Assembly (NCBI GenBank): GCA_025055765.1
Contig: JANWWS010000046.1
Span: forward strand, 1-64,000
Direction of reading: 5' to 3'
Origin: Leptospiraceae bacterium
GTDB lineage: Bacteria; Spirochaetota; Leptospiria; Turneriellales; Turneriellaceae
DNA length: 64,000 nt
Shown: positions 1 through 64,000 of the stretch, one piece after another
Layout of the letters: each line of letters begins with the position of its first letter
Position numbering within the stretch: position 1 is the first letter of the stretch
Notes under the pieces: generated by a model
What the model was told of the DNA's origin: nothing
The model's database searches: none
Seen by the model: only the letters and a program-made list of their open reading frames with translations
Position numbers and translations under genes: made by a program

Positions 1-5
1 GCCGC

Positions 6-399
6 GTTTCAATCCACTTCTGCTCCGAAGAGCAGAAGAAACAATCACAGCGAATAGAATAGACACGGCCGTCCAAAGTTTCAATCCACTTCTGCTCCGA
101 AGAGCAGAAGAAACAATGTATGCAATAGAGAGAACAGGTGCGGAGTATAGTTTCAATCCACTTCTGCTCCGAAGAGCAGAAGAAACCCGTACCGACTCCT
201 GCACGGCGCGAGCCGCCCCCCGTTTCAATCCACTTCTGCTCCGAAGAGCAGAAGAAACCCTGTGACCTCCCGTCTATCTCCAAAATAGTCCAGTTTCAAT
301 CCACTTCTGCTCCGAAGAGCAGAAGAAACGTAATATGGCTGAACTAACGTCATTCATCGGTAGTTTCAATCCACTTCTGCTCCGAAGAGCAGAAGAAAC
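6..399 (-). CRISPR. Type I-C CRISPR array, 6 repeats and 5 spacers visible
   Basis: Six identical 37-nt repeats lie at 6-42, 78-114, 150-186, 222-258, 293-329 and 363-399, separated by five unrelated spacers of 35, 35, 35, 34 and 33 nt. Read on the minus strand, each repeat has GTTT, a 9-nt arm CTTCTGCTC, a TTCG loop, the perfect complementary arm GAGCAGAAG, and an 11-nt tail TGGATTGAAAC. The ATTGAAAC end is usual for type I-C and shows that the array is transcribed leftward, away from the cas genes. Cleavage by Cas5c at the 3' base of the hairpin would leave exactly the 11-nt 5' handle known for this subtype. The leader-proximal repeat is 363-399. The array continues past the left edge, so its true length is unknown. 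Confidence 0.98.
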
Positions 400-540
400 C
401 GGATCTACGATAATTTTCTGTAACTTGCCGTAAATACTTATTATCTTCGGCTATCTTACCCCTTTCGGCGAACCCATAAGGGACGTTGTCAAAGAGCCAG
501 AGTTTTCTCACGTAATTTAATAATTCCAAGAAGAATTTTT
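400..540 (-). promoter_or_regulatory. CRISPR leader
   Basis: This gene-free stretch lies between the leader-proximal repeat and the hairpin after cas2. It is AT-rich next to the first repeat, as leaders usually are. A TTGACA hexamer reads leftward at 492-487, but no well-spaced -10 box follows it, so I do not place a promoter. Open frames crossing it run into cas2 or the repeats and are not genes. The role is inferred from position and orientation. Confidence 0.75.
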
Positions 541-584
541 TGCGCGTAGTGACGGGGAGTTGGCCGCCCCTACAGGTATGCGCA
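541..584. other. Nested hairpin between cas2 and the CRISPR leader
   Basis: A 44-nt imperfect inverted repeat. TGCGC (541-545) pairs with GCGCA (580-584), GTA (546-548) with TAC (571-573), and GGGG (554-557) with CCCC (567-570), with two side bulges and a 9-nt loop. No T-run follows in the direction of cas transcription, so it does not look like an intrinsic terminator. It may be a decayed palindromic (MITE-like) element or a leader structure. Confidence 0.5.
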
Positions 585-599
585 GGTAAAGCACAGGAG

Positions 600-890
600 C
601 TACAATACAATAGGGGCCTCCGGATCGATAACCCGGGATATCCCAAAAACCCTCGTTTTTCGCCGCATCTCCTCATTAAGGAAGTAAATCCGCAAACTGT
701 CCACGGATTGGTCCATAATTTGCACAAGATCATGTTCTAATTTCAAGTACATTTCGGGCTCAATAAGACACTCAAATACAGATTTTTGCACTCTTTGGCC
801 GTAGCTCTCACATTTTTTGGCCACCTGACGAAGTCTCCTGCGACCAGCCGCAGTTTCGGTATTCACATCATAGCACACCAAGACCAACAT
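600..890 (-). CDS. cas2: CRISPR-associated endonuclease Cas2
   Basis: 96 aa, the usual Cas2 length. It opens with a hydrophobic beta strand ending in YDV (Asp8), the conserved metal-binding aspartate of the Cas2 ferredoxin fold, followed by the typical arginine-rich helix and the QKSVFECLI strand. Cas2 dimers bridge two Cas1 dimers in the spacer-integration complex. It is the last gene of the cas operon, starting 1 nt after the cas1 stop, and lies next to the leader it would help recognise. The start ATG at 890 agrees with the family N-terminus. Confidence 0.97.
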   Translation of the reverse strand: MLVLVCYDVNTETAAGRRRLRQVAKKCESYGQRVQKSVFECLIEPEMYLKLEHDLVQIMDQSVDSLRIYFLNEEMRRKTRVFGISRVIDPEAPIVL

Positions 891-891
891 A

Positions 892-1929
892 TTACCTCCA
901 AAGATAGGGGACGTAAGTTTCTATATCCCCACGGATTGTCCTGGCCAAGATACGAGCTTGCAGCATGGGTAGTTCCAGTATCATGCATTTTTGGCCTAAA
1001 TAATCATGGGTAATTTCTTCATGCTTGCGCTCCTGCCAGGCTTTTAACAAAACCTTCTTTGCATGATCCCGCAAGAAATATGTTCCTCCGGGTCTTTCTT
1101 CAATGTCATCAGGATTAATTTGTCTTAAATTAATTAAGCTTAATACAAATCTGTCTGCAAAAGGACGAAGCTCCTCCATCAAGTCGAGAGCTAGAGCTGG
1201 TCTTCCTGGCCTTAATGTATGATAATAACCACAATATGGATCTAATCCCGTAGCTAGGCAAGCGCTCACGTAATCATTTGTAAGTAAAGTGTAGGTAAAA
1301 GAGAGAAGAGCATTGATTCGGCTACGCGGAGGTCTTCGTGTGCGCCTGTCGAAGGAAAATTCTTCTCTAGATCTTAGGAGGCTAAAGTTAAGACACTGGA
1401 AATAACGCTTTGTAGACTCTCCCTCGAGTCCTCGTAGGCTATCGAGATTGTCCACATCGGGCAGTTTTTGCAATATGGATCCTAAAAAATTAGCAGCCTC
1501 ACGTAATTGTGCTTCTTCTAATTCATTCTTGCTTTCCCTTGCCCGACGTAGCAAAAGCTGCCTCTGGTTCTGAATTTTTCCTGCTACGAGTGACCTTGCT
1601 ATTTTCAAACGGAAAAATGGCTCTTGACTCTTTTGGAATTGATGATATCGCAGTAAAATGTTTCCACTAAAGGAACCATGGATCATCCCCAGAAACCGGC
1701 CATTTTCCGTTAAGAAAGCCACGTGAATATTCCGTTCCAAGCATTTGCGCATGAGGAAAGGACTCATAGAACTCACACCAAAGATCACAATACCTTGCAG
1801 ATGATGCAAAGGTAAGGATAGGATGGTATCATCACCTTTTTTTACTTTAAGCATTTCAAGTTCATGATGAAGGTATAAACCCGATTGTGTTACATAGAGG
1901 ATGTTTTGGCGAACTTCGGCCACTTTCAC
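892..1929 (-). CDS. cas1: CRISPR-associated integrase Cas1 (type I-C)
   Basis: Integrase that inserts new spacers at the leader end of the array. I place the start at GTG 1929, giving 345 aa, because the family N-terminus (strand NILYVTQSGLYL) begins just after it. The frame is open further upstream, but only inside cas4. The cas4 stop TAG and this GTG share a base (TAGTG), a sign of translational coupling. Catalytic residues fit Cas1: Glu in LRGLEGES, His in GYYHTLRPGRP and Asp in LALDLMEELRP. The GLDPYCGYYH to LDLMEELRP stretch is a hallmark of Cas1. It is followed directly by cas2. Confidence 0.97.
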   Translation of the reverse strand: MKVAEVRQNILYVTQSGLYLHHELEMLKVKKGDDTILSLPLHHLQGIVIFGVSSMSPFLMRKCLERNIHVAFLTENGRFLGMIHGSFSGNILLRYHQFQKSQEPFFRLKIARSLVAGKIQNQRQLLLRRARESKNELEEAQLREAANFLGSILQKLPDVDNLDSLRGLEGESTKRYFQCLNFSLLRSREEFSFDRRTRRPPRSRINALLSFTYTLLTNDYVSACLATGLDPYCGYYHTLRPGRPALALDLMEELRPFADRFVLSLINLRQINPDDIEERPGGTYFLRDHAKKVLLKAWQERKHEEITHDYLGQKCMILELPMLQARILARTIRGDIETYVPYLWR

Positions 1930-2534
1930 TAACCCAAAGGCGTAAATACATCTGGAATTTTCGCTACGGCAAGTTTTGGCATGCACAAACCCTGCAGGCT
2001 GCATAGCACGCATTTTCTGCTAGGTGTGCCAACAGGGAGATAATTTTCCTTGAACATATTATGGAGTTCTTCAATAGTTTTTATAGTTAATTCACGTAGT
2101 CGTTCATCAATTTGAAAGTTGCGCCGTCTCTTTGAGCGAATATGATAGATAGCGCCAGTTGTTATCTTAACATTTAGCATTTCTTCGAGACATAGCGCTA
2201 TAGCTGCCACCTGGGCTTCCTGATTTTTCCAGCTTGCTATGCGGCCGTGTTTATAATCGACAGGCAAGGGTGGTCCATCTGGCGGGAATTCTACCACATC
2301 GGCTATGCCTACTATCTGCCATTTGTCAGAATAAACCGGCAGAGAATATTCTCTTATCACTCCTTGATCAATTTCTCTGTGGGGACGATCCACATGTTCG
2401 TGCCCCAAAGATCCGGAAACAGTAAGGATATTGTCTTCAAAGCTGCTCTCATTATAAATGAGCGCAGCTTGGCGGGGACAGTAAAGGTAATGGCTGATGG
2501 CAGAAATGGGTACGTAATTTTCGCATTCCATCAT
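1929..2534 (-). CDS. cas4: CRISPR-associated exonuclease Cas4
   Basis: 201 aa RecB-like nuclease that trims and selects PAM-bearing pre-spacers for Cas1-Cas2. Four cysteines that would hold a [4Fe-4S] cluster are visible: Cys19 in YCPRQ and Cys175, Cys178 and Cys184 near the C-terminus. The nuclease core is seen as Asp79 in GIADVVEF and Asp93/Lys95 in VDYKHG, with a His pair near residues 45-47. It lies 15 nt after cas7 and is coupled to cas1 through TAGTG. Cas4 next to Cas1 is standard for type I-C. A second ATG directly after the first could also be the start. Confidence 0.96.
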   Translation of the reverse strand: MMECENYVPISAISHYLYCPRQAALIYNESSFEDNILTVSGSLGHEHVDRPHREIDQGVIREYSLPVYSDKWQIVGIADVVEFPPDGPPLPVDYKHGRIASWKNQEAQVAAIALCLEEMLNVKITTGAIYHIRSKRRRNFQIDERLRELTIKTIEELHNMFKENYLPVGTPSRKCVLCSLQGLCMPKLAVAKIPDVFTPLG

Positions 2535-2549
2535 GCCAACAGCCTTTAT

Positions 2550-3449
2550 CTAGTATTCGATAACCTCTATACCCTTAAAGTCACTACTTTGAGGCACGGT
2601 TACATGAAAATCCTCATAAGAGCGTATTGGCTCGTGGTCTTGCCGCAAGCACTTCACTTTTACAGACTCAAGTAGCACATGAGCCGGATTTGTACCTAGT
2701 TTAGCCTGATGGGGATCCTTAGAGACATGCTTAAAAATCACAAGTTTGCGGAAATTCATTTCTCCACGTGCTGCAGAGCGATCATGGTCGAACATATTGC
2801 GCAACGCTTCCCAAAAAAGCTCAAGATCACTTTCCGTAAATCCGGATTTCTCTGCATAATGTGCCGATACAAAGCCATGACAGCGATATAAACCATAAGG
2901 TATGGTGTGCTTGCGACCCATGGTCCGTTCGCTCTCTCGATCTCTCTTGTTCGTCACTGCCAAACGAGTAATACTGTGCTCCAGAGAAATCACAGGAACA
3001 ACGCTACGGGCAAAAGTTAACTGAATTGGTCCTTTAACAATCCCTGCATTGACCTCGGTAGCCATAACGGCACCAAATGTCCTAATGTCATAAAAATTTT
3101 TGCATAACCACTCGCGTGCCTTCTCGACTACTTCACCCGTGCGTCTTGCTTCTTTACCCTCTTTACTCTTTTCTTTAGGATTCTCCCCAATAGCTTCATA
3201 AGCCTTTTCGTGAATATCATTTAAAACGGCTTTTTCTTTGATATAAATGTCAAAAGGTGGCTTTTCGCCTTTGACAATGGCCACATAATTCCTGACCTTG
3301 CGCTTCAAGCAGACATCGGATATTAACCCATGCCCTGTTTCAGGATCAACCCTTGGAGTATTGCCTGCATCTGGGTCACCATTTGGGTTGCCATCCTTAA
3401 CATCAAAGAGGTACACAAATTCGTACCGATTTTGAATAATCTCACTCAT
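2550..3449 (-). CDS. cas7: Type I-C Cascade backbone Cas7 (Csd2)
   Basis: 299 aa RAMP protein that polymerises along the crRNA spacer to form the Cascade backbone. The N-terminal stretch around residues 14-52, including NPNGDPDAGNTPRVDPETG and then CLKRKVRNYV, is the signature of the Csd2/Csh2 Cas7 family. The FGAVMA and GPIQLTFARS segments further in are also typical. It overlaps the end of cas8c by 8 nt and precedes cas4, the normal I-C order. Nothing is missing compared with the usual length of about 280-300 aa. Confidence 0.97.
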   Translation of the reverse strand: MSEIIQNRYEFVYLFDVKDGNPNGDPDAGNTPRVDPETGHGLISDVCLKRKVRNYVAIVKGEKPPFDIYIKEKAVLNDIHEKAYEAIGENPKEKSKEGKEARRTGEVVEKAREWLCKNFYDIRTFGAVMATEVNAGIVKGPIQLTFARSVVPVISLEHSITRLAVTNKRDRESERTMGRKHTIPYGLYRCHGFVSAHYAEKSGFTESDLELFWEALRNMFDHDRSAARGEMNFRKLVIFKHVSKDPHQAKLGTNPAHVLLESVKVKCLRQDHEPIRSYEDFHVTVPQSSDFKGIEVIEY

Positions 3450-5208
3450 CTTTTCCTCCTTCGTTTTCTACTTTCTTAGCATAAAGTACCTGTTTTTGTT
3501 GGTAGTAACCAACGGCAAAAAGACCCTGTTCTTCTAAAGTCATGCTGCGAGGGAAAGGGTTCTCCGCAGGAAAAACCATAAGAATATCTTCGATAAGTTT
3601 GTCACCCCACCCTATTTTAGAAATATGATGATTGGCTAGATTTAGTAAAATCGGAAAAACGACTGCCGGCCGAGATGAAGCCGCGGCATAATATCGATCA
3701 CGGATCGAAGCATTGGGGTTCCCAATGGCCCGGGCTTGGAGATATTCCAACACGGCAAACAGTCGTCCCAAACGGTAGGCTATGCTTGTATTTGTTTCGT
3801 CCATTTTGTCCTCCAATAATTTTGTGTTGTATTGTCTTGCCCGCACAAGGCGGTTAATATAAGCTTTTATCAAAGCAGCTCGGCTATACTCGAACTCGTA
3901 CGAGGCTGAAGGCTCTGCACGAATGCGCTCTACCACAGAAGAAAGAACAACACGAGGAAAGGGTTTGTTCGATAAAATCGCAGAAAATAAACCTGTCGCC
4001 ATAAGAGGATGGATATTTTCATCTTTACCTGCTACAGCTGTGGAGCGCAGTAAGGTGCGAAGAGGTAGAACCTCGCTGAGATAGGGGGGATGTACCGTCT
4101 GTAAATCAAGGAAGTATTGCCTTAAATTATTCTCGACTTCGGCAATAGAAGCCTGATACCAAAAGCGGATTGCAAGTCGACCAGCATTGGGAGCAAGAGC
4201 AAGAACGAAGAATTTCATTTCTTTTTCTGGGGTCCCCATTTTACCACGCTGAGGTGACTCCAATAGCTTGCGTAAGGACACCAAAGCTCTTGATTCTAAA
4301 ACCTTATTTTCCAAGTTCTTGTCCGCATCTTTAAACTCAAAGAAGGACGCAAATTCATTCTCAAACTCTGTTTTCTTTTCGGACCAAAAAACCACCGTTG
4401 AGCCCCCAACCTGAAGCTTCTGAGTACTGTCTTTGGCAAGCAGTGAATTAAGTGCCGACGTATAAGCAAAAGCAGCATACTTCCCCACGGGTGCATTGTA
4501 GCTTCGCTTCTTACCATAAGACTCAAAAGCACTTAAATTAAAAGAAACGATATTAGTGCCTGTAGGTTGTCCTCCGTAAACACCTTTAATTGCGGGATGG
4601 ATTTCGGCAATTTCCGTTTTTTCTCCCGATATCAAACAAGTATAAAGTTCCCCTTCGCTATGACTGCTCTCCAGGCTCTTTATGACATAATTTATGATTG
4701 TTTTCTTTGCACAAACTAACTCTTTCTCTCCATGAAGTTTAAACGATAGATTAGCTCCTGTTTTTCTGTTAATGATTTCCTTCCATAAAGGATCACTTGT
4801 GTAAGTTTTCTTGTTCACCTGGGCAAATGCAAGCACAGCTGCGAGACTCTTTTCCTTTGTTTGTTCAAGGCATTCCTCTACCCTCTTATAAAATTCATTT
4901 TTTTGTTGTTTTAACCTTTTGGGGTCTTCTTTTTCGCCTGGGCTCGATTCCCCAAGAACATAACTTATGTTGTCCCACAGTAAGTTTGCCGCAATATTAC
5001 TGGAGCGTTTAATAGATGCTGGGACCAAAAAGGTTCTTACTTTTTCTTCATCACCTTCCTTGTATATGTTTGATTCAAAACGTACAAAATTACCCTTGTT
5101 ATCAATGACAATGGTGTAATGGATTTCTTTCTTTTCAAAGCCGGGAGGTGGCAGCTCTCCCTCCTCGTTTTTTCGTTGATAATATCGATAAAGTTCTTGC
5201 AAAATCAT
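3442..5208 (-). CDS. cas8c: Type I-C Cascade large subunit Cas8c (Csd1)
   Basis: 588 aa, the normal size for Csd1, the large subunit that recognises the PAM and positions target DNA. It begins MILQELYRYYQR and contains the GFEKKEIHYTIVID strand typical of Csd1 N-termini. In I-C systems a small subunit (Cas11c) is often translated from an internal start in the C-terminal part of cas8c. This gene is long enough for that, but I did not find a start I would defend. It overlaps cas5c by 4 nt (ATGA) upstream and cas7 by 8 nt downstream, so the three Cascade genes are coupled. Confidence 0.96.
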   Translation of the reverse strand: MILQELYRYYQRKNEEGELPPPGFEKKEIHYTIVIDNKGNFVRFESNIYKEGDEEKVRTFLVPASIKRSSNIAANLLWDNISYVLGESSPGEKEDPKRLKQQKNEFYKRVEECLEQTKEKSLAAVLAFAQVNKKTYTSDPLWKEIINRKTGANLSFKLHGEKELVCAKKTIINYVIKSLESSHSEGELYTCLISGEKTEIAEIHPAIKGVYGGQPTGTNIVSFNLSAFESYGKKRSYNAPVGKYAAFAYTSALNSLLAKDSTQKLQVGGSTVVFWSEKKTEFENEFASFFEFKDADKNLENKVLESRALVSLRKLLESPQRGKMGTPEKEMKFFVLALAPNAGRLAIRFWYQASIAEVENNLRQYFLDLQTVHPPYLSEVLPLRTLLRSTAVAGKDENIHPLMATGLFSAILSNKPFPRVVLSSVVERIRAEPSASYEFEYSRAALIKAYINRLVRARQYNTKLLEDKMDETNTSIAYRLGRLFAVLEYLQARAIGNPNASIRDRYYAAASSRPAVVFPILLNLANHHISKIGWGDKLIEDILMVFPAENPFPRSMTLEEQGLFAVGYYQQKQVLYAKKVENEGGKDE

Positions 5209-5840
5209 AGCTCGGGTATCTCCACAATACCTTTTCTCATCTTGGCGTCAAAAAATATTGGTCGGATATCATTGACATCTCGAAAATCAAGGTCATAGAG
5301 CATCCACCCAAAATCTTTATCTTCTGGTATGGGGTTGTCATCCTCACTTGGAGGACCAAAATATGCTGAGAATTCTCGACATCCAAGCACTGGTTGCACA
5401 TAACACTGACCTTTCTCGACGCGCCGAAGAAACATTTCCTGAAATTTAGCGAGATTATCTGAGGGGTTGGCTTTGTCGGTAAGCATCAAAGTAGCATAAA
5501 TTAAATACGCCACATCCCGCAAGAAAAGTCCCGCACGTTGCTGGCGATCATCTTCTATGAACATGCCAAGATTCCCCTTGCCCTTCTTCATTTCCGTGAT
5601 CACGTTTATTACGGGAATTTTACTGCCTAGTTCGTTGCGCCTAAACTGTATCCAACGGATGGGCTTTAGAACGGCAATACGGCGAACTTGCCAGCGAATA
5701 GCGGGCTTCCACAAGATCGCCTCCAGGATACCACGAGCAGCCGAAGGTGTCATAACATCATAGGAAACTCTCTCAACCTTCATTTCAGGCCGCGTAAAAC
5801 AGGCATAATCTCCCCACACTTTTACGACAACTTCTTTCAT
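5205..5840 (-). CDS. cas5c: Cas5c (Cas5d), crRNA-processing endonuclease
   Basis: 211 aa RAMP protein. In type I-C there is no Cas6, and Cas5c itself cuts the pre-crRNA at the base of the repeat hairpin, then stays on the 5' handle. Family features seen are VWGDYACFTRPEMKVERVSY at the N-terminus, TPSAARGILEAILWKP and the RNELGSK segment. Consistent with this role, no cas6 lies in the window and the repeat has a clean hairpin with an 11-nt 3' tail. It overlaps cas3 and cas8c by 4 nt each. Confidence 0.96.
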   Translation of the reverse strand: MKEVVVKVWGDYACFTRPEMKVERVSYDVMTPSAARGILEAILWKPAIRWQVRRIAVLKPIRWIQFRRNELGSKIPVINVITEMKKGKGNLGMFIEDDRQQRAGLFLRDVAYLIYATLMLTDKANPSDNLAKFQEMFLRRVEKGQCYVQPVLGCREFSAYFGPPSEDDNPIPEDKDFGWMLYDLDFRDVNDIRPIFFDAKMRKGIVEIPEL

Positions 5841-8041
5841 ATGATCAAACCCTCCACTTTGTAATAAAATGGATCATCTAACAAAAGACCCAAGCTCTCA
5901 TCATACAGGTCATCCCGTTCAATGACACCAACTGCATCATGTAAGAATCTTGCGCATCCATTTTTTTGCAAATTGATAAAACTAGCGCGGGGTATATCCA
6001 CCATAAAGCGGGTCGCTTCACGCAAGAGGGCGCGAATATGCGTTTGCTCAGAGGCTTTCATGAGTTCCTCCATAAGATGTTTACCTTTACCATACGGCAC
6101 AAGTACAGAGATGCCATCATTATTGATCATTTGAAATTCTTCGTAGATCTTAGCAAACTGCAAGCTTCGCATTTTCTCTAAGATATGCCACTCATCGAGT
6201 CCATCCCCACGCTTCCATATTAACTCTTCATAATAGCGCTTATAGCTCTCCATGGCAAGAGGATCTCCAAAATCCTCTATGACAGCTTTGGCAGTGCGCT
6301 CACACATGCGTAAATGACCCCGCGGAGATTCGCTAGGAGGAACGAAAATATATACCTTCCCTAATTCTGGCAATTTACCCTCACGATTACAGCGACCTGC
6401 CGACTGCACTATACTATCGATCCCAGAAAGCGCACGATAGACCACAGGAAAATCAATGTCCACACCAGCCTCTATTAATTGTGTGCTAATAACACGAACC
6501 ATCTCCCCATTCGCTAGTTGTTCTTTTAATCTCTGTATTACATGGCTGCGATGCGCCGGACACATCAGGGCTGAAAGATGGATTGTCCCTTGGGGCATAC
6601 ATTTAAAAAGATCCCGGGCATCTTTGCGTGAGTTAACAATACAGAGAACCTGCCTATGCTTCTCAAGTTCTTCCGCTATCTTGGCCCATTCCTGCCTCTG
6701 ATTTAAATCTTCTGGGAGACGAATTTCTACTCTTTTCAACAAAGAGAAAAGTTCTTTAACATCAGGAGCTAGCTCCCTGATGTTGTCAATGCCCTTAAAT
6801 TTCATGTCCGCTGTATTTTGGGAAGAAAGGGCAGGCTGGGTGGCCGTGCAAAAAATAACACTCACCCTAAAATTGTTCACGAGTGCCTTCAAACACACTA
6901 TAATAGGTTTCAAATAGGCAAGAGGTAAGGTTTGCACTTCATCAAGAATAACCACGCTATTTACAATATTGTGCAACTTACGGCATTGGCTGGGATTTGC
7001 AGAAAATAAGCTCTCAAAAAACTGCACATTGGTAGTAACTATTAGTGGGAAATCCCAGTTTTCCGCTAAGAGTCTGTTTTTTAGGCTTTCTTTTTGCGGA
7101 TCCACAGCACTGTGATGCTCAAAAACCTTATCCTCGCCAAAAATGCCTCGAAAAACATCGGCTGTTTGTTCAATTATTGTGGTGTATGGTATGGCATAAA
7201 TGACACGATCTTTTTTATGTGCGACAGCATGCTTTAGAGCAAACGACAGGGAAGTGAGAGTTTTACCTCCCCCCGTGGGTACTGTCAGCGAAAAAAAACC
7301 AGGCTCGAGTTTGGCCTGGGCAACAACATGGCTACGCACTTTTTTTCTTAGCTGATTTACTTTTGTATTAGGGGCATTTTGCTCTATGTCTTCTAAGTAT
7401 GTGTCTAAAGTTTTATCATATTCCTCGAGCGTTAAACCATGTTGCCGAATAGCACTTTTTTCTGGTTCACAAAACTTTTCCGTATCGAGGCGGTCAGCAT
7501 CCACTAGTGCAGAAAAAAGCATACGATAAAAGAAAGACACATCATCAGGGGCTTTTAAGCACGGTTTCTCGAGTACCCAAATGCTTTGGTAGACTTTCTC
7601 GTCAGCATTCTGAAGTGATAGCTGCAATAAATCCTTCTTGTTTTCAATTCGGTATTTGACATCCTCGCGATCTTGCAAACCACAGTGGTGGCCCAAGATA
7701 GCGTAAGTAATGGGATGATCTAAACCCCATCTTTGGGCAGCTAAGATTCCACCAGCTGAGGAATGGTCGACATTGGGAGTGCTGCCAGAAAGTCCTTCCT
7801 CATCCACATCATAGCCCGTTAATTTACGAATGCGCTCTTGAAACGTGTTTTGGTATTTCCCTAAGTCATGCCACAGCCCAGCCACATAGCCCATGTTTGC
7901 AGCAGAAAATTTGGCACAAAAGCCCTTCGCAAGCTCAGCTACCGCGCATAAATGATCTATCAAGAGATGTTCCCGCCAAGCACCTTTGTCATCTCTCACG
8001 AGGTGGGCAATATAAGTTGTGTAGCCCATAAGTGTAAGCAA
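5837..8041 (-). CDS. cas3: CRISPR-associated nuclease-helicase Cas3
   Basis: 734 aa, with an N-terminal HD nuclease (HD pair at His58-Asp59 in GLWHDLGKY, a second His pair near 118-119) followed by an SF2 helicase: Walker A TGGGKT at 256-261, DEVQ box at 367-370 and motif VI as QSAGRCNREG. It is recruited by Cascade to unwind and degrade target DNA. It is the first gene of the cas operon. The frame begins at TTG 8041, with a GGAAG about 8 nt upstream. An ATG at 8029 (MGYTTYIAHL) matches the usual Cas3 N-terminus and could be the real start. All key motifs are intact, so the effector should be active. Confidence 0.97.
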   Translation of the reverse strand: MLTLMGYTTYIAHLVRDDKGAWREHLLIDHLCAVAELAKGFCAKFSAANMGYVAGLWHDLGKYQNTFQERIRKLTGYDVDEEGLSGSTPNVDHSSAGGILAAQRWGLDHPITYAILGHHCGLQDREDVKYRIENKKDLLQLSLQNADEKVYQSIWVLEKPCLKAPDDVSFFYRMLFSALVDADRLDTEKFCEPEKSAIRQHGLTLEEYDKTLDTYLEDIEQNAPNTKVNQLRKKVRSHVVAQAKLEPGFFSLTVPTGGGKTLTSLSFALKHAVAHKKDRVIYAIPYTTIIEQTADVFRGIFGEDKVFEHHSAVDPQKESLKNRLLAENWDFPLIVTTNVQFFESLFSANPSQCRKLHNIVNSVVILDEVQTLPLAYLKPIIVCLKALVNNFRVSVIFCTATQPALSSQNTADMKFKGIDNIRELAPDVKELFSLLKRVEIRLPEDLNQRQEWAKIAEELEKHRQVLCIVNSRKDARDLFKCMPQGTIHLSALMCPAHRSHVIQRLKEQLANGEMVRVISTQLIEAGVDIDFPVVYRALSGIDSIVQSAGRCNREGKLPELGKVYIFVPPSESPRGHLRMCERTAKAVIEDFGDPLAMESYKRYYEELIWKRGDGLDEWHILEKMRSLQFAKIYEEFQMINNDGISVLVPYGKGKHLMEELMKASEQTHIRALLREATRFMVDIPRASFINLQKNGCARFLHDAVGVIERDDLYDESLGLLLDDPFYYKVEGLII

Positions 8042-8139
8042 AACTTTCTTCCAAAAGTAGCTAAAATGTCAAGAAAAGAGAAATTTTTCATGACTACCCT
8101 TTGCGATTGACAAAGTAGGTAAAAAAGGAAGGCTCATCC
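8042..8139. promoter_or_regulatory. Divergent promoter region, cas operon / plsC
   Basis: 98 nt between two divergent starts, so both promoters must lie here or inside the genes. A TTGACA hexamer points toward cas3 (8072-8067) and another toward plsC (8107-8112). Neither has a convincing -10 box at normal spacing. An AAGGAAGG ribosome binding site for plsC is clear just before 8140. Confidence 0.5.
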
Positions 8140-8943
8140 ATGACAGCCATCAAGCGGATTTTCGGTTTTTTATTTTGGTGCTATTTTTGGCTTCTATTTA
8201 TTCCCTTTACAGTGGTGCTTGGCTTAATCTTTTTATTCATATCCCTCTTTTTGCCAAAGTACCTAGTTAGAAAATTGCATATACTGGCTGTCTTTTGGGG
8301 AAGGGTAGGTATGGCACTCCTTTGGTCATACCCCAAAATATACGGCAAATTACGGGAAAACTTGCGCCATGAAGCTCTTGTACTTGCCAGTAACCACCAA
8401 TCACAAATTGATATACTTATTGCCTTAGCAGCTTATCCCATAAATTTCCTTTTTATGTCAAAAAAAGAAGTATTTAACATCCCACTCGTGGGTACAGCTA
8501 TGCGTAAGATGGGTTACATTTCCGTAGACCGCGAAAACCCCACCAAGGCGGCTTTGTCAATAAAAGAAGCAATCCGCGAGCTCAAGCAAGGCTATGCTGT
8601 ATTGATTTACCCTGAAGGTACACGTAGCCCCAATGCGGCAGAGATGCTCCCTTTTAAGCTCGGGACCCTAAGAATTGCTTCGGAGGGAGAATTTCCTATT
8701 GTCCCAATTGTAGTATATGGAACCCAACAAATTAGCGATAAAGGGAAGAGATTTTACTTGTGGCCACATAAGACAGCAATTCTGATTTTAGACCCAATCG
8801 AAAAGACCCACGACTTACATCCTGCCAATAAGAAATCCCCTCTTTCTGATCAACAAAAACTGGCCAAACTTCGAGACATAATGATGCAAGCCTATCGCAC
8901 TCTTGCCCAACACAACGGTAGACTCCCTCCCGATGCATCGTAG
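8140..8943 (+). CDS. plsC: 1-acyl-sn-glycerol-3-phosphate acyltransferase (PlsC family)
   Basis: 267 aa membrane enzyme that acylates lysophosphatidic acid to phosphatidic acid in phospholipid synthesis. One long hydrophobic segment (about residues 8-38) anchors the N-terminus. The HX4D catalytic motif is NHQSQID (His86, Asp91), and the acceptor-binding motif is YPEGTRS (157-163). Start ATG 8140 has a strong AAGGAAGG site 7 nt upstream. It overlaps the next gene by 11 nt, so the two are probably one unit. Related PlsC-like enzymes can have other acceptors, so the exact substrate is inferred. Confidence 0.9.
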   Translation: MTAIKRIFGFLFWCYFWLLFIPFTVVLGLIFLFISLFLPKYLVRKLHILAVFWGRVGMALLWSYPKIYGKLRENLRHEALVLASNHQSQIDILIALAAYPINFLFMSKKEVFNIPLVGTAMRKMGYISVDRENPTKAALSIKEAIRELKQGYAVLIYPEGTRSPNAAEMLPFKLGTLRIASEGEFPIVPIVVYGTQQISDKGKRFYLWPHKTAILILDPIEKTHDLHPANKKSPLSDQQKLAKLRDIMMQAYRTLAQHNGRLPPDAS

Positions 8944-9649
8944 CGCGCGCGTTCTCTTCGCCCGACTCCCCCTCCCTGGAAAGGTAAAATCACGCCTTGC
9001 TAATTTTTTAGGCGAAGAAGAAGCACTTTCCATATACAAACTTTTGCTAAACTTACAACAAGATTTTTTCTCTTATTTTGAAAGTCATAAATTCCCGGGG
9101 AAAAATTTTGTGTTTCTAGCTCCTGAAAACCTGAGTTTAGCTAAAAGCCGAGCTTTATTTTTAAAATATGCCCACATCAACGCACAATTTTTTTATCAAA
9201 AAACAGGGGATCTTGGCAGCAAATTGCTAGATTGTGCGAAGACACTACTCAAAAAATTTGACCAGGTGATTATCTGGGGAGCAGATATACCGACTTTAAG
9301 CGAAGAGTTGTTTTCTCAAGCCTATACATCCTATCCAAAAAACTATCTCGTGCCGACCCAAGATGGAGGCTATGCCCTTATTGCCTTAAGTAGAGCCAAT
9401 TTTCATGAAAAAATTTTTGACAATATTGCCTGGGGAGGTCGCCAGGTATTTCGCCAACAAGTACGCAATTTTCAAAAATATAACCTCACCTACGAACTTG
9501 GTCCGAAAGTTATGGATCTTGATTTGCCCCAAGATCTTCTTCGTCTGCTTCAAGTAAGCAAAAAGCAAAACATCACCCCGTTTTGGGAAAAACTCCTTGA
9601 AAAATGGCTAACTGTTAGCTCAAAGAATAACCCCCTAAACAGGGGTTGA
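8933..9649 (+). CDS. DUF2064 / TIGR04282-type nucleotidyl- or glycosyl-transferase-like protein
   Basis: 238 aa from ATG 8933. The frame is open 30 nt further upstream, but that would give a longer overlap with plsC. It begins like other members of this CofC/MobA-related family with FARLPLPGKVKSRLA (about 9-23). It also has the GADIPTLS strand and the TQDGGYALIAL motif, which form the nucleotide-sugar-like fold. The family is often found beside radical-SAM or glycosyltransferase genes, and its reaction is not settled. Here it follows plsC with an 11-nt overlap and precedes gltA by 30 nt. Function should be read as 'transferase of unknown substrate'. Confidence 0.8.
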   Translation: MHRSARVLFARLPLPGKVKSRLANFLGEEEALSIYKLLLNLQQDFFSYFESHKFPGKNFVFLAPENLSLAKSRALFLKYAHINAQFFYQKTGDLGSKLLDCAKTLLKKFDQVIIWGADIPTLSEELFSQAYTSYPKNYLVPTQDGGYALIALSRANFHEKIFDNIAWGGRQVFRQQVRNFQKYNLTYELGPKVMDLDLPQDLLRLLQVSKKQNITPFWEKLLEKWLTVSSKNNPLNRG

Positions 9650-9679
9650 CGATAAGCTAGGCTTTTTTACAGTCGCCAT

Positions 9680-10969
9680 ATGTCCGAAACAGCTAAATTA
9701 ATTTTTCGAGGAAAGGAGTACGAATTCCCTGTGGTTGTGGGAAGCGAGGGTGAAGTAGCTATTGATATCTCCCGCCTAAGAGCCCTGACCGGAGCAATAA
9801 CTTTAGATGAAGCTTATGTAAACACAGGCAGTACCATCAGCCATATCACATTCCTGGATGGGGAACGGGGCATCCTTTTGTACCGGGGCTATCCTATTGA
9901 AGAACTAGCCGAAAAGTCCACCTTTCTTGAGGTGGCTTACTTGCTTATCTATGGAGAACTACCCACACAGCAGCAATACCAAGAATTTGTCCACCATATC
10001 ACCTACCATACCATGATCCATGAAGATCTGAAAAGACTCTATGATGGTTTTCCCAAAGACTCCCATCCTATGGCTATTTTAAGTTCCATGATTAACACTC
10101 TCTCCGGCTACTATGTTGATTCTTCAGATCCTTTAAATCCCCGCCACCGGGAAATTTCCATACATCGTCTCTTGGCAAAGACACCCACCATTGCCGCTTA
10201 CTCATACAAAAAATCGGTGGGGCAGCCCTTCATTTACCCGCAAAATAAATTAAACTACGTGCAAAATTTCATGAATATGATGTTTTCCGTTCCCGCAGAA
10301 GAATATGTTCTAGATCCAGTGGTAGAAAAAGCTTTGGACCTGCTTCTTATTTTACACGCAGATCACGAGCAAAATTGCTCCACCTCAACCGTGCGCCTGG
10401 TAGGTTCAAGCCGGGCAAATCTCTTCGCCGCTATATCAGCCGGAGTCAATGCCCTCTGGGGCCCCTTGCACGGCGGAGCCAACCAAGCCGTTATCGAGAT
10501 GTTGCAGCACATCCACGAAGAGGGGGGTAATGTAGATAAGTTTGTGGCTATGGCCAAAGACAAAAATTCAGGTTTTCGCCTCATGGGTTTTGGTCATCGG
10601 GTATACAAGAATTTTGACCCTCGCGCCAAAATCATCAAGAAAGCCTGCGATGATGTGCTCAATAAGCTAGGCATCCATGATCCCTTGCTTGATATAGCGA
10701 AAAGACTGGAAGAAGCAGCCTTAAAAGACAGCTATTTTATAGAACGCAAACTCTACCCAAATGTTGACTTCTACTCGGGGATTATCTATCGGGCCATAGG
10801 TATACCCACCAATATGTTCACCGTTATGTTTGCCATGGGTCGAATGCCTGGCTGGATTGCTCAATGGAAAGAGATGATCGAAAACCCAGCCATGAAAATT
10901 GGTCGACCACGCCAAATATATATGGGAGCCAAGCGGCGTAGCTATGTACCGCTGCACGAGAGGGGGTAG
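9680..10969 (+). CDS. gltA: Citrate synthase (type II)
   Basis: 429 aa, matching the hexameric Gram-negative type II enzymes. It condenses oxaloacetate and acetyl-CoA to citrate, the entry into the TCA cycle. The catalytic set is present at nearly E. coli numbering: His264 in GPLHGGANQ, His306 in [12 protein letters not shown] and Asp363 in DFYSGI, with the [14 protein letters not shown] segment at 226-239. The N-terminal beta domain (about residues 1-50) of the type II form is also present. No other TCA gene is in the window. It sits 30 nt after the DUF2064 gene and may share its transcript. Confidence 0.98.
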
Positions 10970-11048
10970 TTCACCATCCCCTTGTTATGGAAATCCATAC
11001 CGGCAGTGGGCTTACCAGGAAATTTAAGCCTCCTATATCTATCGTTCG
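10970..11048. other. Gap between convergent genes with a small hairpin
   Basis: 79 nt between gltA and the AAA gene. GGCTTA (11009-11014) pairs with TAAGCC (11025-11030) around a 10-nt loop. No T-run follows on either strand, so I call it at most a weak bidirectional terminator. Confidence 0.3.
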
Positions 11049-14000
11049 TTATAATGATCCAACCATAGGGGTATAGTGGGTCTTAATGAGTTCTCCTAAC
11101 TTATGAGCAAGGAGAAAGCAGGCATCCCCAAGATTGGCATCGTGAAACCAAAGCCATTGGCGAAATAAAGCCTGGGCAAGATTACGCCGGCCTGTACCCA
11201 CTCCTAAGAGCACATACCCCCTATCCTCCATTTGGTGGATGGCCTCATAAAGCTCTTGTAGCTCCCGGGAACCCAGCTCTTTTTCAAGAGTGGCTTTTGC
11301 TCTGTGTCCCCGAAAATCAGAAATAACCACAGCAAGGCGGGTTCTAGAGTCAGCGCTAAAGAAGCAGGGGATTTGCGCCATAATGTGCGATTCTTCAACC
11401 GTATCCCCATGCCAGTTGGTGCAGATTTCTGAGAAAAGGCGGGAGCACTCTTCGTAACTTGGTTTTTCTAAAGTAAAGCCTTGCGTATACTCCGCAAGAT
11501 TTATTTGCTTTTTGCGATTGCCAAAATCCGAGTAGCCAAAAACCCGAAAGGCTATTTTTTCTTTCCACAGGATTTCCAGAGAAAGCTGAAGAGCGATTAG
11601 AGAGGCAAGGCATGCCTTGGAGTTAAAAATTCTTCTGCCTTTATTCACAAGAAAAATAACCTCAAGACCTTTCCATTTTTCCTCATCGGGGAGGATACTC
11701 CGGCGATCAAAAATCCGGTCATCTCCTAGGCCAAGAGTAAAAGTAAGATACTTGCGACTATCCAGTCGGCTACCATAATTAGAATATTCTCTCTTTACAG
11801 TCACATCACTATCCAGGAAGTTATGGAAATCTACTTCTAGATCCGCTAGAGACCTGCCAAAGGCATCGTAAAAATCTTGCAATCCGAGGTGGATGGTGTA
11901 GTCCCAATGGGGTTTGTATTTTTCCAAAAAATTTTCCCAGATTTCTTTCGTTCTATAGCCCCAGCCACCACCTCCCCCTTGGGGTTCACCTACCCCTTTA
12001 TTACCTAGGGTATCCCTGCCATACCAGGCATCAGGGCCTTCCTTTATCTCGCCTCCTGTCTCGGGGGTATTAATAGCTATGCCTTTTTTCAGGGGGGGAC
12101 CGGAAAGAGAAGCTTTGGCTCGGCCAGTGATAGCCTCACGAAAGTGTTTTTGAGCATCCCAAGGTAGATCCTTTCTTAAGGGCAGGGCTTTTTTTTTCAG
12201 GAAGTCTTCTTTTAGCTTATTGAAAAAGATTTCCAGGGAAATCTCTTGAGCTAAGTTTTCCCAAAGTTTGCGTGCCTCTTCTCTTTCCTGCGCCGAGGGA
12301 ATTTGGGCTAAATAGTGAATTTCAATAGCCTGCGCAATAAGTTCATGGGGTTCTTGTGCTTCTGCTAAATAGCGAGCGAAATGGCTTACGGTACGCAAAA
12401 GATGGTCCTCATAAAAAACGAGCTCTGTTTGAGCAGGATCAAGGCTTCTTTTTTCCTTTTGCCAGTTATTTATGGCAAGGTGAAACTGATGCAATTTTTC
12501 GCATAGTTTGTTTTCCTTTTCTGTACCTGGAAAAAAATAGTTCCAGGCAAGGTATAATGCTTCCCTTATTTCGTCATTGTCTATCTGAGGTATTTGCAGA
12601 GAGAAAAAACGATTGCGCAAAGCCTTCGAAATGGTGGGCACACTCTTTGTCTTTCTATGGCGTTTTATGGCTATGAGGCGAAAATTGGGATGTCTTTTTA
12701 AGACCATTCTCTCCCCAGATTCTGGAGGAAGAGCTAGCATACCAGCATCATCTAATAGCATATTTAGTTTTTCTACAATCTCACTGCCACATGACTCGGG
12801 GTTATCGAGCACAAGGTAATATCCCTCCCGCACAGCTGTGGTAAGGGGTCCATCAAGCCAAACAATCTCCTGTCCTTGGCCAAGTGGTCTCAAGGCCCCG
12901 ATTAAATCTGAGGTGTGTACCCCTTTGGATAGATATAGGAATTCCACCTTCTTTTCTTGTATTTTCGCTAGAAGTTCGAAGAGAATTTCTGGTCTTGAAG
13001 TTTCATCGGCCTCTAGTAAGAGGTTTTCTCCTGCTTCAAGACTGCGTTGCATCTCGCGTAGAAGAGAAAGACGTTTCGCAGTAAGAGCAAAGAGATCTTG
13101 GCTACCTTCTGGCACATAAACGATACCCTCCTCGGCTCCCTCATGAAACCTGGTTTCAACTTCTCTCATTTCTTCCATAGTGGGGGAGAGTATACTTTGA
13201 ACAACCTCCCGTGCTATGGCTCTATCTTCCTCATGGCGGAAAAGGAAGACATAGAAGCGAAAGATGTTTTCGAGAAATTCCTCTCGCGAGGGTTTTTGTC
13301 CTTGAAAGCGCCGCCAAAAACGTATTGCTGTGCGGATATTAAAATGGTAGTGCTCAAAATCATTTCGAGCCAACTTGCTTTGCCACAAAAGTCCTTCTAG
13401 GGTACGCTGAATTAATATATGTTTTTCCAAAAGATGGCTTGGCATTTGCGGAAAGAGGTTTGCCATAATCTCCACTTCTTCTTCTAGGGGATATGGATCG
13501 AGATGGATTATCGTGAAATAGCGTTTTATGCTCTCAGGCAAAATTTTTCTTCCTTCAAAACCTAATGTTGGATTTTGTGTGGCTACAAAATGAAATCTCT
13601 CATGGGCAACTATCTCCTGCCTATCTTTTTCAATGAGGGTGATTCTTTTTTTTTCAAATACGCTTAGGAATCTCTTTAATATCTCTGCTGATGCCAGGTT
13701 CATTTCGTCAGCTACAAAGGTATAGCCCGATTTCATGGCATGAAGAAGGGGGCCATCGTTCCAGCAAAAACCATGGGGAGTTATGCGAAAACTTCCTATG
13801 AGATCTTCAGGTAGGGTGTCGTGGTTAAAACCAAAGCGTATAGTGGGCAAGCCTCGCAGCGAGTTTATGTAATATATGAGAGCGTTTTTTCCCACCCCTG
13901 CATCGCCTACTAGCAACAGGTTTCGTCCTTCACTTAGGGGGTACAAAATACGTTCTAAATTCTGCCGAGTTGTTTTGGTCAAGACAAGTTCCTGGGGAAA

Positions 14001-14105
14001 GACAAGAGTTTGCTCTTTAGGGGTTAGGTTTTCTTTTTTGAGTAAAGGGTGGGTGAATATCGCTCCCATAGACATAGATGGCTTTTGGGCATTTCCTGTA
14101 AACAC
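11049..14105 (-). CDS. Midasin-like AAA ATPase with two AAA modules and a VWA-like C-terminus
   Basis: 1018 aa from GTG 14105; ATG 14075 or 14069 would also fit. Module 1 (about 40-260) is an AAA_5/dynein-related ATPase: P-loop GDAGVGKN (67-74, Asn where Ser/Thr is usual), Walker B TFVADEMNLA, sensor ATQNP. Module 2 (about 360-520) keeps the fold (GALRPLGQGQ, YLVLDNPE) but its P-loop is reduced to EADETSRP. After a Gly/Pro-rich linker near 700-740, the last 200 residues look like a VWA domain, yet the MIDAS DxSxS is replaced by VNKGRR. The layout resembles a miniature midasin or a fused CbbQ-CbbO pair, so a chaperone or cofactor-insertion remodeller is possible. The target is unknown. It is divergent from a LOG-family gene across a palindrome. 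Confidence 0.8.
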   Translation of the reverse strand: MFTGNAQKPSMSMGAIFTHPLLKKENLTPKEQTLVFPQELVLTKTTRQNLERILYPLSEGRNLLLVGDAGVGKNALIYYINSLRGLPTIRFGFNHDTLPEDLIGSFRITPHGFCWNDGPLLHAMKSGYTFVADEMNLASAEILKRFLSVFEKKRITLIEKDRQEIVAHERFHFVATQNPTLGFEGRKILPESIKRYFTIIHLDPYPLEEEVEIMANLFPQMPSHLLEKHILIQRTLEGLLWQSKLARNDFEHYHFNIRTAIRFWRRFQGQKPSREEFLENIFRFYVFLFRHEEDRAIAREVVQSILSPTMEEMREVETRFHEGAEEGIVYVPEGSQDLFALTAKRLSLLREMQRSLEAGENLLLEADETSRPEILFELLAKIQEKKVEFLYLSKGVHTSDLIGALRPLGQGQEIVWLDGPLTTAVREGYYLVLDNPESCGSEIVEKLNMLLDDAGMLALPPESGERMVLKRHPNFRLIAIKRHRKTKSVPTISKALRNRFFSLQIPQIDNDEIREALYLAWNYFFPGTEKENKLCEKLHQFHLAINNWQKEKRSLDPAQTELVFYEDHLLRTVSHFARYLAEAQEPHELIAQAIEIHYLAQIPSAQEREEARKLWENLAQEISLEIFFNKLKEDFLKKKALPLRKDLPWDAQKHFREAITGRAKASLSGPPLKKGIAINTPETGGEIKEGPDAWYGRDTLGNKGVGEPQGGGGGWGYRTKEIWENFLEKYKPHWDYTIHLGLQDFYDAFGRSLADLEVDFHNFLDSDVTVKREYSNYGSRLDSRKYLTFTLGLGDDRIFDRRSILPDEEKWKGLEVIFLVNKGRRIFNSKACLASLIALQLSLEILWKEKIAFRVFGYSDFGNRKKQINLAEYTQGFTLEKPSYEECSRLFSEICTNWHGDTVEESHIMAQIPCFFSADSRTRLAVVISDFRGHRAKATLEKELGSRELQELYEAIHQMEDRGYVLLGVGTGRRNLAQALFRQWLWFHDANLGDACFLLAHKLGELIKTHYTPMVGSL

Positions 14106-14116
14106 GATTTACAGGA
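14094..14116. promoter_or_regulatory. Perfect 9-5-9 palindrome in divergent region
   Basis: Arms TCCTGTAAA (14094-14102) and TTTACAGGA (14108-14116) flank CACGA. It lies between the AAA gene and the LOG-family gene, overlapping the GTG of the former. If the AAA protein starts at ATG 14075, the palindrome is upstream of both genes and could be an operator shared by them. Confidence 0.55.
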
Positions 14117-14175
14117 CATTACCTTTGAAGGTCCTCTTTTCTTAAAAATCTCGATGTGTGTGCCGATGGTGTACT

Positions 14176-14988
14176 ATGGCTAGAAGGATGCCTCATGGGC
14201 TTAAAGCATACGAAAATAGCGAATTTATGTCCTCGCCAGAGGCGCGACCTCTGCGTATTTTGGCGGAATATCTTTACCCATTAAATCAGTTTGAGAAATT
14301 TGATGTTGAAAGCACTATTGTTTTTTTCGGCTCCTCCCGCATAAAATCACCAGCAGAGATTCGTAAAATGAAGAGAGCTCTTGCTAAGCGCAAGCTTTCT
14401 GACCTTGAGCGCAAGCAACTCTTTAACTTAGAAACCCTTTCTCGCTATTATCGGGAAGCCTCCCAACTTGCCTACCGACTCACACTTTGGTCAAAATCCC
14501 TCCCTCGTACTAGCCGCAAAAAACGGTTTGTGATTTGCTCAGGTGGGGGCTCGGGTATTATGGAAGCCGCCAACCGAGGTGCTTCTCTTGCCCGAGGTCT
14601 ATCTATTGGCATGAATATTTCCATACCTCTTGAACAAAAACCTAACCGCTACATCACTCCTTCTCTATGTTTTGACTTTAATTATTTCTTTATGCGTAAG
14701 TACTGGCTCATGAACCCAGCGAGGGCCTTGGTCATCTTCCCAGGGGGATTCGGCACCATGGACGAACTATTTGAGCTTTTAACTTTAGTACAAACAAAAA
14801 AAGCACAGCATCCTTTACCCATAGTGATCTATGGTCTAGAATATTGGAAAAAACTAATTAACTTTGAAGTTTTTGTAGAATGGGGAATGATTGCTCCCGA
14901 AGATCTCGAATTAATCCATCTATCGGATTCGGTAGATGATGCTTTTGATTACCTAACTAGAAATTTACTTGCTTTGTCGCAAACCTAA
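14176..14988 (+). CDS. LOG family protein (TIGR00730, nucleotide 5'-monophosphate phosphoribohydrolase)
   Basis: 270 aa from ATG 14176 (a GTG at 14158 also opens the frame). Rossmann-like LOG fold: GGGSGIMEAANRGA (about 123-136) and the PGGFGTMDELFE signature (about 189-200), whose Arg/Glu set cleaves the N-glycosidic bond of nucleoside monophosphates. The family includes cytokinin-activating enzymes and bacterial nucleotide recyclers, and the natural substrate here is unknown. A charged helical insert (about 60-85) separates the first strand from the rest. It overlaps the convergent polyferredoxin gene by 24 nt. Confidence 0.88.
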   Translation: MARRMPHGLKAYENSEFMSSPEARPLRILAEYLYPLNQFEKFDVESTIVFFGSSRIKSPAEIRKMKRALAKRKLSDLERKQLFNLETLSRYYREASQLAYRLTLWSKSLPRTSRKKRFVICSGGGSGIMEAANRGASLARGLSIGMNISIPLEQKPNRYITPSLCFDFNYFFMRKYWLMNPARALVIFPGGFGTMDELFELLTLVQTKKAQHPLPIVIYGLEYWKKLINFEVFVEWGMIAPEDLELIHLSDSVDDAFDYLTRNLLALSQT

Positions 14989-16095
14989 AACCCGATTTTC
15001 TAACCGCAGCACTCCCCGTGGGCAGACTGCCTGGCAGATACCGCAGCCCACACAGGCCGCTCTACGTATATCTTCTCCACGCATAGCATAGGCACGCACA
15101 TCAATGCCCATCTCACAGTAGGTAGAGCAATTGCCGCAAGCAATACACAAGCCATGGTTGGTAGTAATACGAAAGCGAGAGATGGTGACCTGTAAAATAC
15201 CCAAGATAGCCGCCAGTGGGCAGCCAAAACGACACCACACCCTTGTCCCAGCCAGAGGATAAAAACCCGTACCCACCACCCCAGCAAATCCTGCCCCAAT
15301 AAAAAAAAAGTACCACCGTTGAAGGGCAAAGGCGAATTCTGAAAAAGTGTCAGGAATAGCTCGAAAGTGGTTAATAAATAAAATGGCTGTCATCACTATC
15401 GCTATGACAAGTATAGAGTAAATCGTGATTTTTTCGAGCTTCCAGGAAAACTCAGTTTTAGTTGAGAGATGGCGAAAGTCATCGCCTGCCGTGTTAGCTA
15501 AGGCGCCACACCCACAAACCCAGGAACAATACCACCTCTTGCCGAAAAAATAGGTCAGCACAGGCACAGCAATAAAAGACATAAATACTCCCCAATAAAA
15601 AAAGGCACGCGGCAGCTCATACAAGGCTGAGGGTAGAAAATACTCTATTTTTAGCGGCCAAAAGTAAGAAAAATAAAATTCTTTTACATTAGCTTTTTGC
15701 AGAAGTGAGGGCACAAGAAAAGCTAACACAAGCTGTACCCCCATAACGCTTACCGTGCGGTAAACCTGGTATTTCTCATGTCGGTAATGCCTGATAAAAC
15801 GTAAGCCCATAACCACAACCAAGAGAGTATAAACGAAACCATAAAAAAACCATTTATCGGCTCCTTTCCCTCGCAAAGGGTAAGATAAAAAGTCGACTTT
15901 TTGCGAAAGCTTTGCCATGAATTGCTCACAAGAAAAACGAAAACCGGGAAAAAGCACTTGCAAAAAAGGGATAATCTTCTCATCGATTTCCTTGTCCCAA
16001 TAGAGCAATGCATAAAATAGCATTAAGAAAATGGCTAAAAACCAGGCAAGTATATTGCGACGGCGTATACCCGTTTTAATGTTCTTGTAAGGCAT
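14965..16095 (-). CDS. Membrane-bound polyferredoxin (NapH/NosR/CcoG-like)
   Basis: 376 aa with about six membrane segments, a cysteine motif CSWVCGCGALANTAGDD on a loop between membrane segments, a second CRFGCP loop, and two C-terminal [4Fe-4S] motifs (CIACGNCSTYC and CVGCGICQAVC). This is the layout of NapH/NosR-C-type quinol-linked electron carriers. No nitrate, nitrous oxide or cytochrome oxidase genes are nearby, so the partner is unknown. It is the last gene of a three-gene set and overlaps the FAD oxidoreductase by 20 nt, which suggests that flavoprotein as its electron partner. Its 3' end overlaps the convergent LOG gene. Confidence 0.85.
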   Translation of the reverse strand: MPYKNIKTGIRRRNILAWFLAIFLMLFYALLYWDKEIDEKIIPFLQVLFPGFRFSCEQFMAKLSQKVDFLSYPLRGKGADKWFFYGFVYTLLVVVMGLRFIRHYRHEKYQVYRTVSVMGVQLVLAFLVPSLLQKANVKEFYFSYFWPLKIEYFLPSALYELPRAFFYWGVFMSFIAVPVLTYFFGKRWYCSWVCGCGALANTAGDDFRHLSTKTEFSWKLEKITIYSILVIAIVMTAILFINHFRAIPDTFSEFAFALQRWYFFFIGAGFAGVVGTGFYPLAGTRVWCRFGCPLAAILGILQVTISRFRITTNHGLCIACGNCSTYCEMGIDVRAYAMRGEDIRRAACVGCGICQAVCPRGVLRLENRVLGLRQSK

Positions 16096-17392
16096 ACTTC
16101 TCTAGGTCTTTACCATAATTGGGAAAAAATTCGGGATCAAAAAAAGCATGCTGCGCATTTTTTAAAAAATACTCCACGTCCCTTTTCTCAGCCAGTACCT
16201 GATGGCAAAATCTTTCTCTAAGTCTTAAGCCCAAGGCACTCATGCCAGAGATGGTTTCTTTTTCGACTATTAGGCGAAGCAATTTATTTCCCTGCTCAAA
16301 AGAAAAAAATATCTCCCTTTCTGTTTGTCGCAGATGGGGAAAAAGAGCAAAATGCTGCCAATCTAAACGAAAAAACTTGGCGCTGTTATACCAAAATCCC
16401 AGCTCAAAGTCCTGTAATGGTAAACCTTTTAGGTATGCGTACATATTTTCTCCAGCAAGGCGGCCCATTTTTTCAGCCGTGTACCATAGAAAATATTGTT
16501 CTCTCGTATCACCTTTGACTATTTCCGCTGCATCGCCAGCAGCAAAGATATGGGGGTATTCGGTCTGTAAAGCTGGATTTACAAGGATCCCCTCACCACA
16601 GGAAATGTGGGAATTTCTTGCTAGTTCCGTTTCGCTTTCCACACCAATTGCCACACAGGCAAGTTCTGCCTCCAAAAAGCTGTGGTTAGCTAAAACCACC
16701 CCTTTTAACTTGCCCTGCTCTTGATGCCATGCGTGAACCTCACAATTAAGCCTGAGATCAACGCCATGTTGGCATATCTCTTTTTCCACAAGACGCCCTT
16801 CTTTTTCTGAGAGTGCCTTAGGGTAAAAATAGTTTTCCCTTACAAGAAAACTCACAGCTATCTTGCGGTAGGAGAGCATTTCTGCCAACTCTACACCAAT
16901 AAGACCTCCGCCAATAACGACAGCTCTTTTGATTTGCTCAGGTTTATGGGTAAGCTCTTCCAGTTTTTTTAAGTCGGCCAGATTCGTAAAGTAGCAGACT
17001 TCCCGAGGGATCTCACCAAGTGCTGGTAATATCTTGGGTCTTGCTCCTGTAGCTAAAAGACATACTTGAAAGGAAATGACTTGGTTTCGTTCTGTGAACG
17101 CCTTTTTTGCTTGAGGATCAATAAGCTTAACGCTATCTTGCAGCAACCATATATTCTTTTTTCGCCAAAAATTTTTTTCATAGGGGTAGGTATCTTCTAG
17201 CCGTAGGGAACCCATGTAGACATACATGAGCGCTGGCCGACTATAAAAATACAACGATTCTCTTGAAATAATGCAGATACGAATCTTTGGGTCCTTTTCG
17301 CGTAGGGTTAAGGCTGCCTTTATACCCGCTGGTCCATTGCCTACGATCAAAGCATCACAGGAAATTTCATCCATGACTAAAAGATGAGGCAT
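16076..17392 (-). CDS. FAD-dependent pyridine nucleotide-disulfide oxidoreductase
   Basis: 438 aa. An N-terminal FAD-binding site GNGPAG (about 18-23), an NAD(P)H-binding GGGLIGVELAE (about 160-170), the ATGARP strand and the AAGDAAE FAD motif place it with nitrite-reductase-type and rubredoxin-reductase-type flavoproteins. No CxxxxC redox disulfide is seen. After the reductase core, the last 100 residues form a family-specific C-terminal domain. ATG 17392 has a GGTGG-like site close by; ATG 17374 is the alternative. It sits between a methyltransferase and a membrane polyferredoxin with short overlaps, so it probably feeds electrons from NAD(P)H to the membrane protein. Confidence 0.85.
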   Translation of the reverse strand: MPHLLVMDEISCDALIVGNGPAGIKAALTLREKDPKIRICIISRESLYFYSRPALMYVYMGSLRLEDTYPYEKNFWRKKNIWLLQDSVKLIDPQAKKAFTERNQVISFQVCLLATGARPKILPALGEIPREVCYFTNLADLKKLEELTHKPEQIKRAVVIGGGLIGVELAEMLSYRKIAVSFLVRENYFYPKALSEKEGRLVEKEICQHGVDLRLNCEVHAWHQEQGKLKGVVLANHSFLEAELACVAIGVESETELARNSHISCGEGILVNPALQTEYPHIFAAGDAAEIVKGDTREQYFLWYTAEKMGRLAGENMYAYLKGLPLQDFELGFWYNSAKFFRLDWQHFALFPHLRQTEREIFFSFEQGNKLLRLIVEKETISGMSALGLRLRERFCHQVLAEKRDVEYFLKNAQHAFFDPEFFPNYGKDLEKYALQEH

Positions 17393-18210
17393 TCCACCAC
17401 AATCACAGGTGAATTATCACTGTAGGGCATTGCTGGCACATAAGTACATTCGTGCGGATGATAAACCTTAATATCGGCAAAGCCACCTGACAGTAGGTTT
17501 CCTACTAAATCGGCTTGCGAGTAAAAGGGGAGGACAAGTTTTTGCTGCACGAAAAGACCTAGGAGTTCGCGAAAGATGGGGCCCAGGAGAGTATTTTCAT
17601 TTAAGTCCTGAGGATGGACATCTGTTAGGTAGATACCTAAAGGAAAATTTTCCAAGAAGCGAGCTATTCGCCGCAAAAGAGTGATGGCCGTTTTGCGGTT
17701 AAAATAACTAATAAGTCCCTCACTTAGAACGGCTGTGGGCTTTTCCCGATCTAATTTATTCCATATTTGCCCAAACAACGAATCATTGCCTATATCTAAG
17801 AGAACATCGACCTCTTCCATAACATAATTAGGGGGCTTCCTACGGTTTTTGAGTTTGTCTTTCTTGAGTTCTATAATTCCCGATAGATCGCTGTCGATGT
17901 AAACAATATGATCGAAGCGCTCGGCAAAGCGCAGCCCCCGGGGCGAGAAACCAGAGGCAACTTCCACGACTTGGGCTATCTGTTTTTCTTGGATTGCTCG
18001 CTCTAAAAGGTAGTTTAATAATAGATGGCGTTGCAAGAGCATGTTCTCCAGGCTAACCCCGTAATTCCACTCGAGGAGGGGATTGAGAAGGCGAAGGGCA
18101 TGAAGGTAAAACTCTCCCTGGCTTGTACGTAGCTCTTCATAGGAGAGCCCATGAGCATACCACACAGCACCCGTATAATGGGCTGTCGGGGATATGTGCG
18201 GAGTGCTCAT
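17377..18210 (-). CDS. Class I SAM-dependent methyltransferase (LCM-like)
   Basis: 277 aa. The PTAHYTGAVWYAHGLS opening, the VVEVASGFSPRGLRFAER SAM-binding motif and the acidic VYIDSDLSG strand resemble the leucine carboxyl methyltransferase/PPM-like O-methyltransferases. The substrate cannot be told from sequence. First gene of the minus-strand set with the FAD oxidoreductase (16-nt overlap) and the polyferredoxin. It is divergent from pdxB with about 56 nt between starts. Confidence 0.8.
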   Translation of the reverse strand: MSTPHISPTAHYTGAVWYAHGLSYEELRTSQGEFYLHALRLLNPLLEWNYGVSLENMLLQRHLLLNYLLERAIQEKQIAQVVEVASGFSPRGLRFAERFDHIVYIDSDLSGIIELKKDKLKNRRKPPNYVMEEVDVLLDIGNDSLFGQIWNKLDREKPTAVLSEGLISYFNRKTAITLLRRIARFLENFPLGIYLTDVHPQDLNENTLLGPIFRELLGLFVQQKLVLPFYSQADLVGNLLSGGFADIKVYHPHECTYVPAMPYSDNSPVIVVECLIF

Positions 18211-18266
18211 GGGTATGCTTTACGGCTCCTTGCATATATGAAAAGCAACTTTTCGCTAGAGTTCTC

Positions 18267-19325
18267 ATGGTCCATAAAATCCTCATGCAAGAGGGAATCC
18301 CCTTACCGCCGGAATATAGACAAGCCCTACCCCCCCTCATCTTCTTTAATCCGGAGGAAAAAGAGAGAATTTTTGCTCGCCACGCTGATGCAGACTGTCT
18401 TATCGTTCGGGCAAATTGCTGGCTTTGCGCGAAAGATCTTTCTCTTTTGCCTAGGCTTAAGACCCTGGGTCTTATCTCTACAGGAAAAGATAATTTGCCT
18501 TTAAGTTACATACAAGAACAAAAAATAGACCTCTACAGTGCAGAAGGTGTCAATTCTTTTGCTGTTTTCGAATACTGTGTCCAGGCCATCTTCCATTGGG
18601 TACGAGAACATCCTTCAGAGATCTCCTCTGGCATTGGCATAATAGGCCGGGGCCGGATTGGTTCGCTACTTTATCGTTATCTCCAAAAAATAGAACTACC
18701 TACCAGGTGGTACGATCCTTTCCTGGAAGGCAGTCATACTCTGGCTCATGTCCTAGAGACGGGACTGGTGAGCTTACATGTTCCTTTAACCCAAGAGGGA
18801 CCCTACCCTACCGAAAACATGATCCACTCCGCGATTCTCCCTATGAATCCTCCCCGCATCATGAACACCTCACGAGGTCGGGTTATTGAGGCACAAACTT
18901 TACGATGGTTAGGGCAAAAAAATCGTATTTGGGCTCAGGATGTTTACCCCCAAGAGCCACCAACGGAGATCATACCAGCTCGCTTTAGTACCCCACATAT
19001 TGCCGGATACAGTACCCGAGGCCGTCTTGGGGGTGTCGAAAAGGTTCTGCGAGAGATTTTTCCCTTCCTGGGCCCTGTAAAGTACCCTCAAGGTGAACTT
19101 TGGTTTTTAAGCGAAGAAGCACAACTTTTTGCTCAGGACCCAACTCAATTTACAAAAAGGAGGGATAACTTCCCCTACCGTAAGGAGTTTTTTGAGTACA
19201 CCGAAGAAGATAAAAAGCGCTTCGAAGAGCATTTTGCTGGTTTACCCCACCACTATTTCTCCCAACTTTGGCATTATGTCGAATCCCTACGGGAGAGTTT
19301 GGGGAATTACGGGTATTCTAGGTAG
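18267..19325 (+). CDS. pdxB: Erythronate-4-phosphate dehydrogenase-like (PdxB)
   Basis: 352 aa from ATG 18267. The frame is open further back, but only across the divergent methyltransferase start. D-2-hydroxyacid dehydrogenase fold: GRGRIGS (128-133), NTSRGRVI with the catalytic Arg at 203, Glu near 230 and His244 in TPHIAGYSTRG. The HIAGYS stretch and the C-terminal dimerisation region (after about 270) match PdxB rather than lactate or phosphoglycerate dehydrogenases. The enzyme oxidises 4-phospho-erythronate in DXP-dependent vitamin B6 synthesis. Other pdx genes are not in the window. Its 3' end overlaps coaE by 50 nt. Confidence 0.87.
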   Translation: MVHKILMQEGIPLPPEYRQALPPLIFFNPEEKERIFARHADADCLIVRANCWLCAKDLSLLPRLKTLGLISTGKDNLPLSYIQEQKIDLYSAEGVNSFAVFEYCVQAIFHWVREHPSEISSGIGIIGRGRIGSLLYRYLQKIELPTRWYDPFLEGSHTLAHVLETGLVSLHVPLTQEGPYPTENMIHSAILPMNPPRIMNTSRGRVIEAQTLRWLGQKNRIWAQDVYPQEPPTEIIPARFSTPHIAGYSTRGRLGGVEKVLREIFPFLGPVKYPQGELWFLSEEAQLFAQDPTQFTKRRDNFPYRKEFFEYTEEDKKRFEEHFAGLPHHYFSQLWHYVESLRESLGNYGYSR

Positions 19326-19914
19326 CGGGAAAAGCACCGTGGCCAAAATTCTGGCTCGCTTAGGAGCCAAGGTCCTCGATGCCGATAGCCTTGCTCGAGA
19401 AGTTGCCCAGCCTCAAAGCCCCTTTTATAGGGAAATCCGGCAAAGCTTAGAAACTGAGTTTTTTCAGGAAAAGGAGGCTCTCTTTTTTCCAGATGGTCAA
19501 CTAAACCGAGGGTTACTTGCGGCCATTGCCTTTGCTTCTGCGGAAAAGACGCAAAAATTAAACCAAATTTTCCACCCTGCTGTCGAAAAACTTTTTGAGC
19601 AAAAGCTTTCGCAACTACCCCCACAAGAACTCATTGTATATGATGTACCCCTGCTTTTTGAGGCTGGACTTCATAAAAAGCTCAAAGGGACCATAGTGGT
19701 AAGCTGTGATCAAGAAAAAGCTCTCGAGAGAGCCCAAAAACGCACAGGTCTCTCACGCCAAGATCTCTTAAAAAGACTAGCTCACCAAATTCCCCTAAAA
19801 GAAAAATGTCAAATGGCCGATTATGTCATTGATAACAACGGAAATCTATGCCAACTCTACCGCCAGGTAAAAAGCCTTTACCCAAAGCTAAGCACAGGAA
19901 CAAACTATGCGTAA
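19276..19914 (+). CDS. coaE: Dephospho-CoA kinase
   Basis: 212 aa from ATG 19276, the normal CoaE length. The open frame extends upstream only inside pdxB. It phosphorylates dephospho-CoA in the last step of CoA synthesis. P-loop GILGSGKST near residues 10-18, then VLDADSLAREV and the lid-region motif YDVPLLFEAG are all CoaE hallmarks. It overlaps pdxB by 50 nt at its start and the SPOR gene by 8 nt at its end, so the four genes pdxB-coaE-SPOR-argF are tightly packed and probably one transcript. Confidence 0.95.
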   Translation: MSNPYGRVWGITGILGSGKSTVAKILARLGAKVLDADSLAREVAQPQSPFYREIRQSLETEFFQEKEALFFPDGQLNRGLLAAIAFASAEKTQKLNQIFHPAVEKLFEQKLSQLPPQELIVYDVPLLFEAGLHKKLKGTIVVSCDQEKALERAQKRTGLSRQDLLKRLAHQIPLKEKCQMADYVIDNNGNLCQLYRQVKSLYPKLSTGTNYA

Positions 19915-20461
19915 GGTCTATGTAATTCATTTAGACCGCAGTCGGATTTTTCTGCTCTCAGGGATATTTCTCCTTGTGCTATCACTTGCTTTATTTGTGG
20001 GCTATACTTTCGCCTCAAGAGAGCCGAATAGCTTTGAAAAGGAAATCCCTATAGTGAGTGAGAAAACACAATCACTATCTAGAGCTGCTTCCCCCCAAGA
20101 TATGGTATTGCCTAGTGTAGATCAGCCCCTTGTGCAAGAAGAGGCAAAGCCCCAGGAAATAAACCTACACTTAGAAGATCCTTTTATAACCCCACCCCCC
20201 TCACGCCAAAGACAAAGCGAGAAAAAAATAGACCAATCTATCACAAAATACACAATTCAAGTGGGGGCATTTTTGCACGAAAAAGATGCCCTAAAGCTAA
20301 AAACCAAACTCTTAGAGCAGGGCTTTGCAGCTCGTGTCGAAAGGGGTCGTCTTTATTGGTTTGTGCGAGTTGGAAGCGCCACATCCAAAGAAAAACTCCA
20401 GACTTTAGCTGAAAAATTGCGCAAAAGCCAATTCGAAGTACTGATTCGTCAGGTATCCTAA
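19907..20461 (+). CDS. SPOR domain membrane protein
   Basis: 184 aa with a short cytoplasmic N-terminus, one membrane segment (about 15-37), a Pro/Gln/Glu-rich periplasmic linker, and a C-terminal SPOR domain (about 112-184, beginning KYTIQVGAFLHEKDAL). SPOR domains bind denuded peptidoglycan glycans, usually at division septa, so a role in cell division or septal wall turnover is likely. It overlaps coaE by 8 nt, and its TAA overlaps the argF ATG as TAATG. The linkage to metabolic genes seems to reflect compaction, not shared function. Confidence 0.88.
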   Translation: MRKVYVIHLDRSRIFLLSGIFLLVLSLALFVGYTFASREPNSFEKEIPIVSEKTQSLSRAASPQDMVLPSVDQPLVQEEAKPQEINLHLEDPFITPPPSRQRQSEKKIDQSITKYTIQVGAFLHEKDALKLKTKLLEQGFAARVERGRLYWFVRVGSATSKEKLQTLAEKLRKSQFEVLIRQVS

Positions 20462-21366
20462 TGCCACGCCATTTCTTGAGTATTTCAGATATATCCCGGC
20501 AGGAATTTCATTCCATAATTGACTTTGCACTAGCCATCAAGCGTAACCCCCTTTTAGCCGGCCGCCCTTTAGAAAATAGGCACTTTGCCCTCATTTTTGA
20601 AAAACCCTCAACCCGCACCCGAGTTTCCTTTGAGGTAGCCATCCACCAGTTAGGTGGGCATACTCTTTTTCTCTCAGGCCAAGAGCTCCAGCTTTCTCGA
20701 GGGGAAAGCCCTGAGGATACCGCCGCCGTATTATCACGGTATGTGGATGGCATAGTAATACGCACCTTTAGCCATGAAAAACTCATATCCTTTGCTCAAG
20801 CATCCCAAGTAAGCGTCATAAATGGACTATCCGATTCCTTTCATCCCTGCCAGGCATTAGCTGACTTTTTGACCATCAAGGAAAACCGCCGTACCTTCTC
20901 TGGTCTTAAAATTGTATTCTTGGGAGATGGCTCCTCCAATGTCTGCAATAGCCTGATTATGGCTGCCGCCTATGCTGGTGCCCATGTAACCGTAGCATGC
21001 CCTGACGAACTATCCCCACCTCAAGCAATCTTGGAATTTGCCAAAGCAGAAAAAATGCATGTTGAACTCGAACGTGATGCAGAACGTGCTGCCGCCGGTG
21101 CGGATGTGCTATACACAGATGTTTGGGTCTCTATGGGCCAGGAGAATCAGTCGCATAAAAAAAAGCAGCTTCTTGAGCCCTACCAACTTAACGAGAGAGT
21201 GCAAGCAAAGGCGCGCAAGGACCACCTCGTTATGCACTGTCTCCCTGCCCACAAAGGAGAAGAAATTACCCAAACTGTTTTTGAATCCGTAAACTCTGTT
21301 ATCTTTGACCAAGCAGAAAACCGGCTACATGCACAAAAAAGCCTATTGCATTTTCTCTATCGTTAA
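20461..21366 (+). CDS. argF: Ornithine carbamoyltransferase
   Basis: 301 aa cytoplasmic enzyme that makes citrulline from ornithine and carbamoyl phosphate in arginine synthesis. The carbamoyl-phosphate motif is seen as STRTR (about 51-55), followed by HPCQ (about 129-132). The ornithine-site signature MHCLPAHKGEE (about 257-267) separates it from aspartate carbamoyltransferase. The TDVWVSMGQE segment is also typical. It is the last gene of the pdxB-coaE-SPOR-argF run and ends 13 nt before a convergent glycosyltransferase gene. Confidence 0.97.
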   Translation: MPRHFLSISDISRQEFHSIIDFALAIKRNPLLAGRPLENRHFALIFEKPSTRTRVSFEVAIHQLGGHTLFLSGQELQLSRGESPEDTAAVLSRYVDGIVIRTFSHEKLISFAQASQVSVINGLSDSFHPCQALADFLTIKENRRTFSGLKIVFLGDGSSNVCNSLIMAAAYAGAHVTVACPDELSPPQAILEFAKAEKMHVELERDAERAAAGADVLYTDVWVSMGQENQSHKKKQLLEPYQLNERVQAKARKDHLVMHCLPAHKGEEITQTVFESVNSVIFDQAENRLHAQKSLLHFLYR

Positions 21367-21379
21367 GAGCTATTTAGGC

Positions 21380-22330
21380 CTACAGCTGCTCTTCAATGAT
21401 ATAGCGGGGACGCTTTTTGGTTTCTTGATAAATACGTGCGAGGTATTCGCCAACAATACCCAAAGCCAAAAATTGCAGACCCCCCAACATGTAGAGGGGC
21501 AGCACCGTAGAAGCCCATCCCGGCACAGAACGCTTTGTAAAAATCGCGATATACAAGACATAGATACTCATGAACCCACTGAGAATAAATATTAGGATTC
21601 CCAGAAAGGTTATCAATCTTAATGGAACTGTGCTAAAGCTAGTTATGCCGGTCCAAGCAAAGGATATCATTTTAGCGACAGAATATTTGGACTTACCTGC
21701 CACTCTTTTTTTCACCTCATAATAGACATGGGCTCTCTTAAAACCCACATTAGATACAATACCTCGCAGAAACAGATTTCCTTCGCTAAATTTCAAAACC
21801 TCCTGCAGCACCCTTTGGCTTAAAAGACGATAGTCTGCATGGTCTGGTATAACATTCACACCCAAAAGTTTCATGAGGCGGTAAAAAACAACTGCTGTGG
21901 TTTTTTTAAACAAAGAGTCACTTTTTCTATTAGTTCTTATCCCAAGCACGAGGTCAAAACCTTCCCGGTATTTGTCGACAAACTCTTCTATTTTTTGGGG
22001 ATCCTGCTGTAAATCCGCATCTATGCTTACACAGCAGTCACATTTAGGCGCGACAAAGTCCATACCAGCAAGGAGGGCATTTTGATGGCCAAAATTTCGA
22101 GATAGTTTAAGGGCTTTTATGACCTTTTCTTTTTTAGCTGCTCTACCCAAGATTTCCCATGTACGATCGATACTACCGTCGTCCACAAAGAGCAAGAAAC
22201 TCCCTGCCTTTACTTTCTTAGCTTGAATGAGACGCAAGAGAATAGCTTTAAGCACTTGAATAGTTTGCGGCAAAACTTCTTCTTCGTTAAAGCACGGTAC
22301 GACGATGGCTAAGCGAGGAGGCCGTCTCAT
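21380..22330 (-). CDS. GT2 family glycosyltransferase (polyprenyl-phosphate sugar transferase, GtrB/DPM-like)
   Basis: 316 aa. The N-terminal GT-A domain has PCFNEEEVLP, VDDGSIDRTW, a DXD-type site in SIDADLQQDP and LRGIVSNVG. Two membrane segments follow (about 235-257 and 270-295) and a short basic tail. This layout matches GtrB/DPMS enzymes, which move a hexose or mannose onto undecaprenyl or dolichyl phosphate for use on the periplasmic face. The sugar is unknown. It stands alone on the minus strand, with 148 nt to the divergent phosphatase gene. Confidence 0.9.
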   Translation of the reverse strand: MRRPPRLAIVVPCFNEEEVLPQTIQVLKAILLRLIQAKKVKAGSFLLFVDDGSIDRTWEILGRAAKKEKVIKALKLSRNFGHQNALLAGMDFVAPKCDCCVSIDADLQQDPQKIEEFVDKYREGFDLVLGIRTNRKSDSLFKKTTAVVFYRLMKLLGVNVIPDHADYRLLSQRVLQEVLKFSEGNLFLRGIVSNVGFKRAHVYYEVKKRVAGKSKYSVAKMISFAWTGITSFSTVPLRLITFLGILIFILSGFMSIYVLYIAIFTKRSVPGWASTVLPLYMLGGLQFLALGIVGEYLARIYQETKKRPRYIIEEQL

Positions 22331-22478
22331 GTGAGAAAACCCTGTGGCGAAATAAACATTAATAGGAGACTCTTCAGCAATAAAAAAATAGGTGGTGAGA
22401 TTGCCTCAAAGGAACCCATAACAATAGTTTCTTAAAAATATTGACATTTTGGTATTGCGGAAAGACTTTTCTCAGCTC

Positions 22479-23978
22479 ATGGGAATTGCCCAATATCATG
22501 AAATTATACGCCAGCAAGAACTGGAAGGAGAGCGAATCATTAACTACGTACGTCTCTTTTTATGTCTTCTTTTCCCCTTGCTTATTGTTATCACGATTGC
22601 GAACAACAACTTTGTGCTTTCCAAAGGCAACATCATCGCTCTAACTGGCCCCTCTCTTGGTATTCTGTATTCCCTAATCCTATCTTATTTTTTAACGCCT
22701 TCTCGCTACAAAAGCAATTTGCGCTATCTAAGCCCCATCGTGGAGACAACTCTTATAACACTTGTGATAATTGGTGATGCTTTTGATTTGCATGCCTCCT
22801 ATGGCTCGATGTATTTATCCGCGGCCTACGGAGTATATTTTCTCTTTACTACTCTTTCTGTATTAAGACTCAGCTTTACCGCTTCCGTCTTTTCAGGTTT
22901 CATGTCCATGGCCGGCTACCTCTTTGTTGTCCTTGTAGGACTACAAAATGAGGTATTTGGGGACATCTATCGTAGTGTCACCCATGGTCAGGTGCGCGAG
23001 ATGAGACCTTCCCTTGATAACGAAGGTATTAAGGCTTTTTTTATATTGATAAGTGGCATTATTTCTGGTTATGGTAGTTTACGTCACAAAAGGCTTTTGC
23101 TGCATAACATACGCAAAACTCTTTCTGTGCAAAGAACAAATCGCAATCTCGAAAAGACGGTCGCCGAAAGAACCAAGGAACTGAGAAAAAAACACGAGGA
23201 AATCGCAAGAGATTTAGATTTAGCGCGTCATGTGCATGCCAACCTTTTGCCACAACAACTGGATCCCCACATTCAAGTGAAGGCAAGTTATCTTTACCTA
23301 CCCTACTTTAAAGTAGGTGGTGATTTTTTTGACATCCGTTATTTGGGAAAAGGCAATTTCGCTGTTCTCGTCTGCGATGTCTCAGGCCATGGAGTGGCGT
23401 CTGCACTCATAGCCTCGATGGCACGCATGCTCTACGAGCAAGCTGTTTACGAGCTACCTCGACCTGCCCAGCTATTATCGCATCTAAACGAAAAACTTTA
23501 TCGCCGCCTCTCCGGTAATTTTCTAACCATGTTCTATGCCATTTTCTTCCCTGAGGAGCAAAAATTACTCTTTGCTAGTGCGGGACACCCACCTGCCTAC
23601 CACTTAGGAGTCTCTGGTGAAATAACTCCCCTGCGCGCCAAGGGAGCTTGCCTAGGGCTATCGACAAAGGTACGCTTTGAGGAAAAAGAGATGTTCTACA
23701 GACCAAACGATCGGTTTTTCTTTTATACAGATGGTGTCTACGAGGTGCGTAGCCCTTACAACAAGGAAATATTTGGCGAGGAGCGCTTAATGTATGAGCT
23801 TTTGCAAGGACGCGAAAAAAATGGGCAGAACTGCTTACAAGATCTTTTTCAAAGCCTTGTGGACTTTGCTGGTAAGCGCGGATTTGAAGATGACCTCACT
23901 GCTCTGATAATCGACATTGGTACTCCGCCCGCTCTGGAAAGATTGGTTTTGGATAGTGCCATATACTATACGGTGTAG
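22479..23978 (+). CDS. Membrane SpoIIE/PP2C-type serine phosphatase
   Basis: 499 aa from ATG 22479; a TTG at 22449 also opens the frame. About six membrane segments fill the first 200 residues, then a coiled linker (about 205-255) leads to a SpoIIE/RsbU PP2C domain: FKVGGDFFDIRYL, VCDVSGHGVASAL, FTDG-like FYTDGVYEVRS and the C-terminal FEDDLTALII. The metal-binding aspartates are present, so it should be active. Such proteins usually control anti-sigma-factor antagonists or other switches in response to a membrane signal; no partner gene is adjacent. A TTGACA at 22441 lies upstream of the ATG. Confidence 0.9.
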   Translation: MGIAQYHEIIRQQELEGERIINYVRLFLCLLFPLLIVITIANNNFVLSKGNIIALTGPSLGILYSLILSYFLTPSRYKSNLRYLSPIVETTLITLVIIGDAFDLHASYGSMYLSAAYGVYFLFTTLSVLRLSFTASVFSGFMSMAGYLFVVLVGLQNEVFGDIYRSVTHGQVREMRPSLDNEGIKAFFILISGIISGYGSLRHKRLLLHNIRKTLSVQRTNRNLEKTVAERTKELRKKHEEIARDLDLARHVHANLLPQQLDPHIQVKASYLYLPYFKVGGDFFDIRYLGKGNFAVLVCDVSGHGVASALIASMARMLYEQAVYELPRPAQLLSHLNEKLYRRLSGNFLTMFYAIFFPEEQKLLFASAGHPPAYHLGVSGEITPLRAKGACLGLSTKVRFEEKEMFYRPNDRFFFYTDGVYEVRSPYNKEIFGEERLMYELLQGREKNGQNCLQDLFQSLVDFAGKRGFEDDLTALIIDIGTPPALERLVLDSAIYYTV

Positions 23979-24026
23979 GGTAAATAAATTTTAGCTAATT
24001 TGAAAGAGATTTTGTAATTTTCCCTT

Positions 24027-24395
24027 ATGAAACGATTTGACAGTCTGGCCATAACCCTGGCCTTACTCTTTTTTTATAGTGGCAAGGTCTTTGCCGAGAA
24101 AGTAAACCAAGAGGGGGTAAAAAGACAAATGAGCCATCCCATACTGGAAAAAATCAAAAACGGGGCAATTGTCGTGGATGTTCGCACACCCATGGAATAC
24201 CATGCCGGCCACTATCCTGGTGCCATTAACATCCCGGTGGATCAGCTGCCCGCTCGTTTATCAGAGCTAGACAAGAAAAAAGAAATTATTGTTTACTGTG
24301 CCTCTGGTGCCCGTAGCTCATCAGCCAAGATGTTTCTAGAGCAAAAGGGCTATAAGGTGACCAACGCAGGTGGCCTCCGAGATATGCCTCGTTAG
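24027..24395 (+). CDS. Exported rhodanese-like protein
   Basis: 122 aa. A signal peptide (about 1-23, ending FAE) precedes a single rhodanese domain: VVDVRTPMEYHAGHYPGA and the active-site loop CASGARSS with the catalytic Cys near residue 93. Single-domain periplasmic rhodaneses transfer sulfane sulfur, and some take part in stress responses like PspE. The physiological acceptor is unknown. The stop codon shares the TTAG tetranucleotide with the stop of convergent ftsK (4-nt overlap). Confidence 0.9.
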   Translation: MKRFDSLAITLALLFFYSGKVFAEKVNQEGVKRQMSHPILEKIKNGAIVVDVRTPMEYHAGHYPGAINIPVDQLPARLSELDKKKEIIVYCASGARSSSAKMFLEQKGYKVTNAGGLRDMPR

Positions 24396-26320
24396 CGCTG
24401 CAAAATTTCTCTTGGCTTCGAACCTATCTGTGGTCCAATCATCCCTCGAGCCTCAAAGGCCTCAATGAGCCTGGCAGCACGGTTATAACCAATACGCAAT
24501 CGGCGCTGCAAGTAACTTGCCGAGGCCTTGCCACTTTCCAAAATAATCTGCCAGGCAACCTCAAAAAGCTCTTCATCCTCTTCTTCTAGCTGGGCAGAAT
24601 TAGCCTTGGGATCTTCGAGCACAATATAAGACGGTTGCCCAAGCCCACGGGCGTATTCGACGACTTTTTCCACCTCTTCATCTTCCACAAGAGGGGCTTG
24701 TATACGTAATAATTCGCCTCGATTAGGATGTTTAAAGAGAAGGTCTCCCTGTCCCACAAGTTGTTCGGCGCCATTGGCGTCTAAAATAGTACGTGAGTCC
24801 GTTTTTTGGGCAACCTGAAGCGCTATACGTGCGGGACAATTAGCCTTAATTAACGCTGTGATGACATCTACAGATGGGCGCTGAGTGGCTAAGATTAAAT
24901 GAATGCCTACGGCACGGGCTTTTTGAGAAAGTCGAATAATAGAGCCTTCCACCTCTTTGCCAGCCACCATCATGAGATCCCCTAGCTCATCTATAAGAAT
25001 TACAATATACGGCATGGGAGGAAATTCTTCGTCAATGATCCTTTTCTCATTTTGTAATTGTTTAAGTCGCTGGTTATAAGATCGTATATCCCTCACCCGC
25101 ATCTCAGCTAAATCTTCGTAGCGCCTCTCCATTTCTTCGACAGCCCAGTTTAGGGCCAAAACTGCCTTCTGGGCATCCGTTATTACCGGATGCAAGAGGT
25201 GGGGTATATCATTGTAATGAGACAGTTCCACAAGCTTGGGATCCACCAATAAAAAGCGTATCTCCTCAGGTGTTTTTGTTAATATAAAACTTGAAATAAA
25301 AGCATTAATGGCCACCGATTTACCGGAACCTGTGGCGCCGGCGACGAGTAGGTGGGGCATTCTTGTAAGGTCTATGTAAACGGGGTTTCCCGCAATATCT
25401 CGGCCCAAAGGTAAACCTAGCTCTGCTTTAAATTCGGCCCAGGCTGGTTCTGCCAAAAGATCCCCTAGCCTTACCTGGCTGCGTTTCCTATTAGGAATTT
25501 CGACCCCAACTGTTGAGCGCCCAGGAATAGGGGCTTCAATACGCACGCGCAGCGCCTCTAAAGCCATGGCAAGCTCATCGGTTAGCGATAAAATACGGCT
25601 TACCTTAATACCAGGAGCAAGTTTAAGTTCATATCGGGTAATAATTGGCCCTCGTTGGACACCAATGACCTTCCCCTCTATGCCAAATTGTTGTAAAGTT
25701 TCCTCTAATCGGGAAATGACACTTTGGGTTTCTTGAAAATCTACCACACCATCCATCGAGGTGCCACTGCGCAGGAGTTTCCATGGCTCGTCTATTCCCC
25801 CGAGTCGTCGCACAACCGGCGTAATGGAAGCTCTCTCATACTCCTCGCTATGAGCCGAGGTATTTTCCCTGTCTTGCCTTTTCTCTTCCTCTTTTATTTT
25901 TTCTTTTTGAGAAAAACCTGTCTCTTCTAGAGTGCATTTTTCTTCTTGCCTAGGATTTTCTTCTCTTTTGGCAAGAGAGGACAAGGGGAAAAAATATTCG
26001 CAAGAAGGTTGGGACTTTTGTTCTTTTTTCTCCCACACATAGATAAATTTTGTTGGATAATATGTTATGTTGGATCGGGCTTGGCTTTCCCCTTTTTCTT
26101 CCATAGAACTTTGCTTACTTGTCTTATCCTCCCCAAAAGCAGTTATTTCTTGGGGTGTTGCTTCTGCCAAATCTAGGGACCCCTCTAGTTCTTTGAGTTT
26201 TTGCTCAAGATTTCGAGAAAACTCCTCTTTTTCGTTAGCTACCTCATCTTGTAGGTAGACTACTTCAATCCAGGGTAACTTTTCTTCCTTGGAGATGATT
26301 TTTTTTTCAAACCACAGCAT
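24392..26320 (-). CDS. ftsK: DNA translocase FtsK, form without membrane domain
   Basis: 642 aa. The motor is complete: alpha and beta domains (about 195-560) with Walker A GATGSGKS (328-335), Walker B VILIDELGDL, the ATQRPSVDVI motif, and a C-terminal winged-helix gamma domain (about 585-642, ending SKPREIL) for reading KOPS-like sites. The first 175 residues are charged, low-complexity and have no membrane segment, whereas FtsK normally starts with four. The upstream frame is occupied by uppP (14-nt overlap), so no membrane domain has been missed. It would pump chromosome termini at division. How it is held at the septum is not visible. Confidence 0.93.
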   Translation of the reverse strand: MLWFEKKIISKEEKLPWIEVVYLQDEVANEKEEFSRNLEQKLKELEGSLDLAEATPQEITAFGEDKTSKQSSMEEKGESQARSNITYYPTKFIYVWEKKEQKSQPSCEYFFPLSSLAKREENPRQEEKCTLEETGFSQKEKIKEEEKRQDRENTSAHSEEYERASITPVVRRLGGIDEPWKLLRSGTSMDGVVDFQETQSVISRLEETLQQFGIEGKVIGVQRGPIITRYELKLAPGIKVSRILSLTDELAMALEALRVRIEAPIPGRSTVGVEIPNRKRSQVRLGDLLAEPAWAEFKAELGLPLGRDIAGNPVYIDLTRMPHLLVAGATGSGKSVAINAFISSFILTKTPEEIRFLLVDPKLVELSHYNDIPHLLHPVITDAQKAVLALNWAVEEMERRYEDLAEMRVRDIRSYNQRLKQLQNEKRIIDEEFPPMPYIVILIDELGDLMMVAGKEVEGSIIRLSQKARAVGIHLILATQRPSVDVITALIKANCPARIALQVAQKTDSRTILDANGAEQLVGQGDLLFKHPNRGELLRIQAPLVEDEEVEKVVEYARGLGQPSYIVLEDPKANSAQLEEEDEELFEVAWQIILESGKASASYLQRRLRIGYNRAARLIEAFEARGMIGPQIGSKPREILQR

Positions 26321-27230
26321 AAAACTTGAGATAAAATAAAACTAGAAGCCCAAGAATAGCTGTGTAGATACCAAAAGGATAAAAGAGCATTTTCTGACCA
26401 AGCCAAGCTAAAAAGCGAATAGACAAAACACCTGAAGCATACGCAGAGACAATTCCCAAAAGAGCTAAATCAACTCTAAGTTGAGGAGTGGTGGTGTGCT
26501 GGAGTACATCTAAGATTTCAAAAGCAAAAGCGCCAATAAGAGCGGGAATGGAGAGAAGAAAGCTAAAGCGGACTGCTGAGCTTCCCTCAAAATGCATAAA
26601 AAGAGCCGAAGTTATCGTGGCTCCCGAGCGCGATATCCCCGGAAAAACAGCAAGCGCTTGAAAACATCCTATAACAAGAGCTTGCGCCATATTCATTTCA
26701 TATATATTTTTGGGTTTTTTTGTGCGACTCATTTTGCGAAAGAAAATATCTGCTAAGAGTAACAGCAAAGCATTGCCCAAAAAAAAGTAGCCAATAGCCT
26801 CGAGGCTTTTCACCGCCCTTTCAACCTGGTGTTTAAAAAATGGAACACTAACTAAAGGGACTGTTCCCGCAAAAATGAGAAGCCCCGTCATGAAGTGGCG
26901 GGATCGGTAATTTTTTTGCCACAGTGCTTTAAAAAAACCGTGGGTTATATCCTTAACTTCTTGAACCATGTACCCAACAATCGCTAATATAGTTCCCATA
27001 TGCAAGATGACATTGAAGGCAAGGAGAGGAAAATGTCTTTCGAGTTGCTGGACGTGATGCTGAAAGATCGGTAAGGATTCTAAAAGAGCCAGATGGCCAC
27101 TTGAGGATATAGGTAGGAATTCCGTTATACCCTGTAGCAGTCCAAGACAAATAACGAAAATAATAAGTTCCACATCTTTATTTCGGAAAAAATTATGCTC
27201 TTTTAGAGTCTTTTTCTCTCTCGTCTCCAC
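26307..27230 (-). CDS. uppP: Undecaprenyl-diphosphate phosphatase (BacA/UppP)
   Basis: 307 aa polytopic membrane enzyme that recycles undecaprenyl pyrophosphate for wall and LPS synthesis. Both active-site motifs are present: GITEFLPISSSGHL near residues 34-47 and PGISRSGATIT in the second half. The frame starts at GTG 27230 (GTGGAGACG), with AGG just upstream. A GTG at 27173 would give the more usual short N-terminus, so the extra 19 residues may not be translated. It overlaps ftsK by 14 nt. The structured region upstream suggests RNA-level control. Confidence 0.95.
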   Translation of the reverse strand: METREKKTLKEHNFFRNKDVELIIFVICLGLLQGITEFLPISSSGHLALLESLPIFQHHVQQLERHFPLLAFNVILHMGTILAIVGYMVQEVKDITHGFFKALWQKNYRSRHFMTGLLIFAGTVPLVSVPFFKHQVERAVKSLEAIGYFFLGNALLLLLADIFFRKMSRTKKPKNIYEMNMAQALVIGCFQALAVFPGISRSGATITSALFMHFEGSSAVRFSFLLSIPALIGAFAFEILDVLQHTTTPQLRVDLALLGIVSAYASGVLSIRFLAWLGQKMLFYPFGIYTAILGLLVLFYLKFYAVV

Positions 27231-27235
27231 ATCCT

Positions 27236-27312
27236 AAAAAAGAGCCCTTGCGTTGCTTTTTCTCGAGACCAGGCTCTGGCCGCCGTAGCTAACCTCTTTT
27301 AGACAACGCAAG
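27236..27312 (-). ncRNA. Possible pseudoknotted leader RNA upstream of uppP
   Basis: Two stems interleave as in an H-type pseudoknot. CTTGCGTTG (27247-27255) is a perfect 9-bp partner of CAACGCAAG (27304-27312), and AGAGCC (27241-27246) is a perfect 6-bp partner of GGCTCT (27272-27277). On the uppP strand the last stem arm is followed directly by six T (27241-27236) and then the AGG ribosome site of uppP. The stems could coexist or compete like an attenuator. I recognise no known riboswitch class. The element is inferred from base pairing alone. Confidence 0.4.
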
Positions 27313-27314
27313 AT

Positions 27315-27350
27315 AAAAAAGATGGCCTAGCTACTTCTTAGCTTCGCCAT
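27315..27350 (-). terminator. Intrinsic terminator-like hairpin upstream of uppP
   Basis: On the minus strand ATGGC (27350-27346) pairs with GCCAT (27326-27322), and inside it AGCTA pairs with TAGCT (27343-27339 with 27333-27329) around a 5-nt loop. A GA/AG internal step lies between the two stems. C and six T follow (27321-27315). This is a good intrinsic terminator shape, yet no gene lies upstream on that strand, so it would end a leader or a small RNA. Confidence 0.5.
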
Positions 27351-27574
27351 GGCAACTAATCCCTATTTTTGACCAGGGTAGAGTCTTTGTACCATCTCTA
27401 AAAAGCTCGTTTTTTAAAGAAAATGAAATTTAGCGACAGTACTAATTGGCATTGGCTTTCTTGGCCAAAACTGCTTTCTAATACAAGCATATGAATTATT
27501 CCCGTTCTAGTTTGTAGGCAGGCAATTTTTGCGAAAAACTTGACATAGAATTTTTCCTGCCAAAACAGGGGAGC
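27351..27574. other. Gene-free stretch between uppP leader and next gene
   Basis: No coding frame is credible here. On the minus strand two further short hairpins precede the terminator: TAGAG/CTCTA and CCCT/AGGG (about 27361-27401). On the plus strand GGCAGG (27517-27522) can pair with CCTGCC (27556-27561), and the latter could instead pair with CAGG at 27566-27569 next to the ribosome site of the gene at 27575. Confidence 0.4.
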
Positions 27575-28132
27575 ATGCAAAGTCTTTTTAAGTTATGGAA
27601 AGCTGCCTATCTAACCAAACGGATGAACCGTTTGCTGCGCAAATTTGAAAAAGAAGCAAGTAAAAAAAAAATTAACCAAATTGAATATGGCAACTTGCGC
27701 CGGGGAGAAATATGGGGTTCGTGGGATGATGATCAGCTTATTTATTCTTTTGAAATTGATGTTGTTGCAGAAAGACCTTTTCAATATAGAGTGGTCTATG
27801 ATGCAAGCCGTAGGCTCTTCCTATGTTATTCCCGACTCGTATCAAAGGCAGATATTGCTCATTTTTTGCAGTTTACGGTCCGAAATTTTTCTCTCTTAAA
27901 AATAAAGCTCATTAACTTAGTAAACCACATCCCTGCCATGCGCGAGCGTTTTTTAAGGCAATATCTTTATAATCTTGCCAGTGAGCAAAAAGGCAGTCGT
28001 TTTCTTCGCTTTTTCCGTTCCTCTGCTAGTAAAAAAGAAGCCTTACTTGAATTTTTGGAAAATCTGCTTCAAGAAAAAAAAATATCCCAAAGGGAATACG
28101 AGCGCCTTCGCTCGTATGCTATGGAACTCTAA
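27575..28132 (+). CDS. Hypothetical protein, basic, helical
   Basis: 185 aa, not recognised. The first 35 residues are strongly basic and helical. A central beta-rich part (about 40-85) has two strands with the motif GEIWGSWDDDQLIYSFE. The C-terminal half is helical and charged, ending with a repeat-like KKISQREYERL. No signal peptide or membrane span is seen. Start ATG 27575 has AGGGGAG just upstream, and a hairpin there could mask it. The last 14 nt overlap the convergent serS gene. Confidence 0.7.
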   Translation: MQSLFKLWKAAYLTKRMNRLLRKFEKEASKKKINQIEYGNLRRGEIWGSWDDDQLIYSFEIDVVAERPFQYRVVYDASRRLFLCYSRLVSKADIAHFLQFTVRNFSLLKIKLINLVNHIPAMRERFLRQYLYNLASEQKGSRFLRFFRSSASKKEALLEFLENLLQEKKISQREYERLRSYAMEL

Positions 28133-29411
28133 GATATCTTTTTTCTAGCAAATGGTGGAGTTTTCCCCAATCAATTTGCCCTTCTGGTGTCTGATAATAT
28201 TCTAAAAGAGCCGCAATGAGTCTTCCTGCTGCCACACCAGAAGCATTTAAGGTATGCACATACTCATTTTTTCCGCTATGTTTTCGCTTAAACCGGATTT
28301 TAGCACGTCTGGCTTGAAAATCTAAGAAATTTGACACGGAGGAAATCTCAAGCCACCTGTGGGAAGCGGGCATATATATCTCTAAGTCATAGGTTTGAGC
28401 AGAGGCAAAGCCTAGATCACCACTACATAACTGCACTACTCGATAATAGAGTTGGAAATGTTTTAAAATTTTTTCTGCATCTTGAAGCAAAAGCTCGTGT
28501 TCCTTACGTGATTGCTCGGGAACACAAAATTTGACAAGCTCTACTTTCATAAACTGATGGACACGAATAAGCCCTCGGGTATCTTTTCCCGCGGCTCCGG
28601 CTTCCCGCCGAAAACAAGGTGTGGCTGCCGTCAGGTACAACGGCAGCTCCTCTTCCGAAAAAATTTCATTGGCGTACAAATTCGTGAGGGGTACCTCCGC
28701 CGTAGGTATAAGATTTAATCCATCTTGGGGAATGCGATAATATTCATCTTTAAATTTGGGAAATTGCCCTGTCCCAAACATACAACTGTCATTCACTAAG
28801 TAGGGTACCGTTCTTTCCCGATAGCCCCCTTCTATGTGCATTTCGAGCATAAAATTAATTAACTTTCTCTCAAGAGCTGAAATTTCCTCATTGTAAACGT
28901 AAAAGCGAGAGCCAGATAACTTAACTCCTCGGGCAAAGTCAATTAGACCCAACTGTTCCGCAATTTCATAATGCGGCTTGGGTTGAAACGAGAAATTGGG
29001 TTTTTCACCACATACCCTCACGACTACATTATCCTGCTCGCTTTTGCCAACAGGTACATCTGGCAAAAAAATATTGGGTAGGTTATGTGCTATTTCCTCA
29101 ATTTTGTTTTCTAACTGCAAGAGTTGAGGATGGATCCCTTCTATTTGTTTTTTCACCACCTCCATTTTTTCTTTTAGTTCATGGAATTCTTCTTCGCGAC
29201 CTTGACGCTTATATTCACCTAGAACTTTTGCTCCTTGATTGCGTTCCCTTTGTAAGGTTTCTAGCTGAAACATGAGCTGGGAACGCAATTCTAGAGTTCT
29301 CACAAGTAGCTCCAGATCATCTTCACAAACACCGCGCTTACGCAACAGATCCAAAATTTTCCCTCGAGTATCTTCATTGCGCAAGAGCTGCAAATCAAGC
29401 ATACATGCCAT
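28119..29411 (-). CDS. serS: Seryl-tRNA synthetase
   Basis: 430 aa class II synthetase that charges tRNA-Ser. An N-terminal long coiled coil (about 30-100) reaches the tRNA variable arm. Motif 2 is seen as TPCFRREAGAAGKDTRGLIRVHQF, broken here by its loop, and motif 3 in LNASGVAAGRLIAALLEYY. The serine-binding TAEVPLTN is also present. ATG 29411 opens the frame; ATG 29402 (MLDLQLLRNE) fits the family start better. It stands alone on the minus strand and is divergent from a small membrane protein gene. Confidence 0.97.
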   Translation of the reverse strand: MACMLDLQLLRNEDTRGKILDLLRKRGVCEDDLELLVRTLELRSQLMFQLETLQRERNQGAKVLGEYKRQGREEEFHELKEKMEVVKKQIEGIHPQLLQLENKIEEIAHNLPNIFLPDVPVGKSEQDNVVVRVCGEKPNFSFQPKPHYEIAEQLGLIDFARGVKLSGSRFYVYNEEISALERKLINFMLEMHIEGGYRERTVPYLVNDSCMFGTGQFPKFKDEYYRIPQDGLNLIPTAEVPLTNLYANEIFSEEELPLYLTAATPCFRREAGAAGKDTRGLIRVHQFMKVELVKFCVPEQSRKEHELLLQDAEKILKHFQLYYRVVQLCSGDLGFASAQTYDLEIYMPASHRWLEISSVSNFLDFQARRAKIRFKRKHSGKNEYVHTLNASGVAAGRLIAALLEYYQTPEGQIDWGKLHHLLEKRYLRVP

Positions 29412-29478
29412 AACCTATATAAATAGCGGGGTGTAAATCAATGTTGCAGCATTAACCTCGCTTTTTAAATAGATCTAA

Positions 29479-29883
29479 GTGAAGCGCTATTTTGTCTTTG
29501 CCATCAATGCTATTTTGCAGCAGGCTCTTGCCTTTCTCTATTATCGAGAGTGGCTACATTACTACCCCCACCTAGCACAGGAACTCAAGAGATTGGCTGC
29601 ATTAGAAACCGAAAACCTCTTGCCTTATGCTCTATCCACCCTCTTTAGCTTTTTGCTTAGTTTGGGTCTCTACCATTTATTGCAGTTGTTGCGTGTTCAA
29701 AATCTTATGAAAGCTGTGAGAGTTGGGCTCTGGGCTTATCTTATCATTCTGTCTCCCGCGCTTATCATACATTACCTTTTCTTAGGAATTTCCTGGCTAA
29801 TCCTAATTGTCGATTTGATGAGAGAGCTGCTGCATTTTGTGGGCAGCTCTGCCATTGTCTATATATTTTCCCGAGAGCGGTGA
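29479..29883 (+). CDS. Small membrane protein, unknown
   Basis: 134 aa from GTG 29479, with about four hydrophobic segments (around 5-20, 50-70, 82-100 and 102-128) and few charged residues between them. No family is recognised. Its TGA overlaps the GTG of the next gene by 4 nt (GTGA), so it is probably co-translated with the MFS transporter and could be an accessory or just a neighbour. Confidence 0.7.
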   Translation: MKRYFVFAINAILQQALAFLYYREWLHYYPHLAQELKRLAALETENLLPYALSTLFSFLLSLGLYHLLQLLRVQNLMKAVRVGLWAYLIILSPALIIHYLFLGISWLILIVDLMRELLHFVGSSAIVYIFSRER

Positions 29884-31247
29884 GACAAATTTGGGAAAAA
29901 ACAGGTTACGCACTAGCAGAAACTGGGATTTTCGCACAAGAATTCCTTTTAAGACTAGAACTCCTTAAATTTTACCAAGAAAAAATGGGAGTATCCGCCT
30001 ATCTAGTCGGGATAGGCGTAGCTCTGGGGCTTATCTGGGATGCTCTTAGTGATCCCATAATGGGATATATTTCAGACCATACGCAAAGCCGTTGGGGAAA
30101 CCGCCGACCATACTTGCTGGCAGGTGGAGTTCTTCTCGCCATATGCAACTACTTTCTTTTCCATCCCCCTGATGTTAAGAATAGCTGGTTGCTTTTTTTT
30201 TATCTAGTGATAGGCTACTTGGCTTTAAACACAGCCCTTACCGTTCTCTCGGTCCCTCATGCCGCCCTTAGTGGAGAACTTGCTTTTAACCCCCAAGAAA
30301 GAGTGGGTGTCTTTGTTTTGCGATTCACCTTTGGTAATCTTGGACTTTTCGTAGCTCTGCTTGCTTTAACCATGCTTGAAGTTCAGAACGCAAGCCGCCT
30401 TGTCTCGACTATCGTTTTTTTCACGGCCCTAATCTCCTTTTTTGCGGTACGAAAAGTACCCAGCTATCCTATAAAGACCAAGATAGGTTTGCGAAAATCT
30501 ATGGTAGATTTCTTTTCCTCCCTAAAGGTTTTGTGGAAAAATGGTTACTTTCGCCCTCTCGTCCTTGCCTATACTATTGCCTATACGGGAATTGCTATAA
30601 ACTCAGCAACAGGACGTTATTACTACGAATACTTTCTAGGTTTTAATCGCCAAGAAACAGGAGTTGTGTTAATTGTATTCTTACTTGTCTGGACTCTCTC
30701 ACTAGTCCTTTGGTCGACCCTTGCTCGTCGCTTGGACAAGAAAACTCTCGGGTTCTGGGGGGTATTCCTACTAGGCATTATGACTACATTTGGCTATCCC
30801 CTTTTCCCAGCTGGCAAAATGCTATGGCCTATATTAGCAGCCGTGGTGGGGGGACTTCTCGTGGGCTCTATAGTTTTGCTTGATTCTTTGGTAGCGGATA
30901 TTGTCGATTATGATGAATTAAAGACAAGGGAACACCGCGAGGGGCTTTACTTTGGTCTCTGGAAAATGGCTGTGAAACTTAGCCGAGCTCTTGGCTTATT
31001 TCTCTCTGGCCTTGCCTTAAGTGCCATTGGTGTCGACCAAAAAAGAGACCTCTCCGCGGCTTCTGGGCATTTGGGGCTATTATTTGGTCCTGGGGTTGGA
31101 CTATTCTTTATTTTAGGAGCCATTGTATTTCTCTTTATGCCACTGACGGCAAAGCGCCATGAGCGGATCCAAAACTTGCTTGTCCGTCGCCTAAAACTTA
31201 CAGGTCAAAAGGTGGCGGCGGCAACTGGTCACTCAGTTGGCACTTAA
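29880..31247 (+). CDS. MFS transporter, GPH (sugar:cation symporter, MelB-like) family
   Basis: 455 aa with twelve predicted membrane segments. The GPH signature is visible in the second segment and loop: DALSDPIMGYISDHTQSRWGNRRPYLL, here quoted in parts as DALSDPIMGYISD and SRWGNRRPYLL. The VDYDELKTREHREGLYFG loop before helix 10-11 is also typical. GPH carriers move sugars, glucuronides or related solutes with Na+ or H+. The substrate is unknown. The GTG start at 29880 lies in the stop of the small membrane protein, and the 3' end overlaps the convergent HD-domain gene by 50 nt. Confidence 0.9.
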   Translation: MRQIWEKTGYALAETGIFAQEFLLRLELLKFYQEKMGVSAYLVGIGVALGLIWDALSDPIMGYISDHTQSRWGNRRPYLLAGGVLLAICNYFLFHPPDVKNSWLLFFYLVIGYLALNTALTVLSVPHAALSGELAFNPQERVGVFVLRFTFGNLGLFVALLALTMLEVQNASRLVSTIVFFTALISFFAVRKVPSYPIKTKIGLRKSMVDFFSSLKVLWKNGYFRPLVLAYTIAYTGIAINSATGRYYYEYFLGFNRQETGVVLIVFLLVWTLSLVLWSTLARRLDKKTLGFWGVFLLGIMTTFGYPLFPAGKMLWPILAAVVGGLLVGSIVLLDSLVADIVDYDELKTREHREGLYFGLWKMAVKLSRALGLFLSGLALSAIGVDQKRDLSAASGHLGLLFGPGVGLFFILGAIVFLFMPLTAKRHERIQNLLVRRLKLTGQKVAAATGHSVGT

Positions 31248-32406
31248 AGTACCAGCCAGGACTCAGGGGTTTGCCAGTACGCACTACGGACTTGTTTACA
31301 TTTTGGATTACATTTAAGGGGCTTGTCGATATTCGTAAGGGGCATGGAACACTTTCATCTCGGCAAACAACTTGCACGGCCCTAGGTTTCGGATATGCCA
31401 ATGCCAGGACCTTGTATTTACATGACTGCTCAATTTTGGCTATTTCTTCCCCATAAGCAAAAATACGGGCATACTTCTCATAGTGTCGCTCAAAAAGATA
31501 TATTAGTGGTTTAGCAAATACTCCCATGGATGCTTGGTAGGATATTAGGAACAAGATTTCCTGTAATTCGCTTGCTTTGTCTTTTCCGGGGGAATGTTCT
31601 TCTGTATTATACTCACGCAAAGCCGTCATAAAATACTCAACAATATTTAACACCGCAGATCCCAGCTCTACGGTGGTGTTGTACCACTTGTCCGTGATTT
31701 TCGCATTCTTTGCATGCGCAAAGCGAGCCTCCAGGCGGTTCGTCATTCGTACCATCTCAGCAACACCTTCCGGTAAGGCCTTTGCGGCTAATTTGCCGTA
31801 ACTACGTATATCATGGTCATCTTCCGCAGGAAAAATGTCTTTCTCATACCAGAGGGGGCTGCTCATGATTTCATAGTCATGCAGCATAGCTGCGGTAAAA
31901 ACAGTGACAAGTTCCGAAATATGGGCCTGTCCTAATCTAGCCTCCGCATAAAGTCCTGTGGAAAGCAAGGCCACATCTAGCAAATGGGGGAATATCTTAA
32001 AGTCTTCATAAAGGCATCGGCACATTATCGTGAAAAAAGAGTCGTTATTTAAAGCAGAGCGCATAACAGTAAAAATATCAAAGTTTTTATGTTTAACAAG
32101 AGACGATGCAAAACTCGCCTCAAAGGCAAGTTTTTTTTGAATTTCATTTCCCAGCATGTTAGCCACATGAGCGCGTAGCTCTGGCGTATTGGCTAAGACA
32201 TAAGTTATCTGCAAACTCTTTTCACGAGCGGTCAGCTGATTTACAATAGACGGAGATAAGTTTCGATTTGCCTGTACTAAGACCTTTTTCCTGTCATCAA
32301 GAACAGGATCCCGAAAGGCTATCTTCTCGACGCCTCCCATTTTATTGGCAAAGGCATAGAGATCATCCATGGATTCTGCTACAAGCAATCCATCCTCGAA
32401 ATTCAT
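31198..32406 (-). CDS. HD-domain protein, HD-GYP-related but without GYP motif
   Basis: 402 aa from ATG 32406, which has a strong GGGGGGAGGAG site; TTG 32472 and ATG 32454 also open the frame and would add a hydrophobic N-terminus. A metal-binding HD pair is seen in TAAMLHDYEIM, with a later His in DDHDIRSYGKLAA, as in HD-type phosphohydrolases. The GYP motif of c-di-GMP phosphodiesterases is absent, so the nucleotide target is open. A Cys-containing C-terminal domain ends in a proline run (LPPPPFDL), encoded inside the overlap with the MFS gene. Confidence 0.75.
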   Translation of the reverse strand: MNFEDGLLVAESMDDLYAFANKMGGVEKIAFRDPVLDDRKKVLVQANRNLSPSIVNQLTAREKSLQITYVLANTPELRAHVANMLGNEIQKKLAFEASFASSLVKHKNFDIFTVMRSALNNDSFFTIMCRCLYEDFKIFPHLLDVALLSTGLYAEARLGQAHISELVTVFTAAMLHDYEIMSSPLWYEKDIFPAEDDHDIRSYGKLAAKALPEGVAEMVRMTNRLEARFAHAKNAKITDKWYNTTVELGSAVLNIVEYFMTALREYNTEEHSPGKDKASELQEILFLISYQASMGVFAKPLIYLFERHYEKYARIFAYGEEIAKIEQSCKYKVLALAYPKPRAVQVVCRDESVPCPLRISTSPLNVIQNVNKSVVRTGKPLSPGWYFKCQLSDQLPPPPFDL

Positions 32407-32468
32407 CTCCTCCCCCCTACCAATCGTAAGGAACAGGGGTAATACGTAAAGCATAACTTTCCATCCCC

Positions 32469-33659
32469 TCAACTAAATGGCCATTTCTGTAATATAAAAA
32501 ACTTTAAATAACGCCCCTGTGGGAAGCTTAGATTGTAGCTATGGTCAAATGGTTGATATCTAGCTTCCAATAGTTTTAGGTGGCAATGGTTTTTTTGGGC
32601 GGCTTGCTGTAAGATATTCAAAAAAGATTCATGATCCACATGGGTAGTACAGGAGGAGCTAATAAGTATGCCATAGTCGGGTAATTTCTCCACGGCCTTT
32701 GCGTTTAAAGTTAAATATGCATTTTGTGCTTTTTGCCGCTGCAGCCGGTTTTTCGCCAACGCAGGGGGGTCTAGTATAATTACTTGTGCCTCACCTTTGG
32801 GAAATGTAGGCAGAAACTCAAAGACATCAGCCTCTATGAATTCATGCTCCTGCAAGCCAAGACCGTTTACTGCAAAGTTCTTGCGAGCCAGCTCCAGGGC
32901 TTTTTGAGAAACGTCTACACTAATAACCTTGCTTGCTTTTTTTGCTGCATATACCGAAAAAGCACCGGTATAGCAAAAGCAATTAAGTACTGTCTGACCC
33001 TCACAAAAAGGCAAGATGGCTTTTCTATTTTCTCTTTGGTCTAAAAAAAATCCTGTTTTTTGACCTTCCTTTATATTTACCCAAAAGCGAAACTCATTTT
33101 CTTGGATGAGGATTTCATCGGGGAGCTCCCCCTCAAGAAGACCTTCATATCGGCGAAGTCCTTCTTTTTCTCTCACAGAAAGATCACTTTTTTCATATAT
33201 CCCTAACGGAGAAAAAGTTTCGCAAATAGCGCGTACAATCATTTCCTTTTGTTTTTCCATACCTAGAGTGTGGATTTGTAGTACCACATAGCGGTCATAG
33301 ACATCGATGACAAGTCCGGGAAGACCATCGCTTTCGCCAAAGACCCAGCGGAAGGCATTTGTGTTGGAAAGCCATCTTTTTTTTTGCTGCAATAGTTCAC
33401 TTAGACGACTTTGCCAAAAATTTTGGTCTATAAAGCTTTGTCTTCGACTCAAAATACGTATGCGGATATCACTACGGGAATTGTAATAACCCGTTGCTAA
33501 GAAAGTATTTTGGTAGTATATGTGACATAAACCTCCGTCTGCTATGGGCTCTTGTTTTTCAATGGCTTTTGAGAAAACCCAAGGATGCCCACCCTTTATT
33601 TCTTTTACCACAGCCTGTCTTACCCATACTTTGGGGTAGCCATGCAAAGAACTTGCCAT
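32469..33659 (-). CDS. 23S rRNA methyltransferase, RlmI-like (class I, PUA domain)
   Basis: 396 aa from ATG 33659. The frame is open further upstream, but only across the divergent kinase gene. An N-terminal PUA-like domain (KGGHPWVFSKAIE) is followed by the FGESDGLPGLVID segment and a SAM-binding methyltransferase core with LNCFCYTGAFSVYA and the catalytic LDPPALAKN. This is the YccW/RlmI layout, which makes m5C in 23S rRNA. The exact position modified is inferred. Its stop overlaps a possible TTG start of the HD gene. Confidence 0.9.
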   Translation of the reverse strand: MASSLHGYPKVWVRQAVVKEIKGGHPWVFSKAIEKQEPIADGGLCHIYYQNTFLATGYYNSRSDIRIRILSRRQSFIDQNFWQSRLSELLQQKKRWLSNTNAFRWVFGESDGLPGLVIDVYDRYVVLQIHTLGMEKQKEMIVRAICETFSPLGIYEKSDLSVREKEGLRRYEGLLEGELPDEILIQENEFRFWVNIKEGQKTGFFLDQRENRKAILPFCEGQTVLNCFCYTGAFSVYAAKKASKVISVDVSQKALELARKNFAVNGLGLQEHEFIEADVFEFLPTFPKGEAQVIILDPPALAKNRLQRQKAQNAYLTLNAKAVEKLPDYGILISSSCTTHVDHESFLNILQQAAQKNHCHLKLLEARYQPFDHSYNLSFPQGRYLKFFILQKWPFS

Positions 33660-33693
33660 ACTAAACCCAAATTTTGCATGGAGATAGCCAGGC

Positions 33694-34602
33694 ATGCAGA
33701 AAAAGTGGTTGCTCCTTGTAAATCCCCAGGCTGGTGGTGGTAAAGCCAAAAAGATACTTCCCCAACTGCGAAAAGCTCTGCAAGACGAGAATATAGAATT
33801 TGAAGAGTGCATCCCCGAAACATTTCTCGAATTTTGGAAAAAACTCTCGCGGGCCCAAAACTACTGCGGGATTGCTATTGCAGGCGGGGACAGTGCGCTA
33901 ACCCTCGCTGCAGAAAAACTAATTCCTAAAAAAATACCACTTGCTTTTTTCGGCGTTGGGTCTCAAAATGATATAGCCCGGGAACTTGGGCTTATAAATT
34001 TTGCTCAAGTCGCCAAAATGATGAAAACACCACCTCTCCGCTGCGACTACCTCGAAGTAAAGACCCCAAAACAGCACGGTATAGCCCTAGGACAGGTAAA
34101 TTTTGGCCTTGGGGTATGGGTAAATACCTTTGTGGAATCTTTTAAGAAAAAGCACCCTTACTTCTATAAGTTTCAGTTTTTTTTGGGACTTTTTGCTATT
34201 ATCTATGCTGCGCTAGGCAAAAAAAACGTCCTTGATATGGAAATCCATGGGGAGGAACACTTGCATGGGCGTTTCCACATTGCCCTTTTCTCAAAAATAC
34301 GTCATTGGGCGGGGGGATTTTTTTTTGTACCTCCGGCATCGATAAACGATGGTTACATCCACTTAATTCTCGTGCGCGATTGTTCCCTGTGGCGCCTCAT
34401 CTACATCATTTTGTTATCTAAAAGAGGCCAACATTTAAGTCAAAAAGAAGTGATATACATAAAAAGCCGGCAATTTAGCGTGCGTCTCTTACATCCCCAG
34501 AGTCTGCAAAGAGACGGGGAAATCTGGCCTTTGCCAGATAACCATTACACCATTTCTTGTAAGCAGGGAGGCTATCTCATTCATGGCAAAGCTAACAGTT
34601 GA
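33694..34602 (+). CDS. Diacylglycerol kinase-like lipid kinase (DAGK_cat family)
   Basis: 302 aa. NPQAGGGKA (about 10-18) and the nucleotide site IAGGDSALTLAA are the DgkB/YegS-type motifs, with GGDSA in place of the more common GGDGT. The second motif GVGSQNDIARELG also fits. Such soluble kinases phosphorylate diacylglycerol or another lipid at the membrane. The substrate is inferred from family only. It overlaps dusA by 20 nt and starts 34 nt from the divergent RlmI-like gene. Confidence 0.85.
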   Translation: MQKKWLLLVNPQAGGGKAKKILPQLRKALQDENIEFEECIPETFLEFWKKLSRAQNYCGIAIAGGDSALTLAAEKLIPKKIPLAFFGVGSQNDIARELGLINFAQVAKMMKTPPLRCDYLEVKTPKQHGIALGQVNFGLGVWVNTFVESFKKKHPYFYKFQFFLGLFAIIYAALGKKNVLDMEIHGEEHLHGRFHIALFSKIRHWAGGFFFVPPASINDGYIHLILVRDCSLWRLIYIILLSKRGQHLSQKEVIYIKSRQFSVRLLHPQSLQRDGEIWPLPDNHYTISCKQGGYLIHGKANS

Positions 34603-35608
34603 TCATCGCCTAAGCATTGCGCCCATGATGGGCATCACAGACCGGCATTTTCGCTATCTCATGCGCTTAATAAGCAAAAAGGTTGTTCTCTATAGCGAAA
34701 TGATCCATGCTCGTTCCTTGGTTTACGGCAACGTCGAGAAATTACTCCGCTTCCATCCCTTAGAAAAACCTGTTGTCTTGCAACTGGGGGGAGATGAGGT
34801 GGACGAGCTTTGTCGGGCAGCGGAACTTGGAGAAAAATGGGGTTATGACGAGATTAACCTTAACTGTGGTTGTCCCTCACCCAGGGTTCAGGCCGGGTGT
34901 TTTGGGATCATGCTCATGCATACACCTAAAAAAACGGGCCAGCTCATACGCCAACTAAGAAAAGCCACCTCATTGCCCCTTACAGTCAAACATCGGCTTG
35001 GGAGCAGTGAAAGGCATGGCTATGAGTTTTTATCTAACTTTGCCGAAGAAATGCTAAAAGCCGGCGCTCAACGACTCATTGTGCATGCTCGACTGGCTTT
35101 TCTCGGAAATGTATCCCCCAAAAAGAACCGAGAAGTTCCCCCTTTAGATTACGAGCAGGTTTACCGTCTCAAAGAAGATTTCCCAGAGGCTAATATACAC
35201 CTTAATGGTGGGGTGAAAACATATGAAGAAATCAGCTTTCACCTAAGATATGTTGATGGAGTTATGATAGGAAGACTTGCTGCCCAAAATCCTTACTTCT
35301 TTCACGAAGCTGATTTTAGGATCTTTAGCATGCCTGTAAAACCAAAACTCCGGCGAGAAATTTTAAGAGAATATTTACGCTACGCCCTTCATGAATATGA
35401 ACTCACTAACGAAAATCCTCGCACACTTTTGAAGCCTTTATTAGTTTTATGGCATGGAGTACCACATGCGCGTTTATTTAGGCGAATGGCCAGTGAGAAT
35501 ATAAAGAGGGCGAGCTTCCAAGAAATCTGCCATGCTTTGGAACAAAAAGCTAACGACATGGAATCAGCCGAGGAAATAAGTTTACATCCCAACGTCCGCT
35601 TACAATAG
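34583..35608 (+). CDS. dusA: tRNA-dihydrouridine synthase A
   Basis: 341 aa FMN enzyme that reduces U20/U20a in the tRNA D-loop. It has SIAPMMGITDRHFR at the N-terminus, the VLQLGGDE strand, and the active-site NLNCGCPSPRVQAGCFG with the catalytic Cys (about 107). The phosphate-binding HLNGGVKT and GVMIGRLAAQNPYFF follow. The DRHFRYLMRL sequence is characteristic of DusA rather than DusB or DusC. It overlaps the lipid kinase gene by 20 nt and precedes xseB by 6 nt. Confidence 0.95.
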   Translation: MAKLTVDHRLSIAPMMGITDRHFRYLMRLISKKVVLYSEMIHARSLVYGNVEKLLRFHPLEKPVVLQLGGDEVDELCRAAELGEKWGYDEINLNCGCPSPRVQAGCFGIMLMHTPKKTGQLIRQLRKATSLPLTVKHRLGSSERHGYEFLSNFAEEMLKAGAQRLIVHARLAFLGNVSPKKNREVPPLDYEQVYRLKEDFPEANIHLNGGVKTYEEISFHLRYVDGVMIGRLAAQNPYFFHEADFRIFSMPVKPKLRREILREYLRYALHEYELTNENPRTLLKPLLVLWHGVPHARLFRRMASENIKRASFQEICHALEQKANDMESAEEISLHPNVRLQ

Positions 35609-35614
35609 AGGACT

Positions 35615-35911
35615 GTGGAAAAAGAAGAGCAGAGGTGGCAAACAGAAGGGCTTTCTTTTGAGAAAGCTCTCGATGAACTTGAAGAAATCACAAGGAAGCT
35701 TGAGTCGGGGAACACCTCCCTTGAGGAATCCATGCAGCTTTACGAGCGTGGTATACAGCTAAAGCAATTTTGTGAGAAAAAATTAAAAGATGCAGAGCAC
35801 CGTTGGATGATTCTAAGAGAAACGGCTAGCGGCGATGAACTTCAGGTTATTCCTTCTGATAAAATCCCTGACATTAACGAGTTTTCCGCTCCTATTCACT
35901 CCGAGAAATAA
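35615..35911 (+). CDS. xseB: Exodeoxyribonuclease VII small subunit
   Basis: 98 aa from GTG 35615 with AGAGGA close upstream. The family core LSFEKALDELEEITRKLESG, NTSLEESMQLYERGIQL and CEKKLKDAE is complete. XseB coats the XseA subunit and is needed for processive single-strand DNA degradation. xseA is not in the window, which is common. The C-terminal 20 residues are an extension, partly encoded in the 16-nt overlap with the convergent membrane protein gene. Confidence 0.95.
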   Translation: MEKEEQRWQTEGLSFEKALDELEEITRKLESGNTSLEESMQLYERGIQLKQFCEKKLKDAEHRWMILRETASGDELQVIPSDKIPDINEFSAPIHSEK

Positions 35912-36411
35912 TAGCGAGCCTCATTTATTTGTACGGCATCGTTGTAGGATTCAACCATAGATACAATGTGAATGATGGCACCGGCTAGCAAAGCCACAGA
36001 ACCAATAAGTAGACCCTGCCTTTGCAGGGCAGCCGGTTGAACAAAAGCAGCATAGTAATAATAAAAAGCTACGGTATAGGTAGCAGCGGTGGCTAGGCAA
36101 AAAGTAGCTCCTTTGAGATCCTTACGCAAATAGATTTCCCCGGAACCCGGTAATATAAGAGACAATAGACATGCCAATCGAGGGTCTTTGTATGGAACAA
36201 GCCCCATCTGAGGCATGGTTGGCGTTTTTCCCATTTCTTGCAAGGGAGCTTGGGGTCGCGGCGACGTTGTCCGAGCAAACGGGTCTTTTTCTTCGGTACT
36301 GAACACCTGTTGTTCTACTGTCACCGCATGTAAAGCCACTGCAAAGAGCAGCTCTATAGTAATATACAGGAGAAAAAAAAGTGAGATCTTTTTGCGTAGC
36401 GACTCCGACAT
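35896..36411 (-). CDS. Membrane protein, DUF5683-like
   Basis: 171 aa. A signal-like N-terminal helix (about 8-29) is followed by a Pro/Gln-rich stretch, then a segment DPRLACLLSLILPGSGEIYL that resembles the 'LSL-PG-GQ-Y' motif of DUF5683/TM2-like membrane proteins. Two more membrane helices follow (about 102-122 and 130-150). The function is unknown. The start overlaps the stop of the diguanylate cyclase gene (TAATG), so the two are coupled. Confidence 0.7.
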   Translation of the reverse strand: MSESLRKKISLFFLLYITIELLFAVALHAVTVEQQVFSTEEKDPFARTTSPRPQAPLQEMGKTPTMPQMGLVPYKDPRLACLLSLILPGSGEIYLRKDLKGATFCLATAATYTVAFYYYYAAFVQPAALQRQGLLIGSVALLAGAIIHIVSMVESYNDAVQINEARYYFSE

Positions 36412-37562
36412 TACTCCACCACCACCTCAACCCTATTGCGGCCATTGCGCTTAGCTTGATACAAAGCTTTGTCACAACGCTCAATAATATCTGCATTTTC
36501 GCGATCCTTTTCGGGCAAATAGGTTGTTACCCCCAAGGAAATGGTAACTTTTAGGTTTTTGTCACCAATGTCTGTTGGATTTTCTACTGACGAGTTTTCT
36601 ACGGCTTGGCGCAATTTTTCAGCCATACGCTGGGCAATCTGCAGATCTTTACCTGGCAATATCACAGCAAATTCTTCCCCCCCATAACGGGCACACAGCT
36701 CTTCCGGTGTCACATTGTCCATAATGATGCGCGCCACATTTTTTAAGACAATATCTCCTGTAAGGTGCCCATAGGTGTCATTGAATTTTTTGAAATGATC
36801 TATATCCGTCATAATGAGAGACAGTGGCCGATTAGTCTCCTTTGCTTCTTCCCGCATTTCCCTAAGTTGGGTTTGAAAAAAATGATGGATCTTTAGCCGC
36901 GTCATCATGTCTGTTGTAGCTAAAAGGTAAAGTCGGGCATTTTCTACGGCAATCGCCGCTATCGAGGAAAGGTCTGCCAAAAAACGCATGATATCGGCCA
37001 TATAAGGAGATCCATCCACTCTGGGGCCTATGACAAGTAACCCCACCAAGCGGTTGCCTCCCTTACCCCTAAGCGGGAAAAGCACGAGTTCTTCGGAAAG
37101 AGATTTGAGCATGGCAATCTCGTTTGCATGGGCCCCTTGTGCTTTTTTTTCCAAATCTAAGATGAAAATGCCGGTATTGCGCGGACAATGGTTAAGTAAA
37201 AAGCGGCCAAACTCACTTTTGAGAGAGATCTTTGGTGGGTTGGCATGGTCAAATTCAAAACCAATACTCCTCGGATGGAAGGTAATTTCATGGAACTCGC
37301 CTTCAAGGGAAGCAAAGATCCCTGTTTGCAGCGAACGACTTTGTGCCAGGGTTATGTTGAGAATATTGTCTATTAGGGCATCATAGTCTAAATTGGAACT
37401 TAATGCCTTCGAAATATGTACTAGCTGCTCCAAATCAAAGATTTTCTTTTCCCATTGCTCAGCAAGCCCAGGTGGCAGGTTCTCTTCCAACGTCTTTAGC
37501 GCCTGCTTTTCTATGCTCTGGATTTCACTTCTCTGCGTTCTCTTCCGTTCTCTGCTTGCCAT
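36411..37562 (-). CDS. GAF-GGDEF diguanylate cyclase
   Basis: 383 aa soluble protein. A basic N-terminus, a GAF-like sensor domain (about 60-212), then a GGDEF domain with DIDHFKKFNDTYGH and an intact GGEEF at 294-298, so c-di-GMP synthesis is expected. The RxxD inhibitory site is absent (the matching place reads TPEE), so no product inhibition at that site. The signal sensed by the GAF domain is unknown. It is coupled to a small membrane protein gene by TAATG. Confidence 0.95.
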   Translation of the reverse strand: MASRERKRTQRSEIQSIEKQALKTLEENLPPGLAEQWEKKIFDLEQLVHISKALSSNLDYDALIDNILNITLAQSRSLQTGIFASLEGEFHEITFHPRSIGFEFDHANPPKISLKSEFGRFLLNHCPRNTGIFILDLEKKAQGAHANEIAMLKSLSEELVLFPLRGKGGNRLVGLLVIGPRVDGSPYMADIMRFLADLSSIAAIAVENARLYLLATTDMMTRLKIHHFFQTQLREMREEAKETNRPLSLIMTDIDHFKKFNDTYGHLTGDIVLKNVARIIMDNVTPEELCARYGGEEFAVILPGKDLQIAQRMAEKLRQAVENSSVENPTDIGDKNLKVTISLGVTTYLPEKDRENADIIERCDKALYQAKRNGRNRVEVVVE

Positions 37563-37614
37563 GGTCGAGTTAAAATGTCCCCTTTATATCTTCTGCCAAA
37601 CTGGCAATTCTTTT

Positions 37615-38319
37615 TCATTGCGTCATCTCCTCCTTGATAACCGTGTAAGGCTCCCAGGGATAGGCAAATCGCCTGCTTTTTCGAAGAAAACCTTCTCTTT
37701 CCTTAAACATCCGGTATTTTTTCCAAAGGCCTTCACTAAAATATTCCACTTTTATTGTATTGTCGCGACAATCCTTTGCTGGCAAAGGATAGACCATGTG
37801 GTTCCATGACCTTATGCCAAAACACAGCGGGGGTTTCCCACCAAGTAAAGTCAGCGGTCGGTGTTTAACAGAAAAGCTAGTTGGGTTGTAATTTTCGGCA
37901 TCCTCGTAGCCTATGTGATAGATTTCTCCTTTTTGATTAATCCGTACTTCAATGAGCTCCACATCCTCGGGCCCAAAAATAATTTTCTGCAAAGAGAGTC
38001 CCCCTGTGTACACTAATCTACTAAGAAGTGGGAGAAAACCCTCATGGGGGTTTTCTTCTTTTTCATATACAGGATGGCAGGCTAAATAAAATCCACCGGA
38101 ATTATCGATCCCTAAACGGTATAGCATCCGGTAAGGAGAGCCATACTGAGGATGTGCCTTTATTTGGGGACAAAATTTTTGTGCAAAACTATCATCTCTG
38201 ACAGGCTTTAATGCTTGTTCACGAAAAAAATCGCTATCCTGCTTATTGGCAAAGGCAGCAAAAAAAATAAGAACAGGAAGCGCCACCCCTCCCAAGAACA
38301 ATGAGTTTTTTTTCCACAT
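37615..38319 (-). CDS. Exported hypothetical protein
   Basis: 234 aa, not recognised. A signal peptide or anchor (about 1-24, ending FAN) precedes a mixed domain with several aromatic residues and four Cys (around 50, 81, 163 and 181) that could form disulfides. Motifs such as RINQKGEIYHIGYED suggest beta strands. No catalytic motif is seen. It lies 52 nt upstream of the diguanylate cyclase gene and is divergent from the ankyrin gene. Confidence 0.7.
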   Translation of the reverse strand: MWKKNSLFLGGVALPVLIFFAAFANKQDSDFFREQALKPVRDDSFAQKFCPQIKAHPQYGSPYRMLYRLGIDNSGGFYLACHPVYEKEENPHEGFLPLLSRLVYTGGLSLQKIIFGPEDVELIEVRINQKGEIYHIGYEDAENYNPTSFSVKHRPLTLLGGKPPLCFGIRSWNHMVYPLPAKDCRDNTIKVEYFSEGLWKKYRMFKEREGFLRKSRRFAYPWEPYTVIKEEMTQ

Positions 38320-38352
38320 GAGCTTAGGAATGCACTTTACTCTTGGGAAGAG

Positions 38353-39096
38353 TTGTCAAGCAATGTCGGCAAAATGACCACTTCCAGCCAGCAAAATTGC
38401 CCTCGTCCCGCTATAAAGCTGCTCTATTTGATTCCTAATTTCTTTGTAAGGAAAGAGCTAGTGTACTTAATACTCTTGGTAGGCCTGCTAGTCACCTGCC
38501 AGAGCCTACCTAAACAAAAAGAGCTTCAACATGAGCTACTAGAGGCTATTCGCCATAATGACGAGGAAAGACTGCGGCAGGCTATCGCCAAGGGGGCCGA
38601 TATAAATTATCCGGACAGTGAGGGATACACAGCCTTACATGAAGCAGCAAAGCGGGGCTCGAGGCGCCTCTTGGAAATCATGTGTGAGGGCCCTTGTCAA
38701 CTAAACCGAGCCAGCCGGTATGGCGATAGCCCCCTACACCGGGCAGCAAATACAGGGAATGCAGAAACTGTTCAATACCTCTTAGAGAAGGGAGCCAACC
38801 CCCGCTTAAAGACCCATTTAGGGATGACGGCACTCCACTACGCCGCTCGACGAGGTAAGGTGGCCATGGCGGAGGTTCTCTTGCTCTATGGCAGTGAGCT
38901 TAATACAACAAATAACTTGGGCAACACTCCCCTCCATGAAGCAGCCATCGCAGGAGAAAAAGACATGGTTATTTTTCTATTGAGGAAGGGAGCCTCCCCC
39001 CATGCGAAAAATTTTTCGGGGAAAACCCCCCGGCAGTTGGCATGGGAAAGAGGCCATAGCGAGATCGTAAGACTATTTGATCATCCAAAACCTTAG
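38353..39096 (+). CDS. Ankyrin-repeat protein, possible lipoprotein
   Basis: About five ankyrin repeats (around residues 60-245), with consensus turns such as GYTALHEAAKRG, GDSPLHRAANTGN, GMTALHYAARRG and GNTPLHEAAIAG. Before them is a hydrophobic segment ending LLVTC, a possible spirochaete-type lipobox. The start is unclear: TTG 38353 has GGAAGAG upstream, ATG 38374 is next, and GTG 38461 has AAGGAAAGAG and would give a short signal peptide directly before the cysteine. Ankyrin arrays bind other proteins; the partner is unknown. The stop shares TTAG with the convergent methyltransferase stop. Confidence 0.85.
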   Translation: MSSNVGKMTTSSQQNCPRPAIKLLYLIPNFFVRKELVYLILLVGLLVTCQSLPKQKELQHELLEAIRHNDEERLRQAIAKGADINYPDSEGYTALHEAAKRGSRRLLEIMCEGPCQLNRASRYGDSPLHRAANTGNAETVQYLLEKGANPRLKTHLGMTALHYAARRGKVAMAEVLLLYGSELNTTNNLGNTPLHEAAIAGEKDMVIFLLRKGASPHAKNFSGKTPRQLAWERGHSEIVRLFDHPKP

Positions 39097-39998
39097 CGGA
39101 TAGCATAGAGGACATAAGAAGAAGTGAGTCTCCTTCCCCCAAACTCGAATCGACTTATGATATGATAGTAGCCGATACGCAACGCATGTCGCCAATCTAA
39201 GAAATTTTTCCAGTTGCCACGAGCTTTGCGCCATTTTGCCATTAGCGAAAAATCCACGGGAAAAAATTCAACAAAGTGGCGAAATCCAATTTGTTTGAGC
39301 ATGTTTTTGAGTCCCTCGGATGTATAGTAGACAAGATGGCCTGGTAAGAAATAGTGGTATTTCTCTCCAGCGAGAATGGCCTGCCAGGCAGAGAAGTTAG
39401 CTGTTTGGACAAGTAGAATTCCCCCCGGCAAGAGAAGTTGGTAAGCCGCTTGAAAATCCTGTCGGGGGGTTGGCAAATGTTCCGCAACCTCAACAAGACT
39501 TATAACGGCAAATCCCCCTCTTAGTTCTTTGTTCTTGGGTAGCTGAGTAAGACTTCCACGAAAAAGTCTAACACTCTTGTCTGTGCTATAACTTTGAAGC
39601 CATTTTTTTCCCTCATTAATGGCATAGGCTGAGACATCAAGCCCATAAGCCTTAAAATAGCGTGATGCAGATAAAGCAAAGCCACCAAAACCACAACCTA
39701 CATCCAGAAACTTACCACCATGTAAAGAAGGTGGTAGATATTTTAGAAGTGTCTGTAATCTTGCTTCATGAACATGTTTGTGATATTCATACTGCTTTCG
39801 CTCGTCTTGGTAGGCATAAGGAGCATGCCCGGCATAATAGCCTTCATGATAATAGCCAAAGGGATTCGATGGCTGGGGATACTGGAAGAGGCAATGACAA
39901 CTCTGGCACAGGTGGACATGAAATGATGGCTTAAAGCGGGTAATCTCATAGCGCCATCTGGTGTTGCTACTGAGGCATACAGGGCAGCTGGGCTTCAT
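39093..39998 (-). CDS. SAM-dependent methyltransferase with N-terminal zinc ribbon
   Basis: 301 aa. Four cysteines in CPVC and CQSCHC (about residues 5-35) look like a zinc ribbon, followed by a class I methyltransferase core with FLDVGCGFGGFAL and the LPGGILLVQTANF segment. This arrangement is common in cell-surface polysaccharide clusters, where such enzymes methylate sugars. The acceptor is unknown. The start overlaps the next methyltransferase's stop by 4 nt. Confidence 0.85.
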   Translation of the reverse strand: MKPSCPVCLSSNTRWRYEITRFKPSFHVHLCQSCHCLFQYPQPSNPFGYYHEGYYAGHAPYAYQDERKQYEYHKHVHEARLQTLLKYLPPSLHGGKFLDVGCGFGGFALSASRYFKAYGLDVSAYAINEGKKWLQSYSTDKSVRLFRGSLTQLPKNKELRGGFAVISLVEVAEHLPTPRQDFQAAYQLLLPGGILLVQTANFSAWQAILAGEKYHYFLPGHLVYYTSEGLKNMLKQIGFRHFVEFFPVDFSLMAKWRKARGNWKNFLDWRHALRIGYYHIISRFEFGGRRLTSSYVLYAIR

Positions 39999-40594
39999 TT
40001 TATAGCTTCAAAGACGTGGTGGGCTACCACTTCTTCCTCACCCAGAGGCATGCGTAACAAAAAGCCGTAGCGCAATGTCGCAAACAATGGCCGAAGGGTC
40101 TTTTCCGCTTCCTTACGCGAGTAGGTTGTAACACAGGCACCAGCCAAATCTTTTTCTACGGTTTTTTGCAAGTGAGTGTCGACATCCGAGCGCACAGTTA
40201 AAAGAAATACCCCTTTCTTTTTTAACACACGGTGGACTTCCCTCAAAAATACGCTCACCTCCTCCTCTTTGAGGTAATGGATTACCCCCCAGCTCAATAC
40301 CACATCAAAAACAGCATCTCGAAAGGGGAGGGAACAAGCCGTGGCTTGGATGACATTTTGCCTGCCAATAAGGGGCTCAAAAGCATAATCTAAGCCTACG
40401 CAGGGTATTTCCTCCCCTCTCAGAAAGTCAAGATGCCTACCAAAGCCACATCCCAAATCAAGCACCAAGGGTTTAGGAAAATAACTCCTGTATTTTGAAA
40501 AATAACGGACAACCGTTTCATCCGGATAGACAAGCCTTGCCTTTGTCTTTGTGTAATGGAGGCGCCATGCCTTATGGTTATGCAATTGACACAT
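39995..40594 (-). CDS. SAM-dependent methyltransferase (Methyltransf_11-like)
   Basis: 199 aa from ATG 40594, which has AAGGA nine nt upstream; a TTG at 40636 would also open the frame. The SAM motif LVLDLGCGFGRHLDFL and the post-motif DVVLSWGVIHYL and LREVHRVLKKKGVFLLTV are typical of small class I methyltransferases. It is coupled to the zinc-ribbon methyltransferase by a 4-nt overlap and divergent from a glycosyltransferase gene, so a surface sugar or lipid acceptor is a reasonable guess. Confidence 0.85.
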   Translation of the reverse strand: MCQLHNHKAWRLHYTKTKARLVYPDETVVRYFSKYRSYFPKPLVLDLGCGFGRHLDFLRGEEIPCVGLDYAFEPLIGRQNVIQATACSLPFRDAVFDVVLSWGVIHYLKEEEVSVFLREVHRVLKKKGVFLLTVRSDVDTHLQKTVEKDLAGACVTTYSRKEAEKTLRPLFATLRYGFLLRMPLGEEEVVAHHVFEAIK

Positions 40595-40641
40595 TATACC
40601 TATTCCTTCTATCGGCAAATGCCGTAAAAACGGCAACTAAA

Positions 40642-41487
40642 ATGAGTATTAGCGCTACCATTATAGCCTATAACGAGGAAAAGGACATCCAAGATTGTAT
40701 AAGGTCAGTGCAACAGATATGTGACGATATCATTGTTCTTGTTGACAGCAAAACCACCGATAACACAGCAAAGCTAGCCCGTCAATTGGGAGCCCGTGTC
40801 TATGTCGAACCTTATTTAGGAGATGGACCTCAAAAAGCCTTAGGTGCCAGCTACGCTCAAAACGATTGGATTTTGTCAATTGACGCCGACGAGAGGCTTG
40901 ACCAAGATCTTTTAGCCTTTCTACAACGCTTCGACCCCAGCAACAGTAGCTGCGATGCCTATGCTTTCCGCCGACGAAACCATGTAGGTAAGCGATGGCT
41001 AAAAGCCCCCGGTTTTTATCCAGACTATGTGGTGAGACTCTACCACCGCAAGAGGGCTGGTTACCTCCCCCTCCCCTATCATTCCTATGTTAAGGCAAAG
41101 CGAATCAAAAAAGTAAATGCCCATTTTATACATTATACCTATGATAGCTACGCCGATTGGCTCACGAAATTGCGCTTTCACAGCGAGATGGCTGCTCAGG
41201 GGCTTTATTTACAGGGCAAACGGGCAACTCGAGGTAAAGCTCTTATACATGCCACCATAGCTTTTATGAAACAATACATCTACCAGCTTGGCTTTCTCTA
41301 TGGCTTTGATGGATTTACTGTAGCTCTGACAACTTTCTTTGCGACTTATTTTAAATATCTTATGCTTCTCGATTATTACCGCAACCCCTCGCTCATTAAA
41401 GAGAAGTTAAATAAGGGAGGGGATCGAGATGACGGTCTAAAAGACGAACCTCGTAGTGCAGATGAGGACCAGTGGAGCGCCCAGTAG
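40642..41487 (+). CDS. GT2 glycosyltransferase, WaaE/KdtX-like
   Basis: 281 aa from ATG 40642. The frame is open further upstream, but only across the divergent methyltransferase. It starts SATIIAYNEEKDIQDCIRSV and has LSIDADERLD as the DXD-type site and a C-terminal helical part with membrane-associated character (about 210-255). This is the pattern of LPS core beta-1,4-glucosyltransferases of the WaaE type. The last 30 residues are polar and encoded in a 92-nt overlap with the M23 peptidase gene, so they may be a read-on tail after loss of an earlier stop. Confidence 0.87.
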   Translation: MSISATIIAYNEEKDIQDCIRSVQQICDDIIVLVDSKTTDNTAKLARQLGARVYVEPYLGDGPQKALGASYAQNDWILSIDADERLDQDLLAFLQRFDPSNSSCDAYAFRRRNHVGKRWLKAPGFYPDYVVRLYHRKRAGYLPLPYHSYVKAKRIKKVNAHFIHYTYDSYADWLTKLRFHSEMAAQGLYLQGKRATRGKALIHATIAFMKQYIYQLGFLYGFDGFTVALTTFFATYFKYLMLLDYYRNPSLIKEKLNKGGDRDDGLKDEPRSADEDQWSAQ

Positions 41488-42454
41488 AGCCAAGACGGCC
41501 AATCATCTGTCCTTTCTTTACCACCTGTCCTGGATAGACATAGCTCGCACTTAGGTGACCATAAAGAGTCTGATATCCAAAACGGTGCTGCAACCGTATG
41601 TGTATGCCATACCCACCGTTATAACCACTCATGGTAACATAGCCATCAGCGGCAGCATACACAGGCGTGCCTATCTCGTCAGCCAGGTCAATGCCGGTAT
41701 GGAAATCCCGTGCATAACCAAAGGGTGACAGACGTGGGCCATAGAAAGAGGTAAAGTGTCCCCCTGCTAATGGCCAAAAATAAGGGAGGCTTCTCTGCAC
41801 GGTTTCTCTTTCCTTAACAAAATTACGGAAAAAACGCAGAACACCAAGTGTGTCTTTTAGAGCCAGGTGCAGCTTGCGAAATTGCCTTACTTCACTTCCG
41901 TAAGTGATTTTCTCAGGTAGTTTTTCCTCCTTTAACAGAAACTTTTTTTCCAATAGGCCACCACTTTGTTGCTCTTCATGGGCCGTTTGCCAAAGCCTTA
42001 AAAGGGCCTGTGATTCTCGCATGAGGCCTTCTTCTGCAAGCTTATTTAACTCTCTGTCTTCTCGATAGAGAATTTCCTCATCCAGGCTCAGCTCCGAGTT
42101 GGTCAGCAACACCTGCAGGTTTTCACGAAACCCTTCATGGAATCGCCGCAGCCGGCGATAGTGCTGCATGTACTTTTCTCTTTCCTCTTGGTAAGCATTT
42201 TCGGCTAAGTATAGCTCTGCTGCCTCTTCCCTTATGTTTTGCTGCAACCTCACCGAAAAACCTGAGGTAACCATAATGGTGAGCATGATGAGCAGGGCAT
42301 AAAGGATAGCAAATTTGCTTAGTTGCAAACTAAAAATATGGGCCTCATTATGGGGTATAATCATAAGAGTAAGCCTCTCATTGCCTCTGGCTTTAAGAGT
42401 CGTTAGCCATTTTTGGATTTTCTTCTCTATCTGTCGCCACACCCTTTTTTTCAT
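41396..42454 (-). CDS. M23 family metallopeptidase, membrane-anchored (LytM type)
   Basis: 352 aa from ATG 42454 with GAGG just upstream; a TTG at 42511 also opens the frame. One membrane anchor (about 48-68), a coiled-coil periplasmic part (about 70-240), then an M23 domain with the zinc ligands in HTGIDLAD and HLHYEVR. The coiled-coil plus LytM layout resembles EnvC/NlpD-like or other cell-wall hydrolases and their activators. The conserved His and Asp are present, so it may be catalytic. The last 31 codons are read antisense in the glycosyltransferase gene. Confidence 0.92.
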   Translation of the reverse strand: MKKRVWRQIEKKIQKWLTTLKARGNERLTLMIIPHNEAHIFSLQLSKFAILYALLIMLTIMVTSGFSVRLQQNIREEAAELYLAENAYQEEREKYMQHYRRLRRFHEGFRENLQVLLTNSELSLDEEILYREDRELNKLAEEGLMRESQALLRLWQTAHEEQQSGGLLEKKFLLKEEKLPEKITYGSEVRQFRKLHLALKDTLGVLRFFRNFVKERETVQRSLPYFWPLAGGHFTSFYGPRLSPFGYARDFHTGIDLADEIGTPVYAAADGYVTMSGYNGGYGIHIRLQHRFGYQTLYGHLSASYVYPGQVVKKGQMIGRLGSTGRSTGPHLHYEVRLLDRHLDPLPYLTSL

Positions 42455-42654
42455 TGGCCTCAAAACCTTTTGAAGAAAGATTGCCCTGTCAATCCCTTTT
42501 CCCTGACGCAACCTCCCCTAAAATCTGTTACAAAAGTAAAAAGAAGCAAAGTTTTTTCAAGGTGAGGAGAAAAAGCTTTCTTTTATTTATTTAACGACCG
42601 GTAAAAGAGAATAAAAGGTCTTGCCATCCTGTAAGAAGGCGTCTCTATGGGCTT

Positions 42655-44418
42655 ATGATGTGGGAATTTTTCAAATTCTATCTACCAACTAGAGTACTCT
42701 ATGGCCCAGGCCTTAGCAAGCGCATAGCGGAAGAATTGCGGCCCTACCTTAAGGGAAATTATCGGGTATTACTGCTAACCGATCCTTTCTTGGTGAAAAA
42801 TGGCACCATTGATTCTATCCGCCAGAGTCTGCAGGGAAGCCAGCTAGAAATAGCCGCCATATTTCATGATATCCCCCCAAATTCAGAGCTAAGCGTGGTG
42901 GAAAAAGCCACACAGCTAGGGGTTGAGAGTAAATGCAATTTTATTATGGCCATTGGCGGGGGCTCGGTCATGGACACAGCTAAGGTAGTGAACATCCTTA
43001 TGGTAAAGGGGGGAGATATACACCAGCATATGGGAGCCCAGCTCATTGAAGGGCGAGTGTTGCTGCCAAGTCTTTTTATCCCAACAACGGCGGGCACTGG
43101 TTCCGAAGTAACCGAGTTTGCCGTCATTCTAGATTCCCAAAATAAAGTAAAACTTCCTTTTACCGAAGAAGCCATTTTACCCGATTTTGCCATCCTTGAT
43201 CCCCAACTAACGGTGTCCATGCCGCCTAAGCTAACCGCCGCCACCGGCATGGACGCCCTAACCCATGCCATCGAATCCTTTGTATCAAACCAAGCGAACC
43301 CTGTTTCCTCATCCCTCGCCATCTATGCTGTTGAGTTGATCCATGCCAACATTTTACAGGCCTGTGCCGTCCCCGATGACCTAGAAGCAAGAGGGGCGAT
43401 GCTTGTGGCATCTTTCCTGGCTGGTGTTGCCTTTAATCATGCTGGTGTGGGAATTGTTCATGCCATGAGCCATGCCTTGGGCGGAGTCTATGGTATCCCC
43501 CATGGGGTTGCCAACAGCATCATGCTCCCTCTTGGAATGGAGTACAATTTAGAGAGCTCAGCCCACCGTTATGCTCGCTTGGCGGAAGCTATTGGCGTAC
43601 TAAACCTAAAACCCGCAGGAGAATTAGCTAAACTAAGTGCTCATTTACCCCCTCTTCATAGCTTGCTCCAAAACCTGTCTTTTGTAGACGAGTGGTTGGC
43701 CTTGCAGAAAGCCCAATATTTCATTCAATACATCCGGCAACTCAACCAAAGGCTTAAGGGACTTGCGGGACTACCCACAAATCTCAGGGAAGCCGGCATA
43801 GAGGATGGTCTTGGAAGGCTCGATGAGGTTGTCCAAAAGGCTATGGATGACGGTGCCCACCTCTACAACCCTCGCCCTGCCGATGCCCAAGAAATCCGGA
43901 AGATGATACGCCGGGCATACGAAGAAGAATGGCCAGCTATCCCTACAGGAAAAGCGGAAATTAAGGCCGCGAAATTACATGCCGAAAAAAGAAGACCCAA
44001 AAATGTCTTTAAGGATGAACAAATGCTTTATGACATATTATTGGGCTTCTTTGAGAAGCTAAAAGAACACCCGGAAATTGGCCCCAAACTCCATGCCACG
44101 GGGCTTTCTGTGCGTTTTAATTACGCAAACCCTGATTCCTCAATCGCCATAGATGGCAGAGGGCCCGAAGTGGTCTTTTTCAAAGGAGAAGAGGCTAGAA
44201 AATTCCAAGCCCAAGTGGAAATGTCCATGCAGGCCGATTTTGCCCACTATTTTTGGCATGGAAAAGCAAATCTCCTTCAAGCTCTCGCTCGCCGGGAAGT
44301 CATCGCCAAGGGCGATGTGCCGTCGGTGATGCGGCTCTTACCGATACTCGAGCCAGCCTACGATCTCTACCCCCGCTATCTAAGAGAACGTGGCTTACAC
44401 AAGATTATTGTGGATTAA
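42655..44418 (+). CDS. Iron-containing alcohol dehydrogenase fused to SCP2-like domain
   Basis: 587 aa. Residues 1-400 are a group III alcohol dehydrogenase: GGGSVMD (101-107), TTAGTGSEVT, and metal ligands Asp200, His204, His269 and His283. After a linker (about 430-460) comes an extra domain of about 120 residues with the pattern of SCP2 sterol-carrier proteins: the LSVRFNYANPDSSIAID strand pair and the ADFAHYFWHGKANLLQALAR segment. The fusion could hold a hydrophobic alcohol or aldehyde for the reductase. 200 nt lie between its start and the divergent M23 gene. The stop shares TTAA with the convergent transporter stop. Confidence 0.9.
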   Translation: MMWEFFKFYLPTRVLYGPGLSKRIAEELRPYLKGNYRVLLLTDPFLVKNGTIDSIRQSLQGSQLEIAAIFHDIPPNSELSVVEKATQLGVESKCNFIMAIGGGSVMDTAKVVNILMVKGGDIHQHMGAQLIEGRVLLPSLFIPTTAGTGSEVTEFAVILDSQNKVKLPFTEEAILPDFAILDPQLTVSMPPKLTAATGMDALTHAIESFVSNQANPVSSSLAIYAVELIHANILQACAVPDDLEARGAMLVASFLAGVAFNHAGVGIVHAMSHALGGVYGIPHGVANSIMLPLGMEYNLESSAHRYARLAEAIGVLNLKPAGELAKLSAHLPPLHSLLQNLSFVDEWLALQKAQYFIQYIRQLNQRLKGLAGLPTNLREAGIEDGLGRLDEVVQKAMDDGAHLYNPRPADAQEIRKMIRRAYEEEWPAIPTGKAEIKAAKLHAEKRRPKNVFKDEQMLYDILLGFFEKLKEHPEIGPKLHATGLSVRFNYANPDSSIAIDGRGPEVVFFKGEEARKFQAQVEMSMQADFAHYFWHGKANLLQALARREVIAKGDVPSVMRLLPILEPAYDLYPRYLRERGLHKIIVD

Positions 44419-45338
44419 TGCTTTTTCTTTAGGTAGTAGTATTGAAGGGGGGCCAGAAGAAAATTGCTAATCAGGGCATACACAACCGCAGGTAATACAG
44501 TTAGGGGAGCAAAGAATTCCTGAGCAATGACAATAGCCATCGTGAAGTTTTTAAAACTGCAGCTAAGACTTAAGGTAATACGCTCGGGCCTATTCTTACC
44601 TAAAAGACGACCCAAGAGGTAGCTCACACTGAGAAAACAAAGAACCAAAAAAGATAAAGACAGGGTCTCATTTAGGTTTCTGGCGAGGCTCGCCGTCATA
44701 GGAGCCACCACCCCATAGACAAGAAAAAACATCCCCCCAAAAGAAAGATAAGGAGAAAGCTCCTTTATTTTTTGTTTAAGTCCCCAAAAAATCACAACTC
44801 GCCCTAGTAGCATGGGAAGAAGCACAATTTCCATTAAAGAAAAAACCATTTTTGCCAGAGGAAAAGCTAATTTCTGTTGCGCAAAAAAAAGAATTATAAT
44901 GGGAATAATCAATGGGGCAAGTAAATTGGAAAGTGACACAACAACAAGCGCAAGGTAAACTTCCCCACCTAAGAGCTGCGAAAAAAAAATATTGCTCATG
45001 CCCGTCGCAGTCCCCGCGATGAGCAGGAAGCCAATATAAACCTCTGGATCAAAAAAATGCTGCAGGAGCCAAACAGGAATCACTGTGGCAAAGTGAATAA
45101 CGGCAAGAGCAAAAACAAGAGTTCTTAGACTAATACGGCTTAACTTTGCTTTCTGGAAATCCACATCTAGGCTTGCCAAAAACATGAGCAGCATCAGAAA
45201 ATAGCGGACAAACGGTGCTAGGTATTTCTCTCCAGGATCAGGCCACAGGAGGGCTAGAAGGACCGATACCAATACCCCAAGCCAAGAAAAAGACGTTAAA
45301 TATTCCTTAACGGGAACTTTTTTCACGTAAATCCGCAA
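44415..45338 (-). CDS. BASS family (bile acid:Na+ symporter-like) transporter
   Basis: 307 aa with about nine membrane segments. The frame opens at TTG 45338; GTG 45326 (VKKVPVKEYL) is another start. Characteristic places are IAGTATGMSNIFFSQLLGG and SLSCSFKNFTMAIV, matching the two unwound-helix regions of BASS proteins that bind Na+. The family moves organic anions or pantoate-like molecules, and the substrate is unknown. It overlaps rarA by 32 nt and is the last gene of a long minus-strand run. Confidence 0.85.
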   Translation of the reverse strand: MRIYVKKVPVKEYLTSFSWLGVLVSVLLALLWPDPGEKYLAPFVRYFLMLLMFLASLDVDFQKAKLSRISLRTLVFALAVIHFATVIPVWLLQHFFDPEVYIGFLLIAGTATGMSNIFFSQLLGGEVYLALVVVSLSNLLAPLIIPIIILFFAQQKLAFPLAKMVFSLMEIVLLPMLLGRVVIFWGLKQKIKELSPYLSFGGMFFLVYGVVAPMTASLARNLNETLSLSFLVLCFLSVSYLLGRLLGKNRPERITLSLSCSFKNFTMAIVIAQEFFAPLTVLPAVVYALISNFLLAPLQYYYLKKKH

Positions 45339-46568
45339 AATTTTGCCACTGGCGTCTTAGTTTTTCTTCTTCGTTATAGGTAAAGACATCTAAAAGATCC
45401 GGCGGCTTATAAAAAGATTTCTTGATCAAGTCTCTGGGCCAATAATCTTGCTCCACATAGCCACCGAAGTCATGAGGGTATTTGTAATCCGCAATTTCAG
45501 GATTTGTGTTAACGATGTGCCCCGGAGGTTTTACTTCATTGCCAGCTACAAAATCAAGGGCCTTTTCTATGGCTTTATAGGCACTGTTGCTTTTGGGGGC
45601 AAGGCAAAGATAAATCACAAGCTCAGATAAAATAATCCTTGCTTCAGGTAAACCTATGCGCTCTGTTAAAGTAAGTGCCGAGCTTGCCAAGACGAGGGCC
45701 CGTGGCTCGCTAAGGCCAATATCCTCAGCAGCAAGAATGGCAAGCCTACGGGCTAGATACACAGGGTCACTGCCTATGTGAAGTAGGGTGGCTAGGTAAA
45801 GCAAGGCTGAGTCCACATCGCTCCCACGCACCGATTTAATAAGGGCACTCATGAGTTCGTACTCACGCGAGACTATGTCCCTAGGGATCGGCCGATTGTT
45901 TCTAAAAAACTCACGCAACTCATAAAGTAATCTCTCTTCTGTCTCGTTCTTCTTTTTGTAAAGGAGGATGTGCTCCAAAGCCTGGTAGGCCAGCCGCAAG
46001 TCAGGCCAGGCTTTCTCGGCGATTTCCTCCCAAATAACTGGAGGAAAGCTCTCAAGATCATGTCTTTTCCAGCTCTCTTCTAATATTGACCGAAACCTAA
46101 TTTTATCAGGGGGATGGATTTCCTTAACAACAACCCTGCTTAAAAGAGCACGAGTTAAATAGTGGTAGGGAGATTCTGTGGTGGCGCCAAGTAAGATCAG
46201 CTCTCCTTTTTCTATTGGGTTTAGCAAAACATCCTGGCGGGACTTGGCAAAACGATGTATCTCATCTAAAATTAAGACAACTGGTCGTACACTTTTGTGC
46301 AAAAGCTCGCGTACCTCTTCCACGCCAACAGAGGCCGCAGGAAAGCTAGCTCCCTGGTAGCCACTTTCCTTCACGAGAATTTCAAGAAAGGTGGTCTTCC
46401 CCGTTCCGGGAGAACCATAAAGCACGAGGGAAAAAGGTTCCTCTAAGAAGCGCTCCCTCAAATAGCCAAGAGAAGCAAAATCATTAAACTCCTGAAAAGA
46501 TCGGGGCCGCAGCCTTACCCATAAAGGTGGCTTTAGCTGATCAAAAAGTCCCAATCCGTCTTTAGGCA

Positions 46569-46569
<1 letters not shown>
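45307..46569 (-). CDS. rarA: Replication-associated recombination protein A (RarA/MgsA)
   Basis: 420 aa from ATG 46569, which shares TAATG with the pyrG stop; a GTG at 46575 is also possible. AAA+ clamp-loader-like ATPase: Walker A GSPGTGKTT, DEIHRFAKSRQD, and sensor region LLGATTESP. The C-terminal half has the RarA-specific YKYPHDFGGYVEQDYWP. It acts at stalled forks. The overlap with the BASS transporter (32 nt) reflects compaction rather than a known link. Confidence 0.95.
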
Positions 46570-49311
<2,742 letters not shown>

Positions 49312-49312
<1 letters not shown>

Positions 49313-50193
49313 TAAGGTCCTCCCGAGACATTTGGCTTTTCTCTTGTCTTATCTATTTCAGGTAAAACCAAAGATCTTTCATAGTGGCTGCGCGCTTTAA
49401 AATACTCCACCAAATTTGGATAGCGACGCAAAACTTCCGCTAATTTTTCATAATGTTCCCTTTCTAACTTATCCATCATTTGTTTCTCCAAAATCCTCTC
49501 TTCTAATAAGATTTTGTTGCGCAAGGCTTCTCTTCGAAATCGGTTTACTTCTTCTATGTTGCGACTTTGCAGCTCATAAAGCCCAAAATCCGGAATCTTT
49601 AATTCGAGGAGTTCAAAACTTAACAGTTGACACAAAGAGATCTCTCCTTCTTGTAGAAAATTTTGGAAATCTATCACAAACTCAGCTTTTTCCTTTTGCG
49701 CAAAATAGCTTAAAATTTTCTTATCTAAGGTCCTTAAATCATCATCTTTTTGGTACCAGCTGTACATTTTTTCCTTTAATTGCAGTTGTACCCTTGCCAT
49801 GATAAGATGGGGGATTTTGTCGATTTCTCCTCCTGTTAGTCGCAACCAGAGGGGCAGAGCCTCCTCCGGTATGGCATAAGAAACACGCAGCTTGAGCAGA
49901 ATTTCTCCCTCTTCTCCCAAGAGCAAAAACTCACTATAACGCAATTTGTGGCGAAAGACAAACTCCATAGGGGGGGATTGTATGGGGATTAAATAAAGTT
50001 GCCATTTGTCAGGAACAAAACCTGTCCACAGCCAATGGCGGCCTTCTTTCAATACTGGGAATTCAAAACCCAAGGCCCGTTCCTTTAGGAGACCGTAATA
50101 TCCAGAGGGGACAGTGTAAATATTAAAGTAAGCAATACCAAATATAGAGGCAAGAGCAAGAGCCTCGAGAGAGAGCTGCGCTAAGCGCTTCAT
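49312..50193 (-). CDS. SPFH/band-7-like membrane protein
   Basis: 293 aa. One N-terminal membrane segment (about 8-27), then VPSGYYGLLKE, the typical start of a band-7 domain, through about residue 180, then a long charged coiled coil (about 205-270). Band-7 proteins form membrane rings or scaffolds. The domain is short and degenerate, so this assignment rests on pattern more than on a strong motif. It lies 8 nt after hfq and is coupled to the guanylyltransferase gene. Confidence 0.7.
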
Positions 50194-50201
50194 GGATTTG
50201 G

Positions 50202-50468
50202 CTAATTCTCATCTCCCTCCGGGTTGTGTAACCTCACCGGTTTTTCTGGGGTAATAGTGGTCACCGCATGTTTATAGATCATGCTTTGCTTTCCCTCGTT
50301 TTCTAAGACAATCGTAAAGTGGTCAAAACTAATCACCCTACCTTTGATGGGTACCCCATTCGAAAGGTAAATAGTGATAAGTAGTTTTTCTTTGCGTACG
50401 GTATTTAAAAAAAAGTCTTGTAGGGTATTGCGCCCTACGGGCTTGTCTTGGGAATTTTCTTTTGTCAT
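50202..50468 (-). CDS. hfq: RNA chaperone Hfq
   Basis: 88 aa. Sm1 motif from [20 protein letters not shown] to about residue 53 and Sm2 with YKHAVTTI (65-72), the equivalent of YKHAIS. The ring-forming protein helps small RNAs pair with mRNAs and controls RNA stability. The conserved Gln in LQD and the FDHFTI stretch are present. It follows miaA by 45 nt, the same miaA-hfq order found in many bacteria. Confidence 0.96.
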
Positions 50469-50513
50469 GAGCTTCTCTTTTTACTTGTAAATTTAAGTCT
50501 ATGCGCGCCAAAA

Positions 50514-51449
50514 CTACGGTCTTATGCCGAGTTTTTGGGACAGGTAATGGCTGAGCTGGAAGGGGTCAACTTTTTTTAATTCTTTTTCTCTGCGAAGCCA
50601 AGTAAGCTGGCGACGGGCGTATTGCTTGGTCTTTCTTGTCACAAGTGCCATGAGATATTCCCTGCTTTTCGGGTCTACATCCTCCTCTTTTTGCCAATTT
50701 TTGGAAACAGCCATCTCCAAGATTTCCCGATAACCTATAGCACTAAGTCCCATGGCATGGACAGAGACATTTCTCCTCTTTAGCTCCAAAACCTCGGACA
50801 AAAAACCTTGGGCAAACATCCTTAAGGTCCTTTCTTCAATCGCCTGATATAATTTCTCCCGACTTACATCTGGACAGAGAATTTCGTATTTGAGCTTTCC
50901 CCGTATGCCACCACGAGGGATATACTCAGATACTTTCCTGTTGCCAGCTAAGAGCAAAAGGGCTGCACGATCAACCCGGCGCAGGTTTTTTTTGTCTAGT
51001 CTTGCATAAAAACTAGGATCTCTCTCCTCTATAAGTTTGAGTTTTTCTTCATATGTAAGCTTGGCTAGGTTTTCCTTTACCATATCTGTTATGGGGGGTT
51101 CATCGGGCAGACCATCGAGCAAGGTCTTAATGTAGTAATAGGTCCCCCCACAAATCACGGGGATACGACCTCGCTGCCAGATTTCTATCATAAGTCGCTT
51201 GGCTTCATGGAAAAAGAGACCAACCGACATCTTTTCGGTAAGTGGTAGGAATGCAAAAAGGTGATGTTTAAATTTATTCCTCTCATGAACAGCGGGAAGC
51301 GCCGTGCCAATTTCTATATCTTGGTAGACTTGCCGGGCATCGGCATTAATAATTTCAATGGGGGCCTCTTCACTCAAGGCATAAAGCGCTGCACTTTTTC
51401 CCGAGGCAGTGGGTCCCGTGAGAATAACTAGCTCAAGTTTTCCCTCCAT
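50514..51449 (-). CDS. miaA: tRNA dimethylallyltransferase
   Basis: 311 aa. P-loop GPTASGKSA (12-20), INADARQVYQDIEIGTA and the tRNA-binding TRKTKQYARRQLTWLRRE near the C-terminus are MiaA hallmarks. The enzyme adds an isopentenyl group to A37 of tRNAs reading UNN codons. It overlaps gmk by 17 nt upstream and precedes hfq. Length is normal for the family. Confidence 0.96.
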   Translation of the reverse strand: MEGKLELVILTGPTASGKSAALYALSEEAPIEIINADARQVYQDIEIGTALPAVHERNKFKHHLFAFLPLTEKMSVGLFFHEAKRLMIEIWQRGRIPVICGGTYYYIKTLLDGLPDEPPITDMVKENLAKLTYEEKLKLIEERDPSFYARLDKKNLRRVDRAALLLLAGNRKVSEYIPRGGIRGKLKYEILCPDVSREKLYQAIEERTLRMFAQGFLSEVLELKRRNVSVHAMGLSAIGYREILEMAVSKNWQKEEDVDPKSREYLMALVTRKTKQYARRQLTWLRREKELKKVDPFQLSHYLSQKLGIRP

Positions 51450-52026
51450 AGATGTAGTTATCTAGATAATCACTAAGCTCACGTACAGCCCTATGTAAAT
51501 CATCGTTTACAATTACCTTGTCGTAGTAAGGGGCGTAGGCTAACTCCTTCTTGGCGCGTTCAAGTCGTTTTTCCATTTCCTCTTGGGATTCCGTTTTACG
51601 TTGGCGCAGTCGCTCTTCCAAAATCTCAAATGATGGTGGCTTAATAAAAATTAAGAGGATTTTGCTTAGTCGTCTGCGCAATTGCAGAGCACCCTTGACA
51701 TCCACATCCAAAATAGGTATTTTGCCAAGCCGGTGAATGCGCTCAAGCTCCGCAAAGGAGGTTCCATAATAATGATCCATGACTTCAGCGTACTCAACAA
51801 AGGCGTTTTCCTCAATTTTTCTTAAGAATTCTTCTTTCGATAAAAAATAATATTGAATCCCATTTTGCTCGTGGTTACGTGGGGGTCTGGTCGTACAAGA
51901 GATGCTATGTAGGAGATCCCCCCTAGTTCTCAATAACTCACTAATAAGTGTGTTTTTACCAGTACCTGAAGGCCCTGATAGAACAATAACGCCATCCCAG
52001 CGGGGTTGGGTCTTCCCCATAGCCAA
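51433..52026 (-). CDS. gmk: Guanylate kinase
   Basis: 197 aa in the open frame; the first codon is TTG 52026, with AGAAG about 8 nt upstream, and ATG 52020 is the alternative. It has SGPSGTGKNT (17-26), where Asn replaces the usual Ser/Thr after Lys, then SCTTRPPR, the GMP-binding YYFLSKEEF and VDVKGALQLRR. The enzyme converts GMP to GDP. It heads the minus-strand run gmk-miaA-hfq and has a candidate promoter upstream. Confidence 0.93.
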   Translation of the reverse strand: MAMGKTQPRWDGVIVLSGPSGTGKNTLISELLRTRGDLLHSISCTTRPPRNHEQNGIQYYFLSKEEFLRKIEENAFVEYAEVMDHYYGTSFAELERIHRLGKIPILDVDVKGALQLRRRLSKILLIFIKPPSFEILEERLRQRKTESQEEMEKRLERAKKELAYAPYYDKVIVNDDLHRAVRELSDYLDNYIYGGKT

Positions 52027-52053
52027 GGTAATGCTTCTCTGGGCGTGCTGTCA

Positions 52054-52082
52054 ACTATAAGACTGTACTGTAAAACAGTAAA
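52054..52082 (-). promoter_or_regulatory. Candidate gmk promoter with palindrome in spacer
   Basis: On the minus strand TTTACT (52082-52077), a 17-nt spacer and TATAGT (52059-52054) form a plausible -35/-10 pair about 30 nt before gmk. A perfect palindrome TACTGTAAAACAGTA (52066-52080) lies across the -35 and spacer, where a repressor could bind. It could also affect the divergent gene at 52098. Not supported by any other data here. Confidence 0.4.
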
Positions 52083-52097
52083 GTTTAGGATCATTTG

Positions 52098-52535
52098 ATG
52101 CAACATTTCATTGACAACTCTAGTTCATTTCTCAAGCTGAGGTGGATGTCCTCCCTCATACTTTTTCTACTTTTATTCATAAGCCTCATCATTTGGCTTT
52201 TAACCCCCCTTATCCCTTTAAAACCAGCGGCGTTTTTACTACTCGTTCAGTTTTTCTTTACTTTGTTAGCCTTTATATTATGGCGTCGGCGCAGAAAAAA
52301 GGGCAAGCCTGCTTTTTTAAGAGCCTTTTTGTTAGCAGCGCACTTTCTCTTCCTTGTGGCTACCACTGCCGTGATAATGTATGTTAACGTTAAAGATGAA
52401 CAGGAAGGTGATAGCCTTGGCTTTATGCGGGGACTGGGCAAGATGATTTTTCGGGAAAGCCATAAAAAAGAGGAGTTTACGCACAAAGATCTACAAAATA
52501 GAGAGATGAACAAAGTCGTACAATCCCAGCCATAG
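52098..52535 (+). CDS. Small membrane protein, unknown
   Basis: 145 aa from ATG 52098 (a TTG at 52095 precedes it). Three hydrophobic segments (about 17-36, 44-63 and 76-94), a basic RRRRKKGK loop and a charged C-terminal tail. No family recognised. It is the first gene of a plus-strand run and ends 6 nt before a second small membrane protein of similar type. Confidence 0.65.
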   Translation: MQHFIDNSSSFLKLRWMSSLILFLLLFISLIIWLLTPLIPLKPAAFLLLVQFFFTLLAFILWRRRRKKGKPAFLRAFLLAAHFLFLVATTAVIMYVNVKDEQEGDSLGFMRGLGKMIFRESHKKEEFTHKDLQNREMNKVVQSQP

Positions 52536-52541
52536 GAGCAG

Positions 52542-52838
52542 ATGATGAAGCCTATTCGTGAATATTTTTTTCATTTTCTCTTTCAAGTTCTTGCTATAAT
52601 TGCTTTTCTCTTATCCCTTCTGCCCCTAGTCTCTTGGTGGGGAGGGGTTTTGGCACTTGTTCCTGCTATTTATTTTTGGCGTCGCAAGAGTAAAAACTGG
52701 CCATACCTTATCTCACTTGCGGCTATCTTTTTGGGCATTATTGTGTATGGCCTAGCTTGGGTTTATTCCACTATTAAGGTAGCCCACCTGAGAAATGAGG
52801 CCAAGAAAGAAATGGCGGCCATCTTTAAGAATAGTTGA
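52542..52838 (+). CDS. Small membrane protein, unknown
   Basis: 98 aa with a hydrophobic N-terminal half (about 9-44) and a second span (about 53-75), followed by a short basic tail. WRRRR/WRRK-like loops after the second helix resemble the upstream gene product, so the two may be distant paralogues. Its TGA and the ATG of the phosphohexomutase gene overlap (TGATG). Confidence 0.6.
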   Translation: MMKPIREYFFHFLFQVLAIIAFLLSLLPLVSWWGGVLALVPAIYFWRRKSKNWPYLISLAAIFLGIIVYGLAWVYSTIKVAHLRNEAKKEMAAIFKNS

Positions 52839-54196
52839 TGAAACTGCCAAAATCTCCCACCCTGCAATTTTCGGTTTCTGGGCTTAGGGGGTTATATCCC
52901 GAGGATATAAATCCCCAAAATTTACTAGCTTTTGTTACAGCCTTTAGCGAGACCCTTCCACCCGGTGAGGTAGCTCTCGCACGGGATAACCGCCCAAGCG
53001 GGGAGATATTGGAAGCCTTAAGCATAGGGATTTTAACCGCACTTGGCCGCCATGTACATGTTTTAGGGATTGTTCCTACCCCCAGCTTAAAGGCCTACAC
53101 TCGCAAAAAGAAACTTGCCGGGGCTATTATGATCTCGGCAAGCCACAATCCCCTTCCCTATAATGCGCTAAAATTCATAGGACCTGGGGGCTTTTTTTTT
53201 AACGAAGAACAAAATCAAGCCTGGCTAAGAACCTTAGAAAAAAAACCTTCTTACGCCAGAGCACCCGCGATAGGCAAGGTAAGACATGTTTCTTTAGAAG
53301 AGGTTGCTGATCTCCACATCGAAGAGATCCTAAAGGCTCTGCCTTGCCGCCTTGAGGGTGGGATGCGTCTTGCTTTAGATCCTGTCTGTGCGACGTTGCG
53401 AAGACTTGGTCCTTATTTTCTAGAGAAACTAGGCTACGAATGCGTTTTGATAAACCACGAAGACAAATCGGACTTCCCCCGAGCGCCCGAACCTTCCCCT
53501 CATGCTCTGGCCGAGTTAGCTAAAATTACCAAAAAAAAGGATTGTGTGGCTGGATTTGGCTTTGATCCAGATGGGGACCGTTTGGCTCTTGCCAGCCAAG
53601 AGGGTGTGGTCCTAAGCGAAGAGCTCACCCTGCCCCTTGTGTTGCGCAGTGCGCTGCCCAAGAGACCAGGTGCTGTCGTTATCAACCTTTCTACCTCCTG
53701 GGTCAGTGAAAGTGTGGCACAGAGCTTTCGTAGAAAAGTATACCGAACTAAGGTTGGTGAAGCCCATGTAGTTCGCCAAATGCAGGAGGTCAAGGCTGCC
53801 ATGGGAGGAGAAGGCAATGGTGGTGTGATCGACCCAAAGGTTGCCTCCTATGGACGTGATGCCCTTACCGCGATGGCACATATCTTATGTCTCATACAAG
53901 AAACAAAGAAAACCCCCTATGCTCTAAGCCAAGAATTCCCCCAGCTATTTATGCAAAAGCTGAGCCTAAAAAAAGAGACTCAGGGAAGCATGAAAAAAAT
54001 CATCTCTGCTCTTGAAAAAGCGTTCCCCCACTTTCAGAAAAACCAAGAAGATGGTCTGCGCCTTAGCCACAGCTCTGGTGTACCTTGGTTGCACATAAGA
54101 GCCTCAAACACGGAGCCGATCATAAGGGTAATTGTAGAGGCACAAGACGAAAGGGAACTAAAAAATATTCTTGACTTTATCCAAAACATCCGATAA
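52838..54196 (+). CDS. Phosphoglucomutase/phosphomannomutase family protein
   Basis: 452 aa from ATG 52838. Four-domain alpha-D-phosphohexomutase: the catalytic serine loop ISASHNP (about 100-106), the Mg site FDPDGDR (about 243-249), the sugar-binding GEGNGG and the phosphate-binding RASNTEPIIRV near the C-terminus. It may be a phosphomannomutase supplying the GDP-mannose gene, or GlmM; the exact sugar is not shown by sequence. It is coupled to the small membrane protein upstream and followed by a YD-repeat gene. Confidence 0.9.
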   Translation: MKLPKSPTLQFSVSGLRGLYPEDINPQNLLAFVTAFSETLPPGEVALARDNRPSGEILEALSIGILTALGRHVHVLGIVPTPSLKAYTRKKKLAGAIMISASHNPLPYNALKFIGPGGFFFNEEQNQAWLRTLEKKPSYARAPAIGKVRHVSLEEVADLHIEEILKALPCRLEGGMRLALDPVCATLRRLGPYFLEKLGYECVLINHEDKSDFPRAPEPSPHALAELAKITKKKDCVAGFGFDPDGDRLALASQEGVVLSEELTLPLVLRSALPKRPGAVVINLSTSWVSESVAQSFRRKVYRTKVGEAHVVRQMQEVKAAMGGEGNGGVIDPKVASYGRDALTAMAHILCLIQETKKTPYALSQEFPQLFMQKLSLKKETQGSMKKIISALEKAFPHFQKNQEDGLRLSHSSGVPWLHIRASNTEPIIRVIVEAQDERELKNILDFIQNIR

Positions 54197-54204
54197 TAAA
54201 CTAA

Positions 54205-54903
54205 ATGCTCTATAGGATATCCATTTTATTAGGGATAATCGCTCAACTCGTTTGGGCAATTCCCCCCAGTTTGGATCACCTCTGGCCTTTCAAGACAGAA
54301 CGCCCCCCCTATCAAGGACCGCGGCGGGAAATAGTTACCTCACCTGAAGGGGTAGCCCTTGCCGAACATGAGTATGACGCGCATGGCAGACTTACCAAAA
54401 CCTCTTATTACAAAAACCAAACAAAAGAAGGAGAGGTGCGCTACGAATATGAAGGCGGTAAAATAGCTTCAGAGCTTCTTTACAACTCGCAAGGTAAGTT
54501 ATTAGAAAAGCTGGTCTACACTTATAATAAGAAAGGAGATCTTGCTGGCTATAGGGTACTGAACGAAAACTCACAAGAGGTTTTACGCTGGCACTTTGCC
54601 CTTCATGGTGGGGAAATTATTTCCGGAGAAAGATATGTTGGGGCTGAGCTAACCGAAAGCTTTCGCTTTGATAGCAAACAAAAAGAGAAACAAATTCTTT
54701 TCGACGGCCACGGACAAATCCAGGGAGAGATTGTGTATGTGCAAAAAGACGGGCTTCTTTTTGAGCGCACAAAGACAGATTTTACCGGCAGCCGCAAGGT
54801 AGTTTACCGCTACGATGAGCAAAAGCGTTTGGCGGAAATGAGCTTTTATCGCCAAGACAGGGGTGCTTGGGTTGCTACCAAAAAACATGAATTTTTTTAT
54901 TAA
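54205..54903 (+). CDS. Exported YD-repeat-like protein
   Basis: 232 aa. Signal peptide (about 1-18), then several degenerate beta repeats of the YD/RHS kind: YDAHGRLTKTSYYKN, YEGGKIASELLYNSQGKL, YTYNKKGDLAGYRV and YRYDEQKRLAEMSFY. RHS proteins usually have far more repeats, so this is a small one without a toxin tip. It ends 1 nt before the stop of convergent lpxK. The function is unknown. Confidence 0.75.
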   Translation: MLYRISILLGIIAQLVWAIPPSLDHLWPFKTERPPYQGPRREIVTSPEGVALAEHEYDAHGRLTKTSYYKNQTKEGEVRYEYEGGKIASELLYNSQGKLLEKLVYTYNKKGDLAGYRVLNENSQEVLRWHFALHGGEIISGERYVGAELTESFRFDSKQKEKQILFDGHGQIQGEIVYVQKDGLLFERTKTDFTGSRKVVYRYDEQKRLAEMSFYRQDRGAWVATKKHEFFY

Positions 54904-54904
54904 C

Positions 54905-55978
54905 TTAGCTGAGCCTTGCCTTGCCTGCGAGAATTTTTGCTTTAAGCCCTTCCTTTAATAAAATTTCGTTTTCTAAAATGTGGAATTTAATTTTTAAATA
55001 ATAGAAATTCTTGAGAATTTTTAATTTCTCAGAAAACACCTGCAACTTAACCCAATCTTTTTCCGTAGTGATAACATAGTCTTGGGGTCTAACGCGCGCT
55101 AATATGTTTTCTATATCTTTTTCTGTGTAGTTATGGTGGTCCCGATAGCTTATGGGCTGTACTTCACTCACCCCTAGTTCTAAGAGAGTCTTCTCAAAGG
55201 CTCTCTCATTCGCAATTGCTGAAATGGCCCAGACTTTCTTGCCCTTAAGTAACGAACATTTCTTAAGATCTTTTTCATGGGTTTCAAAGCCATAGGCCAT
55301 GGGGAGCTTTACAAAACCAACTGGTCGGTGTACAGCTTGAAAAACCATTTCGTGGCCGCTAACTTCCCTAAGTTCTCGAATAAGCTCCTCCACCCGACTG
55401 CGCGAGACAAGATCGCATTTCGTAAGGATTAAGATGTCACTTCGCCGCAGACTTTCCTTAGGTTCTCTCAAAATGCCATTTGGTATGAGGTGGCCATTAC
55501 CATAGGGATTTGTGGCATCCACAAGCACAATGTCCACATCTCTTTGGAGAGAATAGTGCTGAAAGCCATCATCTAAAATGAAACAGTTTACGCCATAGTC
55601 TTGTTGGAGCTTTGACGCAGAGGCAAAGCGGTTTCTTCCCACTGCCACCGGTATACCTCTTAAGTTAACTGCTAAGAGATAGGCTTCATCCCCGCTCTCC
55701 CGAGGAGTTAGAAACAGTTGCTGTCCATTCGAAAGAACAGCTCCAATTTTCATGGCCTCCCCTCGGTAACCCCTACTTAAGATTCCCACATGGTAGCCTT
55801 CCCATTGGAGTAATTGCGCAAAGTAGATCACGGCCGGGGTTTTCCCCGTCCCGCCAGTAGTGATATTGCCAATAGAGATTACCTTTGCATTTGGGATGGG
55901 CTTGGCTTGGCGCAGCAAACGGTTAATTCTATCGCCTAGCCGATAAAGTCTCTCCAAGAGATATTGCTCCTCGTTCAT
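54905..55978 (-). CDS. lpxK: Tetraacyldisaccharide 4'-kinase (LpxK)
   Basis: 357 aa. P-loop TTGGTGKTP (about 40-48) after an N-terminal membrane-associated helix, then [23 protein letters not shown] and [16 protein letters not shown], all LpxK signatures. It phosphorylates the lipid A precursor, so the organism makes lipid A. The gene stands alone on the minus strand and is divergent from the aldolase gene by about 108 nt. Confidence 0.96.
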
Positions 55979-56086
55979 GGACGAGACAGTCTTACCCGCT
56001 CTGCCAAATCAGATACCGAGGAAAGCAATATTTTTCCCATGGTCTTTTTTACTTGTCCCCCTATCTCTAATAGTATAGAAGGGAGT

Positions 56087-57160
56087 ATGAAATTGGGGAC
56101 GGATAAAATACGCGAGCTTTTGGGCAGTGAGGCAGACAGCCTTCTCGAGCATAAGTGCCAGACCATTCCCAAAGAAAAATTGCACCTACCAGGAAGTGAT
56201 TTTGTTGACCGTATCTTTGCTCCATCTGATCGCAACAATAACACACTGCGCAACCTCCAGTGGCTTTTTAGCCATGGGCGCCTGGGCTCCACAGGCTACC
56301 TCAATATTTTACCTGTAGATCAGGGTGTGGAGCACAGTGCAGGTGCCTCCTTCGCCCCAAACCCGGATTATTTCGACCCCGAAAACATTGTTAAACTTGC
56401 CATAGAAGGGGGATGCAATGCTGTGGCTTCTACATTCGGGGTCTTAGGTATTGTTGCGCGCAAATATGCCCACAAAATACCCTTTATTGTTAAGTTTAAT
56501 CACAACGAACTTTTAACCTACCCCAACAAGTACGATCAAGTCCTATTTGGCAAAATTGAAACCGCCTACAACATGGGCGCCGTAGGTGTGGGAGCCACGG
56601 TATATTTTGGCTCTGCCGAGTCGACAAGACAGATCCAGGAGGTCTCGGAAGCCTTTGCTTTGGCTCATGAGTTGGGTATGTTCACCATATTGTGGTGCTA
56701 TCTGCGCAATAATGAGTTTAAAAGAGAAGGCAAGGATTACCATAATGCTGCCGATCTAACCGGCCAAGCCAATCACCTAGGTGCCACCATTCAGGCAGAT
56801 ATCATTAAGCAAAAATTACCCACCAATAACGGTGGCTTTAAAGCACTTGGTTCCACAAGCCCTTATGGCAAAATTAACGAGAAAATGTATACGGAGCTTA
56901 GCTCAGACCACCCCATAGATCTTGTACGCTATCAGGTGGCCAATAATTATATGGGCCGTATTGGTCTAATAAACAGCGGAGGTGAATCTGGCAAAAATGA
57001 TCTTGCTGATGCTGTACGGACCGCAGTTATCAATAAAAGGGGTGGTGGTATGGGACTTATCAGCGGCCGTAAAGCCTTTCAAAAGCCCATGAAAGAAGGT
57101 GTGGAAATCCTTAATGCCATTCAGGATGTCTATTTAAATAAAGAAATCACGGTGGCCTAA
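56087..57160 (+). CDS. fbaB: Class I fructose-bisphosphate aldolase
   Basis: 357 aa from ATG 56087 with GAAGGGAG just upstream; the frame is open further back but only over the lpxK promoter region. It has [46 protein letters not shown] and the C-terminal [12 protein letters not shown], the pattern of DhnA-type class I aldolases. The Schiff-base lysine is expected in this fold, but I did not assign it. It works in glycolysis and gluconeogenesis. It is followed 41 nt later by the PBP gene. Confidence 0.95.
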
Positions 57161-57201
57161 TTAACCCCCAGCTCCTTAGAGAGATGTAACTACCTTACCT
57201 T

Positions 57202-59679
57202 ATGGAGAATCTAAAAGCAAAAATAAAAACGACTCTCACCCGCCATTTTGACCTACCTCATCTGGAAATATACACTCTTTATCTCTTTTTTTTTATTGCC
57301 TTGGCTGGGGGAATCTTCTTAGGGTACCTCGTTTACTCCATTGAGACCTCGAAGGATATCCAGGAACTCTCCCAATTTAGGCCCTCTGTACCAACTACTC
57401 TTTACGATCTACAGGGGCGACCTTTTGCTGAGCTTTTTCAACACCAGCGGGAACTCATATCGTTAAAAGAAATTCCAAACCATGTGGTGGCTGCTTTTTT
57501 AGCAGTGGAAGATACTAACTTTTACAAGCATTTTGGACTTGATTTTAAGGGCATTGTTAGGGCTCTTTGGCAAAACATAAAAAATCTCCGCATTGTTCAG
57601 GGTGGTTCTACTATCACCCAGCAACTCGTGAAGGGACTTTATACAAAAAGTGAAAAAACCATTTTTCGCAAAATCTATGAGGCTATTTTGGCCTTGCAGG
57701 TTGAGAAAGTTTACAGCAAAAACGAAATCTTAGAAATGTATTTTAACCAAACTTATTTTGGTCATGGTGCCTACGGTTTAGCTACAGCAGCTAGGTTTTA
57801 CTTTAACAAACCTGTGCAAAAGCTCAACCTCATGGAGGCAGCTGTCTTAGCTGCCTTGCCAAAGTCCCCCCACACCTATTCTCCCTTTCGCAACCCTCAC
57901 GAAAGCCGAGAAAAAAACAAGCTGGTATTGCAGCGTTTCGTTGAACTAGGTTACCTCACCGAGCAACAAGCCAATGAACTCTACAATACTTTTTGGCAAG
58001 AGTATTGGAAGGTGGTAGTCACAACCCCTCCCTATCTCACAGTATTTACGGAGCAGCGCAACCTGGCCCCTCATTTCACAGAGCAAGTGCGCCACGAACT
58101 CATCCCTATATTTGGCGAGGAGACACTCTACCATGGAGGTTATCAAATTTACACCACCCTTGACCTCGACCACCAACAAATAGCAGAAGAGGTTATGACC
58201 AAGCTCATAAGGAGGCAAGACCCTATTGCACGTAGTGCTAATCGTTATTATGCAAGTGCGGTAGACCTCAAGCTTTATGAACTCTACTTAAACTTTCGCC
58301 AGATATTAAGTTTGCCATCGTTAACAAAAATGTACTCTTTGCGCTCAGATTTTCGCCAAAAATTCAAAGAGTCGAATTCCGACGCTTTTGAGCTAATAAC
58401 CCTCTATCTTGGTGTGCCCTCGGCTAATGAAGTTTCTGAGAATTTTTTAAAAGCCACAAGAGAGTTTAAATTTGATTTAGGTGTTCAAGGGGCTTTTTTA
58501 GCTATGGAGCCCCTCACTGGCCGCATTTCCGCCATGGTAGGTGGCCGCGAATTTAAGGCATCCGACCAGTTTAACCGGGCCCTACAAGCCAAGAGACAGC
58601 CTGGGTCCGCTTTTAAACCCTTTGTCTATGGTGCGGCTCTTGAGGAGCGAGTGCTGCATTCAGCCATGGGCTTTTTAGATTCGCCTTTAATTAATGTGCA
58701 ACCGGATGGCACCTTATGGGCTCCGTCTAATTACGAAGGAGGCTACATGGGCTATGTGCCTGCCTATCGGGCACTGTCCGCATCCTTAAACATTGTCTCT
58801 GTACAAATCTACGATCTGGTAGGACCAGAAAAAATTGTCGAATTTGCCAGTCGCCTCACCAAAGCCCCTCAAGAGAGATTCCAACCAAGCCCAGCACTAG
58901 CCTTAGGAGCCTCTGAGCTTACACCGATGGAGCTTTTACTGGGCCTTTCTGTTTTTGCCAACAAGGGCCAAGATATTATACCCCACACCATACGTTATGT
59001 TACGGATCGGGATGGGAACATAGTTCTGCATATAGAACAGGAAGTTATGGAAAACCTCAACTACAAGAAACAGACTGGAAACCTGCAACTTGTGGAAGAA
59101 AGTGTAGCCTTTATCATGCAGCAAATGCTTGAACATGTGGTTAATGGTGGAACAGCAACTAAAGGAGTGAGAGTGGATGGAGGCTATGTTGGGCCAGCCG
59201 CCGGCAAAACTGGCACAACTTCTTCCCATAATGACGCCTGGTTTGTTGGCTTCACAAGCGACCTCGCAGCCATCGTATGGCTCGGTATGGATCAGGGATC
59301 CATGACCCTAGGCTATGGCCAGTCGGGGGGGGCTATTTGCTCACCGGCTTGGGGGGAATTCATGCGTCGGGTGTACGAGAAAAGAGGCTCTCTTCCCAAA
59401 CCTTTTGATGAAAAAGCTCCGGAAGGGGTCCTCAAGGGAGGGGTCTGTCGTTATACCTACAAAACGCCAAACAGTGATTGCGACAAAGAACTTGTGGGAA
59501 CCCTTATCCCGGCTCCCTTAAAAGTAAATGGGCAGGTAAAGGCCGTTCAAAGCGAAAAATGCGACTGCAATCATGTTCAATCCAGGAGTATTCTCGACCT
59601 AGCTCAAGAGGCTCATCAAATTACGAATGAGGAACTTGGTAGTACAGGACAAATCCGTAGGCGCCCTATTTACCAATAG
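57202..59679 (+). CDS. Bifunctional penicillin-binding protein 1A-type
   Basis: 825 aa. One N-terminal membrane anchor (about 25-47); GT51 transglycosylase with catalytic Glu103 in AVEDTNFYKHFG and QGGSTITQQ (133-141); transpeptidase with SAFK (Ser469, Lys472), SLN (528-530) and KTG (669-671). It polymerises and crosslinks peptidoglycan on the periplasmic side. A C-terminal extension has a Cys set (CRY, CDKE, CDCN) that is unusual and might form disulfides. The gene is followed by pyrD 2 nt later. Confidence 0.97.
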   Translation: MENLKAKIKTTLTRHFDLPHLEIYTLYLFFFIALAGGIFLGYLVYSIETSKDIQELSQFRPSVPTTLYDLQGRPFAELFQHQRELISLKEIPNHVVAAFLAVEDTNFYKHFGLDFKGIVRALWQNIKNLRIVQGGSTITQQLVKGLYTKSEKTIFRKIYEAILALQVEKVYSKNEILEMYFNQTYFGHGAYGLATAARFYFNKPVQKLNLMEAAVLAALPKSPHTYSPFRNPHESREKNKLVLQRFVELGYLTEQQANELYNTFWQEYWKVVVTTPPYLTVFTEQRNLAPHFTEQVRHELIPIFGEETLYHGGYQIYTTLDLDHQQIAEEVMTKLIRRQDPIARSANRYYASAVDLKLYELYLNFRQILSLPSLTKMYSLRSDFRQKFKESNSDAFELITLYLGVPSANEVSENFLKATREFKFDLGVQGAFLAMEPLTGRISAMVGGREFKASDQFNRALQAKRQPGSAFKPFVYGAALEERVLHSAMGFLDSPLINVQPDGTLWAPSNYEGGYMGYVPAYRALSASLNIVSVQIYDLVGPEKIVEFASRLTKAPQERFQPSPALALGASELTPMELLLGLSVFANKGQDIIPHTIRYVTDRDGNIVLHIEQEVMENLNYKKQTGNLQLVEESVAFIMQQMLEHVVNGGTATKGVRVDGGYVGPAAGKTGTTSSHNDAWFVGFTSDLAAIVWLGMDQGSMTLGYGQSGGAICSPAWGEFMRRVYEKRGSLPKPFDEKAPEGVLKGGVCRYTYKTPNSDCDKELVGTLIPAPLKVNGQVKAVQSEKCDCNHVQSRSILDLAQEAHQITNEELGSTGQIRRRPIYQ

Positions 59680-59681
59680 TA

Positions 59682-60695
59682 ATGCTCTTTCTTTACGATC
59701 TTTTAAGACCCCTGCTCTTTCAATTCGATGCGGAATTTGCCCATAAGCTTGTCCTAAAAGTAATCAAGAAAGTACCGTTACTCATACCAAAACATGAACC
59801 ACCCCAGCTCTGCGAAAGGGAGTTTCTCGGAGTTAAAATCCAAAGCCCTTTAATTTTGGCAGCAGGTTTTGATAAAGAAGGTCTTTATTTCCCCCATCTT
59901 GCCCGGCTAGGCTTTGGCGGGATAGAAGTAGGAACCTTTACACCCAAAGCCCAGGTGGGCAATCCAAGACCCCGTCTTTTTCGCCTGCCTCATCAAAAAG
60001 CCCTACTCAACCGTATGGGTTTTAATAACCCCGGCATTGAGGTCGGCTTGAAAAATATATTACGAAACATACACAAGGTGCCGAAGCACTTTATTTTAGG
60101 TGTGAGTCTCGGAAAGTCACGAGATACCCCTATAGAAAAAGCCTTCGGCGACTATGCGATGATGCTCCAATATCTAGACAAAAACCTGCCAGCCAAGAAT
60201 ATCTATATAACGTTAAATATAAGCTCTCCCAACACTGCCTTACTCCAGGAACTTCAAAAAAGAGAGCTTTTCGAAAGCCTGTTAAAAAACCTGCCCACGA
60301 CTCGCTTCCCCCTCCTTGTTAAGCTTTCTTTTGAATTAAAAAAAGAAGATCTTCGCCAAATTCTACAACTTTGCCAGAGAAGCAAAAAGATTGCGGGGAT
60401 CATTCTCACGAACACTGCCTCAGATCCCACATTCATAAGAAACCTAACAGGCCAGGAACTTCAAGGCGGTATTTCAGGAGAGCCATTAAGGGAAGGTAGC
60501 CGCAACTTACTTAAATTGGCTCATAGCCTTGAATCCAAGCTTACCCTAGTGTCAAGCGGTGGGGTAATGGACCCCCAGGAGGCCTATGAAAGACTTCAAC
60601 TGGGAGCCCAAGCCGTGCAAATCTATACCGGCCTCATCTACTATGGTCCCTACTTTGTTCGGGACTTTCATCAACTACTCATTGAGCAGGCTTAG
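59682..60695 (+). CDS. pyrD: Dihydroorotate dehydrogenase, class 2 (quinone-linked)
   Basis: 337 aa. An N-terminal hydrophobic helical region (about 1-35) typical of membrane-associated class 2 enzymes, LAAGFDKEG, GIEVGTFTPKAQVGNPRPRL, and NISSPNT with the catalytic serine. It oxidises dihydroorotate to orotate, passing electrons to quinone. C-terminal SSGGV and IYTGLIYYGP bind the FMN phosphate. It lies 2 nt after the PBP gene, and its end overlaps the convergent BASS gene by 17 nt. Confidence 0.96.
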   Translation: MLFLYDLLRPLLFQFDAEFAHKLVLKVIKKVPLLIPKHEPPQLCEREFLGVKIQSPLILAAGFDKEGLYFPHLARLGFGGIEVGTFTPKAQVGNPRPRLFRLPHQKALLNRMGFNNPGIEVGLKNILRNIHKVPKHFILGVSLGKSRDTPIEKAFGDYAMMLQYLDKNLPAKNIYITLNISSPNTALLQELQKRELFESLLKNLPTTRFPLLVKLSFELKKEDLRQILQLCQRSKKIAGIILTNTASDPTFIRNLTGQELQGGISGEPLREGSRNLLKLAHSLESKLTLVSSGGVMDPQEAYERLQLGAQAVQIYTGLIYYGPYFVRDFHQLLIEQA

Positions 60696-61770
60696 GGCCA
60701 GACATCCCTTGGCGATAGTTAGGCCCAAATAGTTCCCTCTGTACCGACTCGTTAACGAATAGCTCATAATCCTCCTTCCCAATGCGGCGAAAGAAGAGTG
60801 TCAAGAGGCTACTCGTAAGTACAATAAAGGCAGAATACATAATGGGAAGCCATAGCATCTGGCTCTGGAGTGGCTCCTTAAAACTCATCATGACAATAGC
60901 AAAAGCAAGTGGGCCGTTTTGAATCCCAGTTTCCAAGGATATAGTACGTCTCCACCGCGGGGGAACTCCAAGTGCCCAGGAAAAGAGATATCCAAACAAG
61001 AAACCCCCTAAGCCGACCATAATGGCCGCAAAATAAATTTTTCCACTTGTGGCCAAGAGCAAATCATTATGGCGAACCACCACACTTCCCAGTAGAAATA
61101 CAATAATAATGACAGCCATAAATCCAGCCGTATCCTCAGCTGCTTTTGCCCAACCTGGAGATTTCTTGCGCAAGATCATTCCCAAAATAACTGGTATTAA
61201 CACAAGGAAAAGCGAGACAATAATATCCTTGTTTGGTATCTGAAACTTAACCCCACTGCCACTTTCAAGTAGATTCATACTCTGCATAAGCTCCGTCATT
61301 TGATCCACAATGGAGGGTATGCCAAATAAACTTAAATGCCCATAGAAGTTAAGCAAGATGGGAGTCATGATAATCGCCATGAGAGTTGAGGCTGATGTCA
61401 TGGCAATAGACAAGGCTAGATCCCCACGTGAAAAATAAGCAAACATGTTGGAGGTGGAACCCGCTGGCAAACATCCCACGAGAATTAGCGCCAAGGCATT
61501 TACGGGATCGAGCCTCAGTATAAGCGACAGAGTAAAGGCCACAAGGGGCATAACCCCAAACTGAGATAGAAAACCCGTAATCATCCCCTTTGGCTTCTTC
61601 AGGGCATTTTTGAAATCCTGAAGGCTTAGTGTTGCCCCCATGCCAAACATGATGACAAATACCATGAGAGCCAGTAGAGGCTTCTCCCGGTTATTTATCA
61701 TCCCTGCCCCACTTTGAACTTTTTGCCAAATTAGTTGAGTTAAGTCAGCAGTAAGAAAAGAAAGTTCCAT
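60679..61770 (-). CDS. BASS family (bile acid:Na+ symporter-like) transporter
   Basis: 363 aa with about nine membrane segments. GCLPAGSTSNMFAYF and SLETGIQNGPLAF are the two core motifs of the bile acid:sodium symporter family. It is of a different subgroup from the transporter at 44415. The substrate is unknown. It starts 2 nt after the end of an acyl-CoA ligase gene on the same strand, so an organic acid is a reasonable guess. Confidence 0.92.
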   Translation of the reverse strand: MELSFLTADLTQLIWQKVQSGAGMINNREKPLLALMVFVIMFGMGATLSLQDFKNALKKPKGMITGFLSQFGVMPLVAFTLSLILRLDPVNALALILVGCLPAGSTSNMFAYFSRGDLALSIAMTSASTLMAIIMTPILLNFYGHLSLFGIPSIVDQMTELMQSMNLLESGSGVKFQIPNKDIIVSLFLVLIPVILGMILRKKSPGWAKAAEDTAGFMAVIIIVFLLGSVVVRHNDLLLATSGKIYFAAIMVGLGGFLFGYLFSWALGVPPRWRRTISLETGIQNGPLAFAIVMMSFKEPLQSQMLWLPIMYSAFIVLTSSLLTLFFRRIGKEDYELFVNESVQRELFGPNYRQGMSGPKPAQ

Positions 61771-61772
61771 AG

Positions 61773-63680
61773 TTAGCTCCTGTACATTTCTTCAATGAGT
61801 TTCTTATATTTTTCGGTAATAACATGTCTTTTAAGTTTGTAAAGGTTGGTGAGCTCATCCCCAACTTCAAAAGGCTTTGGTACCAATCTGAAGTCGACGA
61901 TGCGCTCAAAGTTTTTAAAGCCAGCATCGGCCGAGATTGTCTTCGAAATCACATCGGCAATCATACTCTTTACTTTTTCATTTTTGCTTAGACTAGCGAC
62001 ATCCCCATGGATTCCCTGCTCTTTAAAGCCCTCCACGGATGGTACAATGAGAGCCGTGAGATATTTCTTATCCTGACCTACCACCATGACATTATCAATA
62101 AGAGGGCTTTCGAGAAGACGAGCCTCAATGGGCACTGGTTCTACATTTTCGCCACTAATTAGAACCACCGTGTCCTTCGTGCGCCCTACAATTTTGAGAC
62201 AGTTGTTGAAGGTCATGATACCTAAATCACCTGTATTTAGCCAACCATCGTGTAAGACTTTCTTTGTAGCTTCTGGGTTCTTGTAATAGCCCTTCATTAC
62301 TTGGGGACCCTTGACGTGGATCTCCCCTCTGCGACCCCTTCCCTGCCCTTTGTACTTGGGGTTAGGAAAGATAATTTCTCCGGTATTGGGATCTACTAGG
62401 CGGATTTCCGTATCTTTTATTACCTTACCTACCGTGCCAATCACGAGATCGTCAAAGGTACGGCACGAGATCACGGGTGAGGTCTCGGTCATACCATAGC
62501 CTTCGAGCACCGGGATACCAATGTAATTAAAGAATTCGTCTATATGAGGTGGCAGGGCCCCGCCGCCCGAGAGGGATGCCTTAAGATCGCCTCCAGCCGC
62601 CTGCCTTAACCTTTCGAGCACGGAGGCATTAAAAAGCCCATATAAGGGTATTACTAAAAACCACCTAATAGCATGGAAAATGCCAAGGAAAAACGAGACA
62701 AGTGGGTTTCTTCCCTCTAGATCGATTCTCTTGCCTTTTAAAAAGAACAAAGAGCTTTTGTACATCCGGCTAAAAAAATAAGCCGCATGAAAGAGGAAGC
62801 GCCGAACCGGGTGTGCCTTTTCTACATTGGCCATGATTTTCGCATGGATGGACTCCCAAAGCCTTGGAGCTGATCCCATAAAGGTGGGACGCACAGCCTT
62901 TAGATCATCCCCTAAATTGCGCACATTCGTGTAATAGGTGCAGCAGCCATTGAATATGGAATACATTTCAATAACCCGCTCAAAAATGTGCCAAATTGGT
63001 AGAATCGACAAAACACGATCTAGGGGAGTAATTTTAATAGGTATGCGGTATAGCTGCGAAATAATATTCGCATGGGTGAGCATAACCCCCTTGGGGGTAC
63101 CTGTGGTACCAGAAGTGTAGATAAGAGTAAATAAGTCATCGTCTTTAATACCTGCCATGTGCTCCTCGGCTTTTCGGTTACCTTTTTCTCGTAGCTTTCG
63201 ACCTTTTTCTAACAATTCTTGTAAAGTATGGACTCCCGCTGGGGCTTTTTCATCGGGGTCCATTAGTATGATATGCTTGAGCTGCTTAAGTTGCTTTTGT
63301 ACCTTTTTTAATTTTTCATACACTAGCAGATTTTCTACAAAAGTAACTTTGGCTCCACAATGATCGAGTATATAGAGGATTTCATCGGGCGTGACATCAG
63401 CACCTCTAGGGACATCCGCTGCTCCGCAGAGTTGGACCCCGTAATCGGCTATAATCCATTCCATGCGGTTGTCGGCTAAGAGTCCCACATGATCACGGGG
63501 TTTCACACCAAGATCAATGAGAGCTGTGGCAAGTTCAAGGCCACGTTCATAAAGCTCTTTATATGTAATAGGCCGCCAATGCTTCCCCCTTTTTTCTCGA
63601 GTGGCGAAGGCAGCGCGATCACCATAAACACGAGCAGCTTCACTGTAAAGATCTGCAATATTTTTTACCTGTAACGGCAT
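61773..63680 (-). CDS. Long-chain acyl-CoA synthetase (AMP-forming)
   Basis: 635 aa. Adenylation signature YTSGTTGTPKG (188-198), EGYGMTETSPV and the WLNTGDLG motif, in the arrangement of the FadD15-type AMP-forming long-chain fatty acid ligases. It activates fatty acids to acyl-CoA for beta-oxidation or phospholipid synthesis. A hydrophobic segment near 300-345 suggests membrane association. It heads a two-gene minus-strand unit with the BASS transporter. Confidence 0.95.
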   Translation of the reverse strand: MPLQVKNIADLYSEAARVYGDRAAFATREKRGKHWRPITYKELYERGLELATALIDLGVKPRDHVGLLADNRMEWIIADYGVQLCGAADVPRGADVTPDEILYILDHCGAKVTFVENLLVYEKLKKVQKQLKQLKHIILMDPDEKAPAGVHTLQELLEKGRKLREKGNRKAEEHMAGIKDDDLFTLIYTSGTTGTPKGVMLTHANIISQLYRIPIKITPLDRVLSILPIWHIFERVIEMYSIFNGCCTYYTNVRNLGDDLKAVRPTFMGSAPRLWESIHAKIMANVEKAHPVRRFLFHAAYFFSRMYKSSLFFLKGKRIDLEGRNPLVSFFLGIFHAIRWFLVIPLYGLFNASVLERLRQAAGGDLKASLSGGGALPPHIDEFFNYIGIPVLEGYGMTETSPVISCRTFDDLVIGTVGKVIKDTEIRLVDPNTGEIIFPNPKYKGQGRGRRGEIHVKGPQVMKGYYKNPEATKKVLHDGWLNTGDLGIMTFNNCLKIVGRTKDTVVLISGENVEPVPIEARLLESPLIDNVMVVGQDKKYLTALIVPSVEGFKEQGIHGDVASLSKNEKVKSMIADVISKTISADAGFKNFERIVDFRLVPKPFEVGDELTNLYKLKRHVITEKYKKLIEEMYRS

Positions 63681-63837
63681 TTTTCCCCCTTGAGTTATTT
63701 TACAAAGGCAAGTTTAAAAGAAAAGCTCAAAGACAAAAGCATTTTTTCTACATTTCGGGAGAAAAAATTTATGCACCGCACCAGGTTACTTAAGGAAAAT
63801 ATCTTGCCATACTGGCGGAGCTTGGAAAAGGTAGGCT

Positions 63838-64000
63838 ATGCACTGGCTTGTAATGACTTTCTTTTTATTTACCCAGCTTCTGATAGCCCTCGACACCATA
63901 GAATCAGCTATACGCATGGCAGGGGTACATGATTTAGAAGAGCTCTTGAAAATTCTCAAGGCAAACCATATGGCAACCATGGTGAAAGTAAAAGCAGTGC
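63838..64000 (+). CDS. Partial CDS at right edge, unknown
   Basis: An open frame starts at ATG 63838, with AAAAGG six nt upstream and an in-frame stop just before it, and runs off the window after 54 codons. The first 20 residues are hydrophobic (WLVMTFFLFTQLLIAL), then a helical part rich in Leu, Glu and Lys. Not recognised. A second frame at 63690-63932 lacks these signs. Confidence 0.45.
   Translation, partial: MHWLVMTFFLFTQLLIALDTIESAIRMAGVHDLEELLKILKANHMATMVKVKAV

Follow-up and report, generated by a model that had tools for sequence, protein, structure and literature searches.

The leader of uppP, the undecaprenyl-diphosphate phosphatase gene of a Leptospiraceae bacterium, contains one plausible intrinsic terminator, a hairpin with a T6 tract at 27350-27315, which in the tentatively preferred reading, given a little under an even chance from sequence, would end a short RNA. 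In that reading two interleaved stems further downstream, S1 and S2, are a chance pattern. The whole site is probably ordinary, because the pseudoknot that the two stems might form is unsupported by related genomes or by folding. All positions refer to the window, the whole stretch of 64,000 nucleotides that was analysed; the source genome is 2.5 Mb in 50 contigs. It has a match to FlaA (PF04620), as do 58 of 60 relatives and none of 14 control genomes; FlaA being a spirochaete family, this points to a member of Spirochaetota.

The divergent gap and the start of uppP

The site occupies a 344-nt gap separating two divergent genes, uppP on the minus strand and a gene for a 185-aa protein on the plus strand (Table 1); an ftsK-like gene comes after uppP. 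The uppP enzyme recycles the cell-wall lipid carrier and confers bacitracin tolerance. The 185-aa protein matched no Pfam family, and its gene is considered real because a search of 47 other genomes found homologues in 11, all of the same family or order. The median gap over 71 divergent pairs is 101 nt, and 12 of the pairs have one as long as this. On its own strand the terminator-like hairpin has only intergenic DNA upstream. The arrangement of the two genes is not kept in relatives where both are comparable (about 19 kb apart in G017; in G015 they lie on separate contigs). A tRNA or tmRNA was rejected after a search of the window, and a repeated element, or further copies elsewhere in the same genome, after a genome search.

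Table 1. Features of the uppP leader and its surroundings
Feature	Position	Strand	Basis
uppP/bacA, undecaprenyl-diphosphate phosphatase (BacA, PF02673)	26307..27173	-	Pfam match, translation
Probable uppP start GTG, replacing GTG 27230-27228	27171..27173	-	14 aa before G.TEF motif
Third T6 tract, same leader	27187..27192	-	sequence
Second T6 tract	27236..27241	-	sequence
S2 3' arm GGCTCT	27241..27246	-	sequence, inverted repeat I7
S1 3' arm CAACGCAAG	27247..27255	-	sequence, inverted repeat I6
S2 5' arm AGAGCC	27272..27277	-	sequence, fold
S1 5' arm CTTGCGTTG	27304..27312	-	sequence, inverted repeat I6
Intrinsic-terminator-like hairpin + C + T6	27315..27350 (hairpin 27350-27322; T6 27320-27315)	-	sequence, fold
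30-codon open frame MLVLESSFGQESQCQLVLSLNFIFFKKRAF	27398-27490	-	open frame upstream of terminator
Best promoter-like match for leader, TTGCCT + 19-nt spacer + AATAAT; weak	27495..27525	-	motif scan
185-aa protein gene	27575-28132	+	homologues in other genomes

The start of uppP is placed, with moderate confidence, at GTG 27173 and not at GTG 27230, because of the distances between start and G.TEF motif in homologues. In 68 of 88 homologous loci the first in-frame start lies 11-18 aa before this motif; in 15 it lies at least 30 aa before it, and there the true start may be internal. Counted from the translation of the window, the distance is 33 aa for GTG 27230 and 14 aa for GTG 27173, and the sole start of the nearest homologue (L003) is likewise 14 aa from the motif. 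These 88 loci were kept from 109, the other 21 being dropped as unmatched to the start-motif pattern; upstream statistics use 85, three having less than 200 nt upstream. A contig scan with alignment A1 supplied 80 distant uppP loci, used for start-site and upstream statistics only. The 19 extra residues read from GTG 27230 (27171-27230, minus strand) are atypical of homologues. No clear Shine-Dalgarno word precedes GTG 27173; a 4-base Shine-Dalgarno match is found for 130 of 381 predicted genes versus 52 in a control stretch. A preliminary description of this DNA had set the second T6 tract beside the uppP ribosome site, which is probably wrong, as homologues put the start some 60 nt further on and about 63 nt separate this tract from the likely start codon. 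The third T6 tract had been overlooked.

The hairpin and T6 tract at 27350-27315

The hairpin (27350-27322) has two 5-bp helices separated by a 2x2 internal loop and capped by a 5-nt loop, with a folding energy of -12.5 kcal/mol. The sequence criterion for an intrinsic terminator is a stable stem-loop and then a U-rich tract; both are found here, one C apart, and the terminator shape earlier described on the uppP strand is present letter for letter. Like other intrinsic (Rho-independent) terminators, it has a stem-loop followed by T6 on the transcribed strand. It differs from them in the internal loop within its stem and in its place upstream of a gene, and is best termed a putative terminator. 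Transcription across 27350-27315, termination there and any regulation are predictions from this shape. A transcript would begin between the two divergent genes, possibly around 27490; part of transcription would stop at the hairpin, freeing a short RNA from the leader or 5' UTR, and expression of uppP would depend on read-through or on a promoter that was not seen. Against this reading, no good promoter for such a transcript was found, the spacer of the best match being 19 nt long. An S1/S2 switch would not be needed. A short frame, MAKLRSS, lies inside the hairpin on the minus strand and is of a kind that readily arises by chance.

A transcription attenuator would include an upstream helix that pairs with the arms of the terminator stem. 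None was seen among 23 inverted repeats, a list from which stems with more mismatches may be missing, and upstream pairing reaches only the T tract of the terminator (27314-27320 with 27410-27416). The 3' arm can enter a 7-bp downstream pairing, in transient folds, once 27290 has been transcribed; this is too late for antitermination of the first T6.

A hairpin formed by chance is nearly as likely as an intrinsic terminator acting upstream of uppP. In this doubtful but serious alternative no RNA has a function, the hairpin and stems are accidents of intergenic DNA rich in A/T runs, and the promoter and leader of uppP are ordinary. For example, 442 kb of the same genome hold 115 equally strong hairpins before a T tract (59 in shuffles), 99 of them inside predicted genes, and a chance origin is therefore possible. 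Runs of T6 or A6 are common, at 4.1-4.7 per kb in non-coding and 3.3-3.4 per kb in coding DNA. In folding, the 131-nt region does not stand out from ordinary upstream DNA: its z-score is -1.20, 28 of 200 shuffles are as good, and 16 of 85 upstream regions of the genome have z of -1.2 or below. Over 345 nt the z-scores of the two strands (-1.66 minus, -1.97 plus) are similar, so that folding gives the minus strand no preference. The lack of conservation among the genomes searched fits the chance reading as well. Against it stand the strength of the hairpin, which ranks 4th among 85 upstream gaps in the genome that are 120 nt or longer, and the rarity of the interleaved pattern when strictly defined.

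A separate small-RNA or small-protein gene, running from about 27490 to 27315 and ending at the terminator, with uppP transcribed apart from it, is an unlikely explanation. Besides the terminator at its end, the weak promoter-like match (27525-27495) and the 30-codon open frame (27490-27398) point in its direction. The frame, however, is readily expected by chance; a stricter promoter scan found nothing for the leader, and in neither scan was a promoter seen between the terminator and uppP. A small RNA of this kind also lacks an Rfam match and a homologue in 295 other genomes. The 6S RNA (RF00013) of this genome is matched elsewhere, on another contig (C49), and was excluded as the identity of the site.

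The interleaved stems S1 and S2

S1 is a perfect stem of 9 bp and S2 one of 6 bp, and the last base of S2 is the first T of the second T6 tract. The perfect, interleaved stems ending in T6 that had been reported are thus in the minus strand exactly as spelled. In H-type pseudoknot riboswitch expression platforms two stems are interleaved and the 3' one enters a T tract. S1 and S2 are alike in their interleaving and in the run of S2 into a T tract; they differ in having no family match or conservation, and in an inner hairpin that is favoured over S2. The interleaved pseudoknot is most likely a chance pattern.

The rarity of the pattern varies with its definition. A strict form (S1 of at least 9 bp, S2 of at least 6, T tail), set post hoc once the pattern had been seen, occurs once in the window, while 30 shuffles average 0.1 per 64 kb. 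When the 344-nt gap is shuffled 2000 times it turns up in 2 of the shuffled sequences, and the 442 kb hold it at 2 places, one of them non-coding. Relaxed forms with a T tail occupy 11 places of the 442 kb at 8/6 and 123 at S1 of at least 7 and S2 of at least 5, the latter count agreeing with a pattern without function. Taken by itself, a perfect stem of 9 bp within 80 nt is found in 277 of 2000 gap shuffles. The word AGAGCC occurs 342 times in the 442 kb (contig C26 and positions 1-254844 of C49), about twice the 168 predicted from base composition, and the S2 arm is therefore a common word in its own genome. As a shared operator word the S1 arm was rejected: it occurs 4 times in the 442 kb versus 2.9 expected, and two of these are S1 itself.

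Folding models allow S1 and disfavour S2. In a transcript reaching the second T6, S1 stands at about 1.0 and S2 at 0.0 in the nested ensemble, a model outside which the S1+S2 knot falls. Forcing S2 yields -15.5 versus -23.5 kcal/mol, a cost of 8 in a nested model that does not score the pseudoknot. As an intrinsic terminator (27277-27236), S2 fails to hold its stem in competition in the same nested model, pseudoknots not being covered. A rival 6-bp inner hairpin (GGCCAG/CUGGUC) has the S2 5' arm within its loop and 3' arm, and in the model S1 and this hairpin out-compete S2. The S2 3'-arm bases 27245-27241 in turn fall within a perfect 8-bp pairing, 27245-27238/27204-27197 (I7), which is present in the fold of a longer transcript. 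On these models S1 may fold into a long hairpin of the ordinary kind, and S2 most likely forms rarely if at all.

It is quite improbable that the leader is truly two-stage, with the terminator followed by an S1/S2 pseudoknot whose second terminator (S2 arm and T6) is controlled by a ligand or factor. The perfect stems with their T tail, so seldom reproduced in gap shuffles, would suit such a leader, as would the abutting 3' arms of S1 and S2, loops of 26 and 16 nt that from the sequence look knot-compatible, and the switch-like alternative partner (I7) downstream of the S2 3' arm. The two-stage control leader proposed in the preliminary description is nevertheless not supported: S2 is out-competed in the nested model, its 5' arm being covered by the inner hairpin; none of the 23 inverted repeats gives an upstream helix that opposes the terminator stem; the second T6 is far from the likely start; and the S1/S2 element is absent in 60 relatives, the nearest uppP having no such leader. 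Barely credible is a lineage-specific leader with two terminators, in which the pseudoknot, together with the 8-bp pairing between the S2 3' arm and the 5' region of uppP, would switch expression as envelope stress or the lipid-carrier level changes.

Relatives, known systems and meaning

No Rfam family gave a gathering match in the window, and a search of 27000-27700 returned only U11, at E 3.7; the earlier remark that no known riboswitch class is recognisable was right. When the entire gap was searched by blastn against 296 genomes from the phylum, its own included, the only full-length copy among the matches listed was its own. The others listed span some 17-50 nt, and many of them fall in a single A/T-rich stretch; their best E is 7.6e-4. 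A single-sequence covariance model of S1/S2 run on 61 genomes, again including its own, found only itself at E <0.2; weaker matches in G001, G024 and G025 (E 0.24-0.48) are not on the listed uppP contigs, and for G001 none is listed. A scan of genome contigs with the uppP protein yielded no relative.

The 100 genomes compared for uppP include no other from the same genus. The closest uppP, in G004, has 57% identity; 72 nt upstream of it is a gene that, from its sequence, is presumably TetR-like, and its upstream region holds no comparable leader. None of the genomes searched conserves the leader, so that evolutionary support is lacking even for the terminator. The lack of homologues neither speaks against a young, lineage-specific element nor lends it support. 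Among 85 loci upstream of uppP homologues (L003-L111), 10 have a T-tract hairpin at or below -9 kcal/mol, versus 2.9 in shuffles; these hairpins may do no more than terminate the genes before them.

No leader element of uppP was found described in the literature, as judged by titles and the openings of abstracts. Transcription starts and small RNAs of Leptospira are reportedly the subject of one published study. A partial analogy comes from E. coli, where IspZ, a terminator-made RNA from the 5' UTR of ispU (uppS), was demonstrated by Term-seq and a northern blot (PMC7815308). The likeness, by analogy only, is that a gene of the undecaprenyl pathway has in its 5' UTR an intrinsic terminator, putative in the present case, that gives a short RNA; the difference is that IspZ belongs to a synthase gene in a distant phylum and is a proven RNA, whereas here the gene is for a phosphatase and the RNA is predicted.

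If the uppP terminator does not work, the lesson is that stem patterns near T runs in a single genome should not be called 'regulatory' until a relative or an RNA map backs them. If it does work, a spirochaete would control its uppP through premature termination, which would add modestly to what is known of leader control.
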